Shown piece by piece: positions 1 to 64,000 of a stretch of 64,000 bases of DNA. Both the position numbers and the translations under genes were made by a program. The notes below the pieces were generated by a model. It ran no database searches, was not told the DNA's origin, and worked only from the letters and a program-made list of their open reading frames with translations. The DNA comes from Kaistia geumhonensis (GTDB taxonomy: Bacteria > Pseudomonadota > Alphaproteobacteria > Rhizobiales > Kaistiaceae): assembly GCF_030815145.1 (NCBI RefSeq), contig NZ_JAUSWJ010000001.1, forward strand, positions 2,604,001 to 2,668,000, written 5' to 3'. Each line of letters begins with the position of its first letter. Within the stretch, counting starts at the first letter, position 1.

Positions 1-7
1 AGTCGGC

Positions 8-1219
8 TCACCAGTGCCAGATCGTGCCGTCCTCGAGACGGTTCACGGGCAGATAGGCGCGCTCGTAGGGGTATTTGGCGGCGAGCTCCTCGTCGATGTC
101 GACGCCATGGCCTGGGGCCTCGCCGGGATGCAGATAGCCGCCGTCCTGCCGCCAGGCATGCGGGAACACCTCGTGCATCAGCGGCGTGTAGCCGGAGAAT
201 TCCTGGATGCCGAAATTGGGCACCCAGAGGTCGATATGCAAATTGGCGCCCATGGCGACCGGCGACACGTCCATCGGACCGTGGCAGGCGGTGCGGATAT
301 GGTAGACGGAGGCGAAGTCGAACATCCGCCTGAGGCCGGTGACGCCGCCGGCATGCACCGTCGTCGCGCGGATATAGTCGATCAGCTGCTCCTCCATGAG
401 GAGCTTCGCGTCCCAGATCGTGTTGAACACCTCGCCGAGCGCGATCGGCGTCGTCGTGTGCTGGCGGATGAGGCGGTAGCCTTCCTGCAGCTCGGCCGGC
501 ACCGGGTCCTCCAGCCAGAACAGGCGGTAGGGCTCGAGATCCTTGCCGAGCCGCGCCGCCTCGATCGGGGTGAGGCGGTGATGCGTGTCGTGCAGCAGAT
601 GCGGCTCGTCGCCATAGGTGTCGCGCAGCTTCGCGAACAGCTTCGGGATGTGCACCATGTATTTGGAGGTCGACCAGACCTCCTCGTTCGGCAGCGTGTC
701 GACCATGCCGCCGGTCCCCTGCACCGAGCCCTTGCCGGTGCCGTAGATCGCGGGGAGTCCTGGAATGCCGACCTGCGCGCGGATCGCGACATAGCCCTGG
801 TCGCGCTTGGCGCCGACCGCCTCGACGCATTCCTCGATGGTCATGCCCTGCGCGTGGGAATAGACCATGACCTTCTCGCGCGAGGCGCCGCCGAGCAGCT
901 GGTAGAGCGGCATGTTCGCCGCCTTGCCCTTGATGTCCCAGAGCGCCATGTCGACGGCCGAGATCGCCGCCATGGTGATCGGGCCGCGCCGCCAGTAGGC
1001 ACCCCGATAGAGATATTGCCAGATGTCCTCGATCTGGGCCGAGTCGCGTCCGATCAGCAGCGGCGCGACATGGTCCTTCAGATAGCTGACGACCGCCAGC
1101 TCGCGGCCGTTCACCGTGCCGTCGCCGATGCCGTAGACGCCTTCGTCGGTGACGATCTTCACCGTGACGAAGTTACGCCCCGGCGAGCAGACGATGACTT
1201 TGACTTCCGTGATCTTCAT
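8..1219 (-). CDS. manD: D-mannonate dehydratase family protein ManD (enolase superfamily, RspA-like)
   Basis: 403 aa, the usual ManD length. ManD dehydrates D-mannonate to 2-keto-3-deoxy-D-gluconate in the cytoplasm, using Mg2+. The expected ligands are visible: D211 with catalytic H213 in the DTHH stretch, E237 in WLED and E263 in LGE. R147, Y159 and the C-terminal Trp of the ManD subgroup are also present. The near-identity of motifs to characterised ManD makes the subgroup call firm. Residue 315, just after the catalytic His-Gly, is Pro; from memory, this position separates efficient (Ala) from weak or promiscuous (Pro) ManDs, so the true substrate is open. It is the last gene of the minus-strand run that begins with the importer, 21 nt after the SDR gene, and is probably cotranscribed with it. 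Confidence 0.9.
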
Positions 1220-1240
1220 GGAGGCGAAATCCTGGCGGGG

Positions 1241-2092
1241 CTATTCGGCGTCGTGGCGCCAGCCGAGCATCCGCTCGGCCTTGGCGGAGGAGAAGAAGCT
1301 GCGTCGGCCCGAAAGGTCGCCGCGGACGGGCACATCGGGGAAGAAGCGCGCTGCGAGCTCCAGCGTGGGCATGTCGAGCAGCGTGTCGGGCGCGGCGATG
1401 TAGAACACCTCGTGTCCGACAAAGGGCGCGTCGAGCGCCTGGATGCAGGCCCGCGCCGCGGCATTGGCGAGCGTATAGGCCCACAGATGCTTGGCGATGT
1501 CCGGACGCGCCTCGCCATAGACCGCGACGGCCTGCGCACGTTCCTCGACGACGAGATGGAAGCGCATCGAGGCGATGCGGATATCCTCGTAGCGGCGGGC
1601 GAAGGCGTCGGCCTGCTGCTCGCAGATCCATTTCGACAGGCTGTAGGGCTCCTCGCTGTAGTTCGCGTGGAGTTCGTCGACCGGGAAATAGTCGAAATGC
1701 GCCTCGCGGCTGAAGGAGAGGCCGATGGCGTTGACGCTTGACGCCTGCGCGATGCGGCGGATGCCGAGTTCGGCAGCGGCGGCGAGCGCGTTGTAGCTGC
1801 CGACGACATTGTTGTTGTGCACGACATGGCCGGGATGGCGACCGGGCGAGGGAATGGCCGCCATGTGGATCAGCGCGTCGCAGCCCGCGAAGGCCGCGAC
1901 CAGGGCGTCGTAGTCGGCGACGTCGGCCTCGACGAAGCGGAGGCCTTCGTCGGTCGCCGGCTCGGCCGGCGCGACGCGATCGATGCTGACGACGCGGTGG
2001 CCGCGCTTCAGCGCCTCCGAAATGATGGCGCGGCCGATGCGGCCCGTGCCGCCGGTGACCGCGATGGTATGCGGCGTCGCTGCCGTGGTCAT
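1241..2092 (-). CDS. NAD(P)-dependent epimerase/dehydratase (extended SDR family)
   Basis: 283 aa. The N-terminal Rossmann glycine motif GGTGRIG lies at residues 14-20, Ser118-119 follow, and the YSLSK catalytic pair is Y150/K154, so this is an active extended short-chain dehydrogenase. Members act on nucleotide sugars or free sugars; uronate dehydrogenases belong to the same family and would suit the neighbours, but the sequence alone does not settle the substrate. The ATG at 2092 was chosen because GGGGAGG lies just upstream and the Rossmann strand begins soon after. The gene sits between the UxuA-type gene (17 nt) and manD (21 nt), so it should take part in the same sugar-acid route. Confidence 0.82.
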   Translation of the reverse strand: MTTAATPHTIAVTGGTGRIGRAIISEALKRGHRVVSIDRVAPAEPATDEGLRFVEADVADYDALVAAFAGCDALIHMAAIPSPGRHPGHVVHNNNVVGSYNALAAAAELGIRRIAQASSVNAIGLSFSREAHFDYFPVDELHANYSEEPYSLSKWICEQQADAFARRYEDIRIASMRFHLVVEERAQAVAVYGEARPDIAKHLWAYTLANAAARACIQALDAPFVGHEVFYIAAPDTLLDMPTLELAARFFPDVPVRGDLSGRRSFFSSAKAERMLGWRHDAE

Positions 2093-2109
2093 GCTCGCAT
2101 CCTCCCCGG

Positions 2110-3072
2110 TCACGACGCGTAAACGGCCTGATGCAGGCCGCGGATATAGCCGATGGCGTAAAGCCGCCCGAAGGCCGAGTAGCCGGCATCGTCGTTGCTG
2201 TCGCCCTCGACCGTCGGAACATGGTCGGGCCGCAGGACGCCGTCGAAGCCGATGTCGCGATAGGCCTTCATGCAGGCGAGCATGTCGGTCTTGCCGGCGT
2301 CGTGCCACGTCTCCTCGAAGCTCGACGGCGTGCCGCGCACGTCGCGGAAATGCACGAAGAAGATCTTCTTGCCGAACTGGCGGATGACGGCCGGCAGGTC
2401 GTCGGTCATCAGCGTGAAATTGCCCTGGCAGAGCGTGATGCCGTTCATCGGGCTCGGATCGAGATCGATGAGGCGCTGGAAATTCTCGACGCTCCGCATG
2501 ATGCGCCCGACGCCGCGGATGGGCGACAGCGGCGGATCGTCCGGATGCATCGCGAGCTTGACGCCCGCCTTCTCGGCGACCGGGAGCACCTTCTTCAGGA
2601 AATAGGCGAGGGTCTCCCAGAGCGTCTCCTCGCTGATCGTGCCGAACTCCGTCGGCTCGGGCGGGACGTCGGCGGCATTGAAGGCGGTGACGACCGAGCC
2701 GCCGCGCGAGGGCCTGGCGAGATCGGTGCGGACCCAGTTGAAATCGGTCATCCACTCGTAGCACCAGACCGGGATGCCGAGGGCGCCCATATGGGTGAGA
2801 AGGCGGCAGACGGTCTCGATCTCCTCGTCGCGGCCGGGCAGGCCGCGCTTCGCCTTGTTGAGCGGCGGCCGCGCCTCGATCACCACGAGCTTGAAGCCGG
2901 CCGCCTCGTAGCGCGCCTTCATGCGGGTCAGCGGGCCGAGGTCCCAGGGCTCCTCGCCCTCCAGAAGGTCGGCGGGCGGCAGGCCGCCGACGGCGAGGTC
3001 GACGCCGGCCTGGCGGGCGAGGCGCCAGACCGGCGTCGGGGTCGGGGCGATGAATTCGGCGATTTCGAGCAT
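2110..3072 (-). CDS. UxuA-type D-mannonate dehydratase (TIM barrel, Fe/Mn)
   Basis: 320 aa, shorter than E. coli UxuA (about 394 aa) but complete in its motifs. UxuA converts D-mannonate to 2-keto-3-deoxygluconate in hexuronate breakdown. The four metal ligands known for the family are recognisable: H176 in HPDDPP, C215 in LCQGN, H241 in HFRDV and D283 in RPDHVP. An AGLPGRDEE-like loop near residue 80 is shared with the second UxuA-type protein at 9578. It follows the importer by 76 nt and precedes the SDR and manD. Two mannonate dehydratases of unrelated fold in one operon is unusual, so this one may act on a related aldonate. No strong Shine-Dalgarno is seen before the ATG. Confidence 0.82.
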   Translation of the reverse strand: MLEIAEFIAPTPTPVWRLARQAGVDLAVGGLPPADLLEGEEPWDLGPLTRMKARYEAAGFKLVVIEARPPLNKAKRGLPGRDEEIETVCRLLTHMGALGIPVWCYEWMTDFNWVRTDLARPSRGGSVVTAFNAADVPPEPTEFGTISEETLWETLAYFLKKVLPVAEKAGVKLAMHPDDPPLSPIRGVGRIMRSVENFQRLIDLDPSPMNGITLCQGNFTLMTDDLPAVIRQFGKKIFFVHFRDVRGTPSSFEETWHDAGKTDMLACMKAYRDIGFDGVLRPDHVPTVEGDSNDDAGYSAFGRLYAIGYIRGLHQAVYAS

Positions 3073-3148
3073 GGGTCAGGACTTCGGAAAGGAGGTCAGG
3101 ACGTGGGGATTGGCCGGCCGGCCGGTGCCGGAAGGGTGGAACGAGAGG

Positions 3149-4153
3149 TCAGACGGGCAGCAGCTCGGAGAGACGTTCGGGCGGCATCTGCGGCTGGCTG
3201 TCATGCAGGAAGCAGGCGTCGGCATGCTTGTCGCCGAGGCGGAACAGCGGCGGCTCCTGCTTGCAGATGTCCATCGCCTTCGGGCAGCGCGGGCGGAAGC
3301 GGCAGCCTTCCGCGCTGCCGCCGATCTCGCGCGCCTTGATCGGCTGCGCGCCCCAGCGCTGGTCGAGATTGGGCCAGGGGATCGAGTCGACGAGGAGCTG
3401 CGTGTAGGGGTGCTGCGGGTCCTTGATCACCTGGTCCACGTCGCCCGCCTCCATCACCGAGCCGCGATAGAGCACGATGATCGACTTCGCGATGTGGAAG
3501 GCGGTGGTGAGGTCGTGGGTGATGTAGATGATCGAGACGCCGTGATCGCGCTGCAGGTTGCGCAGCGTCTCGAGGATCGTGGCGCGCAGCGAGGCGTCGA
3601 CCATCGACACCGGCTCGTCGGCGATGAGCAGGCGCGGCTTCAGCAGCAGCGCGCGGGCGACGTTGATGCGCTGGCGCTGGCCGCCGGAGAGCTGGTGCGG
3701 AAAGCGGCCGAGAATGTCCTCGGGGCGGAGGCCGACCGCGGTCAGCGCCTCCTCCATCTTGCGCCGGGCCTCGGCCTTGCTGCCCGCCAGCTTGAAGTGG
3801 CGGATCGGCACCGAGAGCAGGTGGTCGACCGTATAGAACGGGTTGAACACCGCGAACGGGTCCTGGAACACTGCCTGCACCTCGCGGCGATAGGCGAGCT
3901 TGTCGGCGCCGTGCAGCTTCGCGACGTCCTTGCCGCGATAGATGATGCGGCCGGCGCTCTGGTGGATGAAGCCGAGCAGCAGCATGGCGAGCGTCGTCTT
4001 GCCGCTGCCGCTCTCGCCGGCGACCGTGAGGATCGTCGGCTCGTCCTCCTTCAGCGTCAGCGAGAAATCCTTGAGCGCGACGGTGGCGTGCGAACCGATG
4101 AGGCCGCGGGAATAGACCTTGGAGACGTTTTCGAGGCGCAGCAGATCGGCCAT
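3149..4153 (-). CDS. Oligopeptide/dipeptide-type ABC importer ATPase (OppF/DppF-like)
   Basis: About 334 aa. It carries Walker A GESGSGKTT near residue 47, the LSGGQRQR signature, Walker B LLIADEP and a switch His in the THDL motif. The C-terminal oligopeptide-transporter domain contains the family's Cys-rich segment (CRFRPRCPKAMDIC). Together with the OppD-like gene it forms the cytoplasmic ATPase pair that powers the two permeases upstream. The start at 4153 is 2 nt after the preceding stop; an in-frame ATG at 4171 would overlap that gene and is an alternative. Opp/Dpp-type importers linked to sugar-acid genes often carry opines or oligosaccharides rather than peptides, which is inference here. 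Confidence 0.88.
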   Translation of the reverse strand: MADLLRLENVSKVYSRGLIGSHATVALKDFSLTLKEDEPTILTVAGESGSGKTTLAMLLLGFIHQSAGRIIYRGKDVAKLHGADKLAYRREVQAVFQDPFAVFNPFYTVDHLLSVPIRHFKLAGSKAEARRKMEEALTAVGLRPEDILGRFPHQLSGGQRQRINVARALLLKPRLLIADEPVSMVDASLRATILETLRNLQRDHGVSIIYITHDLTTAFHIAKSIIVLYRGSVMEAGDVDQVIKDPQHPYTQLLVDSIPWPNLDQRWGAQPIKAREIGGSAEGCRFRPRCPKAMDICKQEPPLFRLGDKHADACFLHDSQPQMPPERLSELLPV

Positions 4154-4154
4154 C

Positions 4155-5174
<1,020 letters not shown>

Positions 5175-5179
5175 CTCCG

Positions 5180-6091
5180 TTACTCCGTCCTGCGCACGCG
5201 GGGATTGGCGAGCTCGTCGAGGCCCATATTGATGAGCGCGAGCGATCCGAGGATGAGGATCATCGCGATCGACGGGATGATCGGCCACCACCACCAGCCA
5301 TTGAAGAAGGCGCCTTGCGACTGGGCCGCCCAGATGATGTTGCCGAGCAGCGGCTCGCGCAGCGGGCCGAGGCCGAGCACCGCCAGATAGAAGGCGGCGA
5401 ACACCGCGGCGAAGACCTGCGCCACGAAGGCGGCGGCGATGAACGGCAGCAGATTGGGCAGGATCTCCTTGAAGATGATGCCCATGTCGCTGACGCCGGA
5501 CAGCTTGGCGACGGAGACGAACTGCCGCTCCTTCATCGTCAGCACCTGCGAGCGGATGACGAGCGTCGGCCCCATCCAGGCGAGCAGCACCACGATGAAG
5601 GCCATGGTGAGGATGGTGACGTCGCGCTTGTCGAGCGAGCCGGCGATGACGACCTGGATGAGCAGCACCGGGATCGGCGTCAGCACCTGGCAGATCGTGC
5701 GGATCGTGGCGTCGGTCCAGGAGCCGAAATAGGCCGACATGAAGCCGAGCACGACGCCGATGAGCGTGCCGATGCCGCCGGCGAGGAGGCCGATGGCCGC
5801 CGTCTGCCACATGCCGACGACCATGGCGGCATAGAGGTCGCGGCCGAAGAAGTCGGTTCCGAACGGATATTTGAGGCTCGGCGGCTTCTTCGCGGCGACC
5901 GAGAGCGGATAGGCATGCTTCGGGTTGATCGTCAGAAGGCCGATCACCGTGAAGGCGACGAGGCAAAGGAGGATCAGGACGCCGATGGCCAGGCCCTTGT
6001 TGCGGCGCAGATAGCGCAGGAACAGGACCAGCTTGCCCGGTCTTTCGACCTTGGTCTCGGCGGCGGGGGGGGACAGCGCGACAGTCGACAT
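5180..6091 (-). CDS. ABC importer permease, DppC/OppC type
   Basis: 303 aa inner-membrane protein. It has a charged cytoplasmic N-terminus, a first membrane helix around residues 33-55, the OppC-type periplasmic segment and then the BPD_transp_1 domain with a typical EAA loop region (around VSVAKLSGVSDMGIIFKEILPN, split by me as the ATPase contact). It pairs with the DppB-type permease 12 nt upstream. A good ribosome site (TGAGGAGCGAGAG) precedes the ATG at 6091. The role is passage of the ligand delivered by the binding protein at 7257-9056. Confidence 0.88.
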   Translation of the reverse strand: MSTVALSPPAAETKVERPGKLVLFLRYLRRNKGLAIGVLILLCLVAFTVIGLLTINPKHAYPLSVAAKKPPSLKYPFGTDFFGRDLYAAMVVGMWQTAAIGLLAGGIGTLIGVVLGFMSAYFGSWTDATIRTICQVLTPIPVLLIQVVIAGSLDKRDVTILTMAFIVVLLAWMGPTLVIRSQVLTMKERQFVSVAKLSGVSDMGIIFKEILPNLLPFIAAAFVAQVFAAVFAAFYLAVLGLGPLREPLLGNIIWAAQSQGAFFNGWWWWPIIPSIAMILILGSLALINMGLDELANPRVRRTE

Positions 6092-6103
6092 GGCTCTCGC
6101 TCC

Positions 6104-7102
6104 TCAGGAATTGCGCACGCGCGGGTCGAGCAGCGGGTAGAGGAACTCCACCGCCGTCATGAGCACCGCCACCGCGATGGTGATGAAGAGGACGATCCCG
6201 TAGATCGTCGGGAAGTCGTTCGACCGGATCGCGAGATTGAGCATCGTGCCGATGCCGGGCAGGCCGAACAGGCCCTCGACGATGATGGCCGAGGTGACGA
6301 CGCTGCCGAGCGCCAGCGCGAGGCCGGTGATCTGCGGCAGCATGGCGTTGCGCAGGTAGTAGTCACGGAAGATGCGCCCGCCGGTGAGGCCCTTGTGCTC
6401 GGCGAAGTTCACATAGTCCTCGCCCTGGATGGTGACGCCCATGCCGCGCATGGAGAGCACCCAGCCGCCGACCGAGCCGAGCACGAGCGCGAGCCCCGGC
6501 AGGATCTGGTGCTTCAGAAGGTCGAGGATGAAGCCGATCGAGAAGGTCGGCACGGTTCCGACCGAATAGGCGCCGCCGAGCGGCAGCAGCTTCCAGCGGA
6601 AGCCGACGAAGAACAGCAGGAGGATGCCCATGATGACGGGCGGAACGCCGGTCAGGAGAATGAAGGGCGTCGCGATGCCGCGCATCCAGCCGGGGGCGCG
6701 CGGCCAGGCCGCGACGGCGCCGAGCAGATTGCCGATCACGAAGGCGAGGATGGTGGTGACCAGCAGAAGGCCGATCGTCCAGGGCAGCGACTGCGCGATC
6801 AGCTCCGTCACCGTCGTCGGATAGCGATAGAGCGAATAGCCGAAGTCGAGCCGGAGGATATTGCCGAGATAGGTCCAGTATTGCTCGTAGAGCGGCCGGT
6901 CGAGACCGAACTGCTGCTGCATCGAGGCGATGATCTTCTCGAGATCGGCCGGCGAGAAGCCGCCGGTCCGGGCCAGTTCGCCGAACCGCTCGCGCAGCGC
7001 GTTGCGGCCCGAGAGGCGCGGGATGAAGAAAACGATCGTCGATGCGGCCCAGATGACCACGACGAGAAAGATGAGGCGCTTGGCCACGAGCTTGAGGTTC
7101 AC
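6104..7102 (-). CDS. ABC importer permease, DppB/OppB type
   Basis: 332 aa from a GTG at 7102, chosen because the protein then begins directly with the first membrane helix, as DppB proteins do. Upstream codons are Arg/Pro-rich and unlike a membrane protein start. About six transmembrane segments and the BPD_transp_1 domain are visible; the conserved EAA loop lies near the FAEHKGLTGGRIFRDY segment. It lies 154 nt downstream of the binding-protein stop and heads the permease/ATPase part of the operon. Confidence 0.86.
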   Translation of the reverse strand: MNLKLVAKRLIFLVVVIWAASTIVFFIPRLSGRNALRERFGELARTGGFSPADLEKIIASMQQQFGLDRPLYEQYWTYLGNILRLDFGYSLYRYPTTVTELIAQSLPWTIGLLLVTTILAFVIGNLLGAVAAWPRAPGWMRGIATPFILLTGVPPVIMGILLLFFVGFRWKLLPLGGAYSVGTVPTFSIGFILDLLKHQILPGLALVLGSVGGWVLSMRGMGVTIQGEDYVNFAEHKGLTGGRIFRDYYLRNAMLPQITGLALALGSVVTSAIIVEGLFGLPGIGTMLNLAIRSNDFPTIYGIVLFITIAVAVLMTAVEFLYPLLDPRVRNS

Positions 7103-7256
7103 GGGATCGGTCTCTCGCCTCGGTCCGCCTCGGGGGCGACCGGGATGCCTGCTGCCGGGAGGCGCGCGCCGAAGGGAGCGCGCGCCGTTTTGGCAAGGAT
7201 GATCCATCCGGGGACGGGCCCGGGCGATGCTTCGCCCGCGCCCTGCCCCTTCGCCC

Positions 7257-9056
7257 TTACTGCGCGCCCGAAGGCTGCAGGCCGGTGATCACCAGGAGGC
7301 CGGTATGGGCCCAGAACGCGCCATTGGTACCGCCGGCGACGTTGGTGGCGCTCGGCCAGTTCTTCCAGTAGTGGTTGTTGTAGGGAATGCGGTGCAGCCA
7401 CTGGATGACCGGCACGTCGATCGTGTCGCGCCAGTAGATGCCGAGAGCCTTCGCGGCGCCTTCCTGGAACTTCGGATCGCTGGAATCGAGCGGCGAGATC
7501 TCGTCGAGGATCGCGTCGAACTCGGGGTTCTTGTAGCGCGAGAAGCGGTTGTTGCCCGCCGCCGAGCCGATCGACTCGCTGTACTTGCCGTGGAACAGGT
7601 TCAGCGCCTCGAAGGGATCGTAAAGGCTCGCGCCGTGGCCGAAGAGATAGAGGCCGGGCTTGCCGTCGACCATGTTCTGGTAGGCGTCGGTGCCGAAGTT
7701 GACATTGGCGTCGAAGCCCGCCTGGCGCAGCATCTCGGCGAGAACCGGTCCGATGTCGCCATGGATCGACTCGAAGGCCTGGATCGTGGCGTCGAAGGTC
7801 TTGCCGTCCTTCTCCCACAGCTCGTCGCCGTTCTTCTTCCAGCCCGCGGCCTCCATGAGCTTGGCGCTCTCCTCGAGGTCGAACTTGCCCGGCTGGTACT
7901 TCTCCTGCTCGGCCTTCACGGCCGGGCTGTCGGCGAATTTCTGCAGGTTGGGATAGAGCGGGAAGGGATAGATCGTCGCGATGTCGGCGCCGTCATAGAG
8001 CACCTCGTTGATCCGGTCGCGGTCGATGGCGAGGCTGATCGCCTTGCGGATGTTCGGATCGTTGTAGGGCTCGAGCTGGGTGTTCATCCAGAGCGAGTTC
8101 GGCCACCAGTCGAGATAGCCATAGGGCGACTCGGTGCCCGTCCAGGACTGGACGTCCTTGTTCTGCTCCAGGATGTTGCCGATGACCTGGGCGCGCATGT
8201 CGACCGAGGAATCGAACTCGTTGTTCACGAGCCGCTGCGCCACGGTGTCGATGGGCTGGTTCAGGATGTTGGCGATGACGACGCGCTTGACCGCCGGCTC
8301 GGGCGAGCGGCCGGCCTTGACCGCCCACCAGTCGGGACGCAGGTCGAGGATCTTCTGGTTGGCGTTCCAGGCGACGACGCTGTAGGGGCCGGAATGCGGC
8401 ATCTCGTCGAGGCCGACGGCCTTGGTCGGATCGGGCTGTGCCGCTTCCCAATGCTCCGGCACGATCGGCAGGCCGGTATCGAACTTCTCGGTCAGCACCT
8501 CGAACTTGAAGCGCGGCGCGGGCTGCTTGAACTTCACCTCCACCGTCTTGTCGTCCTTGGCGGTGACGCTGTCGACGAACTGCTGGAAATGCGCGTGATA
8601 GGGCAGCGTCTCGTACTTCATCTGCCCTTCGAAGGTGTAGACCACATCCTTCGCGGTGACCGGCTTGCCGTCGCTCCAGGCGGCGTCCTTGTTGAGCTTG
8701 ATCTCGAGCGACGTGAAGTCGGGCGAGGTGTATTCCATGCTGTCCGCCAGCCACGGGACGAACTGGCCGCCATCCTTGAAGATGGAGAAATACATCAGCG
8801 GCTCGAACAGGAGGTTGTTGCCCTCCTGATGGGTATAGCCCGGCAGCACCCACGGATTGGTGGTGCCGATCGAGGTTCCGCCGGCCACGCCCCAGGCGAG
8901 GTTCAGCGTCTGGTTGCGCGGCACCGTGGGCAGCGTGCCCTTCGGAACGATTTCCTGCGCCGCCGGCAGGCCGGGGCTTTCGGCAAACGACGCGGCCGGC
9001 GCGATAAACGCCGCCGCCGCCAGCAGAACGCCGGCGAGAGCTTTCAATTTGACCAT
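7257..9056 (-). CDS. Extracellular solute-binding protein, family 5 (Opp/Dpp type)
   Basis: 599 aa periplasmic protein. A Sec signal peptide (MVKLKALAGV then an Ala-rich core ending ASFA-ES) is evident at residues 1-24. The body has the SBP_bac_5 layout, with the WSDGKPVTAKDVVYTFEG and lateral RKAISLAIDRDRINEVLYDG elements typical of the family. At nearly 600 aa it is long for a dipeptide protein, nearer to opine or oligosaccharide binders. The ATG at 9056 has GGGAGGAAA 9-10 nt upstream. It is the first gene of the importer operon and should be the most highly expressed. The ligand is not readable from sequence; the sugar-acid enzymes downstream point to an aldonate or uronate conjugate. Confidence 0.88.
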   Translation of the reverse strand: MVKLKALAGVLLAAAAFIAPAASFAESPGLPAAQEIVPKGTLPTVPRNQTLNLAWGVAGGTSIGTTNPWVLPGYTHQEGNNLLFEPLMYFSIFKDGGQFVPWLADSMEYTSPDFTSLEIKLNKDAAWSDGKPVTAKDVVYTFEGQMKYETLPYHAHFQQFVDSVTAKDDKTVEVKFKQPAPRFKFEVLTEKFDTGLPIVPEHWEAAQPDPTKAVGLDEMPHSGPYSVVAWNANQKILDLRPDWWAVKAGRSPEPAVKRVVIANILNQPIDTVAQRLVNNEFDSSVDMRAQVIGNILEQNKDVQSWTGTESPYGYLDWWPNSLWMNTQLEPYNDPNIRKAISLAIDRDRINEVLYDGADIATIYPFPLYPNLQKFADSPAVKAEQEKYQPGKFDLEESAKLMEAAGWKKNGDELWEKDGKTFDATIQAFESIHGDIGPVLAEMLRQAGFDANVNFGTDAYQNMVDGKPGLYLFGHGASLYDPFEALNLFHGKYSESIGSAAGNNRFSRYKNPEFDAILDEISPLDSSDPKFQEGAAKALGIYWRDTIDVPVIQWLHRIPYNNHYWKNWPSATNVAGGTNGAFWAHTGLLVITGLQPSGAQ

Positions 9057-9577
9057 GTGACAGTTTCCTCCCTCGAGATAGTTCCTGGCGCAGAACCCTG
9101 TCTGCCCCGTCCCTGCGCGCCACCGGCGCGCCTGCCAGCTCCCTCTTCCAGCGTCGGATCCACACCTCTCGCCGATCGCCGCGACACCCCGATCCGGGGC
9201 GGCCGCCTGCGAGCCCGCGATCTTCCGTCCGGCCAGGACTCCTCTCCGCATGGGAAGCCGACACTCCCCGTTGCGATCCCGCGCCGTCCAGCATTCCGTC
9301 ATCGACGAACTATCGACAACGTCTAACTTCCTCCGCTCCAACTATTGAAGCAGATTCAAGACATGAAATGGAAATGATCAGGCTCGAAAGGCCCGGTTAT
9401 TTTTCCATCCTCCCGCAGCGATATTGACCTTCATCAGGCCATCCGCTTCTTGTATATTATTACTCCAAGCGTTACGGCACTTCGCCGTTTTGGTCAATCT
9501 TAAATGAGCCCTCCGAGACCCGCTCGGCGGCGAGCTTTTCCTGTCGCCGGCGCCCTTCCCAACATGGAGTCGAAGTC
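9057..9577. other. Divergent intergenic region between importer operon and UxuA-type gene
   Basis: 521 nt without a gene between two outward-facing units. The half near 9057-9300 is GC-rich and looks like a long leader of the binding-protein gene. The half from 9340 to 9480 is AT-rich. It holds an inverted repeat TTGAA-N5-TTCAA at 9345-9359 and the operator-like motif at 9449-9463. I could not place convincing -35/-10 boxes for the leftward promoter. Confidence 0.5.
9449..9463 (+). promoter_or_regulatory. Candidate GntR operator over a TATATT -10 box
   Basis: CTTGTATATTATTAC matches 13 of 15 bases of CTAGTATATTAGTAC, read on the minus strand at 25081-25067 just upstream of the gntR gene at 24329-25042. 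In both places TATATT could serve as the -10 box, so a bound repressor would block RNA polymerase. Here it would control the UxuA-type gene at 9578. The -35 box at this site is weak. Confidence 0.5.
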
Positions 9578-10624
9578 ATGTCCCAACCGGCGATGCGCGT
9601 AGCCGTCGGCCAGTTTCACGAGCTCTCGGACGAGAAGCTGCGCTTCGCCGCGCAGATCGGCGTCTCGGGCATCCAGATGAACAATCCGACCCTCCCCGGC
9701 GACACCTTCTGGGAGGAAGCGGACATCCGCGCGCTCGTCGACAGGGTCGAGGCCGCCGGCCTCACCTTCGAGGCGATCGAGAACGTCCCGACGCATTTCT
9801 ACAACAAGGCCATGCTCGGCCTGCCGGGCCGCGACGAGCAGATCGAGAATTACTGCCGCACGGTCGTGAATGTCGGCCGCGCCGGCGTGCCGGTCCTCGG
9901 CCTGCATTTCATGCCGAATTCCGTCTGGCGCACCGAGCGCCGCGCGCCCGGCCGAGGCGGCGCCCGCAACACGCGCTTCGAGATGGCGAAGGTCGAGGGC
10001 GCGACGAAGGCCGAGTGGCGCTCCTTCATGCCGACGACGCTCGGCCGCGCCGATTCCATGCCTCTCTTCGAGGAGGAGGACGGCATCATCACCGCCGAGA
10101 TGATGTGGGCCAACTACTGCTACTTCATGGACGCGGTGCTGCCGGTGGCGGAGGAGGCGGGCGTGAAGATCGCGCTGCATCCCGACGATCCGCCGGTGCC
10201 GATGCTGGGCGGCGTCGCACGCATCTTCAAGGCGCCGACCGATTTCAGGCGCGCCTATGAGCGCTATTCCACCAGCGCGGCCTGGGGCCTCGACCTGTGC
10301 CTCGGCTGCTGCTCCGAGATGCCGGGCGGCGCCGACAATGTCCGCGAGATGATCACCTTCTTCGCGCCGAAGGGCCGCATCTTCTATGTCCATTTCCGTG
10401 ACGTGCAGGGCACGGTGCCGGACTTCGTCGAGTGCTTCATCGGCGAAGGCAATTTCGACCCCGGCGAAGCCATGCTGCTGCTGAAGCAGAACGGCTTCAC
10501 CGGCTTCCTGCTCGACGACCATGTCCCGCAGATGGACGACGACACGCCCTGGAACCATCGCGGCCGCGCGCATGCGATCGGGTACATGCAGGGCCTCCTC
10601 AGCATGGCCGAACGCGCGGCGTGA
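9578..10624 (+). CDS. UxuA-type D-mannonate dehydratase paralogue
   Basis: 348 aa, close to B. subtilis UxuA length. Metal ligands by family alignment are H201 in HPDDPP, C241 in LCLGCC, H272 in VHFRDV and D314 in DDHVP. It differs from the paralogue at 2110-3072 by an insert around residues 115-165 and by a doubled Cys after the LCLG motif, so the two are not recent duplicates. It is the only plus-strand gene in the first 25 kb and is monocistronic, converging on the MR-superfamily gene 19 nt away. GGAGTCGAAGTC precedes the ATG. Probable role: dehydration of D-mannonate or a close aldonate to a 2-keto-3-deoxy acid. Confidence 0.82.
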   Translation: MSQPAMRVAVGQFHELSDEKLRFAAQIGVSGIQMNNPTLPGDTFWEEADIRALVDRVEAAGLTFEAIENVPTHFYNKAMLGLPGRDEQIENYCRTVVNVGRAGVPVLGLHFMPNSVWRTERRAPGRGGARNTRFEMAKVEGATKAEWRSFMPTTLGRADSMPLFEEEDGIITAEMMWANYCYFMDAVLPVAEEAGVKIALHPDDPPVPMLGGVARIFKAPTDFRRAYERYSTSAAWGLDLCLGCCSEMPGGADNVREMITFFAPKGRIFYVHFRDVQGTVPDFVECFIGEGNFDPGEAMLLLKQNGFTGFLLDDHVPQMDDDTPWNHRGRAHAIGYMQGLLSMAERAA

Positions 10625-10643
10625 CCGGGGCGCGGCCTTCTTC

Positions 10644-11840
10644 TCAGTCGAAGAAGGCCGCATCTTCGTCACGCAGATATTTCCGTGCCGCTTCCGCATT
10701 GATGTCGAGTCCGAGGCCTGGCGCTTCGAAGAGGTCGATCATGCTGTCCGTGACGATGCGCTCGGGCAGCCCCTCGATGATCTCGTGCCACCAGGGGTCC
10801 GACGCGCTCGGATATTCGAAGGCGATGTAGTTGGCCGGCAGCGTCGCGCAGACATTGACGAGCGCGCCGAGGCCGAGCAGGCCGTTGGCCGTGCCGTGCG
10901 GCGCCATCAGGATCGAATGAAGCTGCGCGTGCTCGGCGACCCATTTCAGCTCGGCGATGCCGCCGATGTCGGCCGGATCGGGACCGACGACGTTCACCGC
11001 CTGCGTCTCGATCAGCTCCTTGAAGTTGTTGCGCAGATAGATCTGCTCGCCGGTATGGATCGGCGTCGAGGTCGAGGTCGTCAGCTCGCGGTAGATCTGC
11101 GGGTTGACCCAGGGCGTGTAGTCGCCCGTCAGCATGTCCTCGAGCCACATGAGATGGTATTTCTCGACCGCGCGGGCGAAACGGATGGCGTCGGGAAGCA
11201 TCCAGCCGGGCCCGCAGTCGAGCGCGAGGCTGACGCGGTCGCCGAGTACCTCCTTCATCGCCGCCACGCAGTCGAGCATGTGGTTGAAGCCGCGCTCGCT
11301 GATGAGGCCGGTATCCATGGCGCCGTGGAAGACGCTGTCCTGCGGGATGCCGTAGTGGAAGTCGGGCACGTCGCGCTTCATGGAGGAATGGAAGCTGATG
11401 CCCTGCTTCACCATGAAGAAGTTCTCGGGCAGCTCCATCATCCACTTGCATTCGGCGGCATAGTCCTCCGGACGCGTGCCGCTCATCGGACGCCGCAGCG
11501 AGCCGTTGTAGACACGGACCCTGTCGCGCACCTTGCCGCCGAGCAGCTTGTAGACCGGGACATTGGCCGCCTTGCCGGCGATGTCCCACAGCGCGTGCTC
11601 GATGGCGCTGACCGCCGCGCCATAGGGCTTGAAGCTGCCGCGCTGGCGGATCTTCAGCATGCAGCGCTCGACGTCGGTCGGGTCCTCGCCGATCAGCACG
11701 TCGCGGAACTGCAGCACGAAGGGCTTCAGATAGGTCTTGGTGAACTCGACCTCGCCGAGCCCGTAGAGGCCCTCGTCGGTCACGATGCGGACGATCGGGT
11801 GACGGCCGATGACGGCGCATCGCAAGTCGGTGATCTTCAT
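10644..11840 (-). CDS. Mandelate racemase/muconate lactonizing enzyme-type sugar-acid dehydratase
   Basis: 398 aa enolase-superfamily protein starting MKITDLR, as most members do. Ligands are D208, E234 and E265; candidate catalytic bases are K145 (in VKQG) and H315 (in APHG). It has the capping domain followed by the barrel domain at normal length. It probably dehydrates an acid sugar; the subgroup cannot be fixed from sequence because the lid loop (residues 145-180) is unlike ManD, GlucD or GalD signatures I know. It lies 34 nt downstream of a second MR-type gene and the two are likely cotranscribed with the GntR gene above them. Confidence 0.82.
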   Translation of the reverse strand: MKITDLRCAVIGRHPIVRIVTDEGLYGLGEVEFTKTYLKPFVLQFRDVLIGEDPTDVERCMLKIRQRGSFKPYGAAVSAIEHALWDIAGKAANVPVYKLLGGKVRDRVRVYNGSLRRPMSGTRPEDYAAECKWMMELPENFFMVKQGISFHSSMKRDVPDFHYGIPQDSVFHGAMDTGLISERGFNHMLDCVAAMKEVLGDRVSLALDCGPGWMLPDAIRFARAVEKYHLMWLEDMLTGDYTPWVNPQIYRELTTSTSTPIHTGEQIYLRNNFKELIETQAVNVVGPDPADIGGIAELKWVAEHAQLHSILMAPHGTANGLLGLGALVNVCATLPANYIAFEYPSASDPWWHEIIEGLPERIVTDSMIDLFEAPGLGLDINAEAARKYLRDEDAAFFD

Positions 11841-11874
11841 GGGACTGTTTCCTCGATGACGATGCGTGTGGCGC

Positions 11875-13200
11875 TCAGTCGTCTTCGTGGCCGCGGAAGT
11901 CGGCACCGACGCGCAGGTCGTTCCACTCGGAGGTGTCGAGGAAATAGGTGTCCTTCTTGCGCAGGTTCTCGCGGATGACCTCCTCGTTGAGGTCGATGCC
12001 GAGGCCGGGCGCATCCGGCACCGTGACATAGCCGTCGGCCATGTAGTCGGCGTCGAGCCCCTTCACGAGATCCCGGAAGAAGGGCAGGTCCAGCCCGTGA
12101 TGCTCGACCGCCACGAGGCTCGCGATCGAGGCGCCGAGATGGACATTGGCCATGAAGCCGACCGGCGAGCAGCAGGCATGCAGCGCCGTCGGGATGCCGT
12201 AGCGCTCGGCATGGTCGGCGATGCGCTTGGTCTCCGAAAGCCCGCCCGAGGACAGCATGTCCGGATGGATGATGTCGAAGGCGCGCGTCTCGATCGCCTC
12301 GCGGAAGCCCTCGAAGAGATAGAGGTCCTCGCCGGCCGCGACCGGCGTCAGCAGCGCGTCGGCGACCTTCTTGTGGCCGGCGATGTCGCGCCACGGCATC
12401 ACGTCCTCGATCCAGGCGAGGTTGTAGGGCTCCAGCGCCTTGCCGATGCGGATCGCCTCGTCGGCGGTGACATAGCCCTCGCCGAAGTGATCGGTACAGA
12501 GCGAGACCTCGTCGCCGACGGCCGCGCGCACGGCGGCGGTGATCTCGGCGGCGAGCGCCACGCCGCGCTCGCTGATGCGCGCGCCGGGACCGCGGCCGGG
12601 AACATACCACTGGTTGTACTGGTGGTATTCGTATTTGGTCGGCGAGCCGATCAGCGCCCCCGGCGTCTTGTCGAACAGGCGCGGCGGCAGGTCGAACTTG
12701 ATGAAGGTGAGGCCCATCGCGCGGCGGCGCATCACGACCTCGACATAGCCTTCCGGCGTCTGGTTGCGCGGCGCCGGCGTGTCGCCGTAGAGGCGGACCT
12801 TGTCGCGATACTTGCCGCCGAGCAGCTGGTAGCAGGGGATGCCGTAGACCTTGCCGACGAGATCCATCAGCGCGATCTCGATGGCGCAGACGCCGCCGGC
12901 CTCGCGGCTGTCGCCGCCATAACGCTTGATCGACTTGAAGAGGTAGTCGACGTTGCACGGGTTCTGGCCGATCAGGAGATGCTTGAGCCGCAGCGCCGTG
13001 TCGGGATGGGCTCCGTCGCGCACCTCGCCGAGGCCGTAGATGCCCTGGTTGGTGTCGATCCGCAGGATCGGGTAGTAGCCATGCCCGACGATGGTCGCGA
13101 CGCGGATATCGGTGATCCTGAGCTTCGAGGGCTCCGACATCCTCCGCACCGAGTTCTCGATGCTGTCGGTGAGCTCAAGGGGTTCGGCGGCGATCGTCAC
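11875..13200 (-). CDS. Mandelate racemase-superfamily protein, probable sugar-acid dehydratase
   Basis: 441 aa from a GTG at 13200, chosen because GGGAGGA lies 7 nt upstream. The ATG at 13140 would give 421 aa and starts closer to the domain, but its GGAGG abuts the start codon. The barrel shows a CTDHF metal site, WIED and GED acidic ligands, and HPD at the end of a later strand. The N-terminal capping domain begins LRITDIR. It shares the island with ManD, a GlucD-like enzyme and another MR protein, so each probably handles a different epimer or oxidation state of one sugar. The exact substrate is unknown. Confidence 0.8.
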   Translation of the reverse strand: MTIAAEPLELTDSIENSVRRMSEPSKLRITDIRVATIVGHGYYPILRIDTNQGIYGLGEVRDGAHPDTALRLKHLLIGQNPCNVDYLFKSIKRYGGDSREAGGVCAIEIALMDLVGKVYGIPCYQLLGGKYRDKVRLYGDTPAPRNQTPEGYVEVVMRRRAMGLTFIKFDLPPRLFDKTPGALIGSPTKYEYHQYNQWYVPGRGPGARISERGVALAAEITAAVRAAVGDEVSLCTDHFGEGYVTADEAIRIGKALEPYNLAWIEDVMPWRDIAGHKKVADALLTPVAAGEDLYLFEGFREAIETRAFDIIHPDMLSSGGLSETKRIADHAERYGIPTALHACCSPVGFMANVHLGASIASLVAVEHHGLDLPFFRDLVKGLDADYMADGYVTVPDAPGLGIDLNEEVIRENLRKKDTYFLDTSEWNDLRVGADFRGHEDD

Positions 13201-13249
13201 GACATGTCCTCCCAGACCGTCAGTTTCTTTGAGGGGGTGAGTGAGGCGG

Positions 13250-13954
13250 TTAATCCGCCCTGTTGTTGTGATGGGTGCGGCGCACGGCGCGCATCTGTTC
13301 GATGATGTGCCGGCCGGACCCTTCGACATGGCGGGCGATCACCGCCGCGGCGGCTTCGGCGTCATGGGCCTTGATGGCGTCGAGCGCCTCGCGATGCTCG
13401 CGCAGGACGGCGGCCTGGCGGCCGAGCGAGGTCGGCAGGCGGCGGCTGATCGCGCCGAGGATCTCGCGATGCTTCCACCACAGGTCGACCGCGTGCCGGT
13501 TGTAGTGGCGGTCGTACATCGTGCGGTGAAACTGCGTGTCGAGCTGTCCGTGCCGCACCGGGTCGGCAAAGTTCAGCGCGACGATCTCGGCCTGCGTCGC
13601 CTCCAGCACGGCGATGTCGTCGTCGGTGGCGATGCCGACGAAGAAGCGGGTCAGCGCCGGCTCGAGCAGGACCTCGATCTCGCAGATGTCGCGGATGAAG
13701 TTCTCGTCGATCGGCCGCACGCGGGCGCCGCGATTGGGCGTCATCACGACGAAGCCCTCGCCGCGCAGCTGCTGCAGCGCCTCGCGGACGGGATTGGTCG
13801 ACGTTCCGTGACGCTCGGCGAGATCGGCGACGATCAGGCGGGCATTGGCCGGGATGCGGCCCGAGACGATGTCCTCGCGGATCGCCTCATAGACCGAGGC
13901 CTCACGCTCCGGCGCCCCTAGCGCCGGCAGTCCAAGGCTCGCGGCAATGCTCAC
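13250..13954 (-). CDS. GntR-family transcriptional regulator (FadR subfamily, FCD ligand domain)
   Basis: 234 aa from a GTG at 13954 with GAGGGTC upstream. A winged-helix DNA-binding domain occupies about residues 15-80, with the GTSTNPVREALQQLRGEG recognition region, followed by an all-helical FCD domain. The FCD metal-binding His residues are visible (HRTMYDRH, HREALDAI, and a terminal H in ARHVEGSGRH), which typically hold an acid-sugar effector. A longer ATG start at 14047 is unlikely because it would run through the probable operator. It precedes the two MR genes by 49 nt and probably represses them and itself. Confidence 0.86.
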   Translation of the reverse strand: MSIAASLGLPALGAPEREASVYEAIREDIVSGRIPANARLIVADLAERHGTSTNPVREALQQLRGEGFVVMTPNRGARVRPIDENFIRDICEIEVLLEPALTRFFVGIATDDDIAVLEATQAEIVALNFADPVRHGQLDTQFHRTMYDRHYNRHAVDLWWKHREILGAISRRLPTSLGRQAAVLREHREALDAIKAHDAEAAAAVIARHVEGSGRHIIEQMRAVRRTHHNNRAD

Positions 13955-14284
13955 CGACTGACCCTCGACACGCCCGACCGTCCCCCTTGCTGCATCTGCG
14001 CTGTTGCAGCGCAGCACGCAATCTGACCGAAATCGTGTACGATTCATCGCGCTTTCGACACGGAATGTCCAGTCTCAAACATTGGGCAGCGGACCGCACC
14101 ACACGTCCGCCTGACCATTTCCTGACCAGACAACGCATTATTTTGCCGGCTCCGTTTCTCGCAGGCGCGTGCCATGGCGCGCCTCGCGTCGCAGGACAAT
14201 CTCGCGGCGGTGCTGGGGCGCACCGCCGCGAGAGGGCCGGACGGCCGTGGAGGAAAGGAGACGGCGGCCGACCCCGCGCGGGCA
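13955..14284. other. Leader and promoter region of the GntR-MR unit
   Basis: 330 nt without a gene. It contains a perfect hairpin CTGCGCTG-TTG-CAGCGCAG at 13996-14014, the operator at 14032-14043, and a moderately AT-rich stretch near 14130-14160 next to the GH38 stop. Nothing else coding is seen. Confidence 0.5.
14032..14043. promoter_or_regulatory. Candidate operator of the GntR regulator
   Basis: ATCGTGTACGAT is a perfect 5-bp inverted repeat (ATCGT/ACGAT) with a 2-bp centre, of the size and GTNNAC-type core bound by FadR-type GntR proteins. It lies 78 nt upstream of the GTG start at 13954. I did not find a second copy in the window. Confidence 0.45.
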
Positions 14285-16912
14285 TCAGCCCGCGACGACG
14301 ATCCGCGTGAAGGCGCGGGCGGCGACGGGAACGCGTACCCGGCCGGTATCGACCGCGAATTCCTCGACGGTGTCGCCGGCGAGCGTCGTCCGGAGGGCGC
14401 GAGCCACGGTGACGGCGCCCGAGCCGATCGTGACGTCGATCGGGCGGTCCTCCGGGTTCACCAGCACGAGCGCGACGCCGTCCGCGTCGGCCTCGATCTC
14501 GGCCAGCAGCACCGGTCCGGCCTCGATCTGAAGCAGGCTTCCCGTCTCGGCCGTCACCGGACCGCGGCCGGCATAGACATGCGCGGCGAGTGGTTGCGCA
14601 TGGCCGAGCGCGTCGCGGATCGCCTCGCCGACCGGACGGGCTTCATGCGGGATGAGCGTGAAGCGGAAGGTGAGGCGCCCGGCCTGATCGGCCTGGAAAT
14701 TGGTCGACCAGTAATTGTTGGTCAGCCAGGCGACGAGGGCCGGCGCCGCGCGGTCGACGCCGCCGTCGGGTTCCTTCCAGCGGCCGAAGGTGAAGCCGCC
14801 GACCTGCCAGAGCGGCGCGTCGGGCGTCGCCACGGTGAGTTCGGCCGCCCCGTCTGCAATGCGGATATAGCGCTGCGTCGTGATGTAGTGCCGGCTGGCG
14901 AAGGGCAGCTGCTCCTCGTCGAGGCGGACGTTGGCGCCCGCCGTCTCGTAGTCGCAGTGCCAGCCCGCGCCGAGCATCGCCGGCAGCGGCAGATAGATGG
15001 CGTGCGGCGCGGCCTCCGCCTGCTTCTCGAGGATGGCATCGACATGCAGCGCCGCCTCGTCGCCGACGAGGCGCCAGACGACCGTGACGCGGTCGCCGCT
15101 CGCGAAGGTGAAGCCCTGCCGGATCTCGGCGCGTCCGGCGGCCGTGATCGCCTCGGCCTTGCCGGCGACGCCCGCGGTCTCGCGCTCGGCCACCCAGTCC
15201 GTGTGCCAGGAACGGTTCCAGTCGGCGGTGTCGAGATCGACCCGGTCGAAGATCGCCTCGCGATTGCCCGCCGCCGGCTTTTCGAGGACGGGGACGCCGA
15301 AGCGCATGCCGTCCGCCTTGCCGACATATTCCCTGCCGCCGAGCTTCAGCGAGGCGAGCCCGCCCGAGGGATCGATCTCGGCGGTGATGCGGCCGTTGGA
15401 GAGCGTCGTGCCCGACGCCTTCGGCGAGGCGGCGACCCGCACATCCCCGGCCGGGATGCTGACATAGGAGAGTGCCGGCAGGTCGAACGGCTCGGTCCAG
15501 ATCGCCCGGTCATCCGGCAGGTCGGAGAGGATCACGTCCTGGCGCTGGATGCGGTGCGAGCTCGGGCCATGCGGAACGATCGATTCGAGGCCGAATCCGC
15601 CCTGCGGTTCGGGCGCCCCGGCGACCGGCGGCAGATAGGGCAGTTTCACCGACTGGCGCAGCGGGAAGGTATGCGGATTGTAGACGAGGAGGCGCGGCTC
15701 CTCGCCGCCGGCGACCCCGGAAAGCGCCTCGAGGCCATCGCGACGCAACATGCGGGCGATGCTCGCCCCCTCCGGCGCCAGCGCCAGCTTGAGGAGAAGC
15801 TGCGTGCGCGTCTCGGGCGAGAAGGGCTGGTTGATCGAGCGGTCGGCGCCCCAGGTGTGCTCGGCATAGAGTCCGAGCGCGCGGCGGGCATTGTCGAACA
15901 GCGCCGCCTGCCGGCCGGGCTTTCCGGCTCCGCTCGCGGCCTCCCTGCCCCCATTGGGCCAGGCGGCGAGGCCCTGGGCCATGTCGAGATCGCGCTGGCC
16001 GGCCATGGATTGCGTCGTCTCGTGGGCGGTGCTGCCGGCACCGAAATTCCACCAGTCGGTCCAGTCGCCGCGCATCACGGGCAGCGTCTCCTCCGGCTCG
16101 GCGCGGAAGCGGTCGAAGACCTCGGACAGCGTCGCGAAGCGCAGCCGCACCTTGGGATTGGTGGCGTTGAATCGGCGGATGAAGTCCGGCAGCGCGGGCT
16201 GCGGCGAGCCGTTGTCGTGATAGCGGACATTGGTGATCTGCATCATCAGGAAGGGATGCGGATAGCCGAGGTCCTCGAAGCCCTTGGTGAAGGCCGGCAC
16301 GCGGGTCTGCGCGTCCTCGAAATCGACGGGCACGCGCAGCAGGCGGTCGGAGGTCACGCCATAGATGAAGCCGTTGTAGGCCAGGATCTCGCGGCCCGAC
16401 GGCGACTGCCAGCGGAAGGCGCGCGGCCAGGGCCTCAGCGCATGGCCGAAATGCTCGTTGATCGCCATCGAGAGGCCGGTGATGCCGTGGTCGAGCAGCG
16501 CGTCGACCATGCCCCAGGGCGTGCCGTTGACGTCGGTGTTCATGGCCGAGCGGACCGGAATGCCGAGCTCGCGGAAGAAGGCGACCGGCTTCAGCATGTC
16601 GCGCAGCATCGCGTGGTCCATGAGCGGCGTCATGTGCCAGCGCATGCCCGCGACCTCGAACTGGCCGCGCTTCACGGCGGCGAGGAAGCGGTCGCGATCA
16701 TGGCCGGTGGCGCTGTTCCACCAGTCGAGCGTCACGCCGGTGACCTCGCAGGTCCAGCGGAAGCGCGACTCGTCGTCATAATCCGCCGTCGCCTCGGCGA
16801 TATCGAGCGCCTCGTCGATGAAGCGGCGATGCAGCTCCATCACCACGGGCTGGGGATGCGTGTAGCCGATATCGGTGTGGGAGTGATGGACGAACAGGAT
16901 TTCGCGGATCAT
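14285..16912 (-). CDS. Glycoside hydrolase family 38-type alpha-mannosidase (first copy)
   Basis: 875 aa cytoplasmic protein with no signal peptide. The GH38 N-terminal zinc motif HSHTDIG is at residues 10-16 (H12, D14 as ligands) and the nucleophile region NTDVNG gives D127. The middle carries a GDWTDWW block (282-288), and the C-terminal third is beta-rich, as in GH38 C-terminal domains. The family hydrolyses alpha-mannosides with retention. Its paralogue at 21604 has His289 where this one has Trp287, a possible loss of a zinc ligand or a substrate-pocket change. It is the last gene of the ABC/GlucD unit, 203 nt after the GlucD-like gene, with a repeat between them. Confidence 0.75.
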   Translation of the reverse strand: MIREILFVHHSHTDIGYTHPQPVVMELHRRFIDEALDIAEATADYDDESRFRWTCEVTGVTLDWWNSATGHDRDRFLAAVKRGQFEVAGMRWHMTPLMDHAMLRDMLKPVAFFRELGIPVRSAMNTDVNGTPWGMVDALLDHGITGLSMAINEHFGHALRPWPRAFRWQSPSGREILAYNGFIYGVTSDRLLRVPVDFEDAQTRVPAFTKGFEDLGYPHPFLMMQITNVRYHDNGSPQPALPDFIRRFNATNPKVRLRFATLSEVFDRFRAEPEETLPVMRGDWTDWWNFGAGSTAHETTQSMAGQRDLDMAQGLAAWPNGGREAASGAGKPGRQAALFDNARRALGLYAEHTWGADRSINQPFSPETRTQLLLKLALAPEGASIARMLRRDGLEALSGVAGGEEPRLLVYNPHTFPLRQSVKLPYLPPVAGAPEPQGGFGLESIVPHGPSSHRIQRQDVILSDLPDDRAIWTEPFDLPALSYVSIPAGDVRVAASPKASGTTLSNGRITAEIDPSGGLASLKLGGREYVGKADGMRFGVPVLEKPAAGNREAIFDRVDLDTADWNRSWHTDWVAERETAGVAGKAEAITAAGRAEIRQGFTFASGDRVTVVWRLVGDEAALHVDAILEKQAEAAPHAIYLPLPAMLGAGWHCDYETAGANVRLDEEQLPFASRHYITTQRYIRIADGAAELTVATPDAPLWQVGGFTFGRWKEPDGGVDRAAPALVAWLTNNYWSTNFQADQAGRLTFRFTLIPHEARPVGEAIRDALGHAQPLAAHVYAGRGPVTAETGSLLQIEAGPVLLAEIEADADGVALVLVNPEDRPIDVTIGSGAVTVARALRTTLAGDTVEEFAVDTGRVRVPVAARAFTRIVVAG

Positions 16913-16975
16913 GGGAGAGGCTTTCCTGAAGGTGGCATTCGGATGGTGTCGATGGCGGCCGGCTGCTGCGTCCGG

Positions 16976-17107
16976 CCCTTCGCCTCTCCCGGGGGGAGAG
17001 CACGAGGCGCCGATGGTTCGGCGGTGAGGGTTGCGGCCCGTCCGCAGAGGGTGAACCCCTCGCCCCGGACCGTCGGCCCGGCCTCTCCCTCGGGGAGAGG
17101 CGAAGGG
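16976..17107. repeat. 132-bp intergenic element with about 26-bp terminal inverted repeats
   Basis: The left end CCCTTCGCCTCTCCC and the right end GGGAGAGGCGAAGGG (allowing for 2-3 mismatches inward) form terminal inverted repeats around a GC-rich core that includes a second short GGCCCGG stretch. It lies wholly between the GlucD-like and GH38 genes. The look is that of the RIME/palindromic intergenic repeats common in Rhizobiales genomes. No coding capacity. Confidence 0.55.
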
Positions 17108-17115
17108 AATGCCGG

Positions 17116-18357
17116 CTAGCGCGACGGCAGCCGGCCGCCCCGCGCCGGGTCGGCAAAGTTCGTCTCGGGCATGACGCAGTACCAGTCGGGCCGGCCGGGA
17201 TCGCGGTCATAGGTGTAGCCGCCGAGCGACTGGTAGAGCTCGGCATACTGACCCATCTTGTCGCGATCGAGCTCGACGCCGAGGCCGGGGCCCTTGGGCA
17301 GCGCGATCTTGCCGCCGCGATATTCCATCTTGCCGCCGACGATGATGTCGTCGACGAGATGGTGGTAATGCGCGTCGGCGGCGAAGCCGAGATTGGGCAG
17401 CGCCGCGCCGAGATGCAGCATCGAGGCGAGCTGGATGCCGAGTTCGCCCGAGGAATGCACCGAGGCGCCGTACTGGAAGGTCTCGAGCACGGTGCCGGCC
17501 TTGTGCGCCTGGCGCAGGCCGCCCCAGAAGGTCGTGTCGAGCAGCACCACGTCGACCGCCTCGAGGCGGATATTGGCGGCGAGCTGTTCGAAATTGACGA
17601 CGACGGTATTGGTCGCGGTCGGCAGGTCGATGGCGCGGCGCAGCCGCCGCATGCCCTCGAGCCCCCAGGTCGGGTCCTCGAAATAGTCGTTGTTCAGATC
17701 GCGGATGGCCTTCGCGACGCGGATCGCCTCCTCGACGGTCCACACCCCGTTCGGATCGAGGCGGAGCTTGTCCTTCGGGAAGGCATCGCCGAGCGCCTTC
17801 ATCACCTCGATGTCGTGATCGGGCGGGAAGACGCCGCCCTTCAGCTTGTGCACCGTGAAGCCGTAGCGGGCGGCGAGGTCCTTCGCATGCGCGACGATCT
17901 CGTCGGCGCTCGTCTCGCCGCCGCGTCCGGTCTTCTCGTCGGCATAGCGGTAGAAGAGGTAGCTCGCGAAGGGCACCTCCTCGCGCAGCGCGCCGCCGAT
18001 CAGGTCGCAGGCGCGGATGCCGAGATATTTGCCGGCGACGTCCATGCAGGCCATCTCGATCGCGGCATGCAGCTGCAGGCGGTTGTTGTAGAGCGAGGCG
18101 GTGGGATTCATGATCTTCCACCGGAGCTGCTCCAGCTGCAGCGGATCGTGGCCGACGAGATAGGGCGTCAGGCCGGCGATCGCCGCCTCGGCCGACTGGC
18201 CGCCGCCGCCCATCTCGCCGAGCCCCACCAGCCCCTCGTCGGTCTCCACCTCGACGATGGTGCGCACGAAGCGGCCCCAATGGGCGCCGTTGGAATGGCG
18301 CAGCGGTGCCTCGAGGGGGACGGTGATCGTCGTCGCCTTCAGGTTGGTGATCTTCAT
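17116..18357 (-). CDS. Glucarate dehydratase-like enzyme (enolase superfamily, GlucD subgroup)
   Basis: 413 aa. The GlucD catalytic set is visible: K171 and K173 in KLKGG, metal ligands D201 in RLDPNG, E227 in FEDP and N250 in TATN, and H301 in VHSSGE. An Asn as third ligand is a hallmark of glucarate dehydratases, where most relatives have Glu. GlucD dehydrates D-glucarate or L-idarate to 5-keto-4-deoxyglucarate. It is shorter than E. coli GudD (446 aa) and lacks its exact HSN motif, so a related aldarate or aldonate is possible. It lies 52 nt downstream of the permease gene of the MalEFG-type importer and should use an imported product. Confidence 0.82.
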
Positions 18358-18409
18358 GAACGAAGCGTCCCTTGCGATGCTGGTCTTTGTGGTGTCGTCG
18401 GCGCGCCCG

Positions 18410-19258
18410 TCATCGCTCGCCCATGCCGAGCGTCAGGCCGCGGACGAAGTAGCGCTGGAGAACGAGGAAGAGGATCAGGGTCGGCGCGCTGCCGACCAGC
18501 GTCGCCGCGATCACCGATGGGCCGTCGCTGGCGCCGTAGACGCCCTGCATGCCGGCGAGCGCGACCATGATCGGCCGGACGCTCTCCGACTTGGTGAGCA
18601 CGAGGCCGAACAGCAGGTCGTTCCAGATCCAGGTGAACTGGATCAGCACCAGGAGGATCAGCGGCGCCTTGGCCATCGGCATCATGATCCGCCAGAAAGT
18701 CGCCCAGGAATTGGCGCCGTCGAGCGCCGCCGCCTCCTGCACCTGCCAGGGCACGGTCAGGAAGAAGCCGCGCATCACGAAGACGCAGAAGGGAATGGTG
18801 ATCGCGACATAGAAGGCGATGACGCCGAGCCGCGTGTCGTAGAGCCCGGTGTCCAGATAGAAATTGAACAGCGGGATCAGGTACATCTGGAACGGGAAGA
18901 TGGTGCCGCTGTAGATGAGCAGGAACCAGAACATGCCCTGCGGGATGCGCAGCCGCACGATGCCGTAGGCGGCCATCGCCGAGAGGATCACCGCGATCAG
19001 CGAGGCGACGACGCCGTAGATCGCGCTGTTGACGAAGCCCGACGCCATCCCCTTCGCCCAGGCGCGCGCGATGTTGTCGAAGAGGTTGAACGAGGACGGC
19101 GGCGTCAGCGTCGAGGTCGAGGAGAACTCGATCGGCGTCTTCATCGCGCTCATCACGAGCAGCGCGATCGGCAGCACCCAGAAGACGGTGAGGATCAGGG
19201 CGGAGGAGAAGCGCGTCTCGCGGCCGAGCGCGGTCTGTTCGCCGACTTCGGCACTCAT
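18410..19258 (-). CDS. Carbohydrate ABC importer permease (MalG type)
   Basis: 282 aa with about six membrane helices and the EAA loop [20 protein letters not shown] near residues 183-202. It is the second permease of a CUT1-type sugar importer. Its ATG overlaps the stop of the MalF-type gene by 4 nt (ATGA), so translation is coupled. No ATPase gene is present in this unit; CUT1 importers can share an MsmK/UgpC-type ATPase encoded elsewhere. Confidence 0.88.
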
Positions 19259-20184
19259 TGCCTGGCCTCCTGTTCGAGGACGGAGCGGAGGTAGAAATAG
19301 GAGAAGGCGAGCGCGACGACGGAGATCACCACCGCGATGGAGGCGCTGTAGCCCTGGTTGAAGAGGATGAAGCCCTCGCGATACATCGTCACCGCGAGCG
19401 TCTCGGAGGCGCGGCCGGGGCCGCCCTGCGTCATCACCCAGATCAGGTCGAAGACCTTGAAGCCGTTGACGATGGCGAGCAGCGTCGTGATCACGACATA
19501 GGGCATCAGCATCGGCAGGATGATGCGGCGCACGAGGCCCCAGCCGGTGCAGCCCTCGATCTTCGCCGCCTCGATCGGCTCCGGCGGCAGGCCCTGCAGC
19601 CCGACGAGGAACAGCATCATGTTGAGGCCGGTCTGCTGCCAGGTATAGGTGGCGATCATCGCGAAGGTGTTGGTCGGCACGTCGAACAGCCAGCGGCTGG
19701 CGAGGTCGCCGAGGCCGATGGCGCGCAGGATCATGTTCAGGACGCCGTTGTCGTAGTTGAAGACGAAGGAGAACAGGATGCCGGCCGCGGCGGCGGAGAT
19801 GGTCGCCGGCAGGTAGATCACCGTCTTGAAGAAGCCGCCCCAGCGCACGCGGCTGAAGGCCAGCGCGAAGACGAGGCCGAGCGTCACCGGGAAGACGACG
19901 GCGGCGACGGTCCAGATCACCGTGTTCCTGAGCGACAGCAGGAAATAGGGGTCCTGGAACAGCGTCCGGAAATTCTCGAAGCCGATATAGACGGGATCTG
20001 AAATGCCGTCGAAGCGGGTCAGGCTGCGCCAGGCGGTCAGCACCATCGGATAGAGCAGGAACAGCACCACGAACAGCGCCGCCGGCAGCACATAGAGATA
20101 GGGCACGATGCGCTGCCTCAGCGGGCGGCCGGGGCTGCGGCGCCTGAGGGCGGGCGCGAGATTCTGGTCGATCGTCGCGGTCAT
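19255..20184 (-). CDS. Carbohydrate ABC importer permease (MalF type)
   Basis: 309 aa from the ATG at 20184 (GAAGGAAAG upstream). A charged N-terminus, a first helix at about residues 28-48, then the BPD_transp_1 domain with the EAA loop EAAKIEGCTGWGLVRRI. It pairs with the MalG-type protein. It follows the binding-protein gene by 79 nt, a gap holding strong hairpins that may lower its expression relative to the binding protein. Confidence 0.88.
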   Translation of the reverse strand: MTATIDQNLAPALRRRSPGRPLRQRIVPYLYVLPAALFVVLFLLYPMVLTAWRSLTRFDGISDPVYIGFENFRTLFQDPYFLLSLRNTVIWTVAAVVFPVTLGLVFALAFSRVRWGGFFKTVIYLPATISAAAAGILFSFVFNYDNGVLNMILRAIGLGDLASRWLFDVPTNTFAMIATYTWQQTGLNMMLFLVGLQGLPPEPIEAAKIEGCTGWGLVRRIILPMLMPYVVITTLLAIVNGFKVFDLIWVMTQGGPGRASETLAVTMYREGFILFNQGYSASIAVVISVVALAFSYFYLRSVLEQEARQ

Positions 20185-20220
20185 GGGTCTTTCCTTCACC
20201 CCTCCCGAAGAGAGGCGGAG

Positions 20221-20263
20221 CCGGGGACGTCCCCGGCGCCCGAAGACGCCGGGGACGGGCGCC
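20221..20263 (-). promoter_or_regulatory. Overlapping GC-rich hairpins between binding-protein and permease genes
   Basis: CCGGGGACGTCCCCGG at 20221-20236 is a perfect 16-bp palindrome, and GGCGCCCG (20235-20242) pairs with CGGGCGCC (20256-20263), so two mutually exclusive stems form immediately after the binding-protein stop codon. There is no U-tract, so this is more likely a 3'-end protecting or partial-attenuation structure, as often seen after highly expressed binding-protein genes. Confidence 0.5.
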
Positions 20264-21523
20264 TTACTGCTGCGTCGCCCAGTACTTGTCGGCGAGCGCC
20301 TGCAGGTTCTGCTGGACCTGCGGGCCCGTCTCGGGATGCAGCATGAAGTTGCCGAGCTCGTCGACGGCCGCCTCGGCGATCTGGGGCGGCGTCGCCTCCC
20401 AGAAGCGGTTGATCGAGGTGTAGCCGCCGTCATTGATCTCCTTGACGAGGTCGGCGATCAGCGGCGACTTGGCCTTCACGTCCTTGTTGATCGGCGGGAA
20501 GTCCTGCGCGTCGACCCAGGCTTGCTGTGCCTTCGACGACATCCAGTAGTCGGCGAGCTTGAGGGCGTCCTCCTTCTGCGCCGAGGCAGAGGCGATGAGC
20601 AGCGGGCCGGCCTCGAAGATGACCGACTTCGGCAGGTCCGCCTTCTCGTTCGGCATGATGAAGGCGCCGAGATCCTTGGCGTCGAGGCCGGACTGCACGA
20701 TCGTGTTGGCATACCAGGTGCCGACGAGGATCATGCCGAGCTTGCCCTGCGCGAGCTGGCCGGCCATGGCGTTGGAACCCGACGTGCCGAAGGCGATCGA
20801 GGGATCGGTGAAGTAGCCCTTGCCGATCCAGTCGGCCCAGGTCTTGAGAACGGCCGTGACCTCGGGATCGGTGTATTTCGCCTGGCCGGTCATCAGCCTG
20901 GCGTAGAATTCCGGATTGGAGCGGACGAGCAGCTCCTGGAACCAGATGAAGCTCGGCCAGCGGCCCTCGATCGTCTGGCCGAACGGCGTGATGCCCTTCT
21001 CCTTCAGCGTCGCGGCGACCTTCTCGAGCTCTTCCCAGGTCTTCGGCGGCTCGAGGCCGTTCTCGGCGAAGGTCTTCTTGTTGTAGAGGACCACCCAGTA
21101 GGCGACGAGATTCGGCACGCCGTAGATCTTGCCGTCGAAGGTGAAGGCCGAGGCGAGCGACGGATTGACCAGCCCGGCATCGGTGTACTTCTTCCAGACC
21201 TCGCCGACATCCGTGACGAGCTTGGCGTCGACGAGATCCTTCATGCGGTAGCCGGACCACCAGGCGAAGACGCCGGGCGCGCTCGGCGTGCGCAGCGCCG
21301 CGCGAACCGCCGCCTGATAGGTGCTGGTGTCGGCATAGGGCACCAGATTGACGTCGATGCCGACCGCTTCCTTGGCCGGGCCGAGCACCGTCTTGTAGGC
21401 GTCGTTCCAGTTGCCCTTGTCGTGGTAGAAATCGACGGTCTGCGCCACCGCCGGGCTCGCCAGCGCGGCGAGCGACGCGGCGAGCAGCCCGAGCTTCCTC
21501 AGGCCCAGTTTTCCAAGCTTCAT
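20264..21523 (-). CDS. Carbohydrate ABC importer solute-binding protein (family 1)
   Basis: 419 aa with a signal peptide ending in AVAQ around residue 28. The body shows SBP_bac_1 features: aromatic sugar-stacking residues (WWSGYR, WPSFIWFQE, FGTSGSNAMAGQLAQGKLGMI), as in oligosaccharide binders. The ATG at 21523 is preceded by GAAGGAGGA. It is the receptor for the MalF/MalG pair downstream and lies between a GH38-type mannosidase and a GlucD-like enzyme, which suggests an alpha-mannosyl or uronate oligosaccharide as ligand (inference). Confidence 0.88.
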   Translation of the reverse strand: MKLGKLGLRKLGLLAASLAALASPAVAQTVDFYHDKGNWNDAYKTVLGPAKEAVGIDVNLVPYADTSTYQAAVRAALRTPSAPGVFAWWSGYRMKDLVDAKLVTDVGEVWKKYTDAGLVNPSLASAFTFDGKIYGVPNLVAYWVVLYNKKTFAENGLEPPKTWEELEKVAATLKEKGITPFGQTIEGRWPSFIWFQELLVRSNPEFYARLMTGQAKYTDPEVTAVLKTWADWIGKGYFTDPSIAFGTSGSNAMAGQLAQGKLGMILVGTWYANTIVQSGLDAKDLGAFIMPNEKADLPKSVIFEAGPLLIASASAQKEDALKLADYWMSSKAQQAWVDAQDFPPINKDVKAKSPLIADLVKEINDGGYTSINRFWEATPPQIAEAAVDELGNFMLHPETGPQVQQNLQALADKYWATQQ

Positions 21524-21603
21524 CAGAGACGTCCTCCTTCGTCCTTCCTCACCGGAACCGGCGGCGCCGGCTCCGTTGTCATGTCCGCCGAACCCCCGCG
21601 GCG

Positions 21604-24237
21604 TCAGGCGTCGCCGAACCGCAGCAACACGGTGTCGACGGCGAGCGGTGCGAGATCGACCGCGATTTCGGTGCCGGTGACGGCGATGGCCTCGCCGGGA
21701 TGCTCCAGCGCATCGGCTCGCCGCGCTTCCTTCGGCGGCGTGGCGAAGCGGAGCCGCGCGCGCGTCGCCCCGGCCTTCAGGTTCTGCACGCGCAGCGCGA
21801 TGAAGCCGGCCTCCTCGCCGGGCTTCGCGGTGACGAGCACAGGTGCGTCCGGATCGACGGCGAAGAACGAGCCCTCGCGCGCCCCGGTCGGCGCGATGTC
21901 GCGCATCACCACCGGCGGCATGGAAGCCTCCGCGGCGAAGCGGGCGGCCGCGACGGGATCGACATCGCCGGCATGCGTCGTCAGGCGGTAGCGCAGCGGG
22001 ATGCGGCCGTCCTGGCTGGCCTTGAAATTCACCATCCAGTGGTTGTTGAGCGCCCAGGACATGATGGTCGGGCCCTCCGGCTCGAGCGTCCGCGCCCATT
22101 TGCCGGTCGTGATGCCGCCGAGATGCACGAGCGGCGCATCGAGCGGCACCAGCGTCACGCCGCGCGCGCCGTCCGAGACGTCGACCCAGCGCTGCAGCGG
22201 GTACCAGTCCTTGGCGGCGCCATCGAGCTGGTCGTCGTTCGGCACCGCCGGGATGCCGTTGAGGTCGAGCATGAAGCGCGGCGCGCCGAGATTGAACGGG
22301 AAGGCGACGAAGACCGCTTCCGGTGCCTCGTGTGCCAGCTTGTCGATCAGCCAGTCGACATGCACCGCCTTGGTGCCGGTATCGAGCGCATAGGTGACGC
22401 GGGCCGCAGCGACGCCGGCGGCGCGGATGGTGGCTGTGATCGAGGCGCGGCCATTGGCGATCGTCGCCTGGCCGATCTCGACGCTGGTCGCACCGCTCCG
22501 CCGCCAGGGCGTATCCCTGAAGCCGGTGAAGAAATCCGGATTGGAGAAGTCGAAGCTCGCGATCGCGTCGCGCCCCTTCGGCGAATCCACCGTCTCGTAG
22601 ATGTAGTCGCCCGGCCGCCAGCCCTCGTAGCGGCCGGCGAAGTCATGGCCGAGATCCTTGTCGAGGAGGATCGCGATGCCGCCCGAGGCCGGATCGATCT
22701 CGATGCGGTAATGCGCGTTCTCGATGCTGTGCGGGCCGGCCTTGAGGTCGGCGTCGCCCGGCGCGTCGGCGAGCGGCAGGAAGGCATAGCCCATCGCGGG
22801 GACCTGACCCGCGACCCGATTCACCGGCGGGATCGGCCGTGCGCCACCCCAGCCGCTGCCGCGGTTGAAGAAGCAGTCGAGCATGCCGTCCGGTGCGGCG
22901 CCGCCGCGCGGCTCCGGCTCCTCGACGATCACCGCGCGCGGCCAGGGCAGCGTGTTGATGACCAGCACATCGGCGATGCCGGAGGGCTTGAACGCCTCTT
23001 CGGGCTGCAGGTCGCCGAGATTGAAGATGCCCTCGGGACCCGGCGTCCCGAGCGGACGGGCGAGGTCGCGGGCGGCACGGGCGAGCCGGTCGTGCCCCTC
23101 CATGACCGCCGTATAGGCGTAGCTCGCCTTGCGGTTCCACTGCGCCCGCGTGAACAGCGAATCCGGCGCCTCGACCGAGGAATAGGCGCCCCAGGTATGC
23201 TCGTCGTAGAGGATCGCCTGCTCGTAGTCATGCGCCGCACGCGCCGCGTCGTAGCGGTCGCGGCCGGTCGCCCGCAGCCAGGCCTCGAGCGCCTCGGCGG
23301 CGCCCAGCACCTCATGAGCCTGCCGGTTGACGCCGGTCTCGTAGGCGCTGGAGCCCGGGCCGTCCGTCCAGTGGTCGGTCCAGTCGCCGCGCTGCGTCCC
23401 GATCGCGCCCTGGTGGCGATCACGCAGCAGCCGGCCGAACTCGGTCACCGTCTTGAATTCCATCCGCCAGGGGCGGTCTTCCTCGTTCCAGCGGCGGACG
23501 AAATCGGCCATGCGCCGGTCGGGCGGCCCGTTGTCGACGCGGACGGGATGCGTCGCCTCGCAATAGAGGAAGTCGTAGGGGTAGCTCGCATCCGCCTCGA
23601 GCCCGTGCACCCAGCGCGGCAGCAGCCTGTCGACGAGGTCGAAATTGCCGATGCCGGCCTGGCTGCGGCCGAAGAGATAGTGATAGCCGTTCCAGGCCAG
23701 CACCTTGCCGCCGCTCGGCCCCTCCCACCAGAAGGCGCCGGGGAACGGCTTCGGCCGCGCCCCGCGGATCGGGTTGATCGCGGCGGTGTAGAACCAGACG
23801 CCGAGTTCGGCGAGGAGATCGGCGAACAGCCAGGAGACGCCGTTGACGTCGTCCTGCATCGCGCTTTCGACGGTGAGGCCGAATTCGTCGCGCAGCGCCC
23901 TCAGCGGATAGAGGCTCCGATGCATCTGCTCGACATTGAGCAGCGGCGTCAGGTTGTAGTTCATCGCCGCGACGTCGATGCGACCCGCGCGGTGCCAGTG
24001 CTGGAAGCGGCGGATTTCCTCGGCCGACGCGCTGCGGAGATAGCGCAGGAGCGGCCCGGTGGTCTCGCAGGTCCAGCTGTAGCGGGCGCCCTCGGGATAG
24101 GCGTCGGTCGCCTCGATCAGGTCGAGCGCGCCGCGGATGAAATCCGCATGCTGCCGGAAGGCGACATCCTGATAGTCCGTGAAGCCGATATCGGTGTGCG
24201 AATGGTTGCACAGATAGATCGTCCTGATCGCGGTCAT
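21604..24237 (-). CDS. Glycoside hydrolase family 38-type alpha-mannosidase (second copy)
   Basis: 877 aa without a signal peptide. HSHTDIG is at residues 12-18 (zinc ligands H14 and D16) and the nucleophile region QDDVNG gives D130. The GDWTDHW block (284-290) supplies H289, a candidate further zinc ligand. It resembles the copy at 14285 along its whole length, but with low identity outside motifs, so the two probably cut different linkages rather than being fresh duplicates. AGGAGAG precedes the ATG. It follows gntR by 91 nt and precedes the importer by 80 nt, so the unit reads regulator, hydrolase, importer, dehydratase, hydrolase. Confidence 0.77.
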   Translation of the reverse strand: MTAIRTIYLCNHSHTDIGFTDYQDVAFRQHADFIRGALDLIEATDAYPEGARYSWTCETTGPLLRYLRSASAEEIRRFQHWHRAGRIDVAAMNYNLTPLLNVEQMHRSLYPLRALRDEFGLTVESAMQDDVNGVSWLFADLLAELGVWFYTAAINPIRGARPKPFPGAFWWEGPSGGKVLAWNGYHYLFGRSQAGIGNFDLVDRLLPRWVHGLEADASYPYDFLYCEATHPVRVDNGPPDRRMADFVRRWNEEDRPWRMEFKTVTEFGRLLRDRHQGAIGTQRGDWTDHWTDGPGSSAYETGVNRQAHEVLGAAEALEAWLRATGRDRYDAARAAHDYEQAILYDEHTWGAYSSVEAPDSLFTRAQWNRKASYAYTAVMEGHDRLARAARDLARPLGTPGPEGIFNLGDLQPEEAFKPSGIADVLVINTLPWPRAVIVEEPEPRGGAAPDGMLDCFFNRGSGWGGARPIPPVNRVAGQVPAMGYAFLPLADAPGDADLKAGPHSIENAHYRIEIDPASGGIAILLDKDLGHDFAGRYEGWRPGDYIYETVDSPKGRDAIASFDFSNPDFFTGFRDTPWRRSGATSVEIGQATIANGRASITATIRAAGVAAARVTYALDTGTKAVHVDWLIDKLAHEAPEAVFVAFPFNLGAPRFMLDLNGIPAVPNDDQLDGAAKDWYPLQRWVDVSDGARGVTLVPLDAPLVHLGGITTGKWARTLEPEGPTIMSWALNNHWMVNFKASQDGRIPLRYRLTTHAGDVDPVAAARFAAEASMPPVVMRDIAPTGAREGSFFAVDPDAPVLVTAKPGEEAGFIALRVQNLKAGATRARLRFATPPKEARRADALEHPGEAIAVTGTEIAVDLAPLAVDTVLLRFGDA

Positions 24238-24328
24238 GACGCCTCGCTCTCCTGTCGTTTCCTCAAGGGCGGCGGGCCGCTCTGCGGCGGCCTCGCCTCC
24301 GGCTTGCGCCGGCCGTCTCTCGTCGTCG

Positions 24329-25042
24329 TTACATCGCGGGCATGGCGGCCCGCATGGCCTCCTTGCGCCCAGGTCCGGGCGCGCCGTCGATCGCCTCGAG
24401 CGCGTCGAGGATGGTCCTGAGATGCAGCGTCATCACCGCCGCGACCGCCGCCTCGTCGCGGGCGCGCATGCCGGCGACGATGCCGCCATGCTGGTCGAGG
24501 ATGGTCCCAGGCCGGTTCGGCCAGTTGACCGTGACGAAGCGCATCCGGTTCAGATGCACCTTGACGTCCTCGAGCTCGTCGGCGACCGCGAGGCAGTCCG
24601 CCGCGGCGAAGATGCGGCGATGGAAGACCTCGTCGAGCTCGTAGAAGCGGCGCGTATCCTGCCGCCCGGCCGCGAAAGCCTGCTCCTCGACGATCGACGC
24701 CAGCGCATCGATGTCGTCCGGCGCAGCCGCGCGGGTCGCCCGGCGCGCGACCTCGACCTCGACCGCCTCGCGGATCAATTGCGCGGCCCGCACCTTGGCG
24801 ACGCGGATCGGCGCCACCACCGTTCCGCTCTGCGGATAGATGTCGACGAGGCCGAGATCGGCGAGCCGCAGCAGCGCCTCGCGGACCGGCGTGCGCGAGA
24901 TGGCGAGCCGCTCGGCGATCGCCTGCTCGCGGATCGGCTCGAGCGGCTTCAGCACGCCGAGCACGATCTCGCTCCGCAGCAGCTCATAGACATTGAGCGC
25001 CGTGGAGCGTGGCCGCACCGCCCGCTGTTCCGTCTCCCACAT
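24329..25042 (-). CDS. GntR-family transcriptional regulator (FCD domain)
   Basis: 237 aa. The winged-helix domain is at about residues 15-80 with the ISRTPVREALLRLADLGLV recognition segment; the helical FCD domain shows metal-binding positions (DEVFHRRIF, DQHGGIV, LHLRTILD). Such proteins bind sugar acids and release their operator. The gene is first in its unit, and its promoter contains a palindrome over the -10 box, so it most likely represses itself and the downstream GH38/ABC/GlucD genes. The similar motif at 9449 suggests it also governs the UxuA-type gene 15 kb away. Confidence 0.87.
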   Translation of the reverse strand: MWETEQRAVRPRSTALNVYELLRSEIVLGVLKPLEPIREQAIAERLAISRTPVREALLRLADLGLVDIYPQSGTVVAPIRVAKVRAAQLIREAVEVEVARRATRAAAPDDIDALASIVEEQAFAAGRQDTRRFYELDEVFHRRIFAAADCLAVADELEDVKVHLNRMRFVTVNWPNRPGTILDQHGGIVAGMRARDEAAVAAVMTLHLRTILDALEAIDGAPGPGRKEAMRAAMPAM

Positions 25043-25066
25043 GTCGCGCCTCGCCTGTGTCCTACG

Positions 25067-25101
25067 GTACTAATATACTAGTGAATCGGAACGACCGTCA
25101 A
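25067..25101 (-). promoter_or_regulatory. Promoter with overlapping GntR operator
   Basis: On the minus strand TTGACG (25101-25096), an 18-bp spacer and TATATT (25077-25072) form a good sigma-70 promoter about 30 nt from the gntR ATG. A near-palindrome, ACTAATATACTAGT at 25069-25082 (arms ACTA/TAGT, one mismatched pair), covers the -10 box. The wider 15-mer recurs at 9449-9463. Confidence 0.65.
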
Positions 25102-25130
25102 CGGGGCGGCGCGGGCGAAGCGCGATCGCC

Positions 25131-25260
25131 CTTCCCTTTTCCCATCGCGGGAGGGGTGTCGCCGTAGACGGCGGGTCAGTGGCTGCCCAACCTCGGAAAG
25201 CCCATCATCCGGCTCGCCGCTGCGCGGCGATCCACCTTCTCCCCCAAGGGAAGAAGCAAG
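25131..25260. repeat. Intergenic palindromic repeat-like sequence
   Basis: This part of the 401-nt gap between gntR (25042) and the flavin oxidoreductase (25444) contains CGCCGCTGCGCGGCGA followed by a CTTCTCCCCCAAGGGAAGAAG hairpin-like end. The composition and order resemble the small palindromic intergenic repeats of Rhizobiales. The rest of the gap (25261-25443) shows no gene or clear promoter; one cannot exclude a leader for the downstream gene. Confidence 0.4.
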
Positions 25261-25443
25261 AAGCCGGAGCGGACCGGCTCTCCGCCGACGTCGCCTTGCA
25301 CCGCATCGGACCGCGCTCTGCCCGGGGTGACGGGCCGTTCACCTTTGCGGCGCTTGCTCTCGGCCGCTGGCGCGTCCATCTGTCGGCCAGACCGCTTTCA
25401 CCCTTATTCCGGCAGCCGCGCGCTGCCGTGACGGAACCGTCCC

Positions 25444-26463
25444 ATGAAGAAGATCGGCTTCCTTTCCTTCGGCCACTGGTCGCCCTCGCCGCGCTCGGGC
25501 ACGCGCTCGGCCGGCGATGCGCTGCTCCAGTCGATCGACCTCGCCGTCGCCGCCGAGGAGCTCGGCGCAGATGGCGCCTATTTCCGCGTGCATCATTTCG
25601 CGCGCCAGCTCGGCTCGCCCTTTCCGCTCTTGGCCGCGGTGGGTGCGAAAACCAGCACTATAGAGATCGGCACCGCCGTCATCGACATGCGCTACGAGAA
25701 CCCGCTCTACATGGCCGAGGACGCCGGAGCCGCCGACCTCATCGCCGGCGGGCGGCTGCAGCTCGGCATCAGCCGCGGCTCGCCGGAGCAGGTGGTCGAT
25801 GGCTGGCGCTATTTCGGCTACCGGCCGGCCGAGGGGCAGACCGACGCCGACATGGCGCGCGGCCATGCCGAGGTGTTCATGAACGTCCTGAAGGGCGAGG
25901 GCTTCGCCGAACCGAACCCGCGGCCGATGTTCCCGAACCCGCCCGGCCTCCTGCGCCTCGAACCGCATTCCGAAGGGCTGCGCGAACGCATCTGGTGGGG
26001 CGCGGCGTCCAACGCCACAGCCGTCTGGGCGGCCGAGATGGGCATGAACCTGCAGAGCTCGACGCTGAAATTCGACGAGAGCGGCAAGCCGTTCCACGTC
26101 CAGCAGGCCGAGCAGATCCGCGTCTATCGCGAGGCCTGGAAGGCGGCGGGCCATGAGCGGACGCCGCGCGTCTCGGTCAGCCGCAGCATCTTCGCCCTCG
26201 TCGACGAGCGCGACCACGCCTATTTCGGCGGCGACGAGGACTCCGACAAGTTCGGCTATATCGAGCCGGAGAAGCGGGCCGTGTTCGGCCGCAGCTACGC
26301 CGCCGAGCCGGATGCGCTCGTGGAGCAGCTGAAGGGCGACGAGGCGATCGCCGAGGCGGATACGCTGCTCCTCACCGTGCCCAACCAGCTCGGCGTCGAG
26401 TACAACGCCCATGTGATCGAGGCCATCCTCAAGCATGTGGCACCGGCGATGGGCTGGCGCTGA
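25444..26463 (+). CDS. LLM-class flavin-dependent oxidoreductase (luciferase-like)
   Basis: 339 aa starting MKKIGFLSFGHW, with the bacterial luciferase-like TIM-barrel fold. The GADGAYFRVHHFARQ and STIEIGTAVIDMRYENP segments are the typical flavin-pocket strands. Such enzymes oxidise diverse substrates with FMN or F420; the substrate cannot be read here. It stands alone on the plus strand between two sugar units, with an inverted repeat after its stop, and has no evident cotranscribed flavin reductase. Confidence 0.82.
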   Translation: MKKIGFLSFGHWSPSPRSGTRSAGDALLQSIDLAVAAEELGADGAYFRVHHFARQLGSPFPLLAAVGAKTSTIEIGTAVIDMRYENPLYMAEDAGAADLIAGGRLQLGISRGSPEQVVDGWRYFGYRPAEGQTDADMARGHAEVFMNVLKGEGFAEPNPRPMFPNPPGLLRLEPHSEGLRERIWWGAASNATAVWAAEMGMNLQSSTLKFDESGKPFHVQQAEQIRVYREAWKAAGHERTPRVSVSRSIFALVDERDHAYFGGDEDSDKFGYIEPEKRAVFGRSYAAEPDALVEQLKGDEAIAEADTLLLTVPNQLGVEYNAHVIEAILKHVAPAMGWR

Positions 26464-26486
26464 GCGACGCACTCCACCCCGCCAAA

Positions 26487-26517
26487 CGTCATGGCCGCGC
26501 GGCTCGCGGCCATGACG
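26487..26517. terminator. Inverted repeat between convergent genes, possible bidirectional terminator
   Basis: CGTCATGGCCGCG-CGGCT-CGCGGCCATGACG is a perfect 13-bp stem with a 5-nt loop, centred in the 60-nt gap between two converging genes. There is no T-run on either side, so termination would have to be weak or Rho-assisted. Confidence 0.5.
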
Positions 26518-26523
26518 ACGGTC

Positions 26524-27615
26524 TCAGGCGCGCGCCGCCTCGACCATGAAGCCGGCCATCGCCTTGAACAGCTCGAGATCCTCGCGCGCGTCGGCGATCG
26601 AGGTCTTGGGCCGCCGCCGCTCGGTCACGTTGCGGTGGAAGTCGTTCCACTCGACGGCGAAGGAATCGTAGCGGGTCGGGAAGCTCACCTCGGTCGAGGC
26701 GCCGGCCTCGCCATGCGGCTTCAGCACCGTGAGCCGCGCCGGCTGGTGGCGGATATAGGGCGTGTCGTAGTCGACACGGATCACTTCCTTCGGCGTCGAG
26801 ACTTCGAGATGCGCGTCGAAATGCGGGATCTGGTCGACGGCCGTCTCGAACTGGCAGACGAAATGGCCATAGTCGAAGCTTGCCGTGATGGCGCGCCCGC
26901 CATGGCGCTGGGTCGCCATCAGCACCCGCTCGGGCCGGCCGATCAGCTCGCGCATCGCCGAGATGTCGTGGCTGGATAGGCCGAGCATCAGCCCGTAGGC
27001 CATGGCGATCGGCCCCTCGCCGATCCCGATCGCCTTTTTCGTCGCCTCGGCCATCGCAACCTTCGCCGCCTCGATCGCCGCAGCGGGGATATCGGTGCCG
27101 CGCACGACCCGCGAGGTCGAGTTGATGATGAGCGCATTGGCGCCGATCACGTCGCGGACCCGGGCGAGCAGGATGTCGCCGCGCAGCGGCTCGATGCGCT
27201 TCACCGCCTCGACGAAGGCCGGTGCATGGCGGCGCATGAAGCCGACCTGCACCGTCACGCCATGCCTCGCCTCCGCCTCGGCGAGGCGGTCGGCCTCCTC
27301 CAGCGAGATGCACATCGGCTTCTCGACCAGCACATGCTTGCCGGCAGCCATGACGGCGATCGCCACCTCGGCGTGGTAGACATGCGGGTTGGCGATCAGC
27401 ACCGCGTCGACATCCGGATCGGCGATCAGCGCCTCGTGGCTGTCGTAGAGCCGCGCGCCCGGCGTCTGGCGGCCGGCCGCATCGACGACGGTGCGGCTGA
27501 TGTCGCAAAGCGCCGTGACCTGGAAGAGATGGGGAAGGTCGCGCAGGGTGGGCAGATGAATGATCTGCGCGACCTCGCCGCAGCCGACGACGCCGACGCG
27601 AATGATGTGAGCCAC
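26524..27615 (-). CDS. Gfo/Idh/MocA-family oxidoreductase
   Basis: 363 aa from a GTG at 27615 (AAGGAC upstream). The Rossmann motif GCGEVA is at residues 11-16 and the EKP catalytic Lys region at 98-100, followed by the alpha/beta substrate domain. These enzymes oxidise or reduce sugars and inositols with NAD(P). It lies 57 nt downstream of the MalG-type gene of the LacI-controlled unit and is probably its last gene, oxidising the imported sugar. The short gap is AT-rich and could hold an internal promoter, which I could not resolve. Confidence 0.85.
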   Translation of the reverse strand: MAHIIRVGVVGCGEVAQIIHLPTLRDLPHLFQVTALCDISRTVVDAAGRQTPGARLYDSHEALIADPDVDAVLIANPHVYHAEVAIAVMAAGKHVLVEKPMCISLEEADRLAEAEARHGVTVQVGFMRRHAPAFVEAVKRIEPLRGDILLARVRDVIGANALIINSTSRVVRGTDIPAAAIEAAKVAMAEATKKAIGIGEGPIAMAYGLMLGLSSHDISAMRELIGRPERVLMATQRHGGRAITASFDYGHFVCQFETAVDQIPHFDAHLEVSTPKEVIRVDYDTPYIRHQPARLTVLKPHGEAGASTEVSFPTRYDSFAVEWNDFHRNVTERRRPKTSIADAREDLELFKAMAGFMVEAARA

Positions 27616-27672
27616 GATGGATTGTCCTTAAACGTCTATTTATGTCGAAAAATGTTGAAAGTCCGAGCGGAC

Positions 27673-28509
27673 TCAGCCCTTCACGCCGCCCGAGACGGCG
27701 CCGTAGGTGATGTATTTCTGGATGCCGAGGAAGAGGATGAAGGTGGGCACGACGGTGAGCGTCGCCGCCGCCATCAGGCTTCCCCAGTCGGTCGAATATT
27801 GCTGCATGAACATCGTGATGCCGACGGGCAGCGTCATCGCGTTCTCGTCGCGGAGGAAGACGTTGGCGACGAAGAACTCGTTGTAGGAAAAGAGGAAAGA
27901 GAAGATAGCGATCGCCGCGAGGCCGGGGCCCGAAAGCGGCAGGACGATGCGGAGGAACGCGCCGAAGCGCGAGCACCCGTCGACCAGCGCCGCCTCTTCC
28001 AACTCGCGCGGGATGGTGTCGAAGAAGGACCGCGCCATCCAGGTCGCGAACGGCAGGTGCACCACCGTATAGAGGATGATCACCGACAGCGGACTATTGA
28101 TGAGCCCGAGCGTCCTGAAGAGAATGAAGAGCGGGATCAGCGCGAGGATGATCGGGAACATCTGCACGATGAAAAGCGTGCGCGAATAAGTTGTCACGAA
28201 GCGTCCGCGAAAGCGTGACAGAGCATAACCCGCGAGCGCCGCCGCGGCGGCGCTGGTGATCGTGCTTCCCGTCGAGGCGACGACCGAATTCCACAGATAG
28301 CGCCAGAAATTCGTCCGCTCCGAGAGATAGGAATAGTTCGCGGTCGTCAGGTCATGGGGCAGCAGCGAGGAGCGCTGCATCAACTGGTCGGTCGTCTGAA
28401 ACGAGTTCATCACCATCAGGATGATGGGCAGGTTCACCACGAGCACGATCGCCGAGAGAACGCCGAAGCGGGTCCAGCGCTGAGCCGGCGAAGGATTTGG
28501 ATAGGCCAT
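27673..28509 (-). CDS. Carbohydrate ABC importer permease (MalG type), LacI unit
   Basis: 278 aa with six predicted helices and the EAA loop EEAALVDGCSRFGAFLRIVLP. It begins 2 nt after the stop of its MalF-type partner, so the pair is translationally coupled. It forms the membrane channel of a CUT1 importer with the binding protein at 29434-30723; no ATPase gene lies nearby. Confidence 0.88.
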   Translation of the reverse strand: MAYPNPSPAQRWTRFGVLSAIVLVVNLPIILMVMNSFQTTDQLMQRSSLLPHDLTTANYSYLSERTNFWRYLWNSVVASTGSTITSAAAAALAGYALSRFRGRFVTTYSRTLFIVQMFPIILALIPLFILFRTLGLINSPLSVIILYTVVHLPFATWMARSFFDTIPRELEEAALVDGCSRFGAFLRIVLPLSGPGLAAIAIFSFLFSYNEFFVANVFLRDENAMTLPVGITMFMQQYSTDWGSLMAAATLTVVPTFILFLGIQKYITYGAVSGGVKG

Positions 28510-28511
28510 GG

Positions 28512-29429
28512 TCAGCGCTCCTTCTGGCGGCGGAGCAGGAAGACGACGAGGATCATGAGGATGATCAGCGTCACGAAGGAGGTGGCCGAACCGAGCCCGA
28601 CATCGTTGCGCCCGAAGGTGTAGCGATAGGCGAGGAGGACGAGGTTCTCGGTGGCGTTGGCCGGGCCGCCCTGCGTCAGCAGCCAGGGCGTGTCGAAATC
28701 GTTCACCGTCCAGATCGTCATCAGCAGCGCCAGCACGATCGAGATGTTGCGCAACTGCGGCAGCGTGACGAAGCGGAACTGGTTCCAGCGCGATGCCCCG
28801 TCGAGCGAGGCGGCCTCGTAGAGGCTGCGGTCGATGCCCTGCAGAGCGGCGAGAAGCGACAGCATCATGAAGGGGAAGGAGCGCCAGATCTTGATGGCGA
28901 TGACCATCACAACCGCCCAGGTCTGGTCGGACAGGAAGTAGACCGGCGAGCCACCGAACAGGCCGATGACCTGATTGAACAGCGCCCGCTCGTCGGCCAT
29001 CATCCAGCGCCATGAGACGATCGAGACGATCGACGGCACGATCCACGGGAGCAGCAGCGCCACGCGGAAGAAGGCTCGTCCGGGAACATCCTGGTTCAGG
29101 AGCAGCGCGAGGCCGAGCCCCAGCGCATAGCAACCGACGACGTTGAAGACGGCGAAGACGAGGCTGAACCACAGCGCATGGCGGAAATCGCGCGAGGTGA
29201 TCAGCTCGACATAGTTGTCGAGCCCTACGAAGCGGCCGTATTTCAGCAGCGACCCGTCCGTGAAGCCGTACCAGAAGCCGGTCAGCATCGGATAGGCGAT
29301 GACGGCGAGGATCAGGACGACGGAGGGCGCGAGCAGCAGGAAGGGCAGCGCATCGCCGGTCCGCCACCAGGCCCTGGCGCTTGCGCGCCAGGTCCCGGCT
29401 TCGGGGCGGGAGAGGTCCACAGCGGACAC
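28512..29429 (-). CDS. Carbohydrate ABC importer permease (MalF type), LacI unit
   Basis: 305 aa from a GTG at 29429, 4 nt after the binding-protein stop. A cytoplasmic N-terminus of about 25 residues precedes the first helix; the EAA loop is EAASLDGASRWNQFRFVTLP. It partners the MalG-type gene. The start could also be a few codons downstream, as several GTG codons follow. Confidence 0.87.
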   Translation of the reverse strand: MSAVDLSRPEAGTWRASARAWWRTGDALPFLLLAPSVVLILAVIAYPMLTGFWYGFTDGSLLKYGRFVGLDNYVELITSRDFRHALWFSLVFAVFNVVGCYALGLGLALLLNQDVPGRAFFRVALLLPWIVPSIVSIVSWRWMMADERALFNQVIGLFGGSPVYFLSDQTWAVVMVIAIKIWRSFPFMMLSLLAALQGIDRSLYEAASLDGASRWNQFRFVTLPQLRNISIVLALLMTIWTVNDFDTPWLLTQGGPANATENLVLLAYRYTFGRNDVGLGSATSFVTLIILMILVVFLLRRQKER

Positions 29430-29433
29430 CCGA

Positions 29434-30723
29434 TCACTCCTTGACGATCGACTTCAGCCGGCCGTCGGCCGTATCGAGGATCTGGTCGAGCGGCTTGCCC
29501 TGCCAGAGTTCCTGCGCGAAGGTCTGCATCACGCCCTCGCCCTCGACTTCGTTCAGCGCCGGGAAGATGCCGGCGGCATGGGTCGCCGTCGTCTTGCCGA
29601 TCGGCACGTAGTTCTCGAGCACATAGCCGCGCGAGGCCTGCTGCTTGAAATAATCGTTGGCGGCGATGGACTTGCGGGTCGGCAGCTGCCCGGTATTGCC
29701 CTTGGTCCAGAGCGGCGTCTGGTTCTTCGACCACCACTTCAGGAAGGTCTTTACCTCCTCCGGGTGCTTGGTCTGCTCGTAGACCATGATGTTGTTGACC
29801 CAGAAGATCGTGCCCTTGTCGCCATGCGGTCCGGCGAGGGGCGGCACGACGCCGATCTTGTCGGCCGCGTCGCCGGCCTGGGAGATCAGGCCGGGGCCGT
29901 CGAGCGTGAAGGCGCCCTGGCCGCGATTGAAGGCGCCGCGGCGATCGTCGGAATTGTAGCCCGTCGAGGCCGGGCTGACCGATCCGTCGGCGACCATGCC
30001 GGCGAGCGCCTCGAAGGCCTCGACATTGCGCTCGCTCTTGAGGTCGAGCTTGCGCTCCTCGTTGAAGAGACCGCCGCCATTGTTGAGGATGGCATTGTAG
30101 AGGAAGTGCGAGCCGCCGGTATCGCCGGAGGCGAGGATGCCGAACTTGCCGTCCTTGGTCGTCGCCTTGGCGGCCTCGCGCAGCTCGGCCCAGGTCGTCG
30201 GGACCTTGAGGCCTGCGGCGTCGAGCATGTCCTTGCGATAGAACCAGACGCGGATGTCGATGCCCCAGGGCAGCGCGACATAGTGATCGTCGTAGCGCAG
30301 CGTATCGACGGTTCCGGGCAGGAAATCGTCGAGATCGCCACTCGCCTTCATCTCCTCGATGAGGTCGTCGATCGGCCGGATGGCGCCGAGATCATAAAGC
30401 TGCACGGCCTGGTAGCCGGCGCCGGTCGATAGATCGGGCGCGGTTCCGGCGCTGATCGCGGTGACGAAGGTCTGGTACCAGTTGTTCCAGGGCACCGAGC
30501 GGTATTCGACCTGGATGCCCGGATTTTCCTTGTTGAACTCGGCGACGAGCTCCTTGGCTGCGTCGATATATTCCGGCGGACCCCAGATCATGTCCCAGAA
30601 ATTGAGTTTGACCGGGTCGGCCGCATAAGCGGTGACGGGCGAGAGACCGATGGCGAGGGCGGCCGCGAGGGATGCGAGGAGCCCTGCCCTGCCCCGCGCG
30701 GGGGCATTGCCTGATGTCTTCAT
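29434..30723 (-). CDS. Carbohydrate ABC importer solute-binding protein (family 1), LacI unit
   Basis: 429 aa. The signal peptide (basic start MKTSGNAPARGRAG, then a hydrophobic core) ends at TAYAAD near residue 34. The SBP_bac_1 body includes WDMIWGPPEY, WNNWYQTF and DLSTGAGYQ, with aromatic sugar contacts. GAAGGAAA precedes the ATG. It follows lacI by 114 nt on the same strand and should be the sugar receptor whose ligand also relieves LacI repression. Confidence 0.88.
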   Translation of the reverse strand: MKTSGNAPARGRAGLLASLAAALAIGLSPVTAYAADPVKLNFWDMIWGPPEYIDAAKELVAEFNKENPGIQVEYRSVPWNNWYQTFVTAISAGTAPDLSTGAGYQAVQLYDLGAIRPIDDLIEEMKASGDLDDFLPGTVDTLRYDDHYVALPWGIDIRVWFYRKDMLDAAGLKVPTTWAELREAAKATTKDGKFGILASGDTGGSHFLYNAILNNGGGLFNEERKLDLKSERNVEAFEALAGMVADGSVSPASTGYNSDDRRGAFNRGQGAFTLDGPGLISQAGDAADKIGVVPPLAGPHGDKGTIFWVNNIMVYEQTKHPEEVKTFLKWWSKNQTPLWTKGNTGQLPTRKSIAANDYFKQQASRGYVLENYVPIGKTTATHAAGIFPALNEVEGEGVMQTFAQELWQGKPLDQILDTADGRLKSIVKE

Positions 30724-30837
30724 GGCGTTTCCTTCTCCAGACGGGTGTCTTGTTATGTCTCCGGCGGCGTCGTTGCGCGCCGCGCGGGCCTTGACCGGTT
30801 CTGTCGGCTCCTGGCGTCTCCTTTCTCGTGAACCCTG

Positions 30838-31905
30838 TCAGCGTGTCGCGCGAACGGGCACCGGCCCGGTCGAATCGCGGATGACGAGCGAGGGCGCCAG
30901 CGTCACGGTGCGCGGCGCGATGTCGGGATCCTCGATCGAGGCGAGGGCGAGCTGGAAGGCGGTGAGGCCGAGTTCGGCCATGGGCTGCGCGACCGAGGTC
31001 AGGCGCGGCGTCAGCTGGCCCGCGATCGTATCGTCGAATCCGACCAGCGAGAGATCGTCCGGCACCCTGAGATGCGCCTCGTAGGCAGCGCGGAGGATGC
31101 CGCCGGCCAGCACGTCACAGCCGGCGATGATTGCTGTCGGCCGGTCCTTCAGCGCGAGAAGCGCGCGCGCATGGCCATACCCCTCGACATCGGAGCCATC
31201 CTCGAGGCGCACATATTCTCCGAGACGGACGAGGTCCGGATCGATGGCGACCCCGGCCCCGCGCAGCGCATCGAGATAGGTGTGCAGCCTGTCCTCCTCC
31301 AGAGAACGGGCCCGGACGCCGGGATGCGGAAAGAGGGCGGGGTCGCCGCCGATGAAGGCAATGCGGCGATGGCCGAATTGGAGGAGATGGGCCATCGCCG
31401 CCTCGATGCCGGCGACGTTGTCGACGAGCACCGCATGGGTATCGGCGGTCCGCTGCCGCTCGATCTGCACCACCGGCATGTCGGCGGCGCGCAGCATCGC
31501 GATGCTCTCGGCATCCACCGGATAGGTGAAGATCACGGCGTCGACCTGCCGCTCGATGAAGCGCTCGACGCCGAACCGCTCCTGCTCGCTGTTCTTGTTG
31601 TGGTTGAACAGGAAGGTCTTGTAGCCGTTGGCGAGCGCCTCGCGCTCCACGGCCCGCGCGACATGGGCGAAGAAGGGGTTGCTGGTGATCTCGATCAGGA
31701 GATGGCCGATGGTCAGGCTGCGCTGAGTCCTCAGGCCCCGTGCCATGACGTTCGGACGGTAGCCGACCGACTTCACCGCCGCCTCGACACGCTGGCGCGT
31801 CTCCTCGCCGACATAGCCGCTCGCCGACAGGACGCGCGCCACCGTGGCCTTCGAAACCCCGGCCTCGCGGGCGACATCCATGAGCGTGGCGGAGCGCAGT
31901 TTCAT
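30838..31905 (-). CDS. LacI-family transcriptional repressor
   Basis: 355 aa from the ATG at 31905, which places the helix-turn-helix (ATLMDVAREAGVSKATVARVL) at residues 6-26 as in all LacI proteins. A hinge region and a type I periplasmic-binding-protein effector domain follow, with GFDDT near residue 285. It heads the transport unit, and two operators with a central CG, as LacI proteins prefer, lie directly upstream. It very likely represses itself and the whole downstream unit in the absence of the imported sugar. Confidence 0.9.
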   Translation of the reverse strand: MKLRSATLMDVAREAGVSKATVARVLSASGYVGEETRQRVEAAVKSVGYRPNVMARGLRTQRSLTIGHLLIEITSNPFFAHVARAVEREALANGYKTFLFNHNKNSEQERFGVERFIERQVDAVIFTYPVDAESIAMLRAADMPVVQIERQRTADTHAVLVDNVAGIEAAMAHLLQFGHRRIAFIGGDPALFPHPGVRARSLEEDRLHTYLDALRGAGVAIDPDLVRLGEYVRLEDGSDVEGYGHARALLALKDRPTAIIAGCDVLAGGILRAAYEAHLRVPDDLSLVGFDDTIAGQLTPRLTSVAQPMAELGLTAFQLALASIEDPDIAPRTVTLAPSLVIRDSTGPVPVRATR

Positions 31906-31915
31906 CACCAAACCG

Positions 31916-31964
31916 TGTGAGATCGTTCTCACAGCACTATGAGAACGATCTCACAGGCTGACAA
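31916..31964 (-). promoter_or_regulatory. lacI-unit promoter with paired LacI operators
   Basis: TGTGAGATCGTTCTCA (31916-31931) and its perfect complement TGAGAACGATCTCACA (31940-31955) are separated by 8 nt. Each is itself a palindrome around TCG/CGA. On the minus strand TTGTCA (31964-31959), a 17-bp spacer and CATAGT (31941-31936) form a promoter, so one operator fills the spacer and the other covers the start site. Confidence 0.75.
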
Positions 31965-32084
31965 GCCGCTTTCGTCGCTGCACCGCAGCAGGCAAAGCCC
32001 CGGAGGCCCTCGCGCCCGATCAAGTCCGCGCGAGGGCGTCCTCCAGTCCCTTGAAGACGACCGGAAGCGGCGCATCTGGCGTGC

Positions 32085-33224
32085 ATGACCCGATCCATGC
32101 TCTCCCACGCACTCGCCGCCGCAATCCTCGCCACCACACTCGCAGCGCCCGCCACTGCCGCGTCGGTCAATGCCGGTGGCCGCCCCGCCACGACCGAGCT
32201 CCCCTTCGTCGCTACCGAGATCGCCAGTTTCGATACGCCCTGGGCGATCGCTTTCCTGCCCGACGGAAGGATGCTGGTGACCGAGAAGGGCGGCGCTCTG
32301 TTCGTCGTGAACCGGGACGGCCGCAAGACGCCGGTTGACGGCGTGCCGGCGGTGCAGGCCGGCGGCCAGAACGGCTTCCTCGATATCGCCGCGGCGCCGG
32401 ATCATCGCAGCAGCCGCCTCGTCTATCTCACCTATGTCGAGCCGGGGAACGGCGGCGCGCTTGCGCTCGCACGGGCGAAGCTGACCGTCGCCGGAACGCG
32501 CGGCGCGCTGCAGGATCTCACGGTGATCTGGCGCCAGACGCCGCGCGGCGGGGGCGGCCAGCCGGGCGGCATCATCGCCTTCGACCCGGATGGGCGGCAT
32601 CTCTTCCTCACGGTCGGCGATCGCATGCGGCCGGCAAGCGCGCAGGACGCCGACGCCGCGCGCGGCAAGGTATTGCGCCTCGCGCTCGACGGCTCGACGC
32701 CGCCTGACAATCCCGAGGCGTCGTCCGGCGGCGTGCGGGGCGAGACCTGGTCGACCGGCCATCGCAATCCTTACGGGCTCGCCTTCGACCCGAAGGGGCA
32801 GCTCTGGCTGAACGAGATGGGGCCGCGTGGCGGCGACGAGCTGAACCGGATCGAACCCGGCAGCAATTACGGCTGGCCGGTCGTCTCGAACGGCGACAAT
32901 TACAGCGGCACGCGGATTCCCCGCCACGCGACGCGGCCGGACTTCGCAGCGCCGGCGCTTTACTGGACGCCGGTCATCGCGCCGGCGGGGCTCGCCTTCT
33001 ACGACGCCGGGCTCTTTCCGGCCTGGCGCGGCTCGGCGCTCATCGGCGGCCTTGCCGTCGGTGCGCTGGTGCGGGTCGCGTTCGACGGCCAGGGGAATGC
33101 CGACGAGGTGGAACGCTTCGACATGGGTGCCCGCATCCGCGACGTCGCGGTCGGTCCCGACGGCGCCGTCTATGTCATCGAGGACGAAGCGCCGGGGCGC
33201 CTGTTGCGGCTCGCGCCGCGATGA
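32085..33224 (+). CDS. PQQ-dependent aldose sugar dehydrogenase (YliI/Asd-like, soluble)
   Basis: 379 aa with a signal peptide (MTRSMLSHAL start, cleavage after ATAA near residue 26), so periplasmic. The six-bladed propeller family is shown by FDTPWAIAFLPDGRMLVTEK, the STGHRNPYGLAFDP blade with its PQQ-site His-Arg-Asn, and NEMGPRGGDELN. Such enzymes oxidise aldoses to lactones with PQQ, feeding the respiratory chain. It is divergent from lacI (179 nt) and could supply aldonic acids to the island's dehydratases (inference). PQQ biosynthesis genes are not in the window. Confidence 0.85.
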   Translation: MTRSMLSHALAAAILATTLAAPATAASVNAGGRPATTELPFVATEIASFDTPWAIAFLPDGRMLVTEKGGALFVVNRDGRKTPVDGVPAVQAGGQNGFLDIAAAPDHRSSRLVYLTYVEPGNGGALALARAKLTVAGTRGALQDLTVIWRQTPRGGGGQPGGIIAFDPDGRHLFLTVGDRMRPASAQDADAARGKVLRLALDGSTPPDNPEASSGGVRGETWSTGHRNPYGLAFDPKGQLWLNEMGPRGGDELNRIEPGSNYGWPVVSNGDNYSGTRIPRHATRPDFAAPALYWTPVIAPAGLAFYDAGLFPAWRGSALIGGLAVGALVRVAFDGQGNADEVERFDMGARIRDVAVGPDGAVYVIEDEAPGRLLRLAPR

Positions 33225-33244
33225 AGCTTCCTTGGAGGCTCCCT

Positions 33245-33259
33245 TGCGATCTCATCGCA
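33245..33259. promoter_or_regulatory. Candidate OhrR operator
   Basis: TGCGAT-CTC-ATCGCA is a perfect 6-bp inverted repeat 20 nt before the ohrR ATG, in the short gap after the aldose dehydrogenase. It overlaps a TTGCGA -35-like hexamer, fitting autorepression. Confidence 0.5.
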
Positions 33260-33279
33260 CGCGACCTATCTGGAGCATC

Positions 33280-33759
33280 ATGAGTGAGCGGGACGGATCG
33301 GAGCGTGAAAGGAGGGGTGGCGAGGCGCCTTCGCTGACGCTCGGCTCGTTCATCTGCTTCGCGCTCTATTCAACCAGCCACGCCTTCAGCCGCCTTTACC
33401 GGCCACTGCTCGACCCGCTCGGCCTCACCTATCCCCAGTTCCTCGCCATGGTGGCGCTGTGGGAGAAGGACGATCAGACTGTGGGCGAACTCGGCGCGCG
33501 GCTGCTGCTCGAATCCAACACGCTGACGCCGCTGCTGAAGCGGCTCGAAAGTCTCGGCCATGTCGTGCGCCGTCGCGACGCGGATGACGAGCGCCAGGTC
33601 CGCATTCGCCTGACCGAAGGCGGTCGGGCGCTCGAATCGCAGGCCCGAGACGTGCCCCGCTGCATCGGCGAGGCGCTCGGAATGACCGCGGAAGAAGCCG
33701 AGGCGCTCACGGCCTCGGTCACGGCCCTGCGTCGCCGGCTCGAGGCCGCGGCCGGCTGA
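33280..33759 (+). CDS. OhrR-type MarR-family peroxide-sensing repressor
   Basis: 159 aa. It carries the OhrR signature CFALYSTSH with the peroxidatic Cys26 and the nearby Tyr30, then the LDPLGLTYPQFLAMVALWE winged-helix start. Cys128 matches the second Cys of two-Cys OhrRs such as that of Xanthomonas (C22/C127), so oxidation should give an inter-subunit disulfide and release DNA. The usual target, ohr, is absent; instead msrB follows 61 nt downstream. TGGAG lies 4 nt before the ATG. The N-terminal tail of about 17 charged residues is longer than usual. Confidence 0.88.
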   Translation: MSERDGSERERRGGEAPSLTLGSFICFALYSTSHAFSRLYRPLLDPLGLTYPQFLAMVALWEKDDQTVGELGARLLLESNTLTPLLKRLESLGHVVRRRDADDERQVRIRLTEGGRALESQARDVPRCIGEALGMTAEEAEALTASVTALRRRLEAAAG

Positions 33760-33820
33760 TTCCTGTTCCGGCGCGCCGGCGCGTGCCGCTTGTCCTGTCC
33801 TTTCCGACGAGGAGGTGACC

Positions 33821-34222
33821 ATGCTCGAAAGACATTTTCCGGTGACGCACAGCGACGAGGAGTGGCGCAGCCTGCTGACGCCCGAGCAGTATCGCGTGAT
33901 GCGCCGGCACGGCACGGAGTATCCCGGCAGCTGTGCCCTCTTGCACGAGAAGCGCGCCGGCACCTTCACCTGCGCCGGCTGCGGCCAGCCGCTGTTCGCC
34001 TCGGGCGGCAAGTTCGAGAGCGGCACCGGCTGGCCGAGCTTCAACGACCCCATCGAAGGCGCAGTGGAGACCGACACCGACCGCAGCCACGGCATGGTGC
34101 GGACCGAGGTCCACTGCGCGCGCTGTGGCAGCCATCTCGGCCACGTCTTCGACGACGGCCCCGCGCCGACCTATCTGCGCTACTGCATCAACGGCGTGGC
34201 GATGAACTTCGAGCCGGCCTGA
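33821..34222 (+). CDS. msrB: Peptide-methionine (R)-S-oxide reductase MsrB
   Basis: 133 aa, a single-domain MsrB that reduces methionine-R-sulfoxide with thioredoxin. The zinc site is C51/C54 and C99/C102, and the catalytic Cys122 is in RYCIN, next to the conserved GTGWPSF substrate loop. GGAGG lies 5 nt before the ATG at 33821; the GTG at 33815 overlaps that site and is rejected. The OhrR-type gene upstream suggests peroxide-inducible expression, and trxA at 58 kb could supply electrons. Confidence 0.92.
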   Translation: MLERHFPVTHSDEEWRSLLTPEQYRVMRRHGTEYPGSCALLHEKRAGTFTCAGCGQPLFASGGKFESGTGWPSFNDPIEGAVETDTDRSHGMVRTEVHCARCGSHLGHVFDDGPAPTYLRYCINGVAMNFEPA

Positions 34223-34237
34223 CGCGAGGCTCCGGAC

Positions 34238-34639
34238 TCAGTCGGCCATCGGCGTCGCGAGCGGCAGGATATGCCGCCGCGACAGCTCGGCCAGCGGTCG
34301 ATCCGGCGCCGACGGATCGACCAGCGCGATCTCGGCGATCTCGGCACCCGGCTTGGCGCCGCCGGCATAGGGGACGCGGAAGAGGTCCGCCACGACCGTG
34401 AATCCGGCCTCGTTGGCAGCGGGCGCCGAGAAGCGGCCGAGCGGCTCCAGGCTCTCGGCCGCGACGACGAGGCCAAGTTCCTCGCCGAGTTCGCGGATCA
34501 ATGCCGCCGCCGGGCTTTCGCCCTGCTCGATCTTGCCGCCCGGCTGCATGAACACGGCGGCGCCCTGCTTGCGCACGACGAGCGCCCGTCCGTCCGCATC
34601 GACGATCAGCCCCGCCGCGATCCGAATCACCTGGTCCAC
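34238..34639 (-). CDS. NUDIX hydrolase
   Basis: 133 aa from a GTG at 34639 (AGGAG upstream). A full NUDIX box is present: GGKIEQGES, then RELGEELG, matching GX5EX7REUXEEXGU. Such enzymes hydrolyse nucleoside diphosphate derivatives, often oxidised nucleotides or ADP-sugars. It converges on msrB with a 15-nt gap. The substrate is not determinable from sequence. Confidence 0.87.
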   Translation of the reverse strand: MDQVIRIAAGLIVDADGRALVVRKQGAAVFMQPGGKIEQGESPAAALIRELGEELGLVVAAESLEPLGRFSAPAANEAGFTVVADLFRVPYAGGAKPGAEIAEIALVDPSAPDRPLAELSRRHILPLATPMAD

Positions 34640-34778
34640 GCGATTGCTCCTGTCCCGATGGCCGGAGCCTAACTCGCCTGTGCACGGCGGGCGAGGCTTC
34701 CAACAGGGTCGCGCTTCCTGCACAATGCGCGTGCGGCGGGCTCTCCCCGCGGCGTGGAAGGCAGTCGGGGAATTTGCG

Positions 34779-35945
34779 ATGACGAAGGGCGGTCGAAACC
34801 TCGTGACGGGGGCGGCGCGGCATGCACCGCGGCTCGGCGCGGCGATGATGGTGGCGGCTCTCCTTCTCGCTCCGCCTTCCTCGGCCTTCGCCCAGACCAC
34901 GCCCGATGCGGCGCAGCCGGTTCGGGTCGGTACGGTCGCCGCGGAGCTGAAGCCGATCAATCCGGCCAAGGAATTCGTCGGCCGCATCGAGGCCAAGGAG
35001 CGGGTCGAGATCCGCGCCCGCGTCACCGGCTACCTGCAGGACGTCCTCTTCAAGGACGGGCAGATGGTCAAGGAAGGCGACCTCCTTTACCGGATCGAGC
35101 GCGAACCCTTCGAGGCCGCCCTGTCGCAGGCCGAGGGATCGCTCGACAAGGCGCGCGGCCAGGCCGCCTTCGCCGATGCGCAGCTCGCCCGCGCCGAGGA
35201 ACTGCTGAAGTCGCAGACCGGCACGCAGGCGACCCGCGACCAGCGCCTCGCCGAGCAGCTCACCGCGAAGGGCGACGTCGTGATCGGCGAATCCAATGTC
35301 GCGAATGCCCGCATCAATCTCGGCTATACCGAGATTCGATCGCCGATCGCCGGCTTGATCGGGCGCACCAGCGTCACCCGCGGCAATGTCGTCGGGCCGA
35401 ACAGCGGGGTGCTGACGACCATCGTCAGCCAGGACCCCATGTATGTGACCATTCCCGTCAGCCAGCGCGAGTTCCTGTCGCTGCAGGAGGAGGACCGCGC
35501 CCGCGGCGGCGACCTGCTGGAAGCGATCATCCGCTTCTCGGACGGCTCCCTCTACGACCAGACCGGAAAGATCGACTTCATCGGCGTCACGGTCGACCGC
35601 GCCACCGACAGCGTCACCGTGCGCGCCGTCGTGCCCAATCCGAAGGGGCGGCTGATCGACGGGCAGCTCGTCAACGTCTCGCTGCAGCTCGAGGCGCCGG
35701 TCGAGCAGATCGTCATCCCGCAGGCGGCGCTGATCGCCGACCAGAAGGGCGTCTATGTCTTCGTCGTCGAGGACGGCAAGGCAGCCGTCCGCCGCGTGAC
35801 GCTCGGAACCGAGAGCGGAACCGGCGCCACCGTCGAGAGCGGCCTCGAGCCGGGCGACCAGGTGATCGTCGAGGGCATGACGACGCTGCGCCCCGGCACC
35901 CCGGTCGCGCCCTATCCGGCGGCGACGCTCCCGGGCGCGGGCTGA
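34779..35945 (+). CDS. RND efflux membrane fusion protein (periplasmic adaptor, AcrA/MexA-like)
   Basis: 388 aa. The leader [11 protein letters not shown] plus hydrophobic core ends at SAFAQ near residue 38. The adaptor order is clear: barrel-sandwich strand [18 protein letters not shown], a helical hairpin around residues 105-165, the [13 protein letters not shown] closing strand, a beta-barrel and a membrane-proximal domain ending in the [11 protein letters not shown] motif. It bridges the inner-membrane pump encoded 4 nt downstream to an outer-membrane channel not encoded here. GGGGA precedes the chosen ATG; an upstream in-frame ATG exists but would bury the signal peptide. Confidence 0.9.
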
Positions 35946-35949
35946 CGCC

Positions 35950-38900
35950 ATGATCTCCTCGCTCTTCGTCGACCGACCCCGCTTCGCCATCGTCATCGCA
36001 CTGATCACCGTCGTCGCCGGCGCTCTGTCGCTGATGGCGATCCCGATCGCGCAATATCCCGACATCGTGCCGCCGCAGGTGTCGGTCACCACCTTCTATC
36101 CCGGCGCCTCGGCGTCGGTCGTCGAGTCCACGGTCGCCCAGCCGCTCGAAAGCCAGATCGTCGGCGTCGACAAGGCGATCTACATGAAGAGCGTCTCGGG
36201 CAATGACGGCAGCTACACGCTGACCGTCTCGTTCGAGCTCGGCACCGATCCCGACATCAACGCGGTCAACGTCAACAACCGCGTCCAGGTCGCGCTCTCC
36301 AAACTGCCGCAGGACGTGCAGAAGCAGGGCGTCACGGTCAAGAAGCAGTCCTCGGCGCTGCTCGGCGTGATCGCGCTGACCTCGCCGAAGGGCACTAACG
36401 ACGAACTCTTCATCTCCAACTACGCGACGATCAATCTCGTCGACGACATCCGCGCCACCGCCGGCGTCGGCGACGCACGCCTGTTCGGCCCGCAGGACTA
36501 TGCGATGCGGGCCTGGGTGCAGACCGACCGGCTGACCGGCCTCGGCCTCACCACGGCCGATGTCGTCAACGCCATCCGCAGCCAGAACGTGCAGGCCGCC
36601 GTCGGCCGCATCGGCGCGCGGCCGGTCTCGGACGACCAGCAGCTGCAGCTCAACATCCAGACCAAGGGCCGCCTCTCGTCCGTCGACGACTTCAACAAGA
36701 TCGTCATCCGCACCAATCCCGACGGATCGGTTCTGCGCCTCTCCGACGTCGCCCGGGTCGAACTTGGCGCCGCCAATCTCGACCGCTCGACCCGCCTGAA
36801 CGGCCAGCCCGCGACGCTGATCGGCATCTACCAGTCGCCCGGCGCCAACGCGCTGTCGACGCTCGCCGCCGTCGAGGCGAAGCTCAACGAAGCGCAGAAG
36901 AACTTCCCCGACGACCTCATCTGGAAGGTCACCTACGACCCGACCACCTTCGTGACCGCCACGATCGAGGTCGTCGAGCACACGCTCGTCGAGGCCTTCA
37001 TCCTCGTCGTGCTGGTCGTGTTCCTGTTCCTCGGCAATCTGCGCGCCACGCTGATCCCGACGCTCGCCGTACCCGTCAGCCTCATCGGCACCTTCATCGT
37101 TCTGAACGCGGTCGGCTATTCGGCGAACACCGTCTCGCTGCTCGCCCTCATCCTCGCCATCGGCATCGTTGTCGACGACGCGATCGTCGTCGTCGAGGCC
37201 GTCGAGGCCAAGATGGCCGAGAAGCCGGAGCTCTCGCCGGCAGAGGCTACCAAGGAGGCGATGCGCGAGATCACGGCGCCGATCATCGGCATCACGCTGG
37301 TGCTGCTGTCGGTCTTCGTGCCGGTCGCCTTCCTGGGCGGCATCACGGGCGAACTGTTCCGCCAGTTCGCCGTGACCGTCGCGGTGTCGATGTTCCTCTC
37401 CGCGATCAACGCGCTGACGCTGTCGCCGGCGCTCTGCGCGATCCTGCTGAAGCCCCATCACGGTCCGCGCCGCGGCCCGATCGGCGCCGTCATGCGCGGC
37501 ATCGACCATGTCCGCGACACCTATGGCACGCTGGTGGCGAAGCTGGTGCGCGTCGCGATCCTGGGCCTCGTGATGGTCGCGGCCTCGCTCGCCGGCATCT
37601 ATGGCCTCGCGAAGATCACGCCCACCGGTTTCCTCCCCGAGGAAGACCAGGGGGCCTTCTTCGTGCTCGTGCAGACGCCCGACGGCGCCTCGATCGGCCG
37701 CACCGGCGCGGTCGTCTCGCAGGTGGAGGAGATCCTCAAGCAGGAGCCGACGATCGCCGACTATTCCTCGATCATCGGCCTCAACTTCGTCGACAGCTAT
37801 TCGCAGCCCAACGCGGCCTTCGTCATCGTCTCGCTGAAGCCGTTCGACGAGCGGACGGAGCCCTCCGAGTCGGCGGCCGCCATCATGGCACGCCTGACCC
37901 CGAAGCTCGCCACCGTCACCGGAGGCCGTGCGCTGCCGCTGGCGCCGCCGCCGATCATCGGCCTCGGCACGGGCGGCGGCTTCACCTATGTGCTCAGGGC
38001 GCTGTCGAACAACGACCCGGCGGCGCTGGCGCAGGTGCTGCGCGGCCTTCTCGTCGCCGCCAACCAGGATCCGCAGCTGACGCGCGTGTTCTCGTCCTTC
38101 TCGGCCTCCAACCCGTCGATCTTCCTCGATATCGACCGCGACAAGGCGCAGATCCTCGGCGTCGACATCTCCGACATCTTCTCCGCGCTGCAGACCTCGC
38201 TCGGCGGCGCCTATGTCAACGACATGAACCTGTTCGGCCGCACCTGGCAGGTTCAGGTCCAGGCCGAGGCATCGGACCGCAAGTCGATCGGCGATATCAG
38301 CCGCATCAACGTCCGCAGCAAGACGGGCGAGATGATCGCGCTCAGAAGCCTCGTCGAGACGCGCGTGGTGCTCGGGCCGCAGGCGCTGATCCGGTACAAC
38401 AACAAGCTGGCCGTCACCGTTCAAGGCAGTCCGGCGCCCGGCGTCTCGTCAGGTCAGGCCCTGGCCGCGATGGAAGGCGTGGCCGCTGCCTCGCTCCCCG
38501 CCGGCTATGGCGGCGAATGGACCGACATCTCCTTCCAGGAGAAGCGGGCCGAGGGCCAGACGCCGGTCATTCTCGGCTTCGCGGTGTTGTTTGCCTTCCT
38601 GTTCCTCGTCGCCCTCTACGAGAGCTGGACGATCCCGGTGCCGGTGCTGCTGTCGGTGACGGTGGGCATTCTCGGCGCCTTCATCGCGCTCGTGCTCGGG
38701 CATCTGACGCTCGACCTCTATGCCCAGATCGGCCTCATCGTGCTGATCGGCCTCGCCGCGAAGAACGGCATCCTGATCGTCGAGTTCGCCAAGGAGCGGC
38801 GCGAACATGGCATGCCGCTTCTGGACGCGGCGATCGAGGGCGCGCGGCTGCGCTTCCGTCCCGTGATGATGACGTCCTTCGCCTTCATCCTCGGCCTCGT

Positions 38901-39132
38901 TCCGCTCGTCTTCGGCAGCGGCGCGGCGATGCTGGCGCGTCGCAACGTCTCCTCGCCGGTGTTCGGCGGCATGCTCGCCGCCTCGATCCTCGGCATCTTC
39001 GCCATTCCCGCGCTCTACGTCACCTTCCAGGCGCTGCGCGAGAAGGTGAAGGGTACCGGCAAGACCGGAGGCAAGACGGGCGACAAGACGGGCGGCCCCG
39101 CCGGGGGCAGCGCAGCGCCCGAGGCGCACTGA
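35950..39132 (+). CDS. RND multidrug efflux permease (HAE1/AcrB type)
   Basis: 1060 aa, the usual AcrB size, with twelve helices and two large periplasmic loops. The paired acidic residues of helix 4 ([12 protein letters not shown]) that carry protons are intact, as is the GFLPEEDQG porter motif. HAE1 pumps export lipophilic drugs and detergents as homotrimers. It is coupled to the adaptor gene. The C-terminus carries a short Lys-Thr-Gly repeat ([12 protein letters not shown]) and a Gly/Ala tail not needed by the family. No local regulator is adjacent; the nearest candidate is none on the same strand. Confidence 0.93.
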
Positions 39133-39154
39133 GCGGCAGAGAGCGCGTGGCGCG

Positions 39155-39850
39155 TCAGCCCCGCGGCAGCGCCAGCCACATTTCGAGGAAGCGGTCGAGG
39201 AAGGCGGAGCATTCGGCGTCGTAGAGCGCCCGCCCCTCGAGATGCGCGTGGCGTCCCTGCGCGCCGGGCAGCGCGAAGCGCTCGGCGCCCCGGGTCGTCC
39301 AGCGGTTCATCATCAGCAGCGTCAATTCGATGTGGAACTGGAGCCCGAAGGCGGTCGGACCGTAGCGGAAGGCCTGGTTGGCGAAGAGATCGCCGGTGGC
39401 GAGCAGCTCGGCCCCGGGCGGCAGGTCGAAGCCCTCGCGGTGCCACTGATAGACCTTGCTCGGCCATGGCAACAGCGCCGCCCCTTCGTCGGTCGGCTTC
39501 AGCGGGTAGTAGCCGATCTCCACCAGCCCGTCGCCGCGCTGGCCGACCGGGGACCCGAGATGACGCGCCAGCATCTGCGCCCCGAGGCAGATGCCGAGCA
39601 GCGGCGCCTTCTCGGCGAGCGGAACCGCCAGCCAGTCGATCTCGCGGCGGACATAGTCCTCGTCGTCATTGGCGCTCATCGGACCGCCGAACACGATGGC
39701 CCCGGCGTGGTCCGCCAGCGTCTCGGGCAGTGGGTCGCCGAAGCGCGGCCGGCGGATGTCGAGACGATGGCCGCGCTCGACGAGGCGCAGCCCCACCCGG
39801 CCGGGTGTAGAATGCTCCTGGTGTAGGACGATCAGGACGGGTGGTTTCAT
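39155..39850 (-). CDS. Class I glutamine amidotransferase-like protein
   Basis: 231 aa single-domain GATase with the complete triad: C88 in GICLGAQ, H173 and E175 in FHIE. It resembles stand-alone GMP synthase-like glutaminases such as those that deamidate or hydrolyse gamma-glutamyl compounds, rather than a biosynthetic subunit. It converges on the RND permease (22 nt) and has no cotranscribed synthetase, so its partner or substrate is unknown. Confidence 0.85.
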   Translation of the reverse strand: MKPPVLIVLHQEHSTPGRVGLRLVERGHRLDIRRPRFGDPLPETLADHAGAIVFGGPMSANDDEDYVRREIDWLAVPLAEKAPLLGICLGAQMLARHLGSPVGQRGDGLVEIGYYPLKPTDEGAALLPWPSKVYQWHREGFDLPPGAELLATGDLFANQAFRYGPTAFGLQFHIELTLLMMNRWTTRGAERFALPGAQGRHAHLEGRALYDAECSAFLDRFLEMWLALPRG

Positions 39851-39923
39851 CGCGCCGCACGAAAGCGCCGCTCTGCGGCGGCCACGCGCAAAAGGCTAGC
39901 GGAAGCGACGCCGTGCCACCAGT

Positions 39924-40427
39924 TCAAGTTGGTCGCATCGGCCTGCCGAAAAAGGCGCCGTCGGCGGAGGCGAGACCGCCGTCTCGGGCCGCTCGCTTCA
40001 GCTGCAGGCGGACATTGCTCGGCACGCCGAGCAACTCGGCCACGCGCCAGATCGTGTTGTCCTCGAATTCGTGCAGGGTTCCGTCCTGGAAGACGAGGTC
40101 CCACATCATGGCGATGATCGCCGCGCGATCGTCCTCCGGCATCCGGTCCTTCAGCACCTGCGTGAAACGGAAAAGATCGACCGCTTCCTGGTCGGCGACC
40201 TGCGCCTCCTCGATCAGCGTATCGGTCTCCTCGGAGCCGAGCCCGTACCGGCTCATCAGCAGGTCGTGCAGACGTTGGCGCTCGGACGGGGACACCGTCC
40301 CGTCGATGGCGATCACATGATAGAGCAGCGCCGCGGAAGCGAGCCGCGTGTCGTCGGCGCCGAAACGGCGGGCCTCGCCGCCCTCGCCGGTCAGTTCGGA
40401 CAGGAAGCTCTTCAGGGCCTTCAGCAT
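39924..40427 (-). CDS. TerB-like (tellurite-resistance/DUF533-type) cytoplasmic protein
   Basis: 167 aa. The TerB helical fold is shown by the repeated acidic motif around AIDGTVSPSERQRL (35-60) and the later FQDGTLHEFEDNTI (125-145), where Asp residues may bind metal. Stand-alone TerB-like proteins are common in alphaproteobacteria and their role is unclear; tellurite resistance is not implied. The start at 40427 is preferred over 40454 because the latter would overlap the terminator upstream. Confidence 0.78.
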   Translation of the reverse strand: MLKALKSFLSELTGEGGEARRFGADDTRLASAALLYHVIAIDGTVSPSERQRLHDLLMSRYGLGSEETDTLIEEAQVADQEAVDLFRFTQVLKDRMPEDDRAAIIAMMWDLVFQDGTLHEFEDNTIWRVAELLGVPSNVRLQLKRAARDGGLASADGAFFGRPMRPT

Positions 40428-40443
40428 GATCGATCCCGCGCGG

Positions 40444-40476
40444 CACAAAAACAAACCGCCGGCTCATCACCGGCGG
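40444..40476 (-). terminator. Rho-independent terminator on the minus strand upstream of terB
   Basis: On the minus strand CCGCCGG-TGATGAG-CCGGCGG (40476-40456) is followed by TTTGTTTTTGTG. It ends a transcript coming from 40477 or beyond, that is the infA unit or an unannotated RNA, just before the TerB gene begins. Confidence 0.7.
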
Positions 40477-40784
40477 CGCTCTGGATAAATGCTCGTAGAG
40501 ATGGTGCCCGGGCCTCAAGCGCGCCCGAACGCATGAATGGATTTACAACCAGATTCTGAAACAAACAAATGTCACGCGACCGCCACGAGGCTGCAGATCA
40601 CGGAACCAATGCAGGAAGGCTAGCCAAATCGGCTGCCCGAGGCAAGGGGACGAGGCACGCTTTGCCAGGCATCACCGCCCGGCGCGCCGGGCGGGCGAGA
40701 GGCGGAGCCGACGGCGCTCCGCGCTCTCCACCGGAAGGGTCGGCGCGGAGACCGCGCCGCCCGTGATCGTAGCTTGCGTCGGAA
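40477..40784. other. Unexplained 308-nt region between infA and a terminator
   Basis: No open frame of quality on either strand. It contains a perfect 16-bp palindrome GCCCGGCGCGCCGGGC at 40677-40692 and, nearer the terminator, AT-richer sequence (40540-40570). It may be a long 3' UTR of the rhlE-cspA-infA unit or encode a small RNA on the minus strand. Confidence 0.35.
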
Positions 40785-41066
40785 TCAGCGGCGCCGCGCC
40801 GCGCCACCGCGGAAGGGCGTTTTCGACGATGGCGGAGCCATCGACTCGCCCTTGTGCCGGAAGACCAGCCTTGCACGATCGAGATCGTATGGCGTCATCT
40901 CGACCGTGACGCGGTCACCCGCCAGGGTCTTGATTCGATTCTTCTTCATCCGGCCCGCCGTGTAGGCGACGACGACATGCCCATTCTCGAGTTCCACGCG
41001 GAACTTCGCGTCGGGCAGGACCTCGACGACGGTTCCTTCGAACTCGAGCGCTTCTTCCTTCGCCAT
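40785..41066 (-). CDS. infA: Translation initiation factor IF-1, C-terminally extended
   Basis: 93 aa. Residues 1-72 are a standard IF-1 OB fold (MAKEE start, [30 protein letters not shown]), which binds the ribosomal A site during initiation. About 20 extra residues follow, ending GGAARRR, a basic tail absent from normal IF-1. This and its place behind cspA and rhlE suggest the second, stress-type IF-1 seen in some Rhizobiales rather than the sole housekeeping copy. It starts 8 nt after the cspA stop. Confidence 0.88.
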
Positions 41067-41074
41067 GGGCTTCC

Positions 41075-41281
41075 TCAGGAGACCTTCAGGTTCGTCGCGG
41101 AGGTCTTGCCCCGGCGATCCGTCTCGAGCTCGTAGGAGATCTTGGCGCCGTCGCGGAGCGTCGACAGACCAGCGCGCTCAACGGCGCTGATATGGACGAA
41201 CACGTCCTGACCACCCTGATCGGGCTGGATGAAACCGTAGCCCTTGGTCGCGTTGAACCACTTAACAGTACCCGTCGCCAT
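41075..41281 (-). CDS. cspA: Cold-shock domain protein
   Basis: 68 aa, a single cold-shock domain with the nucleic-acid-binding motifs KGYGFI (RNP1) and VFVHIS (RNP2). These proteins melt RNA secondary structure at low temperature or in stationary phase. It lies between rhlE and infA, 53 nt and 8 nt away, so the three likely form a cold-response unit. Confidence 0.93.
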
Positions 41282-41334
41282 GGAAATCTCCTTCAGTCTG
41301 GCGGTAGAGAACTTTGCTGCCGACGCCTTCGACG

Positions 41335-42603
<1,269 letters not shown>

Positions 42604-42903
42604 GAAAAAAGCCTAACTGCGCGGATGCCATCTGCATCCGACGGTATGTCCCGGCCCACGCGCGATGGGGCCAGAGGACCGGATCGTGCCCGCCTGTCCG
42701 GCGGGAAGACCCATCGACCACGGCTCCCGAGAGCCGACAGTGGATGAGACAGCGCGATCACGATGATCGTCGAGCGCTATATGCCGTCTCGGGGCCGGAA
42801 ATGCAACCGGAATCTCGGGATGCCGCATCGCAGCATGCTCTTCGGTTGCCTTCGCGATCGTTCCATGCAGACTGCCGCTTCCCGAACGCCCGCCCTGATA
42901 GAG
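42604..42903. other. Divergent intergenic region rhlE / EamA transporter
   Basis: 300 nt. It shows small hairpins (GGATGC-N5-GCATCC at 42623-42639; CCCGCC-N5-GGCGGG at 42689-42705) that could fold the rhlE leader, plus a T-rich start region. Promoters are expected on both strands but I could not place their boxes. In-frame upstream ATGs of the transporter (42763, 42865) lie here. Confidence 0.4.
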
Positions 42904-43860
42904 ATGTCCTCCCCCCCATCCGCCGCCGGATCCCGCCGCGCCGCCCTGTCCGGGCCGGTGCTCGGCATCCTTCTCATGATCCTCGGGATCTTCCTGTTCT
43001 CGCTGAACGACGCGCTCGGGAAGTGGCTGGTCGGCACCTATTCCGTGAGCATGGTGCTGCTGTTCCGCTCGATCGCGGCGCTGGTGCTGCTCGCGCCCTT
43101 CGTCCATCGAGACGGCGGCATCAGGGGGCTGATGGCGGCGCCCAGGCCATGGGTCCAGCTCGCCCGCGTCGCGCTGGCGACGCTCGAGGTCGGGTTCTTC
43201 TACTGGTCGGTGCGCTACCTGCCGCTGGCCGATGTCATGACCTACTACCTTGCCGGCCCGATCTATGTGGCGGCGCTGTCGGCGCTCGTGCTCAAGGAGC
43301 GGATCGACGCGCGACGCTGGGCGGCGATCCTCGTCGGCTTCGTCGGCGTAATCATCGTGCTGAAGCCGTCGGCGGCGAGCCTGACGCCGCCAGCCTTCGT
43401 CGCCATCACCGGCTCCTTCGTGTTCGCCGTGCTGATGCTGGTGACGCGGCAGTTGCGCGGGACCAAGGACAGCACGCTGCTGGCCTTCACCACGACGGCC
43501 GCCATGATGGCCGGCGCGGTCACGGCGCCGTTCGCCTGGGTGACGCCGACGCTGCGCGATTTCGGGCTGCTCTCTCTGGTGGGCGTGGTCGCCCTTGTCG
43601 CCAGCCTCTGCGTCAACCGCTCGCTGAAGCTCGCCCCGGCTTCGGTCGTCGTGCCCTACCAGTACACGATGATCCTGTGGGCCGGCCTCTTCGGCTATGT
43701 GTTCTTCGGCGACGCGCCGAAGCTCAACCTTATCATCGGCGCGTTGATCATCGTCGCTGCCGGACTCTACATTTTCCTGCGCGAGCAGAAGGATGCGAAG
43801 GCGGGAAGCGGCGAAACGGTGGCCGAGGAGGTCGGGCAGACCATGTCCGCCCAACCCTGA
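42904..43860 (+). CDS. EamA/DMT-superfamily transporter
   Basis: About 318 aa with ten predicted membrane helices in two EamA repeats (first about residues 20-150, second about 160-300), as in drug/metabolite exporters of the RhaT/YdcZ type. The ATG at 42904 gives the usual short N-terminus; 42865 is an alternative 13 codons earlier, and neither has a strong ribosome site. The substrate is unknown. It converges on a small membrane protein gene at 43870. Confidence 0.83.
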   Translation: MSSPPSAAGSRRAALSGPVLGILLMILGIFLFSLNDALGKWLVGTYSVSMVLLFRSIAALVLLAPFVHRDGGIRGLMAAPRPWVQLARVALATLEVGFFYWSVRYLPLADVMTYYLAGPIYVAALSALVLKERIDARRWAAILVGFVGVIIVLKPSAASLTPPAFVAITGSFVFAVLMLVTRQLRGTKDSTLLAFTTTAAMMAGAVTAPFAWVTPTLRDFGLLSLVGVVALVASLCVNRSLKLAPASVVVPYQYTMILWAGLFGYVFFGDAPKLNLIIGALIIVAAGLYIFLREQKDAKAGSGETVAEEVGQTMSAQP

Positions 43861-43869
43861 CCGGGTCCG

Positions 43870-44067
43870 TCAGAGCCAGAAGATCGCATAGATGATCGCG
43901 AAGGCGACGACCACGCCGGCGACGCCGAAGCCGAGGACGTAGCGCATTTCGTTGCGCGTTTCGCCTTGGCGGGCGTCTTCGGTCGACTTCCGTGGCGCAT
44001 TGGCCACCGGGTCGCGTTGTGCTGCACCCGGGCGGTCGATGATGTCGTTGTCGAAACGGCTGGACAT
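43870..44067 (-). CDS. Small single-span membrane protein
   Basis: 65 aa. The N-terminal two thirds are polar and probably cytoplasmic (MSSRFDNDIIDRPGA), followed by one helix, YVLGFGVAGVVVAFAIIYAIFWL, split here into two shorter pieces, YVLGFGVAGVVV and AFAIIYAIFWL. GAAGGAGT precedes the ATG, which makes translation likely. I do not recognise a family. The gap to the next upstream gene is 52 nt. Confidence 0.65.
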   Translation of the reverse strand: MSSRFDNDIIDRPGAAQRDPVANAPRKSTEDARQGETRNEMRYVLGFGVAGVVVAFAIIYAIFWL

Positions 44068-44119
44068 GGCGTGACTCCTTCTTTCGAAGGGACAATGCCC
44101 GTCGGCGCGAATGTTTCCG

Positions 44120-44494
44120 TCAGCGCTGCGACGGGCCGCGGTCGCGCGGCTCGACGACGGTGTAGTCGGCGTCGATGGTAACCCCGCCAGCAGCAGGGCC
44201 CGGGCGCTGCGGCTCGTCATATCGCGGCGGCCGACCGGGCGCGCCGGCGCCACCCGCCGCGGCGGCATCGATCCCCGCCTGCATCCGCCTGAGCGCGGCG
44301 CGCAGCAGCGCGCGGCGGAACAGCCAGGCGACGAAGCCGATCGGAACGAGGATCAATGCGAGTGCCAGCGAGAACACGAACGCCGCGATGAGCACTGCAC
44401 CGCCGGCGAGGCCGAGAAGCGCCAGTTGCAGCTTCTCCTTCCAGCCGAGACCGCGGCTGCGGCCGGAAATGTAGATGGTTCGCTCTGTCTGCAT
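44120..44494 (-). CDS. Hypothetical two-span membrane protein
   Basis: 124 aa. Residues 1-20 are polar, then two adjacent hydrophobic segments (about 21-42 and 44-62) are followed by an Arg-rich stretch and a Pro/Gly-rich cytoplasmic tail. No family recognised. It lies upstream of the 65-aa membrane protein on the same strand, and the pair may be cotranscribed. Confidence 0.55.
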   Translation of the reverse strand: MQTERTIYISGRSRGLGWKEKLQLALLGLAGGAVLIAAFVFSLALALILVPIGFVAWLFRRALLRAALRRMQAGIDAAAAGGAGAPGRPPRYDEPQRPGPAAGGVTIDADYTVVEPRDRGPSQR

Positions 44495-44763
44495 CGCCCT
44501 GTGACAATCCTCCGATCGCGAAACGATGTGGCGACGCCTGCGCCCCGTTGCAAGGGAGATCCGGCGTCCCCTGCCGAGAGATACGCCGGGGCGGCCATTT
44601 TCCGTTCGGGATCGGAGGCGGATAGGGGCGGGACGCCGAGCACGGTCGGAACGCGACAAGCAGCGAACTTCACGTAGACTGCTCGGTGCGGTCGACGCGG
44701 GATATGCCGATCGCGCGACGTGAGCTCGCCTCGACAACTCCGAATCGACAGGAAGGAAACGAC

Positions 44764-45048
44764 ATGACCGACGATATCCCCAGCCGCCGAGGCGTCTTCA
44801 GGATCGCTGCCGCCGGCGCCGTCGCCACCGCGGCTGTGGCGGCCGGAGCGGCCGAGGCGCAAGCCTATCAGGGCAATATGGAACGCGCGTTGTCATCGCT
44901 CTACGACGCCCTCGCCTCGCTGCGCGAATCGACGCCGAACAAGGGCGGCCACCGGGAGACGGCGATCCGCCTGGTCCAGCAGGCGATCGCGGAAACGCAG
45001 GCCGGCATCGCGTTCGCCGATGCGCATGGTGGCGGCGGCGCCGAGTGA
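44764..45048 (+). CDS. Small exported protein with a Tat-like signal
   Basis: 94 aa. An Arg-Arg pair in SRRGVFRIAAAG precedes an Ala-rich hydrophobic core ending AEAQA near residue 35, fitting twin-arginine export of a folded, perhaps cofactor-bearing protein. The mature part of about 60 residues is helical with a His-Gly tail (DAHGGGG). AGGAAGGAAA precedes the ATG. It is divergent from the membrane-protein pair and 60 nt from the tRNA terminator. Function unknown. Confidence 0.6.
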   Translation: MTDDIPSRRGVFRIAAAGAVATAAVAAGAAEAQAYQGNMERALSSLYDALASLRESTPNKGGHRETAIRLVQQAIAETQAGIAFADAHGGGGAE

Positions 45049-45113
45049 TCGTCGCCCGTCGATCGCGGGCGCTGCCGGCCGATGGCCGCCAGTCAAAGAC
45101 AGGGGAGAGGCAG

Positions 45114-45139
45114 AAATGACAAAGCCGCCCGAAGGCGGC
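45114..45139 (-). terminator. Terminator of tRNA-Ala
   Basis: On the minus strand GCCGCC-TTCG-GGCGGC (45139-45124), a stem with a stable tetraloop, is followed by TTTGTCATTT. It lies 23 nt after the CCA end of the tRNA. Confidence 0.8.
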
Positions 45140-45161
45140 CTGTTCGTCACGGTCTGGAAAT

Positions 45162-45237
<76 letters not shown>

Positions 45238-45356
45238 GCCGTTTCCTGGAGGGCTTGGGCTCCCTCCGGCGCGGCGCGATCTCTAGACCGCGCCGCCAGC
45301 TAAATCAAGCCCCGATCGAGATACCCACAGGCACGCATCGATCGAGGGCGCGAGCC

Positions 45357-45752
45357 TTACGGCTCCTCGTCGTCGACGCCGCCGATGATGTCGGTGACGT
45401 CGTCGCCCTCTTCTTCCTCTTCCTCGATGAAGACGTCGTCCGGCTCGTCCTCGCCGATCACAACATCCTCGTCCTCGCTGTCCGTCTCGACCGCGCCGGC
45501 ATCGCCCGCCTCGGAATCGGCCTCCTCGAGGCTGATGAACTCGGCGGCCTCGGGCGCCTCCTCCTCGTCCTGATCCTCTTCCTCGACGTCACGAGCCGTG
45601 GACGGACGGGCACGGACGGGGCCGGCCTCGAAGAAGGACCGCGGATAGGACTGCCCGGTATAGGGCGAGACGATCGGGTCGCGATTCAGATCGTAGAATT
45701 TCTTCCCCGTCTCGGGGTCGACACGCTTTGTGCCGAGTTCCGGTTTCGCCAC
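45357..45752 (-). CDS. TIGR02300-family protein with FYDLN motif and acidic tail
   Basis: About 131 aa. The N-terminus KPELGTKR...KKFYDLNRDPIVSPYTG is the conserved core of a small alphaproteobacterial family of unknown function (TIGR02300, the FYDLN-acid family). Residues 55-131 are almost wholly Asp/Glu with little order. The GTG at 45752 is preferred over the ATG at 45764 because family members start just before KPELG and ATGAGG then serves as ribosome site. It is divergent from the aroA homologue, as in relatives. Confidence 0.85.
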   Translation of the reverse strand: MAKPELGTKRVDPETGKKFYDLNRDPIVSPYTGQSYPRSFFEAGPVRARPSTARDVEEEDQDEEEAPEAAEFISLEEADSEAGDAGAVETDSEDEDVVIGEDEPDDVFIEEEEEEGDDVTDIIGGVDDEEP

Positions 45753-45953
45753 GTCGTGCCTCATCGGTTGAGCGAGCGGGGTCCCTTAAAGCTTCGGCCC
45801 CGCCCTGTCAAAAGCAAATCATGCATGGAAGGTCTAGAAGCAAGTCCTCGCCGTCGATCCTGCTGGGCCTGAAGCTGGCGGGGTTCCGGCCCCCATGCTA
45901 TCGCACCAGCAGGCGATGCCTCCATCCCGGGGCGCGCATGTGCCGGGGAGCCG

Positions 45954-47351
45954 ATGATCTCGACACCACCCCTTCCGGACCCTGCCGCTCCCGCGCGGCA
46001 CGACGTTGCGAGCCGCGGCGCGCTCGGCAGCCGCCCGTCGGGACCTCTTGCGGGCACGCTGGCGCTGCCCGGCGATCGGGGCGTCGCCAGCCGCGCCCTC
46101 GCGCTCGGCGCCCTCGCCATCGGCGAGACGGTCCTTTCCGGCATCTCGCCGTCCGCCGATCTCGACCCGATGCTTGCCGCGCTGCGCGCTTTCGGCGCCG
46201 AAGCGAGTTACGCCGGCGACGACCGGATCACGGTCCGCGGGCTCGGCGTCGGCGGCCTGCTGGAGCCGGAAGCGGTGATCGATTGCGGCGACCGCGCCGC
46301 GACGGCGGAGTTGCTCCTCGGCCTCGCGGCCGGCCACGGCTTCGCGACGACTTTCACCGGCGGCCGCGCGGGGCGCGCCGAGTCGCTCACAAGGATCATC
46401 GACCCGCTGCGCCGCATGGGCGTCGGCATCATCAGCCGTTCGCGCGACCGCCTGCCGCTCTCCGTGCGCGGTCCCGAAACGCCGCTGCCGGCCGATCTCA
46501 AGCTTTCGGACGCCGCCGCCGAGGCCAAGGCGGCGCTTTTGCTGGCGGCGCTTTCGGCGCCGGGCGTGACCAGCCTCACGGAAGCCGCGACGGCGCCCGA
46601 CGCCATCGAGACGCTGCTGCCGGCCTTCGGCGCGGCGCTCGAGATCGAGGACTCGACGGACGGCGCGCGCACCCTCCGTCTCGAGGGACGGCGCGATCTG
46701 AAGCCGCAGAAGCTCGTCATTCCCGGCGACCCCGTGCTCGCTGCCTTTCCGATGGTCGCCGCCCTCATCGTCGAGGGATCGGCGGTAAGGCTTAGGGGCG
46801 CCGCGATGGGTCGCTCCCGCCTCGCTCTCGTCGAGACGCTGACAGCGATGGGCGCGACGATCACGCTCTCGGACCGGCACATGGCGGCGGGCGAGCCGGT
46901 GGCCGATCTCGTCGTCGCGGCCGGCCCGCTGAAGGCCGTCACCGTCGCGCCCGCCCGCGCCGCCGCTCTGTTCGACGTCCTTCCGGCACTGGCCGTGGCG
47001 GCGGCCTTCGCCGACGGCCGCACCGTCATCGAGGGCCTCGGCGCGCTGCGGCGACGGGCGGGCGATCCGATCGGCGCGCTCGTGACCACCCTCAGGGCCT
47101 GCGGCGTCGCCTGCGAGGAAGGACCGGAATCGCTCGCCATCACCGGCGCCGAACGGATCGCCGGCGGGTCCAGGCTCGCCGCCCCCGGCGATGGCGCCCT
47201 GGCGATGGCGCTTCTGGTGCTCGGCCTTCGCGCGGAAGAGGGCGTGGTGATCGAGGACGCCGGTACCGCGGTCGCCGACTGGCCGGGCTTCGCCGTCGCG
47301 ATGGGCTCGCTCGGAGCCGCCATCGCGTCAACGGACAGTACAGCAGCATGA
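45954..47351 (+). CDS. EPSP synthase (AroA) homologue lacking catalytic and substrate-binding residues
   Basis: 465 aa, colinear with class II AroA (CP4 type, 455 aa) in both domains. AroA makes EPSP from shikimate-3-phosphate and PEP. Aligned by eye to CP4: K28 is R42, S29 is G43, R128 is E143, S173 is A188, Q175 is E190, R200 is P215, K353 is R368, E354 is A369, R357 is P372 and R405 is A415; only R33 (R47) and D326 (D341) remain. The frame is intact, GGGGAG precedes the ATG, and the stop overlaps cmk by ATGA. It fills the usual aroA slot between the FYDLN-acid gene and cmk-rpsA. It cannot be a normal EPSP synthase; a scaffold or regulatory pseudoenzyme is the likeliest reading. Confidence 0.8.
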   Translation: MISTPPLPDPAAPARHDVASRGALGSRPSGPLAGTLALPGDRGVASRALALGALAIGETVLSGISPSADLDPMLAALRAFGAEASYAGDDRITVRGLGVGGLLEPEAVIDCGDRAATAELLLGLAAGHGFATTFTGGRAGRAESLTRIIDPLRRMGVGIISRSRDRLPLSVRGPETPLPADLKLSDAAAEAKAALLLAALSAPGVTSLTEAATAPDAIETLLPAFGAALEIEDSTDGARTLRLEGRRDLKPQKLVIPGDPVLAAFPMVAALIVEGSAVRLRGAAMGRSRLALVETLTAMGATITLSDRHMAAGEPVADLVVAAGPLKAVTVAPARAAALFDVLPALAVAAAFADGRTVIEGLGALRRRAGDPIGALVTTLRACGVACEEGPESLAITGAERIAGGSRLAAPGDGALAMALLVLGLRAEEGVVIEDAGTAVADWPGFAVAMGSLGAAIASTDSTAA

Positions 47352-47992
47352 TCATTGCCATCGACGGACCGGCCGGCGCCGGCAAGGGGACGCTCGCGGC
47401 GCGCCTCGCGGCCCATTACGGCTACCATTATCTCGATACCGGTCTTCTCTATCGCGCGGTCGGCCACCAGATGGCCGAGCGCGGGCTCGATCTCGACGAC
47501 GCCGCGGCGGCGGGTGATGTCGCGCGGGCGCTCGACCCCTCACATCTCGCGGAAGGGGAACTGCGCGGTCGCGAGGCCGGCGAACGCGCCTCGCGCGTCG
47601 CGGTGCACCCCCCGGTGCGGTCGGCGCTCGTCGAGTTCCAGCGCGCCTTCGCCCTTCGAAAGCCCGGCACCGTGCTCGACGGCCGCGACATCGGCACCGC
47701 GATCTGCCCCGATGCCGATGTGAAGCTCTATGTCACCGCCTCGCCCGAGGTGAGGGCCCGGCGGCGGACCGACGAGCTCAACGCCAAGGGGCGCGACGTC
47801 GACTATGAACGCATCCTCGCGGAGATCCGCGAGCGCGACGAGCGCGACGCCGGCCGCGCCTCCGCGCCGCTCCGAAAGGCCGAAGACGCCGTGCTCATCG
47901 ATACCAGCGCGCTCGATATCGACGGCGTGTTCCGCGCCGCCGTCGATATCATCGACGCGAAACGGGGCCAAATCGGCACGAATACGGCCTAA
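47348..47992 (+). CDS. cmk: (d)CMP kinase
   Basis: 214 aa. The P-loop GPAGAGKGT is at residues 7-15 and the DTGLLYRA and DGRDIGT substrate motifs follow at about 30 and 115. It phosphorylates CMP and dCMP in pyrimidine nucleotide recycling. Its ATG overlaps the stop of the aroA homologue (ATGA), so expression is coupled. It precedes rpsA by 234 nt in the standard order. Confidence 0.95.
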   Translation: MIIAIDGPAGAGKGTLAARLAAHYGYHYLDTGLLYRAVGHQMAERGLDLDDAAAAGDVARALDPSHLAEGELRGREAGERASRVAVHPPVRSALVEFQRAFALRKPGTVLDGRDIGTAICPDADVKLYVTASPEVRARRRTDELNAKGRDVDYERILAEIRERDERDAGRASAPLRKAEDAVLIDTSALDIDGVFRAAVDIIDAKRGQIGTNTA

Positions 47993-48019
47993 ATTCGGCT
48001 TCCGAAGGCTGGAATCGGC

Positions 48020-48048
48020 TTGCCGCGGCCAAGGCCACCCTATATAGA
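48020..48048 (+). promoter_or_regulatory. Probable rpsA promoter
   Basis: TTGCCG (48020-48025), a 17-bp spacer and TATAGA (48043-48048), in a locally AT-rich spot, lie about 180 nt before the rpsA ATG. The long GC-rich leader in between is where S1 autoregulation would act. Confidence 0.55.
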
Positions 48049-48226
48049 GCGCGGGTCTGCGAGGCGGTGCGAAAGCGCCGCGCGCGGCCATTTATCATCA
48101 GGTGCCGGTCCGGAAGCGTCGGTCCGCCCCTCACGGGGCCAGCCCGCATTGATGCGTGGCGAGGCCAGTCCCTGATCCCGAAACACGAGCCGCCGGCGCA
48201 TGCCAGTCATGGCACCAGGAGTTTTC

Positions 48227-49924
48227 ATGGCCTCTACCAATCCGTCCCGCGAAGATTTTGCTTCCCTGCTCGAGGAGTCCTTCCAGAAGGAAGACCTGTT
48301 CGAGGGCAGCGTCGTCAAGGGCACCGTCGTCGCGATCGAGAAGGATCTCGCGGTCATCGACGTCGGCCTGAAGACCGAGGGACGTGTCGCCCTCAAGGAA
48401 TTCAACGGCCCCGGCCGCGATCAGCCGATCCAGGTCGGCGACGTCGTCGAGGTCTATCTCGAGCGCGTCGAGAACGCCCTCGGTGAAGCCGTTCTCTCGC
48501 GCGACAAGGCGCGCCGCGAAGAGAGCTGGGTCCGCCTCGAGGAGCAGTTCAACAAGAACGAGAAGGTCACGGGCGTCATCTTCAACCAGGTCAAGGGTGG
48601 CTTCACCGTCGACCTGGACGGCGCCGTCGCCTTCCTGCCGCGTTCGCAGGTCGATATCCGCCCGGTGCGCGACGTCGGCCCGCTGATGCACACGCCGCAG
48701 CCCTTCCAGATCCTCAAGATGGACAAGCGCCGCGGCAACATCGTCGTGTCGCGCCGTACCGTCCTCGAAGAGACCCGCGCCGAGCAGCGTTCGGAGCTGG
48801 TGCAGAGCCTCGAGGAAGGCCAGATCATCGAGGGCGTCGTCAAGAACATCACCGACTACGGTGCGTTCGTCGACCTCGGCGGCATCGACGGCCTCCTGCA
48901 TGTCACCGACATCGCTTGGCGTCGCATCAACCATCCGACCGAGGTGCTCTCGATCGGCCAGACCGTCCGCGTGCAGATCATCCGCGTCAATCACGAGACG
49001 CACCGCATCTCGCTCGGCATGAAGCAGCTCGAGGCCGATCCGTGGTCGGGCATCGAGGCGAAGTATCCGGTCAACGCCAAGTTCTCGGGCCGCGTCACGA
49101 ACATCACCGACTACGGTGCGTTCGTCGAACTGGAACCGGGCATCGAGGGCCTGATCCACGTCTCCGAGATGTCCTGGACGAAGAAGAACGTCCATCCCGG
49201 CAAGATCGTCTCCACCTCTCAGGAAGTCGAAGTCGTCATCCTCGAGGTCGATCCGGTCAAGCGCCGCATCTCGCTCGGCCTCAAGCAGACGCTCGCCAAT
49301 CCGTGGGAGACCTTCTCCGACAAGTATCCGGTCGGCTCGATCGTCGAGGGTGAGGTCAAGAACAAGACCGAGTTCGGTCTGTTCATCGGCCTCGACGGCG
49401 ACGTCGATGGCATGGTCCACCTGTCGGACCTCGACTGGAACCGTCCGGGCGAGCAGGTCATCGACGAGTACAACCGCGGCGACATGGTCAAGGCGCAGGT
49501 GCTCGACGTCGACATCGACAAGGAGCGCATCTCGCTCGGCATCAAGCAGGTCGGCGGCGATCCGTTCGTCGAGGCTTCGGGCGAGATCCGCAAGGGCGCC
49601 GTCGTGACCTGCGAGGTCATCGCGGTGAACGAGGGCGGCATCGAGGTTCGCATCGCGGACTCCGATCTCACCACCTTCATCCGTCGCGCCGATCTGTCGC
49701 GCGACCGTTCGGAGCAGCGCCCCGAGCGCTTCGCTCCCGGCGAGAAGGTCGACGCCCGCGTCACCAACTTCGACAAGAAGGCCCGCAAGGTCTCCGTCTC
49801 CATCAAGGCGCTCGAAATCGCCGAGGAGAAGGAAGCCGTGGCGCAGTTCGGTTCGTCCGACTCGGGCGCTTCGCTCGGCGACATCCTGGGCGCGGCCCTG
49901 AAGGCCCGTCAGAACGACGAGTAA
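48227..49924 (+). CDS. rpsA: 30S ribosomal protein S1
   Basis: 565 aa with six S1 OB-fold repeats; the highly similar middle repeats carry KNITDYGAFV and LHVTDIAW/IHVSEMSW motifs. S1 draws mRNA leaders to the 30S subunit. The ATG at 48227 has AGGAG 6 nt upstream and gives MASTNPSREDF, the usual alphaproteobacterial start; the earlier in-frame ATG at 48200 has no ribosome site. Strong terminator downstream. Confidence 0.96.
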   Translation: MASTNPSREDFASLLEESFQKEDLFEGSVVKGTVVAIEKDLAVIDVGLKTEGRVALKEFNGPGRDQPIQVGDVVEVYLERVENALGEAVLSRDKARREESWVRLEEQFNKNEKVTGVIFNQVKGGFTVDLDGAVAFLPRSQVDIRPVRDVGPLMHTPQPFQILKMDKRRGNIVVSRRTVLEETRAEQRSELVQSLEEGQIIEGVVKNITDYGAFVDLGGIDGLLHVTDIAWRRINHPTEVLSIGQTVRVQIIRVNHETHRISLGMKQLEADPWSGIEAKYPVNAKFSGRVTNITDYGAFVELEPGIEGLIHVSEMSWTKKNVHPGKIVSTSQEVEVVILEVDPVKRRISLGLKQTLANPWETFSDKYPVGSIVEGEVKNKTEFGLFIGLDGDVDGMVHLSDLDWNRPGEQVIDEYNRGDMVKAQVLDVDIDKERISLGIKQVGGDPFVEASGEIRKGAVVTCEVIAVNEGGIEVRIADSDLTTFIRRADLSRDRSEQRPERFAPGEKVDARVTNFDKKARKVSVSIKALEIAEEKEAVAQFGSSDSGASLGDILGAALKARQNDE

Positions 49925-49955
49925 GCCTCCCCGCTTCCTGCGGAAGAAACCTGGA

Positions 49956-49990
49956 ACGCCCCGGCCATCGGCCGGGGCGTTTCGCTTTTC
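49956..49990 (+). terminator. rpsA terminator
   Basis: ACGCCCCGGCC-ATC-GGCCGGGGCGT, an 11-bp perfect stem, is followed by TTCGCTTTTC, 32 nt after the rpsA stop. Confidence 0.88.
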
Positions 49991-50109
49991 AGGCGTCAAA
50001 AAGCCTTTCCCGGCAAAGCCTTGCCGATCGCGCATTTGCGTCGCGGCCACAAAGGGGCTAACTGGACGTCGCAAAATGCGCGACGAGGGACGGGCGGCAG
50101 GAGCGAGAG

Positions 50110-51105
50110 ATGGCCTTGGGAGCGGAAGACATCATCGAGCGGCGGCGCCTGCGGCGTAAGCTCGTCTTCTGGCGCGTGCTGGGCGTCCTCGCCTTCATCG
50201 CCGCCGTCGTCGTCGCGGCCATGCTCGCCGCGGGGCCGGAGCGGCTTGCCGGGCGGGCGATGCCGCACGTAGCGCGCATCTCGATCGACGGCTTCATCAC
50301 CGACGACCGCGAGCAGCTCGAGCTCATCGACCGTCTCGCCAGGAACGATGCGGTGCGCGCCGTCATTGTCTCGATCGATTCCGGCGGCGGCGCCACCGTC
50401 GGCGGCGAGGCGCTCTACGACAAGCTGCGCGCCCTCTCCGCCCGCAAGCCGACCGTCGCCTCGATCAAGACGCTGGGCGCCTCCGCCGCCTATATGGCCG
50501 CCATCGCCACCGATCAGGTCTTCGCCTACCGCTCGTCGATCACCGGCTCGATCGGCGTCCTGTTCCAGTCGCCTGAACTGTCGGAAGCGATGAAGAAGCT
50601 CGGGATCGGCCTCACCGAGGTGAAATCCTCGCCACTCAAGGCCGCGCCCTCGCCCTTCCAGCCGGCCAGCCCGGAATCGCTCGCCGTGATCAAGAGCCTC
50701 ATCGACGACACCTACAACTGGTTCGTCGACATCGTCGCCGAGCGGCGCAAGCTCGACCGGCCGACCGCCGTGACGCTGGCCGACGGGCGCGTCTATTCGG
50801 GCCAGCAGGCCAAGGCCGCCGGCCTCGTCGACGCCATCGGCGGCGAAGACGAGGCGCTCGACTGGCTGGTCAAGGAAAAAGGCATCGACCCGGCCCTCAG
50901 GGTCGTCGAATGGGAGAAGGAGAGCGACCGGCCCGGCCTCTTCTCCGCGGCGGTGTTGCGCGTCTTCGCGCGCCAGCTCGGTCTCGCGCCTGACGCGCTC
51001 GACGGAGCGCTTCTCCCCTCATGGTTGCCCCGGCTGCAGCTTGACGGTCTTCTTTCGGTTTGGCAGGCTCCCTCCGAGGGCGGCGCGGAAGGGGCAGTGC
51101 GATGA
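50110..51105 (+). CDS. sppA: Signal peptide peptidase SppA (short, 36-kDa type)
   Basis: 331 aa inner-membrane serine protease. One membrane anchor at residues 18-42 precedes the peptidase domain. The Ser/Lys dyad is S125 in GASAAYMA and K177 in SSPLKAA, 52 residues apart as in B. subtilis SppA. It degrades leftover signal peptides. Its stop overlaps the ihfB start (ATGA). Note the C-terminal [14 protein letters not shown] region is not needed for catalysis. Confidence 0.9.
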
Positions 51106-51386
51106 TCAAGTCGGAGCTTGTCCAGAGGATTGCCGAGCAGAATCCGCATCTCTACCAGCGCGACGTCGAGCATATCGTGAACTCGATCCTCGACGAGATC
51201 GTCGATGCTCTGGCCCGGGGCGACCGGGTGGAGCTGCGCGGCTTCGGCGCCTTCTCCGTGAAGAACCGGCCCGCGCGGCAGGGACGCAACCCGAGGACGG
51301 GTACCAAGGTTGAGGTCACGGAGAAGTTCGTGCCCTTCTTCAAGACCGGCAAGGAGATGCGCGAGCGTCTCAATCCGGACGAATAG
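51102..51386 (+). CDS. ihfB: Integration host factor subunit beta
   Basis: 94 aa, an HU/IHF-fold protein with the DNA-bending arm around [12 protein letters not shown] (residues 60-75) and its intercalating Pro. With IhfA, encoded elsewhere, it bends DNA at promoters, origins and recombination sites. Starts [10 protein letters not shown], as expected. Confidence 0.95.
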
Positions 51387-51399
51387 GACCCCTCGCCCT

Positions 51400-51747
51400 A
51401 TGAAGCGTGTGATCGCCGCCGTCATCCTCGTCCCGCTCGCCGTCGTCCTCGTGGCGCTGGCGGTGGCCAATCGGCATGGCGTCACCCTGTCGCTCGATCC
51501 CTTCAACGGCGACGCGCCGGCCGCCGCGCTCACGCTGCCGCTCTATGTGCTCGTCTTCGCCGCCCTGCTGGTCGGGGTGGTCATCGGCGGCGTCGGCGCC
51601 TGGTTCGGACAGGGTCGATGGCGTCGCCAGGCGCGCAGCCTGAAGCGCGAGGCGAAGGTGGTGAAGCGGGAGAACGAGGCCTATCGCGCCGCCGCCGCTT
51701 CCTCTCCCGCCGCGACGCTCCCGATCGTCCGACGCGACGCAGCCTGA
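51400..51747 (+). CDS. LapA-domain membrane protein
   Basis: 115 aa with two membrane helices (about 5-24 and 45-68) separated by a short periplasmic loop, then a basic coiled tail (RRQARSLKREAKVVKRENEA). It matches the LapA/YciS (DUF1049) family, implicated in lipopolysaccharide assembly control in E. coli. It follows ihfB by 13 nt, an arrangement found in many Rhizobiales. No clear ribosome site. Confidence 0.8.
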   Translation: MKRVIAAVILVPLAVVLVALAVANRHGVTLSLDPFNGDAPAAALTLPLYVLVFAALLVGVVIGGVGAWFGQGRWRRQARSLKREAKVVKRENEAYRAAAASSPAATLPIVRRDAA

Positions 51748-51808
51748 ACCGGCCCGACCGGACCTGCCGCGGTTGGACTCTCCGCGGCTTTCATGGCAAA
51801 CGAGACCC

Positions 51809-52513
51809 ATGTCCGGTCCTAGATCCACTCCGCCCGTGATCGTGAAGATCTGCGGGATTTCCACGCCCGAGACCCTCGAGGCCTCGCTCGGCGCCGGTGC
51901 CGACATGATCGGCTTCAACTTCTTCCCCAAGAGCCCGCGCGCGGTCTCGCTGGAGGCGGGCAGCGCACTCGCCGGCCGCGTGGCCGGCCGGGCCGAGATC
52001 GTCGCGCTCACCGTCGACATGGGCGATGACGAGATCGCGGCGATCGTCGCGGCCGTCCGGCCCGACTGGTTGCAGCTGCATGGCAAGGAGCCGCCCGAGC
52101 GGGTCGCCGCGTTGCAGGATCGGTTCGGGCTCGGCGTCCTCAAGGCGATCGGCATCCGCGGCCCAGACGACCTCGCCGAGGTGGCCGCCCATGCCGGCGT
52201 CGCCGACCGGCTGCTGCTCGACGCCAAGGCGCCGGCCGGTGCGGCGCTGCCGGGCGGCAACGGGCGCGTCTTCGACTGGTCGCTGCTCGATGGTCTTGAC
52301 CCGGCGCTGCCCTATATGCTGTCCGGAGGGCTCGATGCTGGCAATGTTGCCGAGGCGATCGCGCGTACCGGCACCCGCGGTGTGGACGTCTCGTCGGGTG
52401 TCGAGACCGCGCCGGGCGTCAAGGACGCGGCACTGATCGAAGCTTTCATCGCGGCCGCGCGCAGCGGCGCCGACAGCGTGCCGGCATCGTCCGGCGAGGG
52501 GACCACCACGTGA
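51809..52513 (+). CDS. trpF: Phosphoribosylanthranilate isomerase
   Basis: 234 aa TIM barrel. KICGI (residues 13-17) carries the catalytic Cys and the LLLDAK strand the catalytic Asp. It performs the third step of tryptophan synthesis. The stop overlaps the trpB GTG start. The ATG at 51809 was chosen because the barrel starts immediately after. Confidence 0.95.
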
Positions 52514-53730
52514 CCGCTCCGCAACTGCCCAATTCGTTCCGCACCGGCCCGGATGACCGTGGCCATTTCGGCATCTTCGGTGGGCGCTATGTCGCCGAAA
52601 CGCTGATGCCGCTGATCCTCGAGCTCGAAAAGGCCTATGAGGATGCGAAAGCCGATCCGGCCTTCGCGGCCGAGCTTTCGGCGCTCTCGACCCATTATGC
52701 CGGGCGGCCGTCCAAGCTCTATTTCGCCGAGGGCCTGACCCGCCATCTCGGCGGCGCGCGCATCTTCTTCAAGCGCGAGGACCTCAACCACACCGGCAGC
52801 CACAAGATCAACAACTGCCTCGGCCAGATCCTGCTCGCCCGCCGCATGGGCAAGACGCGCATCATCGCCGAGACGGGCGCCGGCCAGCACGGCGTCGCCT
52901 CGGCGACAGTCTCGGCCCGCTTCGGCTTCCCCTGTGTCGTCTATATGGGCGCGACGGATGTCGAGCGGCAGAAGCCGAACGTCTTCCGCATGAAGCTGCT
53001 CGGCGCCGAGGTGAAGCCCGTCACCGCCGGCAACGGAACGCTCAAGGACGCGATGAACGAGGCGCTCCGCGACTGGGTGACCAATGTCGAGGACACCTAC
53101 TACCTGATCGGCACCGCCGCCGGCCCGCATCCCTATCCCGAGCTCGTGCGCGACTTCCAGTCGGTGATCGGCACCGAGGCGCGGGCGCAGATGCTGGAGC
53201 AGGAGGGACGCCTGCCCGACATGATCATCGCCGCCGTCGGCGGCGGGTCGAACGCCATCGGCCTCTTCCATCCCTTCCTCGACGATGCCTCGGTCGCGAT
53301 CGTGGGCGTCGAGGCCGGCGGCCATGGCCTCGAGGGCGACGAGCACTGCGCCTCGATGAATGCCGGCCGGCCGGGCGTGCTGCACGGCAACCGCACCTAT
53401 CTTCTGCAGGACGCGGACGGCCAGATCCTCGAGGGCCACTCGATCTCGGCCGGGCTCGATTATCCCGGCGTCGGCCCGGAGCATTCCTGGCTGCGCGACA
53501 CCGGCCGGGTCGACTATGTGCCGATCCTCGACGACGAGGCGCTCGACGCTTTCCAGGTCTGCACCCGCACCGAGGGCATCATCCCGGCGCTCGAATCCGC
53601 GCATGCCATCGCCGAGGCGATCAAGCGCGCGCCGACCATGGACCGCGACGCGATCATCCTCGTCAACCTCTCCGGACGCGGCGACAAGGACATCCACACG
53701 GTCGGCAAGCTGACGGGCCTGGAACTCTGA
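52510..53730 (+). CDS. trpB: Tryptophan synthase beta chain
   Basis: 406 aa from a GTG that overlaps the trpF stop. PLP is held by Lys99 in HTGSHKINN; the GGGSNA phosphate loop is near residue 245. It joins indole with serine as an alpha2beta2 complex with TrpA. Confidence 0.97.
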
Positions 53731-53809
53731 GCCCCACCCGCCGCAGCCTGCATCCTCCGATCGCCGCCGCCGCGCGCGTGCGGGCGCCATTCTTCGAGTG
53801 AGACGACCC

Positions 53810-54652
53810 ATGAGCAACACCCGCATCGACCGCCGCTTCGCTGCCGTCAAGGCCGAGGGCCGGCCGGCGCTCGTCACCTTCTTCACGGCCGGCGATCCCG
53901 ACCAGGCGACGACGCTGTCGATCCTCAAGGCGCTGCCCGGCGCCGGCGCCGACGTCATCGAGCTGGGCATGCCGTTCTCGGACCCGATGGCCGACGGTCC
54001 GGCGATCCAGGCGGCGGGGCTCAGGGCGCTGAAGGGCGGCCAGACCATGGCGAAGACGCTCGAGATTGTGCGCCTTTTCCGCCAGATCGACGACGAGACC
54101 CCGATCGTGCTGATGGGCTACTACAACCCCATCTATGCACGCGGATCGGAAGCCTTCGTCGCGGAGGCCAAGGAGGCCGGGGTCGACGGCCTCATCATCG
54201 TCGACCTGCCGCCGGAGGCCGACGACGAGCTCTGCATTCCCGCGCTGAAGGCGGGCCTCAATTTCATTCGCCTCGCGACCCCGACGACCGATGACCGCCG
54301 CCTGCCGGCGGTGCTCGCCAACACCTCGGGCTTCGTCTATTACGTCTCGATCAACGGCATCACCGGCTCGGCGGCGCCGGACAACTCGCGCGTTGCCGAG
54401 GCGGTCGGCCGCATCAAGCGGCATACCGACCTGCCGGTCGCGGTCGGCTTCGGCGTCCGTACGGCGGAGCAGGCGGCGGCGATCGGCGCGAATGCCGACG
54501 GTGTCGTGGTGGGTTCGGCGATCGTGCAGGCGATCGCGGCCTCGCTCGACGAAGGCGGCAAGGCGACGGAGGGCACGGTGTCCGCGGTCGTCGCGCTGGT
54601 CTCGCAGCTCGCCGAGGGCGTCCGCGCCGCCCGCAGCCTCAGCGCCGCGTGA
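53810..54652 (+). CDS. trpA: Tryptophan synthase alpha chain
   Basis: 280 aa TIM barrel releasing indole from indole-3-glycerol phosphate. The catalytic pair is E51 in [11 protein letters not shown] and D62 in MADGP, matching E. coli E49/D60. It lies 79 nt after trpB; the ATG at 53810 is preferred to an earlier in-frame one at 53798. Confidence 0.97.
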
Positions 54653-54680
54653 GCGCCGGCAAGCAAGGAGTGTTCTTCAG

Positions 54681-55571
<891 letters not shown>

Positions 55572-55648
55572 GGAGCGCGAACAGCACACCGGCGCATTCC
55601 GGGCCGCGGCCTGCGGCCCGCCGAGACCTGCCCGAAGGACTTTCGACC

Positions 55649-56968
55649 ATGGACTACAGCGCCGCGATCCTCGAGCGGCTGTTCCGCCTGCATCCGAAGG
55701 ATATCGACCTCTCGCTGGAGCGGCTGCTGCCCCTCCTCGAGAAGCTCGGCCATCCCGAGAGGAAGCTCGGCACCGTCTTCCACATCGCCGGCACCAACGG
55801 CAAGGGATCGACGACCGCCTTCCTGCGCGCCATGCTGGAGGCGAGCGGGCGGACCGTCCATGTCTACACCTCGCCGCATCTCGTCAGCTTCCACGAGCGC
55901 ATCCGGCTCGGCCGCCCCGGCGGCGGCCAGCATGTGAGCGAGGACGAGCTGGTGGCGACGCTGACCGATGTCGAGCGGCTGAACGACGGCGCGCCCATCA
56001 CCCAGTTCGAGATCACCACCGCGGCCGCCTTCGCTCTGTTCGCCGCGCATCCCGCCGATGTGACGCTGCTCGAGGTGGGGCTCGGCGGGCGCTATGACGC
56101 GACGAATGTCATCGACGCACCCGACGTTTCGGTGATCACGTCGATTTCCATGGATCACGAGCGCTTCCTCGGCGACCGCATCGAGATGATCGCCGGCGAG
56201 AAGGCGGGGATCATCAAGCGCGGACGGCCCGTCGTCGTGGCGCCGCAGACTTCCGAAGTGCTGGCGGTAATCGAGCGCGAGTCCGAGCGGAAGCGCGCGC
56301 CGCTCTTCGTCGGCAACCGCGACTGGATCGCCCATGCCGAACGCGGCCGGCTGGTCTTCCAGGACGAGCACGGCCTCGTCGACCTGCCGGCGCCGCGCCT
56401 GCCCGGCCGCCACCAGTTCGTCAATGCCGGCAATGCGGTAGCGGCGCTCCGCCATTCCTCGCTTTCCGTGCCGCAATCGGCGATCGAGGCGGGACTGTCG
56501 GGCGTCGACTGGCCGGCCCGCATGCAACGCCTCTCGACCGGCGCCCTTCTGGCGCTGGCGCCGCCCGAGGCCGAACTCTGGCTCGACGGGGGCCACAATC
56601 CCGGTGCCGGCGCGGTCATCGCCGAGGCGGTGGCCGATCTCGAGGAGCGGTTGCCCCGCCCGCTCTATCTCGTTGCCGGCATGCTCCAGACCAAGGATCC
56701 GGTCGGCTTCTTCCGACCGTTCGCGGGTCTCGCCGCGCATGTCTTCACGGTGCCCATCGCGAGTTCGTCGGCCGGCCGGGACCCGCGCGAGCTTGCCGAG
56801 GCGGCGCGCGAGGCCGGTCTCGAGGCGGAGGCGACGAGCGACGTGCCGGCGGCGCTCGCCGCCCTTGGCCGCATGCTGCCGCCCGGCACCGTTCCGCGCA
56901 TCCTCATCTGCGGCTCGCTCTATCTCGCCGGCGACGTCCTCGACCTCAACGGAACGCCGCCGCGCTGA
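55649..56968 (+). CDS. folC: Bifunctional folylpolyglutamate/dihydrofolate synthase
   Basis: 439 aa Mur-ligase-like protein with P-loop GTNGKGST (residues 51-58) and the LEVGLGGRYDATNV segment. It adds glutamates to folates and makes dihydrofolate. GAAGGA precedes the ATG. It ends 29 nt before the acyltransferase. Confidence 0.95.
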   Translation: MDYSAAILERLFRLHPKDIDLSLERLLPLLEKLGHPERKLGTVFHIAGTNGKGSTTAFLRAMLEASGRTVHVYTSPHLVSFHERIRLGRPGGGQHVSEDELVATLTDVERLNDGAPITQFEITTAAAFALFAAHPADVTLLEVGLGGRYDATNVIDAPDVSVITSISMDHERFLGDRIEMIAGEKAGIIKRGRPVVVAPQTSEVLAVIERESERKRAPLFVGNRDWIAHAERGRLVFQDEHGLVDLPAPRLPGRHQFVNAGNAVAALRHSSLSVPQSAIEAGLSGVDWPARMQRLSTGALLALAPPEAELWLDGGHNPGAGAVIAEAVADLEERLPRPLYLVAGMLQTKDPVGFFRPFAGLAAHVFTVPIASSSAGRDPRELAEAAREAGLEAEATSDVPAALAALGRMLPPGTVPRILICGSLYLAGDVLDLNGTPPR

Positions 56969-56997
56969 GCCAGCCCGATCGCGTCAGGGGAGCGACG

Positions 56998-57972
56998 ATG
57001 ATGCGCGAGGCCCAAAGACGGCACATCGCATCGCTGGATATCCTCCGCGTCGGGTCGATGCTCTACATCGTCGGCTTCTGGCATCTGATGAACTATGCCG
57101 TGGCAGGCGGCTTCTATCGCAACGAAGTGACGACCCGCGTCACCGTCGTGCTGCTCGCGACCTTCACCATGCTGTCGGGCTATCTCCTCGGATTGCGACC
57201 GGTCGAGCCGACACGCGCCTCGATCGCCAGCTTCTACCGGCGGCGGATGCTGCGCATCTATCCGCCGCTGGTCCTGGCCGTGCTCTGCTTCGTCCTCATG
57301 GGCCTGACAACCTGGCCAACGGCGATCCGCACCATGTTGCTGGTCGGCGAGATCGTCGGCCCGCCGCCGCTGACGCTCTGGTATGTGGCGATGCTGGCGC
57401 TGTTCTACCTGATCACGCCACTGCTCTCCGTCGGATCGTCGGCCGCGCGGCGCGCCCTCGTCGCGGTCGCTGTCATGCTGCTGCTCGCGGCGCTGTCGGG
57501 CTGGGGCGGCCTTGCGACGGATCCGCGGATCGCCCTCTATTTTCCGAGCTTCGCGATCGGCCTCGCGGTCGCCCGCGAACCGCTCCCGCCGCGATGGATG
57601 CTGTTCGCATCGGCGGCGCTGGGGCTTGCCTCGATTGTCCTGACGCTCGGCCAACCCGTTCCGGCGATCGAACGTACGCTCCTGTCCGCGCCCATGGCGA
57701 CCCTGCTGGCGCTGGCACTGCTCCTTCTCGCGCTTTCCCTCGCGAATCGGGTCCCGCCATCGCCCGTCCTCGCGGCACTCGGCACGGCCAGCTTCTTCAT
57801 GTATCTGCTGCACCGCCCCATCTACCAGGCGCTGGCGCAGCATATCCCTTTCACCGGCCCCGTGGCGCGGACCGCCATTCTGGTCCTGGTCGCCCTGCCG
57901 ATCGTCGCGGCCACCAGTTGGACGGCCCAGAAGGCCTATGACGCCCTTCTGGCCCGGTTGACGCTCGCCTGA
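56998..57972 (+). CDS. Acyltransferase family 3 membrane protein
   Basis: 324 aa with about ten membrane helices. It starts ASLDILRVGSMLYIVGFWHLMNY, split as ASLDILRVGSML and the following helix, whose HLM position and the RRMLRIYPPLV motif mark the acyltransferase_3 fold that O-acetylates surface sugars. It is last in the trp-acc-fol run and 29 nt from folC, with AGGGGAG upstream. The acceptor is unknown. Confidence 0.82.
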   Translation: MMREAQRRHIASLDILRVGSMLYIVGFWHLMNYAVAGGFYRNEVTTRVTVVLLATFTMLSGYLLGLRPVEPTRASIASFYRRRMLRIYPPLVLAVLCFVLMGLTTWPTAIRTMLLVGEIVGPPPLTLWYVAMLALFYLITPLLSVGSSAARRALVAVAVMLLLAALSGWGGLATDPRIALYFPSFAIGLAVAREPLPPRWMLFASAALGLASIVLTLGQPVPAIERTLLSAPMATLLALALLLLALSLANRVPPSPVLAALGTASFFMYLLHRPIYQALAQHIPFTGPVARTAILVLVALPIVAATSWTAQKAYDALLARLTLA

Positions 57973-57980
57973 CCGCGGCC

Positions 57981-58010
57981 GAAATGAAAACGGGGCCCGC
58001 AGGCCCCGTT
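57981..58010 (-). terminator. trxA terminator
   Basis: On the minus strand AACGGGGCC-TGCG-GGCCCCGTT, a 9-bp perfect stem (58010-57989), runs into TTTTCATTTC. It lies 23 nt after the trxA stop and may also stop the converging acyltransferase transcript. Confidence 0.85.
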
Positions 58011-58032
58011 CCGATCGATCCTGAGACCGTGA

Positions 58033-58353
58033 TCAGATCGCGTTCTTGATCCAGTCGGCCAGCCGGTTCTTCGGCGCGGCGCCGACCTGGATCGCGGCCG
58101 GCTCACCGTCCTTGAACAGGATGAGCGTCGGGATCGAGCGCACGCCATAGCGCACTGCGATGTTCGGATTCTCGTCGATGTTGAGCTTGGCGATGGTCAC
58201 CTTGCCGTCCATCTCCTGCTGGATCTCCTCCAGCGCCGGCGCAATCATCCGGCAGGGGCCGCACCACTCGGCCCAGAAATCGACGACGACGGGACCGCTG
58301 GCACCGAGAACGTCGGTGTCGAAGGAGCTGTCGGTTACTTTGGCGGTCGCCAT
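58033..58353 (-). CDS. trxA: Thioredoxin
   Basis: 106 aa with the WCGPC active site (C31, C34) and the cis-Pro in SIPTLILF. It reduces disulfides in the cytoplasm and would serve MsrB. It lies 76 nt downstream of addA, the alphaproteobacterial addB-addA-trxA order. Confidence 0.96.
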
Positions 58354-58429
58354 GAAAAGCCTCGCGCGGGATTGAGGGAAGGTGGGCCGAAGGTAGGGAG
58401 CGGCCCATGGCCGGTCAAGGCTTTGTGGG

Positions 58430-61400
58430 TCACGCCCTGGTGATGCGCGAGATATGCTCGTCGAGGCGCTCGGAAGGCACGGCAATGAGCCGCGGTGCCT
58501 CGGTATAGACGAGCACCGCATCGACCGCGCGGCCCGGATAGAGCCTCTCCAGCACCGCGCGATAGAGTGCAAGCTGCACGGCATGCGATTCGGGGATGCC
58601 GGCGAGATCGGCCGGCGGCGCGCGGTCGGTCTTGAAGTCGGCGATCAGGATGCGGTCTTCGCTTGCGACGAGGCGGTCGATGCGGCCGGAGACGGCGAGG
58701 GGCCCAGACGGCGTCGCGATCGCGCCCTCTACCGCCACCTCGGCGCGGCTGCCTGGGCCGAACAGCGCCGCGATGCCGGGCGCCGCGATCAGCGCCGCGA
58801 GGTCTGCCGCGAGCCGTGTCCGCTCGGCCTCGCCCCAGTCGGGCGCGACCGCCGCGAGATAGGCGGCGGCGACCTCCACGCGGCTTTCCGGCGGGTGCTC
58901 GGGCAGCGCCTGCAGCAGGCGGTGGACGATGACACCGCGGGCGAGGGCCGCGGCCGCCACGGGAACCGGTGCGCGCGGGCCGGAGGGCCGCAGGCGGCGC
59001 GGTTCGGCCGGTGCAGGGGGTGGTGTCGCGGCGAGGAAAGGCGGCAACGGCGCGCGGTGGCGTTCCGCCGGTGGCTCCTCGTCGCGTGCCGGCGCCGCTT
59101 CGGCTTGCCAGTCGCGGCGCCATTCGAGGCTCTCGAAGACGTCCTCCCCGAGCGTCACGGGCACGGCCCGCGCCGCCGGCGCGAGCGCCTGGCGGACGAG
59201 ATCCTGCCAGAGCGGCTCGGCGGGCGGCCTCCCCTTCAGTGTTCCGCAGACGATGAGCCGGTCGCGCGCCCGCGTCAGGGCGACATAGAGCAGGCGGCGA
59301 TATTCCTCGCGCGCCTTGTCGCGCAGCCCCTCGATCGCGGATTTGACGGCGGCGCGCCGGGGAATGCCGGGCACCACATAGGCGAGCGGCGCGCCGGACG
59401 CGTCGTCGGGATCGTCGGCGAGCGCCACCAGCTCGGGGTCGTGGCCGGCATGGGCGGGCGCCGAGCCCGTATCCACGAGGAAGACGATCTCCGCCTCGAG
59501 GCCCTTGGCGCCGTGCACCGTCATGACGCGGATCTCGTCACGCGCGAGGTCGGCATCGCGCTTGATCTCTGTCGCCGCCGCCCGCATCCAGGCGACGAAG
59601 CCCTGCAACGAGGGCGCTTCGCTCTCCTCGAAGGCGAGCGCGCGGGCGAGGAATTCGTCCAGCACCTCGTCCGCCTCCGCGCCGAGCCGTGCGAGAATGG
59701 CGCGGCGTCCGCCATCGGGGCCGAGGATGCGCGCGAAGAAGGCGTGCGGGCCCATGCGATCGGCGCGTGCCCGCCAGGTGGCGAAGCGCTCCGCCGCGGC
59801 GACGGCGGCGGGCAGCGGCGAGGCAGCCAGGGCGGTGGCGAGCGAGCCCGGCCGGCCATGCGCGATCGCGAAGAGATCCTCCTCGGTGAGGCCGACCAGC
59901 GGGCTCTTCAGGAGTGCGGCGAGCGCGAGGTCATCCTGCGGCTGCAGCGTCGCATCGGCGAGCGCGAGAAGGTCGAGGACGGCGATATGCCGGCCGAGCG
60001 CCAGGCGGTCGGCACCGGCCACCGCGAGGCCGGCCCCCTTGAGCGCGCGGTTGATGGCGTCGGTCTGGGGACCGCGCGTGCGCGTCAGGATCAGGATGTT
60101 GCCGGGCCGGATCGGGGCGCCTGTGGCCTCGATCCGCTCGCCCCCCGTGATCCAGCCGGCGATGGTGCGGGCGATGCGGTCTGCGAGGCGGACAGCCGGG
60201 CTGCGGGTATCGAGCCGGTCGAGCGGCGCATGCCATTCCTCGGGTTCCGTCACCTCCTCCGGCGCGATCGGCTCCCAGATCGTGACACGCCCTGCCTCGC
60301 CGCGCCGCGCGGCCTCGTGGACGGTCGGCGCCGGATCGCGCGTGAGGCCGCGATGCGCGTCGGGATCGGCGAAGACGGCGTCGACGGCCGCGAGCACATC
60401 GGCGGTCGAGCGGAAGGAGAGGCGCAGTTCCAGCGACCGGAATGTCGCGTCGACGGCATCGGCCGCCCGGCGGAAGCGCTGGCGCTGGCGGGCGAACCAG
60501 GCCGGCACAGCGCCCTGGAAGGAGTAGATCGACTGCTTCTCGTCGCCGACCGCGAAGAAGGTGCGCTGCCGCTCGCTGGCCCCCTCGCCCGCGAAGAACT
60601 CGTCGGCGAGCCCGCCGATCACCCCCCATTGGCCGGGACTGGTGTCCTGGGCCTCGTCGACCAAGATATGGTCGAGGCCGCGGTCGAGCTTGTAATGCAC
60701 CCAGCGCGAGGCCTCGGAGCGGTGCAGCAGCGCGTCGGTGCGGGCGACGAGGTCCTCGAAGTCGAGCGCTCCGGAGCGCCGCTTGGCCGTCTCGTAGCCC
60801 TCCACGACGGCCTCGCCGAGTACGAGCAGCGCCTCCGTCGCATCGGCCGCCTGCGCTGAGGCGATTCGGTCCAGCAATGCCTCCAGCCGCGCGCCTTCCG
60901 CCTGCAGCCGCTCGGCGAGGCCCGGCCAGCCATCCAGCACCGCCTTGGGCGCGAGGCTCTTGCGGATCGTGCCGCTCCCCGTGAGCATGTAGGCGCGCCA
61001 GATGCCGGCGCGGGTCAGCGGATCGGCGGCCTCGGTGAAGGGCGCGAGGATCGCCCCCAGTTCCTGATGCTTCGGGCCGGCGGCGGCGAGAGCAGCCACG
61101 AGCCGCGCGATCTCGGCATCGCTGAAGGAGAGACCGGAGGCGACCGACGCCTCGAGGCTCGCGACCTCGTCGTCGGGCGAGAGGCCGAGCCTTTCCCTCA
61201 GCGCCGCGAGGCCCTCGTCGAGCGAGCCATGCGCCTCGATCATCGCCGTCAGCGCGGCGCGGCGGGCGATGATCTCGTCGAGTGCCGATTCGATGCCCTG
61301 GTCGGACGCCGCCGTCAGCAGCCGGGCGAAGGCACGGCCGAGCCGGGCGTGGCCCTCGGAGCTCGCTTTGGCGAGCACCTGGCGGCGGGCCGTCTCGATG

Positions 61401-61870
61401 AGGATGTCGGCCTCGCGCTCGTCGAGCACGGTGAAGGCGCCGGCCACCTCCGCCTCGAAGGGGAACTGGTGCAGCAGCCTCTCGCAGAAGGCGTGGATGG
61501 TCTGGATCTTCAGCCCGCCCGGCGTCTCCAGCGCTCGCGCGAACAGGCGGCGGGCGCGAAGGCGGTCGGCCGCGCTCACGCCGCCGCCGCCATGATGATC
61601 GGCGAGGACCTTGTCGAGCGCCGCGTCGTCGAGCCGCGTCCATTCGGCCAGCGTCCTGAAGACGCGCGCCGCCATTTCCGCCGCCGCGGCCTTGGTGAAG
61701 GTCAGGCAGAGGATGGAGCCGGGATCGGCGCCGGCGAGCAGCAGGCGGATGACCCGCCGCGCCAGCACATAGGTCTTGCCGGAACCGGCATTGGCCGAGA
61801 CCCAGGCCGAGGCTGCGGGATCGGTCGCCTCGCGCTGGACGCGGCGCGTCTCGTCATCGACGGCGATCAT
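58430..61870 (-). CDS. addA: Double-strand break repair helicase-nuclease AddA
   Basis: 1146 aa from the ATG at 61870, overlapping the addB stop (ATGA). UvrD-type helicase motifs are present ([13 protein letters not shown] at 27-39, [41 protein letters not shown]), and the C-terminal nuclease contains SGRIDRLV and ADFKTDR. With AddB it resects DNA ends for RecA. Confidence 0.94.
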
Positions 61871-64000
61871 GTCTCGTCCCCCTCGCCGAGCGCCCATTCC
61901 GCCACGCGGGCGAGATGGTCGTAAGGGCTCTCCCAGCGCGTCTCGAACATCGGCCGCGCGCGCGAGACATAGGCGCGGTCCTCGTCCCCATAGGCCGCGA
62001 TGAGCCGGGCCAGCCGGTCGGCGGCCTCGTCGCCGAGTTCGTCGGCCGGCCTGTCCTTCACGGCGCTGGAGAAGGGCTGACCCTTGCCGACCTTGCCGAG
62101 GCCGATCCAGCCGAGCACGGCGACGGAGCCGCCGGGCGGAATCTCGCGAAAGGCTCCCCGGCGCAGCATCGCGGTTTCCAGCGCGAGCTGCGGCGCGAGG
62201 CCGGTCGCGAGCTGCTTGGCCGAAGGCGGCGCACCAGTCTTGAAATCGATGATCTCATAGGCGCCGTCCGTGCGGCGGTCGATGCGGTCGGCGCGGCCGG
62301 TGAGCTCGAAGCCGCCCGGCAGCGGCATACGGCCGTCGATCTCGGCATGTCGCTCGGCGATGCCGTCGCGCGTCCGCTCCCAGTCGACATACCAGCGGGC
62401 GATCGCAAGGAAGCGCGGCCACCAGAGCGCATGGACGGCCGGAAAGGCGGCGATCTCGTGGAAGACGTCGCGGCCCTCCTCGATCAGCGTCGCTTCCGCA
62501 GCGCCGTCGAATTGCCCCGTCCAGCGCGCCGCGAAGCGGCCAAGCGCCTCGTGGATCAGCGTGCCGCGCAGCGCCGCGTCGGGCGCGACGTCGATCGGAT
62601 CGAGCGGCTCCAGCCTCAGGATGCGACGCGCATAGATCGCATAGGGATCGCGGACCAGCGTCTCGATCTCGGTCACCGAGAGGCGCTTCGGCCGGGCGGA
62701 CACCGGCGGCTTCGGACGCGGGCGCTTCATGGCTTCGGGCGCCGGCGCGGCGTCGAGCGCGCGGGCCCAGTCGAGATAGACGGCGCCCCGCGCCGCGATC
62801 TCCTTCGCCGCGGCCTCGCCGAGGCGGGCATCGATGCGTTGCAGCCAGCGCGAGGGAATGGTCGGCGTGCCGCCGCGCCGCTCGCAGCGGGTGACGACGA
62901 CGCGCGGATTGCCGAGCGCCGCCGCGAAGTCGTGCGCCGCCTGGCCGAGCCGGCGCTCCGGCGCCTCGAGGCCGAACGCTGCGCGCATCGAGCGCGAGAG
63001 CCAGGGATCGGTGCGCGTCGCCGCGGGCCAGATGCCCTCGTCCAGCCCCGCCAGCACGAGGCAGTCGGCCGATTGCAGACGCGCCTCCAGCGTGCCCCAG
63101 ATCGCGATGCGCGGATCGCCGCCGCCGCGGGGCGGCACCGCGACGCCGCCCATCGCAGCATCGAGGAAATCCGGGAACTCGGAGCCCGAAAGCGCCAGCG
63201 TGGCGCCATGCGGGCCGCCGAGACCCTCGAGCAGGCCGGAAAGGGCTTCGCCGTCCTCGTCCGCCTCGATGACGCCTTCGCCGTCCTCCGTTTCGAGGAT
63301 GGCGGCAATTGTCGTGCGAAGCTCCGCGGCCAGGGTCGCCGCGTCGCTCCTGGCGCCATCGGCCAGCCGGCCAGCGAGCGGATCGAGCGCCGCGACCATG
63401 CGGGCGACGAGATCGGCCGCCGCCTCGCAGTCGGCGACCGAGAGGCGCCGCACGGCCGGATGCCGGCGCTTGTCGGGATCGGCCGCGTCGTCGATCGCCG
63501 CCGCCAGCGCCGCCGGCAGGCCGGCGAGCCCCCCCGCGAGCAGCCGGCCGCGGAAAAGCAGCAGATCGATCGTCTCGGCGGCGGCGCGGCACACGGAGCG
63601 CGGCAGGCCGAAGGTCGCGAGCGGATGCTTGGCGAGCGCGAGGAGATCGAGTGGCGCGCCGTCGGAGCGCGCGGCGGCGGTCGTGAGGCGGGCGAGCGTG
63701 CCGATCTGGGTTCCGCGCAGGCCGCGCCCGGCGGAATCGACGACGTCGAGGCCGAAACGCTGCAATTCCGCCACGACCCGCGCCGCAATGGCGCGGTCGG
63801 GCGTCACCAGCGCCGCGCTGGCACCGGGTTCCTCGATCGCCTCGCGCAGCACGACGGCAATGGCGAGCGCTTCCTCCTGCTCGTTGCGGGCGGCGACCAG
63901 CGCGATGCCTTCGGTCGCCAGCGGATCGACGTCCGGCGCCACGGCCCAGGCCTCGGTCGTCTCGGCCGGCCGCATGGCATCGGAGACGAGGCGGCCGCGT
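61867..64000 (-). CDS. addB: Double-strand break repair protein AddB, 5' end cut by the window
   Basis: 711 codons are visible, the C-terminal two thirds of a protein normally near 1,000 aa; the frame runs open through 64000 with no start required here. It contains WARALD and RPKRLSVTEIETLVRDPYAIYAR leads and the C-terminal nuclease (TGRADRIDRR, IDFKTG). In alphaproteobacteria AddB lacks the Fe-S cysteines of Bacillus AddB, and none is evident. Confidence 0.92.
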   Translation of the reverse strand, partial: RGRLVSDAMRPAETTEAWAVAPDVDPLATEGIALVAARNEQEEALAIAVVLREAIEEPGASAALVTPDRAIAARVVAELQRFGLDVVDSAGRGLRGTQIGTLARLTTAAARSDGAPLDLLALAKHPLATFGLPRSVCRAAAETIDLLLFRGRLLAGGLAGLPAALAAAIDDAADPDKRRHPAVRRLSVADCEAAADLVARMVAALDPLAGRLADGARSDAATLAAELRTTIAAILETEDGEGVIEADEDGEALSGLLEGLGGPHGATLALSGSEFPDFLDAAMGGVAVPPRGGGDPRIAIWGTLEARLQSADCLVLAGLDEGIWPAATRTDPWLSRSMRAAFGLEAPERRLGQAAHDFAAALGNPRVVVTRCERRGGTPTIPSRWLQRIDARLGEAAAKEIAARGAVYLDWARALDAAPAPEAMKRPRPKPPVSARPKRLSVTEIETLVRDPYAIYARRILRLEPLDPIDVAPDAALRGTLIHEALGRFAARWTGQFDGAAEATLIEEGRDVFHEIAAFPAVHALWWPRFLAIARWYVDWERTRDGIAERHAEIDGRMPLPGGFELTGRADRIDRRTDGAYEIIDFKTGAPPSAKQLATGLAPQLALETAMLRRGAFREIPPGGSVAVLGWIGLGKVGKGQPFSSAVKDRPADELGDEAADRLARLIAAYGDEDRAYVSRARPMFETRWESPYDHLARVAEWALGEGDET

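Follow-up and report, generated by a model that had tools for sequence, protein, structure and literature searches.

A displaced class II AroA in the aroA slot of Kaistia geumhonensis is under weakened but real protein-level selection

The analyzed window is a 64,000-nucleotide stretch of Kaistia geumhonensis DNA (contig NZ_JAUSWJ010000001.1, positions 2,604,001 to 2,668,000), which is part of a single 4.59 Mb contig in a genome that is 100% complete. An open reading frame (ORF) at positions 45954-47351 of the window begins with ATG and is followed by cmk and then by rpsA, in the same slot before cmk that intact class II relatives occupy. The genes and motifs of this locus are as follows:

45162..45237, minus strand: tRNA-Ala (GGC), upstream of the aroA slot
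45357..45764, minus strand: TIGR02300 gene, the upstream flank of the aroA slot
45954..47351, plus strand: degenerate class II AroA (putative EPSP synthase pseudoenzyme), 465 aa, assigned by PF00275, the match to CP4 EPSPS and the predicted fold
46068..46094, plus strand: PGDRGVASR at the former KS..R motif (PGDKSISHR in intact relatives)
46284..46310, plus strand: CGDRAATAE at the former GNAGTG loop
47046..47069, plus strand: LRRRAGDP at the former LRVKESDR motif (K353R, E354A, R357P)
47348..47351, plus strand: ATGA, the 4-base overlap of the putative pseudoenzyme's stop with the cmk start
47348..47992, plus strand: cmk, (d)CMP kinase, scoring above the TIGR00017 cut-off
48200..49924, plus strand: rpsA, ribosomal protein S1, with six S1 domains

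The product of the ORF, hereafter the window AroA, matches Pfam EPSP_synthase (PF00275) over residues 28-447 (profile positions 3-414 of 417, E=2.5e-63), and its closest solved relative is the class II EPSP synthase of Agrobacterium, CP4 EPSPS (PDB 2gg4, 2gg6, 2ggd; E=8.2e-91 to 2gg4 over residues 16-465). It is similar to CP4 EPSPS in length and two-domain fold, but differs from it by 11 of 15 scored active-site residues and by a score of 243.0 bits against NCBIfam aroA TIGR01356, which is below the cut-off of 287.25 (for comparison, two intact relatives score 422 and 427). An AlphaFold2 model computed from a 30-sequence alignment (pLDDT 87.9, pTM 0.86) has liganded CP4 EPSPS as its best solved match (TM 0.89/0.93, with 40% identity in the fold match), and the two-domain EPSPS fold is, by this prediction, retained.

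In CP4 numbering, the replacements are K28R, S29G, R128E, S173A, Q175E, R200P, K353R, E354A, R357P, H404G and R405A; only four of the 15 catalytic and substrate-binding positions expected in a functional AroA are kept (R33, A174, K177 and D326), and N98D and T101A are further changes. We take the roles of the scored residues, and their assignment to the PEP side or the S3P side, to be those known from structural work on CP4. A preliminary description of this DNA had named ten of these replacements and the loss of the GN-GT phosphate loop, and all of them are present in the CP4 alignment, with CGDRAATAE in place of GNAGTG; its statement that only R33 and D326 remain was correct as to these two residues and overlooked A174 and K177. 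Such a loss of catalytic residues that homologues keep is what is expected of a pseudoenzyme, and indeed the class II copies from other genera of the family are intact at 15/15 positions in all 14 cases.

The loss extends beyond the active site. An alignment of 72 intact sequences has 120 columns with a conservation of at least 97%; at these, the window AroA keeps 31/35 Gly/Pro, 19/33 hydrophobic/Ala/Cys, 17/37 other polar and 4/15 active-site residues, so that the active-site loss exceeds the loss across the remaining conserved columns (p=0.01) but is not significantly greater than that across the other conserved polar columns (p=0.23). The corresponding copy in a second Kaistia genome (G011) shares 47 of the 49 invariant-residue losses, 42 of them with an identical residue, and keeps its frame; sequencing or assembly error as a source of the losses is therefore rejected. 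We infer from the residues themselves that the window AroA probably lacks EPSP synthase activity.

The complete genome contains three PF00275 genes, namely MurA, the ORF at 45954-47351 and a second AroA at C1:4524732-4526036 (L002), in which every scored catalytic position is intact and which scores 358 bits against the TIGR01356 cut-off of 287. Its nearest solved structures are the Vibrio, E. coli and plant enzymes, which we take to be class I, hence its designation here as class I AroA. Thus, the second intact aroA that the preliminary description had proposed to look for does exist, and the window AroA is ruled out as the sole AroA of the genome. The two proteins share PF00275, but the class I enzyme has an intact site, another locus (folE-hisI), a score above the aroA cut-off and a dN/dS of 0.031. 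EPSP synthesis is presumably now carried by this enzyme.

An EPSP synthase that is still active with a divergent site, or one whose motifs are shifted in the alignment, appears extremely improbable. R33, K177 and D326 are kept and the overall predicted fold is intact, but E354, R357, R405 and R128 are all lost and the genome also has a complete class I AroA. E354 is described as important for catalysis (PMC3371024). Merely shifted motifs, which the preliminary description had named as an outcome that would overturn its reading, are excluded by an end-to-end alignment without gaps in the motifs and by the superposition of the predicted fold on CP4.

Of the 11 Kaistia loci examined (L134-L144), six, including that of the window genome, have the class I aroA flanked by folE and hisI; the other five have neither of these genes within their 1.5 kb flanks. 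In relatives without class I AroA, folE and hisI are adjacent with no aroA between them in 9/10 cases (the tenth has no hisI nearby), an arrangement that resembles an empty site and suggests that the class I aroA was gained there. The five Kaistia loci lacking folE and hisI in their flanks point in turn either to a relocation of the gene within Kaistia or to more than one entry.

To follow the distribution of the two classes, we searched 14 Kaistia genomes (among them K. soli, K. adipata, K. granuli, K. hirudinis, K. dalseonensis, K. terrae and K. defluvii) and, for comparison, the genomes of 14 family members from other genera. Class I AroA was found in all 14 Kaistia genomes (as a partial gene in the fragmented G008) and in none of the 14 genomes of other genera at E<=1e-20. 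A class II copy was found in 13/14 Kaistia genomes, the exception being G008 (720 contigs), and none of these 13 copies contains a stop codon. They form a graded series, in which three copies have all 15 positions intact, eight are partly changed (three with Q175R only, three with E354A and H404P, G012 with three changes and K. soli with five) and two, those of the window species and G011, are apparently dead with 11 changes each. The pocket of this dead pair is identical between the two species at 13/15 positions.

In the class II gene tree, the dead pair falls inside Kaistia, beside K. soli and G012. Horizontal replacement of the gene in the slot is thus unsupported, and the window AroA is a product of vertical descent. 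Two genomes that group with Kaistia (loci L054 and L055) are filed publicly as a MAG 'Bosea sp.' SCN18 and as 'Mesorhizobium sp. BR1-1-16'; they match G011 and G012. Named class II loci were retrieved with two conserved peptides as bait and the best 80 of 115 were kept, a procedure that favours conserved copies. Of these 80, 71 are intact, and the remaining nine are seven Kaistia copies, Devosia limi and L120, in which the frame is disrupted ahead of the last scored positions.

The dead pair permits an estimate of selection after the loss of the active site since all 11 losses are common to both species and their divergence most likely followed the losses. The two proteins are 83% identical, and the differences between their genes are distributed over the codon positions as 45/45/131. 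Maximum-likelihood dN/dS is 0.115-0.120 at a dS of about 0.8, and values of about 0.085-0.165 fit; dN/dS = 1 is rejected (2dlnL 165-170), as is the value of class I AroA, 0.031 (2dlnL 54). The NG86 method gives 0.27-0.29. The dN/dS comparison that had been proposed as a check thus reveals purifying selection at the amino-acid level on a degenerate copy (about 0.12), as expected of a pseudoenzyme after loss of catalysis, and neither mark of a pseudogene is seen, the window AroA having no stop or frameshift and a dN/dS far from 1. The suggestion that selection preserves something other than catalysis is borne out to the extent that, with an intact second AroA in the genome, the copy is, or was until recently, selected.

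A comparison of the 36 window ORFs with G011 (four without a match, ten with stops in the match and 22 scored) places this value in context. Besides the window AroA, the scored set comprises 18 credible genes with dN/dS of 0.011-0.085 and three probably spurious ORFs with 0.37-2.25, so that the dead-pair AroA has the highest dN/dS of the 19 credible genes, about four times that of the working AroA; selection is therefore relaxed. Overall, the constraint on the window AroA is real yet clearly relaxed. Constraint at the DNA level was considered as a source of the pattern and rejected, as the dead-pair dS of 0.78 is no outlier beside the other 18 credible genes, which span 0.13-1.24. In an out-of-frame control, dN/dS exceeds 1.9 in four of the five wrong frames; one antisense frame gives 0.157, which is no control because the wobble position is shared. 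The earlier argument from the lack of a frameshift fares less well: the frame is indeed open, but in neutral simulations no stop arose in 24-30% of runs with third-position base frequencies (0-0.2% with even frequencies), so that, in a GC-rich genome, an open frame alone is weak evidence of selection and it is the substitution pattern that carries the case.

Rates of change along the class II tree are high on the stem of the dead pair (1.08 changes per column) compared with its tips (0.13-0.14). In a simpler model restricted to 13 Kaistia genomes, the class II copy evolved at about 12 times the class I rate on this stem (0.87, summed over the drawn root, vs. 0.071) and at about six times at the dead-pair tips (0.24 vs. 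0.038). A burst on the stem relative to the tips is only suggestive, and the yardstick matters: measured against Cmk, the dead pair evolves no faster than other close pairs (A/K 1.95), but it does so when measured against class I AroA (A/S 6.1).

A parallel case is found in Devosia. Class I AroA is present in all 75 genomes of this group, and a class II copy is kept in 32 and absent from 43 (three further weak matches fall on class I genes). None of the 30 Devosia class II copies that were tabulated is intact, 2 to 14 of the 15 positions being changed, and 28 of the 30 loci have no stop; L197 has one near its end, and L220 has two and a broken frame. Pairs of strongly degenerate Devosia copies have dN/dS of 0.115-0.159, far from 1, although some of their losses may postdate the divergence of the compared pair. 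The Devosia copies stand apart from those of Kaistia in the tree, hence the change happened separately. D. enhydra, which lies outside the 75-genome group, has only two PF00275 genes, MurA and an intact class II AroA.

A subset of 13 of the 30 Devosia copies (L197, L199-L204, L208, L211-L214 and L217) keeps all seven scored PEP-side residues (K28, R128, Q175, D326, E354, R357 and R405), together with A174E/D and K353Q in 13/13, S29A in 12/13 and a changed R200 in 10/13; dN/dS is 0.05-0.14 in fitted pairs of dS <2.5. Judging from this residue pattern, these copies look like enolpyruvyl transferases whose acceptor substrate is new.

In an order-wide sample of 397 genomes, 40 have class I AroA at E<=1e-40, of which 11 are Kaistia. 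The other 29, with D. limi added, form a set of 30 non-Kaistia genomes. Of these, one (G403) has an intact class II copy in the slot, four have a changed copy and G291 has a broken one; three members of a single genus retain just the N-terminal half, and in the remaining 21 no class II slot copy was found. In 20 cmk loci from these 21 genomes, no AroA remnant is present before cmk, and weak 61-residue matches to CP4 in four of the 20 fall inside cmk itself. The half-length copies (L226-L228 in G145, G173 and G219 of genus g58) lie before cmk with about 245 aa matched and have dN/dS of 0.18-0.24. All three of these species were found with class I AroA; two further g58 species have intact class II copies and are absent from the listed class I matches. 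The copy in G291 (L171, family f2) is a true pseudogene, internally deleted and broken in its 3' part, and class I AroA is present in the same genome.

The proximity of these copies to cmk brings up the possibility of a translated leader, in which translation of the ORF opens or sets cmk-rpsA translation and what the product does is of no consequence. All 13 Kaistia class II copies overlap cmk, the copy ends within 4 bases of cmk in 21/30 Devosia loci and, where the genes overlap, the putative ribosome-binding bases of cmk sit within the 3' end of the ORF. However, only 3/14 other-genus relatives, all of them intact, show the overlap. Thus, it is a trait of the genus and not of the whole family; the coupling claimed in the preliminary description stands for the ATGA overlap itself but does not extend across the family. 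Predicted Shine-Dalgarno strength before cmk in Devosia is equal whether a degenerate copy is present (mean -5.7, n=15) or the slot is empty (-5.8, n=8). Together with the lack of a remnant in the 20 copy-less loci, where cmk is nonetheless present, this makes an obligatory role in cmk/rpsA regulation unlikely, including the proposed regulation of their expression by the AroA fold, and leaves coupling as a strict requirement unsupported. With selection also acting on amino acids, beyond the mere open frame, we regard a leader as quite improbable.

Similarly small is the chance that the window AroA is a neofunctionalised enzyme whose pocket binds or transforms another ligand. The near-identity of the dead-pair pocket (13/15) would fit such a function, as would the identity of lost invariant sites in 42/49 cases vs. 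254/327 at variable sites, and the Devosia copies that keep the PEP side with a uniformly changed S3P side (13/30) make a substrate change possible in the family. This identity excess is small, however, and in the window AroA both the PEP side (K28R, R128E, Q175E, E354A, R357P, R405A) and the S3P side (S29G, S173A, R200P, K353R) are gone.

The main rival, because loss is frequent, is a slowly decaying passenger, that is, a redundant gene with no positive function from which residual selection removes only misfolding or toxic variants. Relaxed dN/dS at about four times the value of the working AroA, the graded decay across Kaistia copies, the absence or truncation of the class II copy in many lineages, the rate excess over class I AroA on the stem (about 12-fold) and at the tips (about 6-fold), and frame survival that is unsurprising at such GC content all agree with a passenger. 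Against it, dN/dS remains at about 0.085-0.165 after the loss of the site, degenerate Devosia pairs have similar values (with the reservation that some losses are maybe younger than the pair split), and no stop is found in the 13 Kaistia copies and 28 of the 30 Devosia loci. On balance we consider a passenger possible but rather unlikely.

What can be stated firmly is that the window AroA is a displaced AroA under weakened but real protein-level selection. Beyond this, a fold-dependent non-catalytic role is our best single guess and the most likely mechanism: probably, the window AroA is a folded, catalytically dead and selection-protected class II protein, displaced by the class I enzyme, that would act via surface contacts and not by catalysis. 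The Kaistia lineage would have gained class I AroA, which took over EPSP synthesis, and the ancestral class II AroA, still in its slot before cmk-rpsA, would then have lost its active site step by step. On this reading the product in the window species and in G011 would be folded and catalytically dead, with its sequence still under selection, and this folded protein, translated in step with Cmk, may work by contacting Cmk, or some other partner, with its surface; selection on the class II copy would be weak enough for its loss in other lineages. Cmk is the leading candidate for such a contact because AroA-Cmk fusions exist as a family (NCBIfam NF008816). The AroA unit is linked to Cmk in these bifunctional proteins, but in the window the genes are separate with a 4-base overlap, the AroA part is degenerate, and the score is 75 bits vs. 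a cut-off of 943. A broader version, to which we give only a tentative place as unlikely, holds that the non-catalytic role of class II AroA at cmk-rpsA predates the loss of catalysis and was unmasked by the acquisition of a class I AroA, separately in Kaistia and Devosia, the fold having been kept as a pseudoenzyme, in step with Cmk, at least twice.

Textbooks treat AroA as an enzyme with a single function, and it is the target of glyphosate. Pseudoenzymes in general (pseudokinases, pseudo-receivers) resemble the window AroA in keeping the enzyme fold, losing catalytic residues and remaining under selection, but no AroA/EPSPS case is among the literature found: a search with most subscription journals outside its scope returned no EPSPS or AroA pseudoenzyme, no displaced AroA and nothing on the aroA-cmk locus in Kaistia or Devosia. 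In Kaistia, the copies in this one constant genomic position grade naturally from intact, by way of partly changed, to apparently dead; a likely cause of the series, the second AroA, can be seen, and another genus shows a parallel. The window copy is one stage in a graded, repeated process that follows the gain of a second AroA. A hidden non-catalytic role of an essential metabolic enzyme thereby becomes directly testable, and the series also bears on the speed of active-site loss in a redundant enzyme whose fold is kept. For annotation, the name "AroA" for the gene in the canonical slot would be misleading in genomes with a displaced copy.

As a minor observation, dS between the window and G011 is uneven among neighbours along positions 45357-57972, being 0.13 for the TIGR02300 gene and rpsA, about 0.8-0.9 for the degenerate aroA and cmk, and 1.24 for the ORF at 56998, a pattern that could stem from codon bias or local recombination.
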